From the IMG/VR virus record IMGVR_UViG_3300002835_001349, positions 1-20,876 of that record: DNA of 20,876 bases; one strand, given 5' to 3'. The position numbers and the translations under genes are program-made. Numbering within the stretch: position 1 is the first letter of the stretch; each line of letters begins with the position of its first letter. Of the stretch, positions 1 through 20,876 are shown one piece after another. The notes beneath the pieces are model-generated. The model was not told the origin of the DNA. It searched no databases and worked only from the letters and a program-made list of their open reading frames with translations. Source of the stretch: a virus.

Positions 1-404
1 AAATTGTCGATGAGAGGAGTAACAGCATTGTTATCAGCAGTCCAAGCCCTAGCTTCAGTCTCTTGCTTCGTCCACGATGCCATCTCAGCACTGTCGGTGT
101 TCCCAGCCATTGCTTTAATAGCTGCTTGATATGCATCGCTGTACTGCCTTTGTTTCACATTACGATACCATTCCAGTGGTGCTGAAATAGAGTTAATAGC
201 ACCTAGCACTTCTGCCTTTTGAGCCTCTGTCATAGGAACACCATCAATGTCAAACGTACCGTTTTGCTCGATATAGTTCATGCTCGTAAACGAGAAACTA
301 AATGTTGGTTTCACTGCTAGCATATCCGAGAAGATACCTAGTTCAACTGTCTTTTGAAAAGCACCATTGTTAGAAGGTGCATACCATGTTAGAATGTTTG
401 TCAT
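1..404 (-). CDS. Tail-fibre-assembly-like protein, 3' end outside the window
   Basis: This gene starts at an ATG at 404, eight bases after an AAGGAAA ribosome binding site, and is open to the window edge (134 codons visible). The visible protein opens with MTNILTWYAPSNNGAFQ. Its far end reads SWTKQETEARAWTADNNA followed by VTPLID. A Trp-x-x-Gln-x-x-Glu-Ala motif followed by T-P-L-I-D is recurrent in phage tail-fibre assembly chaperones and in small proteins encoded at the end of fibre operons. That family assignment rests on remembered motif similarity only. Its place directly after the fibre genes and the acyl cassette fits a role in fibre maturation or as a late structural accessory. The stop codon is not visible, so length and C-terminal domains are unknown. 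Confidence 0.6.
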   Translation of the reverse strand, partial: MTNILTWYAPSNNGAFQKTVELGIFSDMLAVKPTFSFSFTSMNYIEQNGTFDIDGVPMTEAQKAEVLGAINSISAPLEWYRNVKQRQYSDAYQAAIKAMAGNTDSAEMASWTKQETEARAWTADNNAVTPLIDN

Positions 405-446
405 TTTTATTTCCTTTTTGTTTTTATGTTAATGAAATCCAATGGC

Positions 447-815
447 TCATTCTAATACCTGTATATTATCTAAGATGCCTTTATCCAATCGTTCATGAGC
501 TTCCAAGTCTAACGGACAGTTATCTGTAGGATCGAATACATCTCCATTAATATCTCTACTAGCAAATGTACAGTACCACAATACCTCATCAGTAAGTGAA
601 GTAATATCATGGACTTTATCAGCTCTTATTACAACGAATGTTGGAGCATGGAATATTTTAGTCTTACCATCTACAGAAACCTCTACAGACCCTTTAGCTA
701 AAATAGATAAATGGTCGTATTTATGTTTATGCCCCCCTATGGTTTCACCTTTAGAGCTAAATACTTTCTGACGTAACCATATATTGGCAAAGCACCCGAC
801 TAAATCGTGAGACAT
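447..815 (-). CDS. Cupin-fold protein, 122 aa
   Basis: A single-domain cupin is the best reading. Metal-binding motif 1 is visible at residues 28-42: G-H-K-H-K-Y-D-H, then six residues and G. Motif 2 lies around 58-69 (P-T-F-V-V-I-R-A-D-K-V-H). Candidate metal ligands are His29, His31, His35 and His69. The glutamate usual in motif 1 is a histidine here (HxHx3H rather than HxHx3-4E); I recall similar HxHxxDH cupins of about 120 residues in other phages, of unknown function. The ATG overlaps the stop of the 149-aa gene upstream (TAATG), so the two are translationally coupled. It closes the chain that includes the desaturase, ACP and ketosynthase. It could be a small dioxygenase or isomerase acting on the cassette's product, or a non-enzymatic virion protein. 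Confidence 0.7.
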   Translation of the reverse strand: MSHDLVGCFANIWLRQKVFSSKGETIGGHKHKYDHLSILAKGSVEVSVDGKTKIFHAPTFVVIRADKVHDITSLTDEVLWYCTFASRDINGDVFDPTDNCPLDLEAHERLDKGILDNIQVLE

Positions 816-1264
816 TATAGCTCCTCTACCGTAGGGGTATTCCCGCTGAAAGGAGGGGCCTCGTAAACTACTTTACCAGTCATAGCGATAATATCAATTC
901 CGTTTCTATAAGCCCCTAGTCTTAAATAAGGGGAGTTGGTTAAAAGGGCTTTACTTCGTAACTCCCCATCTTGCACCACATAGTCTCTCAACTGATTCAT
1001 AGATCCGAAGAAATCTAAAGCCCCTTCAAAAGGAACTAATCCGGCAGTGGCTGCCACAGGGTTGATGTACCATGTATAGAAATTACTATTAGTGACCCAT
1101 GCAATGATATACCCCTCAGAACTTAAGGCTACTGCGGGGTAACTGTAAGGTTCATAGCCCTCTAGTACACGGGTTATAAGTAACCCTGCCGGCCCTTCTA
1201 CATCATAGCCAGCAATTTGGCCATCCTCAACTTTAAAATGGGTGAATCCGATTTTTTCTGACAT
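815..1264 (-). CDS. Unknown 149-aa protein of the acyl cassette, with NFYTWYI motif
   Basis: I do not recognise a family. The protein is soluble, with no signal peptide or membrane segment. It has an acidic C-terminal tail and a central stretch reading NSNFYTWYINP, then a hydrophobic segment with F-E-G-A-L-D-F-F-G-S and M-N-Q-L-R-D-Y. The heptapeptide NFYTWYI also occurs in the 60-aa protein encoded at 3876-4058, at the other edge of the enzyme genes, so the two probably share a small domain. The ATG at 1264 sits one base after the ketosynthase stop, and AAAGGGATATAACATG supplies a ribosome binding site inside the end of that gene. The stop overlaps the start of the cupin. Coupling suggests co-expression with the ketosynthase in fixed ratio. 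A structural, adaptor or enzyme-partner role are all open. Confidence 0.7.
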   Translation of the reverse strand: MSEKIGFTHFKVEDGQIAGYDVEGPAGLLITRVLEGYEPYSYPAVALSSEGYIIAWVTNSNFYTWYINPVAATAGLVPFEGALDFFGSMNQLRDYVVQDGELRSKALLTNSPYLRLGAYRNGIDIIAMTGKVVYEAPPFSGNTPTVEEL

Positions 1265-1265
1265 G

Positions 1266-2351
1266 TTATATCCCTTTCAATTTTAAAAGTACAGCAGCAT
1301 ACACGTTACCCATACCTGCACCAAGTAATAGTATAGAAGTTACTGCACAATGTTTATCATAACTAAGAAACTTATCATCAGTTTCAGTCCGATTTACAAT
1401 ACCCCGTATTAAACCTTTACGGGCATCGGATATAGCTATGCTCAACTCCACGACCCCTGAAGCTCCCATTGTATGTCCTATCTCACTTTTATACCCAGTG
1501 GCTATGAAATTGTCCCCGAAAAACCCTTGGATTGCCGCACGCTCCCCTTCGTTATTAGCTTTAGTACCTGTACCATGTGTCTTAATAAACGTAGGGTTTT
1601 CATAAGCCTTCATGCACCGGCTAATTACAGACTTATAACCTGCACCAGTTATAGTCATACCTATAGGGTTATTACACACTTCCGCACCTATAGCCACACT
1701 AACTACTTCAGCTATGGCTGGGTAGATAGACTCCTCTTTCTCTAAGAGAACGAAACCCCCTCCTTGGGATACGCGGAACCCCCCGTTAGTGCTGTCGAAT
1801 GCAGACGGCTTTCTTACAGCCTCGTCTTCTAATGACATACTAGCTTTAGTCATACCAAAGACCCTCATTACCGAGGCATTTACTTGGTCATCGATACCTA
1901 CCACAAGAACCCGATCTAATTGACCAGACTCAATAAGCCACTTAGCTTCTTGGATACCTTTGTAGCTACTTATACAACTCGTCGCGTCACTAGATATATA
2001 CCCTGTGAAACCAATCTCATTAGCAAACTTACCCGCGACAATATTGATGAGTCCTAGAAAAGGAGCGAAATAATGATAATCGGCTTCCAAAGGAGGGGTT
2101 AGTAAGGCTGCCCCAGCCCATTCTGAAGCCCCGCTAGCGAATACCACCCCACTACGATCCCCGCCTATAGTTCTAAGCTCTTTTTTTAGCTCCTTTGGGA
2201 ACATTTTATCAAGCATATTATGAACACTATATTTCACACCGTTAGCTGTCCCAGCCATAGACCCACTAACCATCCCAACCATCTGAGGGTGCTTACCCTC
2301 GTACTTTACAAATTCGTCAGCTACTATAGATGCGGTTTTAGTTACAAGCAT
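1266..2351 (-). CDS. Beta-ketoacyl-ACP synthase (KAS I/II type), 361 aa
   Basis: Enzymes of this family condense an acyl group carried on the active cysteine with malonyl-ACP, extending the chain by two carbons. The condensing triad is complete: Cys126 in SDATSCISSYKG, His259 in THGTGTKANNEGE, and His293 in YKSEIGHTMGASG, with the accompanying Lys288. Cys-His-His rather than Cys-His-Asn places it with FabB/FabF-type and polyketide ketosynthases, not FabH. The C-terminal GAGMGNVYAAVLL matches the usual glycine-rich end. At 361 residues it is shorter than the usual 400-420: the N-terminal strand and the G-x-V-T-P-x-G region are missing or strongly reduced. I chose the ATG at 2351, after GAGGAA, rather than upstream codons that would run deep into the ACP gene; it overlaps the ACP stop by 14 bases. 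No ketoreductase, dehydratase or malonyltransferase is in the window, so host FAS enzymes would have to supply substrates. Confidence 0.9.
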   Translation of the reverse strand: MLVTKTASIVADEFVKYEGKHPQMVGMVSGSMAGTANGVKYSVHNMLDKMFPKELKKELRTIGGDRSGVVFASGASEWAGAALLTPPLEADYHYFAPFLGLINIVAGKFANEIGFTGYISSDATSCISSYKGIQEAKWLIESGQLDRVLVVGIDDQVNASVMRVFGMTKASMSLEDEAVRKPSAFDSTNGGFRVSQGGGFVLLEKEESIYPAIAEVVSVAIGAEVCNNPIGMTITGAGYKSVISRCMKAYENPTFIKTHGTGTKANNEGERAAIQGFFGDNFIATGYKSEIGHTMGASGVVELSIAISDARKGLIRGIVNRTETDDKFLSYDKHCAVTSILLLGAGMGNVYAAVLLKLKGI

Positions 2352-2631
2352 CTTGGATTTCCTCTTCACTAGGTTCTTTAGTTTTATTAGTTTCGATAAA
2401 GTTGAGCAAGTCTCCGAACACAACATCCCCTTTAGGGAGGTTTTCTTCAAATTTATCGTTAGAAATGTCAAACAAAGAGCTTATCTCTGCATATACCATA
2501 ACGTAAGCAAAGCTGTCAATTCCACAGACACTTAGGCGTTCATTTTCCTCGATACTAATGTACTCGATATCCCCTGAACAGTTCTTTTCAAGTAGTTTAC
2601 GGCAAAGCTCTTTAATAGCGGTTCTAAGCAT
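2338..2631 (-). CDS. Acyl carrier protein, 97 aa
   Basis: Carrier proteins hold acyl chains as thioesters on a 4'-phosphopantetheine arm. The attachment motif is clear: C-G-I-D-S-F-A-Y-V, with Ser40 as the expected modified residue (the usual DSL is DSF here). The rest follows the ACP four-helix pattern: an N-terminal amphipathic helix (M-L-R-T-A-I-K-E-L), the serine at the start of helix II, a following F-D-I-S, and a C-terminal helix F-G-D-L-L-N-F-I. Overall charge is acidic, as expected. It carries an extra acidic tail of about 15 residues (KEPSEEEIQDACN). The ATG at 2631 follows AAAGGG by seven bases and overlaps the desaturase stop by 8 bases; the ketosynthase start lies inside its last codons. 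No phosphopantetheinyl transferase is in view, so host AcpS or Sfp-type enzyme would be needed. Confidence 0.85.
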   Translation of the reverse strand: MLRTAIKELCRKLLEKNCSGDIEYISIEENERLSVCGIDSFAYVMVYAEISSLFDISNDKFEENLPKGDVVFGDLLNFIETNKTKEPSEEEIQDACN

Positions 2632-3448
2632 GGCATAACCCTTTAATATGATTGATATGGTCAATTAAGATTTGATTAGTGTCGATATCCGTATCACCCG
2701 CGATATGGTTCAATAGCTTTATTTTGTCCTCATGAACCTCTCGCATAATAGCAAAGCTGAATAAATGATGGGTTTTATTTACACTCTCCCCGTAACCAAT
2801 ATTAACCTCGGATTGGTGTATCATATGTTTAGTACGGAAAGCCTCTATGAACTCTCTTTTGGATTCTTCAGAATACTCACAGACCTTCTTAGCTAAATCT
2901 CTCCAAGCCGCTTTGTGACGAGCTTCATCCCTAGAAATGTTCATAAACTTCTCTTTAAGCCATTCTGATTCAGCGGCTTTTGAGGCCTCTCGATATACGA
3001 CCGTGTTAGTCACTTCACCGAGTAAGAAACTAACTACGGCCTCATAAGGATTGCCCCAAGGGCTCTCCATGTTGATGTACTCTTGAGCCATTTTTTCAGA
3101 GGTTACAGTATTTTTAAAAGGAGGCTCACCTCTAACAGCGGCAACAAGCTCTTTCAGGAACAATCCGTGTCTGAACTCTTCATAGATAAGGACATAAGAA
3201 GTGAACATGAATACTTCATAAAAGATTGGCATATACTTGTCTGCGTCTTGTAAAGCTAGCTTATGCAAAATAAGTAACATCCCCATTCCACTCATTTCAC
3301 CGTCCCCGACTTGATCCATAGCAATTATCAGGTTCTTATCATTTTCAGAAAAAGTCTCGCAAATGGAGTTGTACTCAAAATCCTCGACGTCCCATTTGGC
3401 TTTTTCAGCGATTAGTCCGTATTTAGTTACAATCTCTATACCTTTCAT
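2624..3448 (-). CDS. Soluble diiron acyl-ACP desaturase-like enzyme, 274 aa
   Basis: The protein matches the ferritin-like acyl-ACP desaturase family, which uses a diiron centre, O2 and ferredoxin electrons to insert a double bond into an ACP-bound acyl chain. All six iron ligands of the plant stearoyl-ACP desaturase have equivalents: Glu51 (G-D-G-E-M-S-G), Glu91 and His94 in IYEEFRHGLF, Glu145 (S-F-L-L-G-E-V-T-N), and Glu175 and His178 in SRDEARHKAAW. The two motifs EExRHG and DExRH are the family signature. Length is close to short bacterial members such as mycobacterial DesA2 (about 275 aa). It is mostly helical, with no membrane segments. The ATG follows AGGGAG and overlaps the previous stop (ATGA); the ACP gene begins inside its last codons, which fits a carrier-substrate pair. 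No ferredoxin or reductase is visible. A hydroxylase or N-oxygenase activity on the same fold cannot be excluded. Confidence 0.85.
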   Translation of the reverse strand: MKGIEIVTKYGLIAEKAKWDVEDFEYNSICETFSENDKNLIIAMDQVGDGEMSGMGMLLILHKLALQDADKYMPIFYEVFMFTSYVLIYEEFRHGLFLKELVAAVRGEPPFKNTVTSEKMAQEYINMESPWGNPYEAVVSFLLGEVTNTVVYREASKAAESEWLKEKFMNISRDEARHKAAWRDLAKKVCEYSEESKREFIEAFRTKHMIHQSEVNIGYGESVNKTHHLFSFAIMREVHEDKIKLLNHIAGDTDIDTNQILIDHINHIKGLCHA

Positions 3449-3879
3449 ATCATCTCCCTTCCTAAGAAATATCCACGGACGTTTACATCCGCTTCCGCTA
3501 CGTATGGGTTATTTATAAACCCATTATATATTCTGCCATCGTCTAACAGCAATCCAAGCGCATATTGGTTATTCACAGAATGTATTACTAAGCAATCCGG
3601 TTGCTTCTCACAAGGTCTTAATTGTGAGTCAATGGAATCTCTTAAGTAATTCATGAGAGAAGGAAAATCCAATGATCTTACGTCAAGTGCTCCTCTCTTT
3701 ATTGACAGAATTACAATGCTACTCTCAATCTGGGCAGCATATGAAGTAATAAACTCCGAGCTATACCCTTTTATAAAGTAGTGCATAAACAAAGGTTTAA
3801 AGTAATTTGACTCACGCAGGTTAGGTTTGTCATCAAAGAGCTCATCTACCTTTAATGCAAGTTCAGTATAATTATTCAT
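3445..3879 (-). CDS. Unknown 144-aa protein coupled to the desaturase
   Basis: I do not recognise a family. The N-terminal two-thirds looks helical and amphipathic (M-N-N-Y-T-E-L-A-L-K-V-D-E-L-F, then a hydrophobic segment F-M-H-Y-F-I-K-G-Y). The C-terminal third looks like a small beta-rich domain (A-L-G-L-L-L-D-D-G-R-I-Y-N-G-F). Two cysteines lie close together in R-P-C-E-K-Q-P-D-C. There is no signal peptide or clear membrane segment. Both ends overlap neighbours by four bases (ATGA), so it is translated in step with the 60-aa protein before it and the desaturase after it. That placement suggests a partner of the desaturase-ACP-ketosynthase set, for example an acyl transferase, an ACP-loading factor or an acceptor for the acyl chain. 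This is context only; no catalytic motif is seen. Confidence 0.7.
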   Translation of the reverse strand: MNNYTELALKVDELFDDKPNLRESNYFKPLFMHYFIKGYSSEFITSYAAQIESSIVILSIKRGALDVRSLDFPSLMNYLRDSIDSQLRPCEKQPDCLVIHSVNNQYALGLLLDDGRIYNGFINNPYVAEADVNVRGYFLGREMI

Positions 3880-4058
3880 GATAATCCTTTTTCAAGCAGT
3901 TTATTATATGTCGTAAATTCAACAGTATATTCGTCTTCTTTCGGTTTAACTAGAGAAACCTCAGTTCCTTGGATATACCACGTATAAAAGTTATTCGCGC
4001 CTATAGATTTTTCACTAGGTTTGCCATTTTTTAATACAGTTTTAATTATAGTAATCAT
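3876..4058 (-). CDS. Unknown 60-aa protein with NFYTWYI motif
   Basis: This is a small soluble protein of unknown function. The start is taken as the ATG at 4058, because it forms an ATGA overlap with the stop of the 155-aa gene and follows GGGGGA; an in-frame ATG at 4073 would add five residues. The stretch I-G-A-N-N-F-Y-T-W-Y-I shares seven identical residues with the 149-aa protein at 815-1264. Alignable residues follow: a proline and glutamate, then a phenylalanine and N-K-L-L-E against N-Q-L-R-D. It may be a trimmed copy of the same domain. It lies between the tail-tip-like protein and the 144-aa protein and is coupled to both. Confidence 0.65.
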   Translation of the reverse strand: MITIIKTVLKNGKPSEKSIGANNFYTWYIQGTEVSLVKPKEDEYTVEFTTYNKLLEKGLS

Positions 4059-4522
4059 GCTGCTGTCCCCCATACTCTACAACTAGCTTGTGGTGTCGGG
4101 CAATCTGTAGTTGTAGCTGTGTTATAACTATTATATGTGTCGAAGAATATATTAATAGCGGTAGTTCCTGCAGGTAATGTAACCGTACCTGTTCCTGAGT
4201 TTATGTGTATTCCGTTAATAGTTATATTAGTACCCATTGTGTTTTCATACATTGCAGTAGTATGTGCTTCATTGGCTGTAAAATTAACTACAGTAGGAGC
4301 TGATAAAGGAACTGGTAATGGAACAGAAACAGATGTATCTTGGTAACTATTACCTCCTCCCTTGAGCTGACTATATCTAACACCGGTATCAAAAGCAGTA
4401 GCAACAACCTTAGCCCATACCAATGTACCGTTAGCTATTACTTGCGTGATACTGACACCATTTACCATTAAAGCATTTGCTACGTTTTCAGGTATTGTTA
4501 CCCCATTTACTACTAAAGGCAT
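4055..4522 (-). CDS. Tail-tip-like virion protein, 155 aa
   Basis: The N-terminus (M-P-L-V-V-N-G-V-T-I-P-E-N-V-A-N-A-L) followed by V-N-G-V-S-I-T-Q-V-I-A-N-G-T-L-V-W repeats a short V-N-G-V-x-I unit. This pattern is familiar from small phage structural proteins encoded after fibre genes. The rest is rich in Thr, Val and Asn and predicted beta (for example T-I-N-G-I-H-I-N-S-G-T-G-T-V-T-L), consistent with a receptor-binding tip or a decoration domain. Two cysteines in the last 20 residues (D-C-P-T-P-Q-A-S-C) could pair. It begins ten bases after the knob fibre gene and is coupled by ATGA to the next gene, so it links the fibre block to the acyl-enzyme block. Its function as a tip protein is inferred from composition and place. 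Confidence 0.65.
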   Translation of the reverse strand: MPLVVNGVTIPENVANALMVNGVSITQVIANGTLVWAKVVATAFDTGVRYSQLKGGGNSYQDTSVSVPLPVPLSAPTVVNFTANEAHTTAMYENTMGTNITINGIHINSGTGTVTLPAGTTAINIFFDTYNSYNTATTTDCPTPQASCRVWGTAA

Positions 4523-4532
4523 CTTAGTACCT

Positions 4533-5519
4533 TTAGAAGTTCAATGTCAGGGTTGTACCTGAAACAGAGGCTTTTATTCCACCGAATGTTGCTGCATTAG
4601 CTACCGGCAGAGTGTATGCGTTAGCGCCAGCAGCGACACCGTCGAGTTTGGTTTTATCCGCAGCGATCATTAGTCCATTGACAGTTGTGGTTACAGCAGC
4701 TGTGGTGGCAAATCCAGCATTATTTACAAGCTCAGTTATATTTGCGGATGAAACGTCCACTCTTGTCCATGCAGACCACGTCCCAGCCGACACGTTTCTT
4801 TGATAGATAGCATTTGCATTATCTTCCCACCCGTAAGCAATTTGAGTTCCCCAGTAGTTATCACTATTTGTGTGTCTAATAGAGTTAATTACCCACCAGC
4901 CAGTGTTAGGAGCATCTGCCCACCCACTACACTCTCGTGTGGAAGTTGAACCAGCTGGGGTATTGTGAAAAATAGCCAAACAACTACTTCCAGTAACATT
5001 AGATGTTTGGAAGGTAGCTGAACCAGCATTACCTGTAATTGTTGTCTGAAGAGGATGTACGTGATCTGCTCTAGCGACAGTTGTACTAGTACCAACAGCG
5101 GCGGTACCAGCAACAACAGGTGCAGTTGAACTTAAAGCTGTAATGCTGTTAAACGAAGTTCCTGTAAAGGTTGTTCCTGCTAAAGAACCAGTTAATGTCC
5201 CACCAGCTAAAGCCAATCTATCACCAGCAATTTCAGTTTTAACATTCGCTAGTGTCTTTGGTCTGAGCCACCCATCGCTACCAGTTTCAACCATATAGTG
5301 TGATGCACTGTTTGCGGTATCTGCCAATGTACTATTTAACGCATTAGCATACACATAACCATTAGCATCTCTAGCAACAATAGTATTTGCTGTAGCTGCA
5401 GTTGTTGCATTCATACCATCCAGTAAATCAGCATCTAAACCTGAGCCAGAGCCATCATTTCCAGTATGCCAAATAAGGTTTCCCCCGACAGTACTTCCAC
5501 CTCTTAATTTATCGGCCAT
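4533..5519 (-). CDS. Tail fibre protein with pyocin-knob-like domain, 328 aa
   Basis: The protein opens with a shaft signature found in many phage fibres: V-G-G-N-L-I-W-H-T-G-N-D-G-S-G-S-G, then L-D-A-D-L-L-D-G-M. A middle region has the G-G-T-L-T-G shaft repeat, a F-N-S-I-T-A-L-S-S module and the sequence A-R-A-D-H-V-H-P. Residues about 205-255 (T-G-W-W-V-I-N-S to G-T-W-S-A-W-T-R-V) match the pyocin-knob fold that forms bulges in fibre shafts. The shaft ends with V-N-G-L-M-I-A-A-D-K-T-K-L-D-G-V and a short beta tip. Its F-N-S-I-T and D-H-V-H-P module is also at the C-terminus of the 1016-aa fibre, so the two share ancestry by recombination. It is likely part of the distal fibre. Confidence 0.85.
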   Translation of the reverse strand: MADKLRGGSTVGGNLIWHTGNDGSGSGLDADLLDGMNATTAATANTIVARDANGYVYANALNSTLADTANSASHYMVETGSDGWLRPKTLANVKTEIAGDRLALAGGTLTGSLAGTTFTGTSFNSITALSSTAPVVAGTAAVGTSTTVARADHVHPLQTTITGNAGSATFQTSNVTGSSCLAIFHNTPAGSTSTRECSGWADAPNTGWWVINSIRHTNSDNYWGTQIAYGWEDNANAIYQRNVSAGTWSAWTRVDVSSANITELVNNAGFATTAAVTTTVNGLMIAADKTKLDGVAAGANAYTLPVANAATFGGIKASVSGTTLTLNF

Positions 5520-5544
5520 GTTTGTCTCCTTTTACTTTTAAACA

Positions 5545-8064
5545 TTATACCAAGTTTTCATAAGTACTTGCTGAACTTTGTATTCTTAACCCATTTTTAG
5601 ATGCTGACATTTTAGTCTTTCTAAAATCTAGTAGTTCTTGCGCTGTCATTGCTCTTTTTAAAATAGTTAGATGTTTGTAATAACTCCAACATTCGTTACC
5701 ATTATCCCAGCCACCTAACTTCAAATCATAACCGTGTTGAGTTACATAATAATTAGAAGCAATTGTACCATAAGTAATCGTTCTAGTTCTTTGAAGTTTG
5801 TCATTCATCCAAGTTTCTATAGTTAAATTCGTACCAGATTTTACCATTGTTACGCATTGCCAATTCTGAAAGTACGAAGCAGGAGTAATACTGGAGTTAG
5901 TTGTTTGGTATAAATCATCACTATTAAGAGCTTTCCCCCAAAAAATATAACCACCACCTATAGTATTTGAATTACACCCCAATGATTCTAAATTATATCC
6001 AGTTAAATTTGCTTCACCTAGATGAGTACCAATGGGCTTCTTAAAATAACAGATACTCCAGTTAGCGTTCCAGTCTAATCCTATCGAAGTATTTAAGTTG
6101 TACTCTAACGCTGTTCCGCCAACAACATAAACATCTCCTGTTGAAAAACTTGAAGTTGATTGAGTTGGTATTACGGAATTCATAGAATCTTTCCCATTTA
6201 GATCAAGGGGAAAGTAAAAACTATCAGTAGGAGTGATAGGTTTAACTTCAATACTTTTCGTAATTAATGTATCGGATGTTATAGAATGAGTACCTTTAGC
6301 TAAAGTTTTTATTTCACCTGCTGATAGTGCTCTGTTATATATCGAGAGATTCTTAATAATCCAACTATAGCTAAATCTAAAGAAATCCGATGGCAAATCA
6401 GAGATAGTATATGTTACAGCTGATGCAACTAGAGTATTATTAATATACATAGAATATCCACTTGTGGTATCCCATACCCACGTAAATGAGTTCCATGCAT
6501 TTTGTATAATATACGGAATAGTATTAATAGTTCTATATGTAGATCCGTCTCTTAAAAACATTGTTTCTGGTATAACGTTATTAGCACTTTTTCTAAGCAT
6601 AAGAAATCTATTAGATGCTGGTGTTGTAAAATCTAACATATCAATATAACCAGTTGTACTATATAATTCAGGATAAATATAAGTTTCAAAATGAAAAGTA
6701 CCAACGGATGGATTTATAGACTTTGCTGAGTATTGTAAATATCCAGCACCTCTACTTCCATTTACATATTCCGTTGCAGATGCTTTTTTTTCTAATTGCC
6801 AATCTCTATAATATACAGTGCCATTATTATCGAGGTCAAGTCTTGTTCCAATATTAACTGTTGCTGCATTTATGAATGTATAAGTAAGGCTTAATTTTAC
6901 CCAACCATCCCACGGATTAACAATAATAGTTTTTTGTGGAATTTGAACATAAGCATTACTAGAATTGAGCTCAAATATATACATTTGAACACTAGCCCCA
7001 ACAGTTTCAGAGCGAACATATACAGTGTTTGTCCAAGTATCCCCCGCAATAGATGGAGTGAGAGCAAAGTTACTAGAGCTAAAATAACTTTCAGCACCAG
7101 AACTATTTGTATGTCTTAATACATTTCTTCCCAATGTATTATCATATACTATTGATAATGCACCATTGGCTGCTGATAAATAAGGCTGACGTAACCCATT
7201 TGAAAAATCACCATATGGTATTATATTAGTAGTAGCACTTTCTATCGCAACACCATTAAATGTTTTTGTATTACTTGTATCCGTCACCGGATTAGTTACA
7301 TTACCTTCGCCAGATAATAAATCATCTAAGCTTGGCTCTGTGCCATCACATAGATCAACTCTTGGGTATGCCCATTGCTGATTTGTTTCTGCTAATGTAG
7401 AATAATACAAATACGTTCGTAAAGATGTCGTTGTCGCCGTTGGGGAAAATTTCAAAGATGTTATGGATTGTAACTTCACTTTCTGTAAATTGTATACACC
7501 TGCATCTTCAACTGGGTAAACATTTCCGATATCAGAAGGGTATATATAAGCTACATATAATCTCCAATCAGACCCAGCTATACCACCAGACCAAAAATAC
7601 GGATTGGTGTTTACAGTGTTTGCTACTATATTATAAACTGAAGAATTGGTGGCGCACCCGAAATACCCAGTACCATTTCCCGCTACTTTGCGTCTAATCC
7701 ATACCGAAAATCTATATTTTTTAGTTCTATCGATAGTGAATGAAGAACCATCCCATCCACCATCAGGATCCGATGCTACATCATTTCCAAGTGCTTGCCA
7801 AATAGCTTGCGGTTCTCCAAATGGTCCAATATCTTCAACGATACTATTTTCAGAGGAAGTTCCATTTTGATTGAACCCAACTTGCGAACCAGTGGTTCCA
7901 ATTGTCCATGTGGAATAATCTATTTTATTCAAATATCCTATTCCTTTTGTCGACCCATCAAATGGGTAATGAGCCACTAATCCGTTTGTTACTAATGGTA
8001 AACGAGTGTCTATAGATTTAGATACTCTTAATTCACCATCATTTGTCAATCTTCCTGCTATCAT
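5545..8064 (-). CDS. Fibre protein with laminin-G-like and carbohydrate-binding-like domains, 839 aa
   Basis: This is a large multidomain virion protein, probably a glycan-binding fibre or tip. After an N-terminal leader with G-L-V-A-H-Y-P-F-D-G (about 28-37) come two jelly-roll regions resembling carbohydrate-binding modules: about 110-235 (K-Y-R-F-S-V-W-I-R-R-K) and about 280-428 (N-I-I-P-Y-G-D-F-S-N-G to Y-Y-R-D-W-Q-L-E). Two concanavalin/laminin-G-like domains follow: about 452-590 (G-T-F-H-F-E-T-Y-I-Y-P to N-L-S-I-Y-N-R-A-L-S-A-G-E-I) and about 614-817 (F-Y-F-P-L-D-L-N-G to L-T-I-L-K-R-A-M-T-A-Q-E-L). The closing N-R-A-L-S-x-x-E and K-R-A-M-T-x-x-E-L motifs are typical of LamG ends. Two hand-counted 60-base samples gave 28% and 33% GC, lower than the terminase region. 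The start follows AAAGGAATTATAATG, 13 bases after the 1016-aa gene. Confidence 0.85.
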   Translation of the reverse strand: MIAGRLTNDGELRVSKSIDTRLPLVTNGLVAHYPFDGSTKGIGYLNKIDYSTWTIGTTGSQVGFNQNGTSSENSIVEDIGPFGEPQAIWQALGNDVASDPDGGWDGSSFTIDRTKKYRFSVWIRRKVAGNGTGYFGCATNSSVYNIVANTVNTNPYFWSGGIAGSDWRLYVAYIYPSDIGNVYPVEDAGVYNLQKVKLQSITSLKFSPTATTTSLRTYLYYSTLAETNQQWAYPRVDLCDGTEPSLDDLLSGEGNVTNPVTDTSNTKTFNGVAIESATTNIIPYGDFSNGLRQPYLSAANGALSIVYDNTLGRNVLRHTNSSGAESYFSSSNFALTPSIAGDTWTNTVYVRSETVGASVQMYIFELNSSNAYVQIPQKTIIVNPWDGWVKLSLTYTFINAATVNIGTRLDLDNNGTVYYRDWQLEKKASATEYVNGSRGAGYLQYSAKSINPSVGTFHFETYIYPELYSTTGYIDMLDFTTPASNRFLMLRKSANNVIPETMFLRDGSTYRTINTIPYIIQNAWNSFTWVWDTTSGYSMYINNTLVASAVTYTISDLPSDFFRFSYSWIIKNLSIYNRALSAGEIKTLAKGTHSITSDTLITKSIEVKPITPTDSFYFPLDLNGKDSMNSVIPTQSTSSFSTGDVYVVGGTALEYNLNTSIGLDWNANWSICYFKKPIGTHLGEANLTGYNLESLGCNSNTIGGGYIFWGKALNSDDLYQTTNSSITPASYFQNWQCVTMVKSGTNLTIETWMNDKLQRTRTITYGTIASNYYVTQHGYDLKLGGWDNGNECWSYYKHLTILKRAMTAQELLDFRKTKMSASKNGLRIQSSASTYENLV

Positions 8065-8077
8065 TATAATTCCTTTA

Positions 8078-11000
8078 TTAGTTAATTATAAAGTCTATTG
8101 AAGACTGTGTTGCGTTGTAAACCATAGACGCCTGCTGAGTACTTCCAATATTTATAGAAGTTGTAGCATTAATTACTGGAGCAGTTACAACACCGTCATC
8201 CAAGTCAATTTTAGCTTTTGTTACACCAGCACCATGAAATTCTAATGCATTATCTGTAGTATTCCAATACATACCCCAATTCGTAGCAGTGGCTAACCAA
8301 TATCTATTAGAATCGTCATTAAAAATAGTTCCAGTTAATGTACCACCAGTTAGTGATAATTTAGTTGTATCGCTCGGGTGTACGTGGTCAGCTCTTGCCG
8401 CCGTTGTACCAGTTCCTATTGCAGCAGTACCATTAGTTAATGGAGTTGTACTAGATAAACCAGTGATTGAATTAAAACTTGTTCCAGTTGCTACACCTAA
8501 TCCTGTTACATTACCTGTAAAAACTGGTGAAGCAATATTAGCTTTTAAAGCAATAGCACTAGCTTGAGCAGTACTTACAGGCTTATTTGCATCAGACGTA
8601 TTATCAGCACTCCCCAGTCCTACGTCAGCTTTAACCAAAGTGATTACACCAGTTTTACCAGCTACACTATCTACAGCACCAGAAGTAATATAAACATATG
8701 CAGAACCACTCCAACGATACGTTTTATTAGTGGCTAAGTCAACATAAATTTTACCAGTCTCTCCTGTAGCAGGGAATGAGGCTAAATTTGCACCTTCAAT
8801 AACATCATCCACATAAGAAGGCAATCTAGCAGCATCAATTGTACCTGTAGTAATTTTACTAGCATCTAGAACTGGAATATCAGATGCGCTTAATGTAGTA
8901 CCAGAAGTAACTCTTCCGTAAACATCAGTAGTTACTTTAGAGTAACTACCTGCTGTTCCCGCAGTCGCCAAAGAAATAGTTGGGCTCCACCCTTCATCAG
9001 CAGTCCCAGTTACCGCTATACCAGTACCAGCTGTATTTCCAGCAACATAGTTACCAGTTGTATCAGTACCAAGAGCTACTGAATTTGCTGCCACAGTAGT
9101 TGTGATTGCCGCATTTGCACTACCATCAAACGAAACAGAACCAGTAACATCACCCGTCAAACTTATTGTTCTAGCAGTTCCTAACTTAGTAGCAGTCGCT
9201 GCATTACCAGTTGTTGATTGATTGAACGTAGGCCAAGTTTGACCTCCAGCAAATACAACTGCACCTGTTAATGTACCACCAGCAAGAGGTAGTTTAGTAC
9301 TATCAGCTACTGTGATATTAGCTGTGCCATCAAAAGATACACCATTGATTGTTCTAGCTGTAGTTAATTTAGTTGCCGAAAGAACATTTTTAGCGCTATC
9401 AGCAGTATTATCTACGTTCCCAAGTCCTACCATAGTTTTAGTAACACCAGTAACAGTACCAGTAAATGTAGGTGAAGCTAATGGTGCTTTCAAATCAAGC
9501 GCTGTTTGGGTAGCTGTTGAAATCGGCTTACTAGCATCAGCAGTGTTATCCACGCTTCCTAGCCCTACGTCCGCTTTTGCGAGTACTACCGCACCAGTGC
9601 GTCCAGCGACACTTGCCACTGTATTTACTTGCGCCCCTGCTGCGATTCCTGCTAATTTAGTTTTTTCTGCTGATGTATAATCTTCAGTAGAAAGACCTTT
9701 ACCTGTTACTTTATCTACTTTAGCATTTAAAGCCGTTTGGGTAGCAGTACTAATCGGTTTATTAGCATCAGAAGTATTATCTACTGAACCAAGTCCAACA
9801 TCACCTTTTACTAGAGTTACAACACCTGCTTTACCAGCAACCGAATCAACTGCTCCTGATGTGATATAAACATAAGCAGAGCCTGACCATCTATAAGTTT
9901 TATTAGTATCTAATGCTACATAAATCTTACCTGTCGTACCTGCACTCGGGAATCCAGCTAGGTTAGCGAATTCAAGGACGTCATCTACATACGAAGGTAA
10001 TTGAGAACTAGGTACTAGTCCTCCAGCATCTAATGTAGCAACTCCGTTGGCTACACCTAAGAGACTACTAGCTACACGAGCTGTTGTATCTACTGCATTG
10101 ATAGTAATGTTAGCAGTGCCATCAAAAGCTACACCGTTAATAGTGCGTGCAGTAGCTAGCTTCGTTGCAGTACCAGCGTTGCCAGTAATAGTCGTTTGGT
10201 CTCCTGTATTAGAACCAGACAATGTAGTAATGCCTAATTTAGTTTTAATAGTAGTGACTGTCTCATCACCTGTATTTGTTCCACTGATAGCGTCTAACTT
10301 GGTTTTATCTGTGCTAGCCATAAGACCGTTTGCAGATGTAGTAGCAACTGAGGTAGATGCTTTTCCGTTCCAAGTTGTTTTTTCTGTATCAGTAACGAAA
10401 CGGTTTGACGCGTCCTGCGTAATGATAGATGCTGGGTGAGATGCTGGGTGTGTATATACTGTATCAGTAAACACTGCTCCTGCAGGTACATTAGTTAGTA
10501 CTTGTGCATCGTCCACTTTTCCGTCTAGTGCCGTCTGAGTAGCAGTAGAAATAGGCTTTAACAAGTCAGTTGTATTATCTACATTTGATAACCCAACATC
10601 AGCTTTAACTAAAGAAACCACTCCAGTTTTACCTGCTACACTAGCAACAGTATTAACCTGAGCGCCTGTTGCAATACCACCCAACTTAGTTTTCTCTACT
10701 GAAGTATAATCTTCTGTAGATAAACCTTTGCCAGTTACTTTATCAACTTTGTTACTAACAACACTTGTAAGAGCAGCTACTGCACCTTGGTCGGTAACTA
10801 GTTGATCTGCAATTTCTTTAAATGTATCTAATGTAGCTGGAGCCAACGCCGTTAACACTGCAATTTTAGAATCAACCTGAGATCCAGTTTGGAAACCAGA
10901 ATCATTAGTCAGATCGCTTACATTTGTAGGTATTGCTGAATCTACTTCAGTCTTTGTATATGTTGTAGCTTTATCAGCTTTGCCTGAAATATCCGTAGCA

Positions 11001-11128
11001 GGAGCAAGTTCTACTATCTTCGCATCAGTTTCAGTCTTTGTATATGTAGAGCTCTGGTTTGCCTTAAGCGTTAACTCGTCATTTCTGATTGTCTTAAACT
11101 CCTGCGCTATCCGTTGTGCTAAGTTCAT
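8078..11128 (-). CDS. Long repeat-rich tail fibre protein, 1016 aa
   Basis: The sequence is built from fibre-shaft modules. These include Y-T-K-T-E-T-D-A-K-I trimer leader units, V-A-G-K-T-G-V-V-x-L followed by K-A-D-V-G-L, S-V-D-N-T-S-D-A-N-K-P-I-S-T-A-T-Q, T-A-R-T-I-N-G-V-x-F-D-G-T-A-N-I-T, and G-G-T-L-T-G. Residues about 377-458 and 769-850 are copies of one ~82-residue module (S-Y-V-D-D-V at its start, Y-R-W-S-G-S-A-Y-V-Y-I inside), encoded by a 245-base direct repeat. The C-terminus carries F-N-S-I-T-G-L and A-R-A-D-H-V-H-P, shared with the 328-aa fibre, then a short tip. Its ATG overlaps the stop of the 199-aa gene (ATGA). It is expected to form a long trimeric shaft whose folding may need the downstream small proteins. 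Assignment to a particular fibre position is inference. Confidence 0.9.
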   Translation of the reverse strand: MNLAQRIAQEFKTIRNDELTLKANQSSTYTKTETDAKIVELAPATDISGKADKATTYTKTEVDSAIPTNVSDLTNDSGFQTGSQVDSKIAVLTALAPATLDTFKEIADQLVTDQGAVAALTSVVSNKVDKVTGKGLSTEDYTSVEKTKLGGIATGAQVNTVASVAGKTGVVSLVKADVGLSNVDNTTDLLKPISTATQTALDGKVDDAQVLTNVPAGAVFTDTVYTHPASHPASIITQDASNRFVTDTEKTTWNGKASTSVATTSANGLMASTDKTKLDAISGTNTGDETVTTIKTKLGITTLSGSNTGDQTTITGNAGTATKLATARTINGVAFDGTANITINAVDTTARVASSLLGVANGVATLDAGGLVPSSQLPSYVDDVLEFANLAGFPSAGTTGKIYVALDTNKTYRWSGSAYVYITSGAVDSVAGKAGVVTLVKGDVGLGSVDNTSDANKPISTATQTALNAKVDKVTGKGLSTEDYTSAEKTKLAGIAAGAQVNTVASVAGRTGAVVLAKADVGLGSVDNTADASKPISTATQTALDLKAPLASPTFTGTVTGVTKTMVGLGNVDNTADSAKNVLSATKLTTARTINGVSFDGTANITVADSTKLPLAGGTLTGAVVFAGGQTWPTFNQSTTGNAATATKLGTARTISLTGDVTGSVSFDGSANAAITTTVAANSVALGTDTTGNYVAGNTAGTGIAVTGTADEGWSPTISLATAGTAGSYSKVTTDVYGRVTSGTTLSASDIPVLDASKITTGTIDAARLPSYVDDVIEGANLASFPATGETGKIYVDLATNKTYRWSGSAYVYITSGAVDSVAGKTGVITLVKADVGLGSADNTSDANKPVSTAQASAIALKANIASPVFTGNVTGLGVATGTSFNSITGLSSTTPLTNGTAAIGTGTTAARADHVHPSDTTKLSLTGGTLTGTIFNDDSNRYWLATATNWGMYWNTTDNALEFHGAGVTKAKIDLDDGVVTAPVINATTSINIGSTQQASMVYNATQSSIDFIIN
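8580..8824. repeat. Copy 2 of 245-base direct repeat inside the long fibre gene
   Basis: This stretch is a diverged direct copy of 9756-10000, seen by reading both nucleotide blocks side by side. Both run from a GC-T-TATT-GCATCA segment to a CATCATC/GTCATC-ACATA-GAAGG segment with the same length. The encoded peptides share Y-R-W-S-G-S-A-Y-V-Y-I and S-G-A-V-D-S-V-A-G-K. It is a duplicated shaft module. Confidence 0.8.
9756..10000. repeat. Copy 1 of 245-base direct repeat inside the long fibre gene
   Basis: This is the partner of 8580-8824, in the same orientation and reading frame. Differences are mostly at third codon positions, which suggests an old duplication kept under protein-level selection. 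Shorter related units (the D-V-G-L-x-x-V-D-N-T module) occur elsewhere in the gene. Confidence 0.8.
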
Positions 11129-11724
11129 GTTAATGCTCCTTCAAATTCAAGTATATTCCCTAGTGCAGAATCAGCTGCAGAAATACTATCTTCTATTAGA
11201 GCAATCTTATCAGACACTCCCTTAAATGTATCTAGGTCTACTGGAGCACCAGCAACCATGTCAGCAATCTTACTGTCAACGTACGACGTTATTTGTTGAG
11301 TAACAGAACCATATGCATACGTATAACGTAATTTATAGCCATCGTATAATCCAAGACCACTAATCAATGTAGGAGTTACGATTACATCCTCAAGACGAAG
11401 CTCGTTAATGATCGTGGTTCCATCAACTACATAGATGTCCCATATAACATTATTACTAGGCACATTTTGTGGAATAATTTTACCCGCTACGATGTTGGAC
11501 TCAACAGTCTCAAAAGACATTGTTTCAACTGTAGATTTACTTATCAGTAACCATTTATTAAGTTGCGCACTCCAACGATACGTTGCAACACCACTACCTG
11601 CATCTGGATCAGAAATTGCATCTAATACAGTAACAACCATATTGTCTATTTTTTTATCTATACTATTTCTATCACTTATAGTATCTACTGTGCGATCTGC
11701 ATTTTTATACAAAACAATAGCCAT
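11125..11724 (-). CDS. Fibre-base or connector protein, 199 aa
   Basis: The start is placed at the ATG at 11724, preceded by GAGGAGAGG, rather than at an upstream TTG that would include the ribosome binding site. The N-terminal part (M-A-I-V-L-Y-K-N-A-D-R-T-V-D) is unlike the shaft repeats. It contains Y-R-W-S-A-Q-L-N-K-W-L, similar to the Y-R-W-S-G-S-A-Y-V-Y units of the next fibre gene. The C-terminal part, S-Y-V-D-S-K-I-A-D-M and D-L-D-T-F-K-G-V-S-D-K-I, matches the L-D-T-F-K-E-I-A-D module common in phage fibres. It probably anchors or caps the 1016-aa fibre, to which it is coupled by a four-base overlap. It begins after the largest internal gap of the window, so it may head a transcription unit of its own. 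Confidence 0.75.
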   Translation of the reverse strand: MAIVLYKNADRTVDTISDRNSIDKKIDNMVVTVLDAISDPDAGSGVATYRWSAQLNKWLLISKSTVETMSFETVESNIVAGKIIPQNVPSNNVIWDIYVVDGTTIINELRLEDVIVTPTLISGLGLYDGYKLRYTYAYGSVTQQITSYVDSKIADMVAGAPVDLDTFKGVSDKIALIEDSISAADSALGNILEFEGALT

Positions 11725-11753
11725 TAACCTCTCCTCATGATTTAACAAATTTT

Positions 11754-11784
11754 TAAATAGACAAATAATATACGTCTATATTTA
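11754..11784. promoter_or_regulatory. AT-rich inverted repeat upstream of the 199-aa gene
   Basis: The left arm TAAATAGAC (11754-11762) and right arm GTCTATATTTA (11774-11784) are complementary with a two-base bulge, around an 11-base AT-rich centre. It lies 30 bases before the start of the 199-aa gene on the minus strand. Possible meanings are an operator, a promoter-proximal structure or a weak hairpin. No convincing sigma-70 pair with standard spacing is seen. Confidence 0.35.
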
Positions 11785-11807
11785 AGTGGTAAGTGTCGCA
11801 ATATATC

Positions 11808-11843
11808 GTTGCTAATAGGCAACAGTAGGCTCGAAAGCCCACT
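11808..11843 (-). terminator. Two adjacent hairpins after the 451-aa fibre gene
   Basis: On the minus-strand RNA, an 8-bp stem with one G-U pair (arms 11836-11843 and 11824-11831) closes a UUCG loop. It is directly followed by a second 5-bp stem GTTGC/GCAAC (11819-11823 and 11808-11812) with a six-base loop. The first begins 18 bases after the stop of the 451-aa gene. There is no run of T after either stem, so intrinsic termination is not certain. The pair may instead protect or mark an RNA end, or reduce read-through into the 199-aa gene. Confidence 0.45.
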
Positions 11844-11860
11844 ATATACTATTTTAAAGC

Positions 11861-13216
11861 TTACTCTGCAGTATATGGATACTGAACAGTAACAGCTTTG
11901 CCATCAAATTGTCCAGTTGTATTTGGGTGCAATTGATATTCTTTACCTGATACAAGTGTTACAGGAATGTCGTAAGATACGAACAATTCATCAGTGTGAC
12001 GAACAGTTGCAAAGTTGAAGATCATTCCATTCTTTGGAGTATGCGTAAGAGTGATTTTATCAGCAGCTACAGATAGTCCTTCAGTATAGAAAATAGCTCC
12101 ACCAACTGTAATTGCGCTATCTACTTCTGCTTTGCTATAAACACTGATGTTGGTGCGAGCAGTAGCAACATTGGTAAGATCAGAAAGGTTGTTAGCTTTT
12201 ACAAGTTTTGTACCTTCAGCAGCAATAGCACGAGTTTCTTCTGCAGTAATAAGACCTTCAAGGCGAGTTACTTCAGATTCACGATCTGCAATCTCATCAT
12301 CCAATAGACCTTCGATACGTCCTTCTTCTGCAACACGTGCGTTATGCTCAGTAGCAGCAGCAGCCTCGATAGCAGATTTAGCATCAGCAACAGATTTAGC
12401 TACAGAACCTACAGTGCTTACATCTCCATTAAGAACATTAATCGCATCTTCTACTTCTTCAAGAGTATCGAATGCTTCAGAAACAGAACCTTTAAGTTCA
12501 TTTTTTGCATCTGTAATTTTATTTGTAATTGCAGACAATACATCAGTATCTGGATCAACATTGATATAATCAGCAATTTCTTTCAATGTGTTAAGTGCTT
12601 CAGGAGCAGCATTAATAACATCAGAGATAGCTTTAGCCATAGAACCTTCGACAGTACTATCACCTTCAATAATATCAAGACGACCTTCGATAGCAGTAAT
12701 ATCAGAACTTGCACTAGCGTTCAATGAATCAGCGTAACTATTTGCATCAGCAAGAGCTTTAGCGATTGAACCAACAGTAGAAGCATCACCTTCTACAACA
12801 TCCAAGCGTCCAGACAATCCTAGATCAACATCTTCAAGTTCAGAGACCTTTTCAGCAAAACTTGCAACAACTTCATTAATAGAAGCAACGATATTACTTT
12901 TTGCAGCAGTAGTCAACTCAGAAAGAGTGCCCTCTACACCTTTAGCACGATCATCAGCAGCTTTAATTGCAGCATCAAGCTTAACGTCAGCATCTCCAAG
13001 AGAAACAGCAGCAGCAATATAGTTACTTGAACCATTTACAACATATGCACCATCAGCAGCTAAGCCAGCACCAACTTGAGAAGCATCAACTTCTGTTTGA
13101 AGAGCAGTATCTTTAGTACTACGAGCAGCAGCTTCATTATCGATATTTGTTTGTAGAGTAGTAAGACTTGTTTCCAAACCGTATACAGTACTTTTTGAAC
13201 GAGTTAAAACAGCCAT
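11861..13216 (-). CDS. Coiled-coil tail fibre or appendage protein, 451 aa
   Basis: The N-terminal 370 residues are strongly helical with Ala-, Glu- and Asp-rich heptad-like spacing, as in fibre stalks. A repeated unit is visible at about 142-165 (E-G-D-A-S-T-V-G-S-I-A-K-A-L), 183-203 (E-G-D-S-T-V-E-G-S-M-A-K-A) and 263-285 (N-G-D-V-S-T-V-G-S-V-A-K-S). Between them lies A-P-E-A-L-N-T-L-K-E-I-A-D, a module shared with many phage fibres and with the next two fibre genes. The last 80 residues form a separate beta-rich domain (G-G-A-I-F-Y-T-E-G to V-T-V-Q-Y-P-Y), a likely tip or assembly domain. The start follows AAGGAG. The gene ends at the tandem hairpins, so it may close one transcription unit. 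Confidence 0.8.
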   Translation of the reverse strand: MAVLTRSKSTVYGLETSLTTLQTNIDNEAAARSTKDTALQTEVDASQVGAGLAADGAYVVNGSSNYIAAAVSLGDADVKLDAAIKAADDRAKGVEGTLSELTTAAKSNIVASINEVVASFAEKVSELEDVDLGLSGRLDVVEGDASTVGSIAKALADANSYADSLNASASSDITAIEGRLDIIEGDSTVEGSMAKAISDVINAAPEALNTLKEIADYINVDPDTDVLSAITNKITDAKNELKGSVSEAFDTLEEVEDAINVLNGDVSTVGSVAKSVADAKSAIEAAAATEHNARVAEEGRIEGLLDDEIADRESEVTRLEGLITAEETRAIAAEGTKLVKANNLSDLTNVATARTNISVYSKAEVDSAITVGGAIFYTEGLSVAADKITLTHTPKNGMIFNFATVRHTDELFVSYDIPVTLVSGKEYQLHPNTTGQFDGKAVTVQYPYTAE

Positions 13217-13245
13217 ATGTGGCTCCTTATGTTATTAAAATTTGT

Positions 13246-13458
13246 CTATTCAGACTTAGAGGTTAATGACGCAAGTAGTTTTACAGTACGTCTTATCTCT
13301 TTGAGTATAGGTTTGTGTCCTAACTCATATTCTTCTTTAGCCTGCGTATATTGAGCAGGAGTCATACAGACTAATATCTGATTCCTGCCAACTACAAACT
13401 CATACCCTTTAACAATGTTGAGCCAGGCAATAAAATAATGATCGTTTAATTTTATCAC
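13246..13458 (-). CDS. Unknown 70-aa protein of the fibre operon
   Basis: This is a small basic protein without recognised domains. The start is a GTG at 13458. A strong AAGGAG lies five to seven bases before it and is formed by the last codons of the 102-aa gene, which decides the start. The protein has a hydrophobic N-terminal part (F-I-A-W-L-N-I-V) and a helical C-terminal part with basic residues (L-K-E-I-R-R-T-V-K-L-L). It sits between two fibre genes, so a role in fibre attachment or folding is possible but unsupported. Confidence 0.6.
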   Translation of the reverse strand: MIKLNDHYFIAWLNIVKGYEFVVGRNQILVCMTPAQYTQAKEEYELGHKPILKEIRRTVKLLASLTSKSE

Positions 13459-13460
13459 AC

Positions 13461-13769
13461 TTACTCCTTATATGTTAAGTAGGAAACTATACAATACATT
13501 CCCTTTACGTTATCTGAACTATCAAATAGCACATGTGTACCATTTGTAGTAACTGTAACTTCTTTAGATATCATACTAGACTCAGCACTATCAAACAACA
13601 ATGCCATGTTCCATACTATGTTGCCAAGAGCTAAGCTTGGGAGCAAAGCTGTACTATTTTCAGATATCAATATCTTCTCAGTGGTTCTAAGTAGTGAATT
13701 TTCTACGCTATTAGTACCATATGTAATCTGCTTACTGTCTTCTCTTATGAGTGCTCGAATTCTACTCAT
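13461..13769 (-). CDS. Unknown 102-aa structural-type protein
   Basis: No family is recognised. The protein has a polar N-terminus (M-S-R-I-R-A-L-I-R-E-D) and a C-terminal half that looks beta-rich (E-V-T-V-T-T-N-G-T-H-V-L-F-D, ending with Y-C-I-V-S-Y-L-T-Y). A start at 13769 follows AAAGGAG by about ten bases. The gene lies in the same operon between the 809-aa stalk and the 451-aa fibre, and a small virion or connector protein is the simplest reading. Confidence 0.6.
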   Translation of the reverse strand: MSRIRALIREDSKQITYGTNSVENSLLRTTEKILISENSTALLPSLALGNIVWNMALLFDSAESSMISKEVTVTTNGTHVLFDSSDNVKGMYCIVSYLTYKE

Positions 13770-13796
13770 TTAGGGGTTACTCCTTTAGTTGTTATA

Positions 13797-16226
13797 TTAT
13801 AGTGCATCCTCAAAATCTGGAATGGTTCCTACGTCTATAGCTACCTGATCGTACAAGCTACTTGAAATAAGTATAGACTTGAATGAGTTTAGTCTATAGC
13901 CCATACTGTCTACTCTAACTTCTACCCTAATAGTTACAGGAGCAGACGGCAGTCCATTTCTGCCTATGGTCAAAAGCGTATTAAACCCAGCTTCAAATGT
14001 AGTTCCATTAGGATACTCTAAAGATTTTACTTCCTGACCTATTATACTATTATCTGCTACATTTACTAATGTAAATGTTATATGCCTTTGGTTAGCAGTT
14101 AGAGCCACTAGTTCTATAGTGGATATGAAATTAAAACTGGCATCTCCTAGGAACGTAATTGTGTTGTTGGCGTTTACTGTCATTATAGTAGCATTAGTAC
14201 TTACTACATCTACATCCCATAGAAGTTGGGTTGGAGTGATTGGAATACTTGCAATAGCAGGATATGTGCTACTGCTGAAACTAGCTTGTGCAGATGACAT
14301 ATTTGCAATTGCTCTTGTGTTCACACTAATAGCATCTGTTAAATATGTTACTTTATAATCAATTTCTGATTTGGAGTAGGTATTATTAAGTGCAACTTGT
14401 AAGTCCTCATCTGTGATCGCATCTGTTATTGAAAATCTGTTCCATGTACGTACAGTAATAACATCTCCAGTAGCATCAATAGGCATGACTAAGATAAGCG
14501 TATTACCGCCTGTTAGATACCAGTCCGACTGACTAAGCAATCTACCATTATAAAAAGCTTCTATTGCAGCAGAGTCTGTGTAGTTAAATCCAAAGCTAGA
14601 TTGGGCTTCAGTCCCAACGAACTCAAGCTCTACGAAGGCTGTAGCATTCCCTGCATTTAATAGTGCTGCAATGTTGTCAGCAATAGTATTTACATTCGCA
14701 ATGTTATTTGCTACAGTTACAGTCTTGTCAATATTTATAGATACTGTTTCAATATCAGATTCAAGCTTTTGCAAGTTCTGCCCTACAACATCTATCTCGC
14801 TTACCAACTCATTTAGGTCATCGGACACTGTTAAGATAGAAGCCATATTAGCAACCAAAGTATTTATGTTGTCTTTGTTGTCACTTACATCCTGTATAAC
14901 AGATATATTAGAAGAAACTGTAGTGATGTCTGTTGCTATAGCAATGGCACTTTCAACGTCACCCATAGATCCTACCAGTGATGTTATATTATCAATGTTG
15001 TCAACAACTACTGTGATATTTGCATCTGCTGATGCAACAATATTTATATCATCAATGTTTGCGTACACTGAATCTAAAACAGACTTATCTGAGTATAATG
15101 AATCTAGCTTAGACTTCATTGCATAAATAGTATCTAGTGTAGTCTTGTCCGAGTAAATTGATGTTAGACTTGCTAGTGAGGAATATAAAGAATCTATCTT
15201 GTACGATATTGCATTTAATGCGTCTATAGCATCAGCAGATTCAGATACATTAACTACAGATGCTATGTTTGTTCCAACTTCTACTACTGACTGCGCGATT
15301 GCAGATACGTTAGATATAGATGTAGCATTCGTAGCCACAATATCTATATTCGGTAGGTTATTTGCAACGTCAACAACAGACGCTACGCTATTCGCAACCG
15401 TACTAATATCTATAGAGTTGTTAGCAACTGAAATGATATCACTTGAGATAGTAGATACATTATTTATGGAACCAATACTAGCAGCTACGGTCTGCAATGA
15501 GCTAGATGCATCTGCTACAATATTTATATCTGCGATATTCTCTGACACAACAGATATATCTTCTACTATTAAAACCACGTTATGCACTGTCGATGAAATG
15601 CTTGCTACAGTATTTACATCAGCAATATTGTCTGCAACAATAATTACATCATCAATATTCATACCAACTTTATTTATGTTACTTCCAGCAAGCATACTTA
15701 AATCATTAGCGACAGTAGTTATATCATAAAGATTTGCAGCTACATCTATTACTGAGATGATATTGGAGCCAGTTGCGACAATATCAATTATATTTGTGCT
15801 GACAGTACCAAGAACAGCTATGACCTCAGCGTCAGCAACAACATCAATATTGGATAGAGTAGTCGGATTAGCCAACACTTCGATGCTATCTACTACATCA
15901 GCAACAAGAACAATGCTATCTGATATAGCAGCAACATTTTCTAGAAGTTCTATGTTATTAGCAACAACATCAATCTCTGATCTAATTTTTTGCAGGTTTT
16001 GTCCTACAACGTCTACTTCTGATACTACTTCCTTCAGGTCTTCGGCTACAACTAATATATTCTGTATGTTTGTTGACACGTTTACGATGTCTTCAACGTT
16101 ATCTATTACTGAATTTATATGTGAAATATTATCTGCAACAGTTTTTACAGCATCATATTTACTATCAATCTCGCGAGCAATTGCAGTATCAGATGCATTT
16201 ATAAGTGATGTTTGTCGTCTAGGCAT
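13797..16226 (-). CDS. Tail fibre or appendage stalk protein, 809 aa
   Basis: The first ~480 residues are an unbroken run of short hydrophobic repeats of the type V-A-D-N-I-x-x-V-N-T-V-A, rich in Val, Ile, Asn, Asp and Ser, as seen in the stalks of podovirus appendages. One longer unit is duplicated: V-V-S-E-V-D-V-V-G-Q-N-L-Q-K near the N-terminus and L-V-S-E-I-D-V-V-G-Q-N-L-Q-K further on. After about residue 480 comes a globular region (F-V-E-L-E-F-V-G-T-E to V-R-T-W-N-R-F), a Y-S-K-S-E-I-D linker and a beta-rich C-terminal domain of about 180 residues. The start overlaps the stop of the adaptor-like gene by one base. Position directly after the adaptor suggests this protein is nearest the tail tube. 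Confidence 0.85.
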   Translation of the reverse strand: MPRRQTSLINASDTAIAREIDSKYDAVKTVADNISHINSVIDNVEDIVNVSTNIQNILVVAEDLKEVVSEVDVVGQNLQKIRSEIDVVANNIELLENVAAISDSIVLVADVVDSIEVLANPTTLSNIDVVADAEVIAVLGTVSTNIIDIVATGSNIISVIDVAANLYDITTVANDLSMLAGSNINKVGMNIDDVIIVADNIADVNTVASISSTVHNVVLIVEDISVVSENIADINIVADASSSLQTVAASIGSINNVSTISSDIISVANNSIDISTVANSVASVVDVANNLPNIDIVATNATSISNVSAIAQSVVEVGTNIASVVNVSESADAIDALNAISYKIDSLYSSLASLTSIYSDKTTLDTIYAMKSKLDSLYSDKSVLDSVYANIDDINIVASADANITVVVDNIDNITSLVGSMGDVESAIAIATDITTVSSNISVIQDVSDNKDNINTLVANMASILTVSDDLNELVSEIDVVGQNLQKLESDIETVSINIDKTVTVANNIANVNTIADNIAALLNAGNATAFVELEFVGTEAQSSFGFNYTDSAAIEAFYNGRLLSQSDWYLTGGNTLILVMPIDATGDVITVRTWNRFSITDAITDEDLQVALNNTYSKSEIDYKVTYLTDAISVNTRAIANMSSAQASFSSSTYPAIASIPITPTQLLWDVDVVSTNATIMTVNANNTITFLGDASFNFISTIELVALTANQRHITFTLVNVADNSIIGQEVKSLEYPNGTTFEAGFNTLLTIGRNGLPSAPVTIRVEVRVDSMGYRLNSFKSILISSSLYDQVAIDVGTIPDFEDAL

Positions 16227-16870
16227 TACATAAATCCTCGTTCTCTCACTCTATAACGCATGTCCAGGTTATCATTAGTCATCATACCATCATTTTTAAC
16301 TCTCTTACAACTAGCATCAAAACGCATATAGTGTGTGTTACTATCTGCTTGAATACTTCCATCCATGGCCCCATGAGCGCGATACCCAACATAGAATAAA
16401 AGAGGTTCCACTAGCTGCACCGGGATCTGAACATCGTCTAAAAGGTACATTCCAGCATCATCATAACTAATTTTTTGCGACGCATCTGGTGCTGCCTCAT
16501 AAATTAAACTCACATACGCTCCAGCTATAGATACAGGAATTTGGACTTTATTCCAACTCACTGTATTTATACTCATAGGATTATCTTCATTATTAATATC
16601 AAGTTCCATAGTAGTGTACTGACTCTGATCTGCAGGGACCTCACCGTACGCAGAGATCAACCACATACAGTCGTTAGGTAATAAGTACTCATTATTAGGT
16701 ACTGTATTTAATTCTAACACAACTTCTTTAATGCTTAGTGGAAAGCGCTTATACAACTCGATAAGACCCAAGTTTAGGTAGGACACTATAGCTTTGTCTT
16801 CAAACTCACCAAGCTTTAGGTTGCGGAGCTCACCGTACTTAGCCATATCAATTACTTCTTGTACAGTCAT
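16226..16870 (-). CDS. Head-tail adaptor-like protein, 214 aa
   Basis: The N-terminal layout, M-T-V-Q-E-V-I-D then A-I-V-S-Y-L-N-L-G-L-I-E-L-Y-K-R-F, resembles podovirus adaptor or tail-tube proteins, in which a short helical start is followed by a W/Y-L-N-x-G-x-x-x-L helix. The rest is mixed alpha and beta, with T-V-P-N-N-E-Y-L-L-P-N-D-C, I-P-V-S-I-A-G-A-Y-V-S-L-I-Y-E-A-A-P and a C-terminal helix L-L-F-Y-V-G-Y-R-A-H. Length is in the range of T7 gp11-like and N4-type adaptors. It follows the terminase and precedes the appendage stalk, as expected for a neck protein. The start follows TGGAGGA. Family placement is from remembered pattern, not a search. Confidence 0.55.
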   Translation of the reverse strand: MTVQEVIDMAKYGELRNLKLGEFEDKAIVSYLNLGLIELYKRFPLSIKEVVLELNTVPNNEYLLPNDCMWLISAYGEVPADQSQYTTMELDINNEDNPMSINTVSWNKVQIPVSIAGAYVSLIYEAAPDASQKISYDDAGMYLLDDVQIPVQLVEPLLFYVGYRAHGAMDGSIQADSNTHYMRFDASCKRVKNDGMMTNDNLDMRYRVRERGFM

Positions 16871-16925
16871 GAGTCCTCCACTAACAATTTGCTCTATTAT
16901 ATCTGGCAGAGCCTTAATCTTGTCT

Positions 16926-17321
16926 TTACTTTACAAGGTTATCAAACCATTTGCAGTACTTATATAACCGATTGGCACCTGGTAAAGTTAACTTCCCCTC
17001 ATACTTCCATTTATCAAGTACTATTTCAATAGCATTAAGCGTGTACCCTACTGTAATACTACTCACCTCACAGAACTCACCAATCTCCGCATGAATCCCA
17101 GCATTACCCCACATTCTATTAATTGCAGTACACCCATCTGTTACAGATTCTACACCCAACAGCATCACTATACCTGTATCGATACCATCCTTGTATAAGT
17201 GGTACAGCACAGCATGCCCACTAACTCCAAGTCTTACACTACCTAGTATGTCTGTTGCAGTCTTATCAAGTTCTTCGTCGCTAAACCACTCATCCGGTAA
17301 TCTGTCCTGTGCTTCAATCAT
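16926..17321 (-). CDS. Unknown 131-aa protein after the large terminase
   Basis: I do not recognise a family. The protein is acidic at its N-terminus (D-E-W-F-S-D-E-E-L-D-K-T-A) and then mixed, with G-H-A-V-L-Y-H-L-Y-K-D-G-I and a C-terminal aromatic helix Y-K-Y-C-K-W-F-D-N-L. It has no membrane segment. The ATG overlaps the terminase stop (TAATG), so it is coupled to it. A start-to-end role in packaging or neck assembly is plausible from position only. The 55 bases between this gene and the adaptor gene hold no clear element. Confidence 0.6.
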   Translation of the reverse strand: MIEAQDRLPDEWFSDEELDKTATDILGSVRLGVSGHAVLYHLYKDGIDTGIVMLLGVESVTDGCTAINRMWGNAGIHAEIGEFCEVSSITVGYTLNAIEIVLDKWKYEGKLTLPGANRLYKYCKWFDNLVK

Positions 17322-19201
17322 TAGAATACTGTACTCCCTTTGTAATTTTCTTCTTCTTTTTCAAAGTTCATATCACTATAGATACTTCGTTTTATGTTAT
17401 CTTGCTTATCAATACGTGCTGCTTGCGTCGGTTGTACAACCACCATATGATTTAGCATACTCACTAAGTCTGGTCCGTCATCCGCTCTAGCAAAGTTCAT
17501 ATGGGTCGCTCCTCGGACTTGCTCAAGGAATTCTTTCATATCCTGTGTATCTTTTAGGTGCTCAGGCAACCATAACTTTTGTGGCAGCATAAACTGAGTA
17601 ACAGCAATTCTAAATCGTTCATGCTTACTTCCTCCGGCTTTTCTACTAAGGATCCCTTTACGGATTTCATCCTTATCCACGCCTTTTTGCCTAGCAAATG
17701 TGTGCCAATCACTACGCTCCATCATTATCTTTTCTAGACTAAAGATATGTGCAGTCTGACTTCCATCTACCTCAACACCAATCTCCACATGTTTGCCCAT
17801 ACGTCGGTAGCGTGCAGCCCAGTCAAGTACAGTTGTGTACTGTTCAGTCATACTCATTTTGCGTAGTGCGAGGTCAAGCATGAACCAGTCGCCATTATTT
17901 CCTAATGCCCAAGCAGCAGCTCCACTATTATCCGATGTTTCTCCACTAGTCGTCGTGAAGTCGGTGGTAATGTATATGTTATATGCATAGAGATTATCTT
18001 GTATGAAGGTTGTGTCACAAAACTGTAGGCACTTCTCCGGGACCAATCGGTCCGCATCACTAGATAGACGTAACATACGCTCTTGTAAAAATGACTTTAA
18101 CTTGTTTGCTTTTTTAGCATTACGTACCATCTTCGCTATCGATACTGCTGGATGCATATCTTCCCAACTACTCTCAATATCTCTAGCAGTTAGACCTTCC
18201 TTCTCAACATCAAAGTCTCGCGCAATTGGGATGACAGCTGGAGTAAACGCCCCATTAAGTAAAGCTTTTGTGTTTACATCATTGTAGTGGAATGGCGTAA
18301 ACGTTAGGATCAATCGTCCTTGACCTCCACCTTTTAAGGCCGCAAGCGCATCACTATATATAATATCCTCTAGGTTCGATGTCATAACCTTTGAGTACGC
18401 TGCTGCAGTATTGAGGATAGCATCATCAGCCCCAATTAAGTCAGGTCTTCGTTCACCATACCTTGATCCACGCACCCCGGTATTTATACCTTGATAACGT
18501 ATTAGGAAGGATCGATTCTTCTTAGGCCCTGGACCCTTACGAACAAACTCAGATTCTGTTTCTGTAAATCGCATCTCCTCAAAGTAATCTTTTAAGTAGG
18601 CAGACTCTTCACACATTGCGCGTACTGCCAAGGCATTGATCCTCGCCCCACCTTTACTTGACGCAGCAAGCCATAGGTAAAAGTACACTTTACCAATTCC
18701 GTTAGGGAGCGTACCTTTAATAGCGCTGTACACACCAAAAAAAGAGATAACAATTGTTGACTTTGCAAGACCCCGTGATTCCATAAATCCTATAGCCAAT
18801 GGGTCAATCTCAATACTCTTACACACATCTTCAGAGTATGGGAAGCTTAACGGATCTGTAATATACCCAAGTAGCAAGTCCACCATGAAGTAGTGCGCGA
18901 TCGGTGTTGCAAAGTCAAAATCTTTACCTTCCACTAATCGCATTAGTGTGAAGAACTCAAATGCTTCAACACTAGGTGTGTACCGTGGGAATGTTGGATC
19001 ATAACTATCTAGTGCTGCGTCAAGGTCAAACACCGCATTAGCTTTTGTCTCAGCCTCTAGTGCATGTGCAGCTTCCATCTCCTCTTCATCAACAATATTG
19101 TTTATTAAGTGCTCCGCGCTAGCCCCAAGTGTAGCAAGTAAGTATTCCTTATCCTCTACACTAAGATCTTCTACTTTGTACTCATCATTATAGCCTCTCA
19201 T
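17321..19201 (-). CDS. Terminase large subunit, 626 aa
   Basis: This is the DNA-packaging motor ATPase and nuclease. Walker A is E-S-R-G-L-A-K-S-T (residues 141-149) and Walker B is P-D-L-I-G-A-D-D (253-260). A coupling motif is likely at L-I-L-T-F-T-P (297-303). The C-terminal RNase H-like nuclease shows Asp414 (I-T-T-D-F-T), an acidic strand at V-E-V-D-G (477-480) and D-D-G-P-D-L-V (574-580) as candidate metal ligands. An extra ~130-residue N-terminal region precedes the ATPase domain. The R-G-x-x-K-S Walker A form and the flanking gene order recall N4-like and related podovirus terminases. The start follows GAGGAG, which spans the last codons of the upstream gene, with a three-base gap. 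Confidence 0.9.
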   Translation of the reverse strand: MRGYNDEYKVEDLSVEDKEYLLATLGASAEHLINNIVDEEEMEAAHALEAETKANAVFDLDAALDSYDPTFPRYTPSVEAFEFFTLMRLVEGKDFDFATPIAHYFMVDLLLGYITDPLSFPYSEDVCKSIEIDPLAIGFMESRGLAKSTIVISFFGVYSAIKGTLPNGIGKVYFYLWLAASSKGGARINALAVRAMCEESAYLKDYFEEMRFTETESEFVRKGPGPKKNRSFLIRYQGINTGVRGSRYGERRPDLIGADDAILNTAAAYSKVMTSNLEDIIYSDALAALKGGGQGRLILTFTPFHYNDVNTKALLNGAFTPAVIPIARDFDVEKEGLTARDIESSWEDMHPAVSIAKMVRNAKKANKLKSFLQERMLRLSSDADRLVPEKCLQFCDTTFIQDNLYAYNIYITTDFTTTSGETSDNSGAAAWALGNNGDWFMLDLALRKMSMTEQYTTVLDWAARYRRMGKHVEIGVEVDGSQTAHIFSLEKIMMERSDWHTFARQKGVDKDEIRKGILSRKAGGSKHERFRIAVTQFMLPQKLWLPEHLKDTQDMKEFLEQVRGATHMNFARADDGPDLVSMLNHMVVVQPTQAARIDKQDNIKRSIYSDMNFEKEEENYKGSTVF

Positions 19202-19204
19202 TTA

Positions 19205-19990
19205 CTACTCCTCAATCTCAGTATCGATTACTATACCAACTCTTTGTACCTCTCTAAGTGATCTTCCGGACTGGAACTGTTGGCGCATTAACTCAGCACT
19301 CTCTGCAATTTGCTTAGCCAAGTTCTGTTGCATCTGCATTGCTTCTTCATTCAACCCAACCTTTAACTCAATACTCTTATCTTCCGGTGGACGTAGGTAA
19401 TCCAACGCTCCAAGGGCCGCATTTAACTGCACAGTTGGGCTAACGTAGTCATCCACTTTAGCACCAACCCCATTGGTAAGATCCACCAACTTCTTAATTA
19501 GCTGATTACGCACCGGTAAGAACTCAATATGTGCATGAATCGCAGATCTGCTTAGGATCTCCACAACAGTCTTTGACTTAGCATACTCCGTAGCAAAACT
19601 ACTAGTATCACTCTTCCGTGCTTTAATCTCTAATGTCTTTACAGGAAACACAAGCTCATAGGCTCTTGTATTAGAGCACCCGGTCTGCACATGTGACACA
19701 AACTTAATCGCATTAATCAATCGATCAACCGATACCCCAGGCCCAATCAAGTCTGTGTATGATAGAAACTTCTCTTCAAAGTAATCTTGCAGCAGCCCAT
19801 CAGATTCTTCAATATTATGGATACGTTCTAGTGTTGCTCGAATTGTTTCATCATTTACTTGGCCCTTCATTACACTACGTAATAGTTCTTCTGTGATTAA
19901 GGACTCATTAGACTCAGCAGCCTGGCGCATCTCACCTTTTACATTCTTTACTAAATTTTTTACTGAATTATTTATAACTTCTTTTGCCAC
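19205..19990 (-). CDS. Probable terminase small subunit, 261 aa
   Basis: The start is set at a GTG at 19990, because it follows TAGGAGA at the right distance and begins just after the stop of the GIY-YIG-like gene. An upstream ATG at 20050 would overlap that gene by 50 bases. The protein is largely helical. An N-terminal part could hold a DNA-binding bundle (L-I-T-E-E-L-L-R-S-V-M-K). A C-terminal Gln- and Glu-rich coiled coil runs from N-E-E-A-M-Q-M-Q-Q-N to M-R-Q-Q-F-Q-S. No helix-turn-helix is certain. The call rests on its place three bases before the large terminase, its size and its helical make-up; a general packaging accessory is the alternative. Confidence 0.5.
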   Translation of the reverse strand: MAKEVINNSVKNLVKNVKGEMRQAAESNESLITEELLRSVMKGQVNDETIRATLERIHNIEESDGLLQDYFEEKFLSYTDLIGPGVSVDRLINAIKFVSHVQTGCSNTRAYELVFPVKTLEIKARKSDTSSFATEYAKSKTVVEILSRSAIHAHIEFLPVRNQLIKKLVDLTNGVGAKVDDYVSPTVQLNAALGALDYLRPPEDKSIELKVGLNEEAMQMQQNLAKQIAESAELMRQQFQSGRSLREVQRVGIVIDTEIEE

Positions 19991-19998
19991 AGTATCTC

Positions 19999-20385
19999 CT
20001 ATATTTCTATTAAATTTCGTACTTGTGCAGGGTAATCCGCATTCATACACTCTACATACGCAAGTTCCACTATAGTAAGGTCACACTCCACCAATTCACT
20101 GCATCCATCAAACTCAAATGCTGGGTAGTATCGATGTTCTTTTAGTCGTTCCAGTAATGCAGCCTCAACTACATAGTTATTATGTGTTCGATCATTGCGC
20201 AGTATCTCTATCTTTGGGAGAAACTTATACACCCCATGAATAGCTTCTGATAACTCCAATGCTCGCTTAAGCGCACACCGATTGGTAGTCCCAATCTTTA
20301 TAACAGATTTACCATCCAACTCTATACGCAACAGGTACACTTCACCATCGATCTTGCGCGGCTCCCTAGCTTTACCTCGTGCCAT
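19999..20385 (-). CDS. GIY-YIG-like (T5orf172/MUG113-type) protein, 128 aa
   Basis: The core G-E-V-Y-L-L-R-I (14-21), V-I-K-I-G-T-T-N-R (28-36) and a downstream arginine/leucine helix follow the GIY-YIG fold in its V-Y-x-L ... K-I-G-x-T variant. Later elements E-A-A-L-L-E-R-L-K (74-82) and F-D-G-C-S-E-L-V-E-C (92-101) correspond to the metal-binding Glu helix and the closing strand. The start at 20385 (ATG) is chosen over a TTG at 20400, because ATG follows the previous stop by one base. In related families the fold is a nuclease, but whether this one cuts DNA is not shown. A nuclease beside the terminase genes could trim or nick DNA during packaging, or be a degenerate homing endonuclease. 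Confidence 0.55.
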   Translation of the reverse strand: MARGKAREPRKIDGEVYLLRIELDGKSVIKIGTTNRCALKRALELSEAIHGVYKFLPKIEILRNDRTHNNYVVEAALLERLKEHRYYPAFEFDGCSELVECDLTIVELAYVECMNADYPAQVRNLIEI

Positions 20386-20386
20386 C

Positions 20387-20542
20387 TTAGATCCACCCAA
20401 GTAACAGCAATATCTTTTCTACACCCAAGTACCATGCATAAGGAATAAAGAATATAGCAAAAAACGTAGACCAGAACCCTTTAGCTAGGACAATCCCAAC
20501 AAGCCAACTAATAACACATAGTGCAGTAAATACGTTACTCAT
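20387..20542 (-). CDS. Small two-helix membrane protein, holin-like, 51 aa
   Basis: This short gene was read directly from the sequence. The ATG at 20542 follows AAAGGG and lies two bases after the upstream stop; the stop is just before the next ATG. The protein is almost entirely hydrophobic: a first segment at about residues 5-20 (F-T-A-L-C-V-I-S-W-L-V-G-I-V-L-A) and a second at about 24-50, interrupted by Pro34 and a charged V-E-K at 41-43. Size, two candidate membrane helices and a position upstream of the terminase genes resemble the holin gene that precedes the terminases in T7-like phages. Lysis function is inferred from this alone, and any small inner-membrane protein would fit equally. 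Confidence 0.55.
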   Translation of the reverse strand: MSNVFTALCVISWLVGIVLAKGFWSTFFAIFFIPYAWYLGVEKILLLLGWI

Positions 20543-20544
20543 AG

Positions 20545-20730
20545 TTAGTCCGCCCTTTCCACAAAGAATTTACCGTACATAGCCCAAGGCGCACGACCAG
20601 ACCACAATGACCGCAACTCGCGGGTGACTGTGGCCTCTGAGCCTAAGCAGGCGCACTTAACGATTGACCGGGCCGCCTCCCTAATACTCTCGTACTCTAC
20701 ACCATTAACCTTCATTCTCTTCTTCTTCAT
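20545..20730 (-). CDS. Small basic helix-turn-helix-like protein, 61 aa
   Basis: The sequence V-N-G-V-E-Y-E-S-I-R-E-A-A-R-S-I (8-23), followed by E-A-T-V-T-R-E-L-R (32-40), resembles the NUMOD-type DNA-binding helix found in homing endonucleases and in small phage proteins. The N-terminus is very basic (M-K-K-K-R-M-K). A short C-terminal strand M-Y-G-K-F-F-V-E closes it. The ATG at 20730 follows AAAGG. It is the first gene of the visible operon and may be a DNA-binding regulator or packaging factor. Confidence in the gene is fair, in the fold low. Confidence 0.5.
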   Translation of the reverse strand: MKKKRMKVNGVEYESIREAARSIVKCACLGSEATVTRELRSLWSGRAPWAMYGKFFVERAD

Positions 20731-20876
20731 TACATACCTTTGGTAATATCATTGGTCCTATTGTACTTTAGGTAACCTTAATCTAACATGAGGGGGTACG
20801 TATGGTTAATTTTTAAATTTTCGGGGAGGTTGGCAATATCACCACCCAGCCCAGCCACAACCCGGACCCCCCCCCG
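20731..20876. other. Gene-free right end with C-rich terminus
   Basis: No gene is seen in these 146 bases. The minus strand holds TACAAT about 37 bases before the first ATG, a possible -10 box, but no good -35 partner at normal spacing. An AT-rich near-palindrome (AATTTTTAAATTTT) lies at about 20809-20822. The last 35 or so bases turn C-rich on the plus strand and end in nine Cs and a G at 20867-20876. This could be a genome or contig end. Confidence 0.4.

Follow-up and report, generated by a model that had tools for sequence, protein, structure and literature searches.

Lipid genes in phages

Genes of fatty acid metabolism have been met in phages before. In Rhodobacteraceae prophages, acpP, fabF and fabG are found in the standard order of the host fab operon (PMC8224337), and this set is probably host DNA; the cultured Alteromonas phage R22Y, assigned to Schitoviridae by its authors (PMC11705849), encodes an acyl carrier protein (ACP), gp30; fabF/G/Z have been reported from the deep-sea virome; and the lipid desaturases of cyanophages, cited in PMC8224337, are an instance of phage-borne fatty acid desaturation. 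The literature searched (most subscription papers, and preprints, lay outside its scope) contains no description of an ACP and a ketosynthase as a fixed pair within virion operons, whether a diiron oxidase accompanies them or not, which agrees with an earlier note on the DNA analyzed here, whose author knew of no characterized phage system with such a set. That note had drawn attention to adjoining genes for a diiron desaturase-like protein, an ACP and a ketosynthase in a virus record, and had read them as a minimal route to make and hold an unsaturated acyl chain.

The gene cassette and its setting

The stretch of DNA analyzed (the window; 20,876 bases of the virus record IMGVR_UViG_3300002835_001349) carries its main genes all on the minus strand, in the order terminase, virion- and fibre-type proteins, and then a dense run of small genes. 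The cassette and its surroundings comprise the following features:

447..815, minus strand: small cupin (Cupin_2 30.0 bits, cut-off 27.2), closing the coupled run
815..1264, minus strand: 149-aa protein of no family, starting 1 nt past the ketosynthase stop
1266..2351, minus strand: phage-type beta-ketoacyl-ACP synthase (KS), 361 aa from ATG
2338..2631, minus strand: ACP, 97 aa from ATG
2624..3448, minus strand: diiron protein, ferritin-like, resembling soluble acyl-ACP desaturases, 274 aa from ATG
3445..3879, minus strand: 144-aa protein of no family, overlapping the diiron gene by 4 nt, in the coupled run
3876..4073, minus strand: 65-aa protein of no family, overlapping both neighbours, in the coupled run
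4055..5519, minus strand: tail/fibre-type proteins of 155 aa and 328 aa, immediately upstream of the run, so called from position and weak PHROG matches to long virion-type proteins

The three cassette genes are adjacent minus-strand ORFs at the places given for them earlier, the diiron gene overlapping that of the ACP by 8 nt and the ACP gene that of the KS by 14 nt. Their neighbours (3876–4073, 3445–3879, 815–1264 and 447–815) are joined on by overlaps or a 1-nt gap, and a coupled run from the tail gene to the cupin, as predicted from this spacing, is therefore likely; the tail and fibre setting that had been claimed for the cassette is supported. Family searches (Pfam, PHROGs) gave nothing above chance for the 144-aa protein, nor did family searches for the 65-aa and the 149-aa protein, and no relation was detectable between the 144-aa and 65-aa proteins and the ~170-aa and ~60-aa proteins that precede the ACP in three other viral loci (L018, L090 and L091). 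The small proteins encoded at 3876–4073 and 815–1264 (minus strand), which flank the cassette and otherwise look unrelated, have a near-identical octapeptide in common (NNFYTWYI and SNFYTWYI, respectively). The cupin has a relative (L091:10124–10564; 32% identity over 113 aa) in a phage with an ACP-KS-diiron cassette.

The window's terminase and the virion protein next to it are related to those of phage R22Y, at just 28–36% identity. A second contig, IMGVR_UViG_3300042402_001098, matches positions 1–8351 of the window at 100% over 8351 bp, possibly from the same reads, and continues past the shared part into lysis-type, portal and major capsid genes; as phage genes thus lie on either side of the block, it is no chimera with host DNA. 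By this contig and by recurrence of the block in other phages, an assembly chimera or host contamination, which the earlier note had named among the things that would undo its reading, is rejected.

The carrier protein and the ketosynthase

The ACP bears the phosphopantetheine site, Ser40, within the motif GIDSF, and D39 and S40 are invariant in 22 relatives. The AF2 model (pLDDT 90) has the carrier-protein fold, with Ser40 opening helix 2 (residues 40–54), and its fold matches in the PDB are carrier proteins; a profile of the family, compared with the PDB, matches ACPs at an E-value of 2e-6. Pfam has no match to the window ACP, and a relative from a Sulfurovum locus (L093) reaches 15.0 bits with PP-binding, for which the cut-off is 20.8.

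The KS lies above the Pfam cut-offs with both its domains (ketoacyl-synt, 47.6 bits; Ketoacyl-synt_C, 40.6 bits) and matches phrog_35856 (E 1e-43), a PHROG to which no function is assigned. The earlier assignment of both families, made on Ser40 of the ACP and on Cys126, His259 and His293 of the KS, therefore stands, by Pfam for the KS, by fold and profile matches for the ACP, and by residues invariant in the relatives: C126, H259, T261, K288 and H293 are present in 35 of 35 members of the KS clade, and of the malonyl-binding threonines of HGTxT, T261 is found in all 35 and T263 in 33. What differs is the gate loop, the role of which in FabF has been described (PMC7138838); GFGG(T/H)N of FabF is replaced by GMGNVY. 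In FabF numbering, Met occupies position 400 in 35/35 sequences (M347 of the window KS is the counterpart of Phe400), Asn position 402 in 33/35, and Tyr or Phe position 404. Because the GFGG loop with Phe400 and Asn404 is lacking, the protein was filed as an enzyme of the KS superfamily and not as FabF; with the NCBIfam FabF equivalog it scores 101.5 bits, well under the cut-off of 493.75. Judged by sequence, they represent a new ketosynthase family whose members are small and have a changed gate. A second, Cys-less KS, corresponding to the chain-length factor in the minimal set of type II PKS, was not found beside the phage KS in the neighbourhoods examined.

The diiron protein

AF2 predicts the diiron protein with confidence as a ferritin-like bundle (pLDDT 87), and the ligands E51, E91, H94, E145, E175 and H178 (pattern E, ExxH, E, ExxH) are invariant in seven relatives. 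In Pfam, AurF, Rubrerythrin and FA_desaturase_2 come out at or close to cut-off; with FA_desaturase_2 the window protein scores 21.7 bits, under the cut-off of 22.7, and its relatives 15.4–19.3. Among the families listed by VIA-align, the plant acyl-ACP desaturases (Z 14.6), PaaC (14.1) and aldehyde-deformylating oxygenase (ADO; 13.7) tie as fold matches, and phmmer against the PDB with the diiron protein alone returned chance-level matches only. The model and the ligands bear out the diiron half of the earlier designation as an acyl-ACP desaturase-like protein, while membership of the desaturases is not established; the protein probably is a ferritin-like diiron oxidase that would work like a desaturase. 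The proposed route to an unsaturated chain fares similarly, in that intact active sites and the block of genes agree with a route that makes and holds an acyl chain, and the unsaturation itself is left in doubt by the fold ties among diiron oxygenases. As to the profiles that had been suggested for the three proteins, ketoacyl-synt is above cut-off, FA_desaturase_2 falls just short and PP-binding has no match.

Searches turned up eight viral contigs with the diiron gene, each with a KS gene next to it; GenBank phages and plasmids gave no match. Its bearers make up about five phage lineages besides that of the window; in these and in one Sulfurovum locus the three genes recur as a block, beyond what chance would give. 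In the other phages the order is ACP-KS-diiron, in the window diiron-ACP-KS; in two of the viral loci (L008 and L024) the diiron gene is placed between fibre and lysis/terminase genes. At L018:7309–7896, the gene next after that of the diiron protein encodes a 2OG-Fe(II) oxygenase, a second oxygenase in that run.

Distribution, pairing and evolution

Relatives of the KS, searched with a two-sequence KS alignment, are present in at least 475 viral contigs, a lower bound since exact conserved patterns were scanned, and one that includes redundant contigs; the 83 KS sequences examined form 32 clusters at 80% identity. Among 50,697 GenBank phage records, the family is carried by a single one, the uncultured MW202545 (tblastn), other KS matches there being weaker and FabF-like. 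In MW202545 (L002), the ACP (19660–19941) is annotated as hypothetical, and the annotated start of the KS (19938–21038) is probably too far downstream. A scan of 84,980 bacterial and archaeal species genomes gave 12 loci: three close bacterial relatives in Campylobacterota MAGs (L092–L094), a phage contig within a Balneolaceae MAG (L095), a phage contig with a divergent KS within a Sulfurospirillum MAG (L096), and a remainder of distant matches. The very divergent phage KS (L096:7734–8636) retains the Cys, both His and the Lys, with no ACP found nearby. In 399 genomes of the order to which the Sulfurovum MAG belongs, the KS occurs in two (E 1e-30) and a close diiron protein in one. Going by these counts, and within the limits of pattern scans, the KS family is mainly viral.

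Of the 84 viral loci examined, 83 have an ACP no more than 600 nt from the KS, and in 42 the two overlap by 4 nt; the lone exception is a contig cut inside the KS. These loci are the ones most similar to the window KS and not a random sample; the ACP profile was built from 22 ACPs, and most of the 83 paired ACPs lie outside it. The largest group has, in this order, a tail protein, a 75–116-aa protein, ACP, KS, a conserved ~145-aa protein and a large protein that begins with a run such as MGAVVSAV. When the ~145-aa family was used for the search, ACP and KS were both present in 72 of 76 usable loci and both absent at the same place in four, in a sample that had been ordered by likeness to a phage with the cassette and overstates cassette frequency; at this common site after the tail gene, neither was ever seen singly where there was enough flank. 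ACP and KS are therefore gained or lost together. Across phages, the cassette sits either between tail proteins and the pair of ~145-aa and ejection-type proteins, or between fibre and lysis/terminase genes; ACP and KS are its core, and the diiron gene is found in a minority of cassette phages. Where it can be estimated, dN/dS is 0.02–0.17 (KS, 0.04–0.14; ACP, 0.02 in one close pair; diiron gene, 0.17 in a close pair), taken from close pairs as synonymous sites are saturated in more distant ones, and the cassette genes are thus under purifying selection.

A tree of 40 rows unites the viral KS with those of L092 and L093 in one clade apart from FabF (support 100/100), with the window KS as sister to L092/L093 (96/92). 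Very long outgroup branches prevent placement of the root inside the KS clade, and transfer between phages and Sulfurovaceae may have gone either way. For the host of the window phage, Sulfurovaceae are a weak lead. L092, L093 and L094 are rare Campylobacterota biosynthetic clusters around a phage-type KS: in L093, from Sulfurovum, diiron gene, ACP and KS follow each other as in the window and are succeeded by genes for a metallo-beta-lactamase-fold protein, a FabG-like protein and a type I PKS; in L092 there are several ACPs and several KSs, along with genes for a thioesterase and exporter-like proteins.

Proposed role

As predicted from the genes, the cassette very probably encodes a dedicated enzymatic module for making an acyl-ACP. 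With the ACP-KS pair in hundreds of environmental phages, many phages would appear to produce their own chain, akin to a fatty acid, at a late stage of infection. Host AcpS would load phosphopantetheine onto Ser40 of the phage ACP. The KS, whose active-site residues are intact, would take an acyl chain from acyl-ACP on Cys126 and condense it with malonyl-ACP, employing H259, H293 and K288 together with T261 and T263; its chain selectivity is probably unlike that of FabF, because the Phe of the gate is replaced. In the diiron-bearing lineages only, the diiron enzyme would then oxidize the ACP-bound chain, most likely by desaturation. AcpS-type phosphopantetheinyl transferases, FabD-type acyltransferases and SDR/reductases were not found above cut-off in the phage records searched, which may be incomplete; host supply is therefore needed, and the remaining functions might come from host FabD and host reductases. 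In the last and weakest step, the finished acyl-ACP may serve to lipidate a tail, fibre or ejection protein, much as RTX toxins and CdiA are lipidated by acyl-ACP-dependent acyltransferases.

To this reading as a whole, an acyl-ACP module expressed late with the tail genes, the product of which lipidates a virion protein, we give a probability of roughly 40%. The destination, taken by itself, is put forward tentatively. Three things favour it: several types of phage have the cassette within their tail and fibre operons, R22Y has its orphan ACP in the tail region as well, and CdiC provides a precedent for lipidating a receptor-binding filament from acyl-ACP (PMC8510554). More doubtful is the wider proposal of a widespread phage system in which an acyl chain of the phage's own, held on a private carrier, would lipidate tail, fibre or ejection proteins and so produce a lipid-armed particle. 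A search with HlyC for an acyltransferase of virion proteins in the phages gave nothing, and control genomes were equally silent. The ~145-aa protein after the KS was considered as a GNAT- or HlyC-like acyltransferase and set aside as speculation at most: profile searches of PDB, Pfam and PHROGs gave no relatives with known function, and four phages keep it without ACP and KS. These four have the same tail neighbourhood, and the cassette is therefore not needed for those proteins to work.

Since no phage reductase or thioesterase was seen, a free small molecule or bulk lipid is possible as the product, and both are serious rivals to a virion destination. The acyl-ACP could be passed to host PlsX, PlsB and PlsC and end in phospholipid or lipid A, with effects on fluidity, on the timing of lysis or on superinfection, the tail position reflecting late expression only. 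Such late remodelling of the host membrane requires no missing phage acyltransferase, the cassette precedes lysis and terminase genes in one group, and earlier papers suggest that phage ACP and fab genes are auxiliary genes of lipid metabolism (PMC11705849, PMC8224337, PMC10653327). Remodelling is nevertheless judged rather unlikely: a late structural operon leaves little time for a bulk change of lipids, and a dedicated phage ACP would have to compete with abundant host ACP.

Somewhat less likely still is a small diffusible or membrane-active molecule (a signal, a siderophore-like compound or an inhibitor) such as the Sulfurovaceae clusters presumably make. The closest bacterial relatives of the KS do stand in biosynthetic clusters, which contain either a type I PKS or multiple ACPs and KSs accompanied by a thioesterase and exporter-like proteins, and the tree joins the window KS to them; yet no release or tailoring enzyme, transporter or thioesterase was seen to recur immediately behind the KS of the phages.

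Host ACP interacts with many proteins, and phage ACP and KS might mainly be decoys, which would tie up these host proteins or deplete malonyl-ACP and so stop host lipid synthesis, the product being incidental. That the ACP at times occurs without a KS, as in R22Y, would suit this idea, but it is improbable given that all catalytic residues are conserved under purifying selection and that a diiron oxidase has no obvious place in it. Captured host fatty acid genes without phage function, or a chimera, for which no more speaks than the metagenomic origin of the contigs, are largely refuted by recurrence in many lineages with conserved flanks, by the second, identical contig, by dN/dS far under 1 and by the separation of the KS clade from FabF, and are given hardly any weight. 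A host fab operon carried over was likewise rejected, with the KS in a clade of its own and the fab neighbours missing; nor did any SDR pass the cut-off in the phage records searched.

Comparison with known systems

Lipidation of a virion protein by the phage module would have its nearest functional parallel in the lysyl acyltransferases HlyC and CdiC, as acyl-ACP would likewise be used to lipidate a receptor-binding filament (PMC8510554); a HlyC homologue was, however, not detected in cassette phages, nor did the control genomes yield one. Like FabF and FabB, the window KS has the Cys-His-Lys-His site, the malonyl threonines and the Pfam KS domains, but it is ~50 aa shorter, the N-terminal Pfam domain being matched only from profile position 110, and the phage KS are set apart by the altered gate, a clade of their own and the genetic tie to a private ACP. 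With the soluble acyl-ACP desaturases (FA_desaturase_2; castor, ivy, DesA2) the diiron protein shares the bundle and the ligand set, and they are its best fold match; identity is ~12–16%, however, the Pfam score stays just below cut-off and the fold is tied with PaaC and ADO. The cyanophage desaturases are membrane-bound histidine-box enzymes unrelated to the ferritin-like fold, and are not known to have an adjoining ACP or KS.

The KS of the Sulfurovaceae clusters L092–L094 show 45–49% identity, and ACP adjoins KS in L092 and L093; unlike the phage cassette, these clusters are on contigs from bacteria, in the company of genes for PKS, FabG-like proteins, thioesterase and exporter-like proteins and not of virion genes. 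R22Y gp30 is phage-borne and in the tail region as well, but R22Y has no such KS or diiron gene. Its orphan ACP (L107:23774–24070) is located just ahead of a pair of genes for 167-aa and 919-aa proteins, a place that resembles that of the ACP-KS cassette elsewhere. A KS is borne by phage in the deep-sea virome too, yet neither that report nor those on R22Y and the Rhodobacteraceae prophages describe an ACP-KS pair fixed in a tail operon. Lipid genes in phages have so far been viewed as auxiliary strays that were copied from hosts; in the present case, ACP and KS are a fixed pair with a KS clade of its own, present in hundreds of viral contigs, nearly absent from bacterial genomes and located inside virion operons. 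Should the chain end on the virion, this would be a new way of arming a phage particle; should it end in lipids, it would be a new late step of host takeover.

Follow-up and report, generated by a model that had tools for sequence, protein, structure and literature searches.

A phage diiron protein with a predicted acyl-ACP desaturase-like fold, encoded beside an acyl carrier protein and a ketosynthase

What might a protein with the iron ligands of an acyl-acyl carrier protein (ACP) desaturase do in a phage, and what could it act upon? The question is raised by a virus record of 20,876 bp, the whole of which was analyzed and is referred to below as the window. A predicted protein at 17321-19201 matches the terminase large subunit (PHROG 38), and N4-like phages are among the nearest named records. 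A sister contig in IMG/VR agrees with the window without a mismatch across the 10,360 bp that were compared, and reaches past its low-coordinate end. A T5orf172-domain protein is encoded at 20001-20400.

The gene of interest (2624..3448, minus strand) encodes a ferritin-like, acyl-ACP desaturase-like diiron enzyme of 274 aa, described from ORF reading, Pfam, alignment, AF2 modeling, and fold search. It lies on the minus strand in a closely packed run of genes that follows a tail-gene block, the last member of which is a probable tail protein (4055..4522, minus strand; assigned by position). The run opens with an uncharacterized 144 aa protein (3445..3879), which overlaps the start of the diiron gene by 4 nt. 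After the diiron gene comes an ACP of 97 aa (2338..2631), with an ATG start that falls in the last part of the diiron gene, giving an overlap of 8 nt, and with S40, in GIDSF, as the phosphopantetheine serine. The ACP gene in turn overlaps by 14 nt that of a FabF-like beta-ketoacyl-ACP synthase (KS; 1266..2351, 361 aa from its ATG), in which C126, H259, K288, and H293 are kept. The KS gene is followed immediately by that of an uncharacterized 149 aa protein (815..1264; ORF list, Pfam, and PHROG), and the run ends with a small cupin (447..815; Pfam Cupin_2, 4e-7; PHROG 12032, 1.5e-5). The cupin also resembles phage short-tail-fibre cupins, and a cupin is present in another diiron-bearing phage, L091. 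The string NFYTWYI is common to two otherwise dissimilar small proteins that flank the cassette (815-1264 and 3876-4073). The 144 aa ORF could possibly be the counterpart of an ORF of ~170 aa found upstream of the ACP gene in other diiron-bearing phages; this pairing was tried by alignment (13%-19% identity) and BLASTP (E 9), neither of which supports it.

An earlier note on this DNA had proposed that the protein keeps all six diiron ligands of acyl-ACP desaturases, and direct reading of the ORF bears this out. The ligands are E51 (codon 3296-3298) in VGDGE, E91 (3176-3178) and H94 (3167-3169) in YEEFRHG, E145 (3014-3016) in LLGE, and E175 (2924-2926) and H178 (2915-2917) in RDEARH. All six are invariant in a six-row alignment of the window protein with five homologues from four other phage lineages, which are about 26%-28% identical to it. 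Only 35 of the 274 positions are invariant in this alignment, and the chance that all six ligands would fall among them at random is 2.9e-6, a value that is idealized in that conservation tends to favor Glu, His, Trp, and Gly in any case. The other invariant residues include W19, G50, E90, R93, W131, Y135, N148, D174, R177, W182, and H211. Between the diiron genes of L010 and L017, dN is 0.049 and dS is 0.289, and the ratio of 0.17 indicates purifying selection. The earlier reading of ligand conservation as a sign of function rather than decay is thus supported. It should be noted that the paired ExxH motif occurs throughout the diiron carboxylate superfamily; a desaturase is therefore not singled out by these six residues by themselves.

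Relatives of the diiron protein are hard to find by direct search. Single-sequence searches of phages and GTDB genomes gave nothing useful, that of plasmids gave one match at 22% identity, and that of IMG/VR returned solely the 100% identical protein in the sister contig; PHROGs holds no family for it. The relatives surfaced only by way of the neighboring KS. A homologue was found directly after the KS gene in four loci (L009, L010, L017, and L023), and those of L090 and L091 were added by profile search. Additional scans, for which the diiron or KS alignments had been enlarged, gave no diiron lineage beyond the last two. In total, the gene occurs in five phage lineages, window included. All loci found have it next to an ACP-KS pair and keep the tight packing, with the order differing: before the ACP gene in the window, after the KS gene in the other lineages. 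Two observations on individual loci may be added. In L091 the diiron ORF (6001-6708) ends at a TAA ~30 residues before its relatives, with ligands intact and with homology that seems to run past the stop; and in L017 the gene directly after the diiron gene (7309-7896) encodes a 2OG-Fe(II) oxygenase, a second oxygen-using enzyme in the cassette.

The ACP-KS pair is far more common. The window KS has a 37.5% identical relative in Manatee Spring phage, where it overlaps an ACP-like gene, and a two-KS alignment recovered 475 KS relatives in IMG/VR. The best 80 of these were retrieved. An ACP ORF is on the same strand in 90 of 91 KS loci (the exception is L088, a record that begins within the KS gene), and in most the end of the ACP gene overlaps the start of the KS gene; a gap of 368-440 nt separates them in L030, L038, L040, and L043. 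A second set of 74 loci, partly from the same contigs, includes an adjacent ACP in 73, and the exception begins at a contig edge. The pair is seen, for example, at L003:8660-10038, as well as on about 130 other IMG/VR contigs, usually with overlap and with catalytic residues intact. The two genes are separated by one for a DUF2269 membrane protein in the L030/L038 group (L030:1179-1637).

Both partners look active, as far as sequence can tell, because the KS Cys, His, Lys, and His and the Asp-Ser of the ACP are 100% conserved across 83 loci. The KS profile matches solved FabF structures in the PDB at E 1e-34 with Cys/His/Lys/His in register, so the FabF-type set (Cys-His-His triad plus Lys) is present. 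The window KS itself matches Pfam ketoacyl-synt (2e-12) and Ketoacyl-synt_C (3e-10), with an N-terminal part that is compact and divergent. The window ACP searched alone has no Pfam match; solved ACPs are matched at E 3e-6 by a profile built from 18 phage sequences, and the conserved Asp-Ser agrees with the DSL-type site of type II ACPs. The PHROG matched by the pair (35856) is annotated as unknown function. At the majority of KS loci, the neighbors of the pair are virion structural genes: a tail or stabilization-type protein is commonly encoded before it, and an uncharacterized protein of ~151 aa and large internal-type proteins after it. Such a location hints that the pair acts late or in connection with the virion. 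The ~151 aa protein, to which no Pfam family could be convincingly assigned, is encoded immediately after the KS at L003:10040-10480 and in 65 other loci (most of the 83), and is a candidate partner or substrate.

Against this background, the diiron gene is a rare, optional third member of a widespread phage ACP-KS unit, which the earlier note, though aware of the phage ACP, did not recognize. It is present in six of 49 KS-phage records, all six already known from the searches above; as most ACP-KS phages are without it, it is dispensable for whatever the pair does. Diiron-bearing loci fall in two places in the KS tree, which fits two gains or losses of the gene (the program gave a long-branch warning for this tree).

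Is the diiron protein, then, a desaturase? By sequence scores, the assignment made in the earlier note is only partly sustained. The window protein scores 21.7 bits against Pfam FA_desaturase_2 (PF03405), just below the cut-off of 22.7, and five of the six family members match this model at E up to 1. The best natural PDB sequence match of the diiron profile is the mycobacterial desaturase DesA2 (E 0.004), and the link to four actinobacterial acyl-ACP desaturases is weak (hhalign probability 14.5). When the phage family is aligned with annotated actinobacterial acyl-ACP desaturases, the residues W19, E90, H94, E145, D174, and H178 are invariant and E51 is unaligned by sequence. Of these, W19, D174, and H94 fall at what we take to be the positions of castor W62, D228, and H146, which form the electron route of the castor enzyme. 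In the castor enzyme, the position of Thr199, close to the third Glu ligand, affects whether the outcome is that of a desaturase or an oxidase; the phage family has an invariant Asn148 there. The four actinobacterial desaturases also have no Thr in that column, so this feature is not universal. Given the Pfam score, the profile comparison, and Asn148, we would not file the protein as a strict member of FA_desaturase_2.

AF2 models based on six sequences were obtained for the window protein (pLDDT 82, pTM 0.82) and for its L010 homologue, 28% identical to it (pLDDT 84, pTM 0.86). In the window model, the six ligands are carried by four helical segments (45-52, 69-106, 134-158, and 162-192) in the order 1-2-1-2, as in class II diiron proteins. 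Foldseek placed desaturases first for both models at modest E-values (7e-4 to 4e-3). A second look with VIA, which re-ranked Foldseek's PDB list for both models, put plant acyl-ACP desaturases at ranks 1-9 each time, with 244-255 residues aligned, rmsd 3.7-4.7 Å, and Z of 15.5-16.5 (window) and 15.7-16.5 (L010). Next came phenol hydroxylase (Z 15.0 and 14.2 for window and L010, respectively) and PaaC (14.0 and 13.0); lower placings included R2lox (13.5 and 13.9) and R2 (12.6 and 13.6). BFVD held no close viral structure for the protein (best E 0.3, a phage "rubrerythrin"). The earlier note had named a better fit to R2 or rubrerythrin as grounds for giving up its proposal; among the matches listed, the nearest fold in both models is that of the plant acyl-ACP desaturases. 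What stands of the original identification is thus the diiron site and fold; the Pfam score, weak profile link, and Asn148 in place of Thr199 weigh against a plain desaturase label. The phage family is a new, distant branch near the acyl-ACP desaturases that comes with a ready-made substrate carrier; to the extent that fold, ligands, and partners can tell, its mode of action resembles that of an acyl-ACP desaturase.

Other oxygen-using chemistry on the same carrier has to be weighed against desaturation. The enzyme may hydroxylate or otherwise oxygenate the ACP-bound chain, or cleave an aldehyde as aldehyde-deformylating oxygenases do. The invariant Asn at the Thr199 position would suit such an activity, and both phenol hydroxylase and aldehyde-deformylating oxygenase (Z 13.2 for window, 13.7 for L010) come after the desaturases in the fold lists. 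Against it stand the top ranking of desaturases for both models and the retention of the W19/D174/H94 trio. We consider an oxygenase unlikely, though less so than the alternatives that follow. Another proposal is an N-oxygenase of the AurF/CmlI type, or an enzyme resembling the azoxy-synthase VlmB, acting on a carrier-bound amine from a small biosynthetic cassette. The window protein does have an AurF match (PF11583, E 5e-5, 23.0 bits vs. a cut-off of 29.6), and VlmB is among the fold matches (Z 13.6). It is improbable all the same: one of six family members matches AurF, desaturases score 2-3 Z units higher, and no gene for adenylation or amino-acid loading lies in the vicinity. In addition, AurF has an extra histidine ligand four residues ahead of the last Glu ligand, a position that is an invariant Ile171 in the phage family.

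The remaining alternatives take the protein away from acyl chains altogether. It might be a protein of the rubrerythrin or ferritin kind, with a role in iron handling or oxidative stress, that lies beside ACP and KS by chance, given that Pfam Rubrerythrin (PF02915) scores 24.1 for the window protein, above its cut-off of 22.8, and weakly matches all six members. That match covers residues 144-217 only, half of the four-helix site; the VIA rows listed include no rubrerythrin. The 274 aa protein has desaturase-like length and topology, with about 250 residues aligned. The gene is found only beside ACP-KS and no rubredoxin-like domain was seen, and we hold this explanation to be about as improbable as the last. 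A gene in decay, or accidental cargo without function, would fit the rarity of the gene (five lineages) and the early TAA, relative to the profile, of the L091 copy, yet the chance of this appears slim given that ligands survive at about 26%-28% identity, dN/dS is low for the one pair compared, and packing is kept everywhere. Least probable of all is an R2-like or R2lox-like oxidase related to the ribonucleotide reductase subunit. R2lox is close behind the desaturases in Foldseek for the L010 model (ranks 7 and 10 onward) and L090 has weak, local similarity to a phage R2, but the VIA Z over both models is 13.0-13.9 for R2lox and 12.5-13.6 for R2, compared with 16.5 for desaturases, and no R1 partner gene was noticed nearby. 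The spacing of ligands points the same way. Between the second and third Glu ligands there are 89 residues in Escherichia coli R2; the spacing of 54 in the phage protein is near that of acyl-ACP desaturases (53).

Comparison with known systems helps to define what is unusual here. The plant enzymes that lie nearest in fold to the two models (castor stearoyl-ACP delta-9, ivy delta-4, and Thunbergia delta-6 desaturases; PF03405) share with the phage protein the EExRHG and DExRH motifs, and the ACP partner gene adjoins the phage gene. The ligand spacing is 40/54/30 in the phage protein and 38/53/33 in castor. Identity to the plant enzymes is 12%-17%, and the phage protein is about 70 residues shorter, with Asn148 for Thr199. 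Unlike them, it is encoded by a phage, beside an ACP and KS of its own, and falls below the Pfam cut-off. DesA2 (1za0) is similar in length (275 aa), and its motifs align at E91/H94, E145, and E175/H178; the EEFRH of the phage family is EEHLH in DesA2. Among cellular proteins, the nearest relative to emerge, and the strongest link of all, is a plasmid "ferritin" of 264 aa (Cupriavidus, Burkholderia, Methylibium) that does pass FA_desaturase_2 (31.5 vs. 22.7) and matches the phage diiron profile at hhalign probability 89 (E 2e-6, 198 columns). It is about 22% identical to the phage protein, and no ACP or KS is listed beside the plasmid gene. The Methylibium orthologue (L104:3291-5843) adjoins genes for an enoyl-CoA hydratase/crotonase-family protein and an iron-containing redox enzyme, possibly an uncharacterized cellular fatty acyl cluster.

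Lipid genes have been described in viruses before. Fatty acid desaturases of cyanophages (Roitman et al. 2018, as cited in PMC8224337) and of cryopeg viruses (PMC7300359) were proposed to desaturate host fatty acids. Those of the cryopeg viruses were linked to stearoyl-CoA desaturase 4ZYO and to histidine-cluster motifs, and are thus of the membrane type, with a fold and metal site that differ from those of the soluble, ACP-dependent type considered here. Similar by gene type are the acpP-fabF-fabG genes of roseobacter prophages (PMC8224337) and the ACP of Alteromonas phage R22Y, assigned to Schitoviridae (PMC11705849), in that an ACP or FabF-type KS is phage-borne, as in the window. In contrast to the window cassette, the excerpts of these two papers make no mention of a soluble diiron desaturase-like gene. 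A search of full-text literature, with subscription titles outside its scope, returned no paper joining virus, acyl-ACP desaturase, and auxiliary metabolic.

An enzyme of this kind would need electrons, and the earlier note held that the ferredoxin partner is absent. This agrees with our search for Fer2-type ferredoxins, which found none in 11 records (the window, the sister contig, and nine related records, with a 43.6 kb contig included); the control search was positive in 12 of 14 genomes. The result makes a host electron donor likely. Because the records are fragments, host supply is unproven, and borrowing of electrons from the host is best described as plausible. L010 includes a thioredoxin gene (11829-12197), the product of which is a possible reductant for the diiron protein.

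How could these parts work together? The loci hold a six-ligand motif, a desaturase-like fold by prediction, and an overlapping ACP-KS-diiron cassette in five lineages. The reading that we favor, with guarded confidence, is that the protein is a ferritin-fold diiron enzyme that oxidizes, and most likely desaturates (with O2 and two electrons), an acyl chain carried by the ACP of the phage itself. A host phosphopantetheinyl transferase would arm the ACP, and an acyl chain would then be loaded or extended by host fatty acid synthesis or by the phage KS. The diiron enzyme, presumably metal-loaded, would modify the chain held on the ACP, most likely by adding a double bond, with a ferredoxin or another reductase of the host as the probable source of electrons. 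The product could be passed to a host or phage acceptor, and may end up in the host membrane, on a virion protein, or as a free product. The position of the cassette in a late structural/tail gene block suggests late expression.

The same placement is the basis for a broader and more speculative idea, which we think rather unlikely as it stands: that hundreds of tailed phages use the ACP-KS unit, in some cases with the diiron oxidase, to make a phage-specific acyl group that is either fixed to a protein of the virion or tail or let out as a fatty acid signal, and that adjustment of host membranes is not the purpose. As the unit is common and lies in the structural block, phage use of fatty acyl groups is directly testable. 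If the favored reading is correct, these phages would run a small acyl-ACP pathway, with a carrier, a chain-building enzyme, and an O2-dependent modifying enzyme, which exceeds the single borrowed lipid genes of most published cases compared. This suggests that some phages remodel fatty acyl chains by a small pathway of their own.
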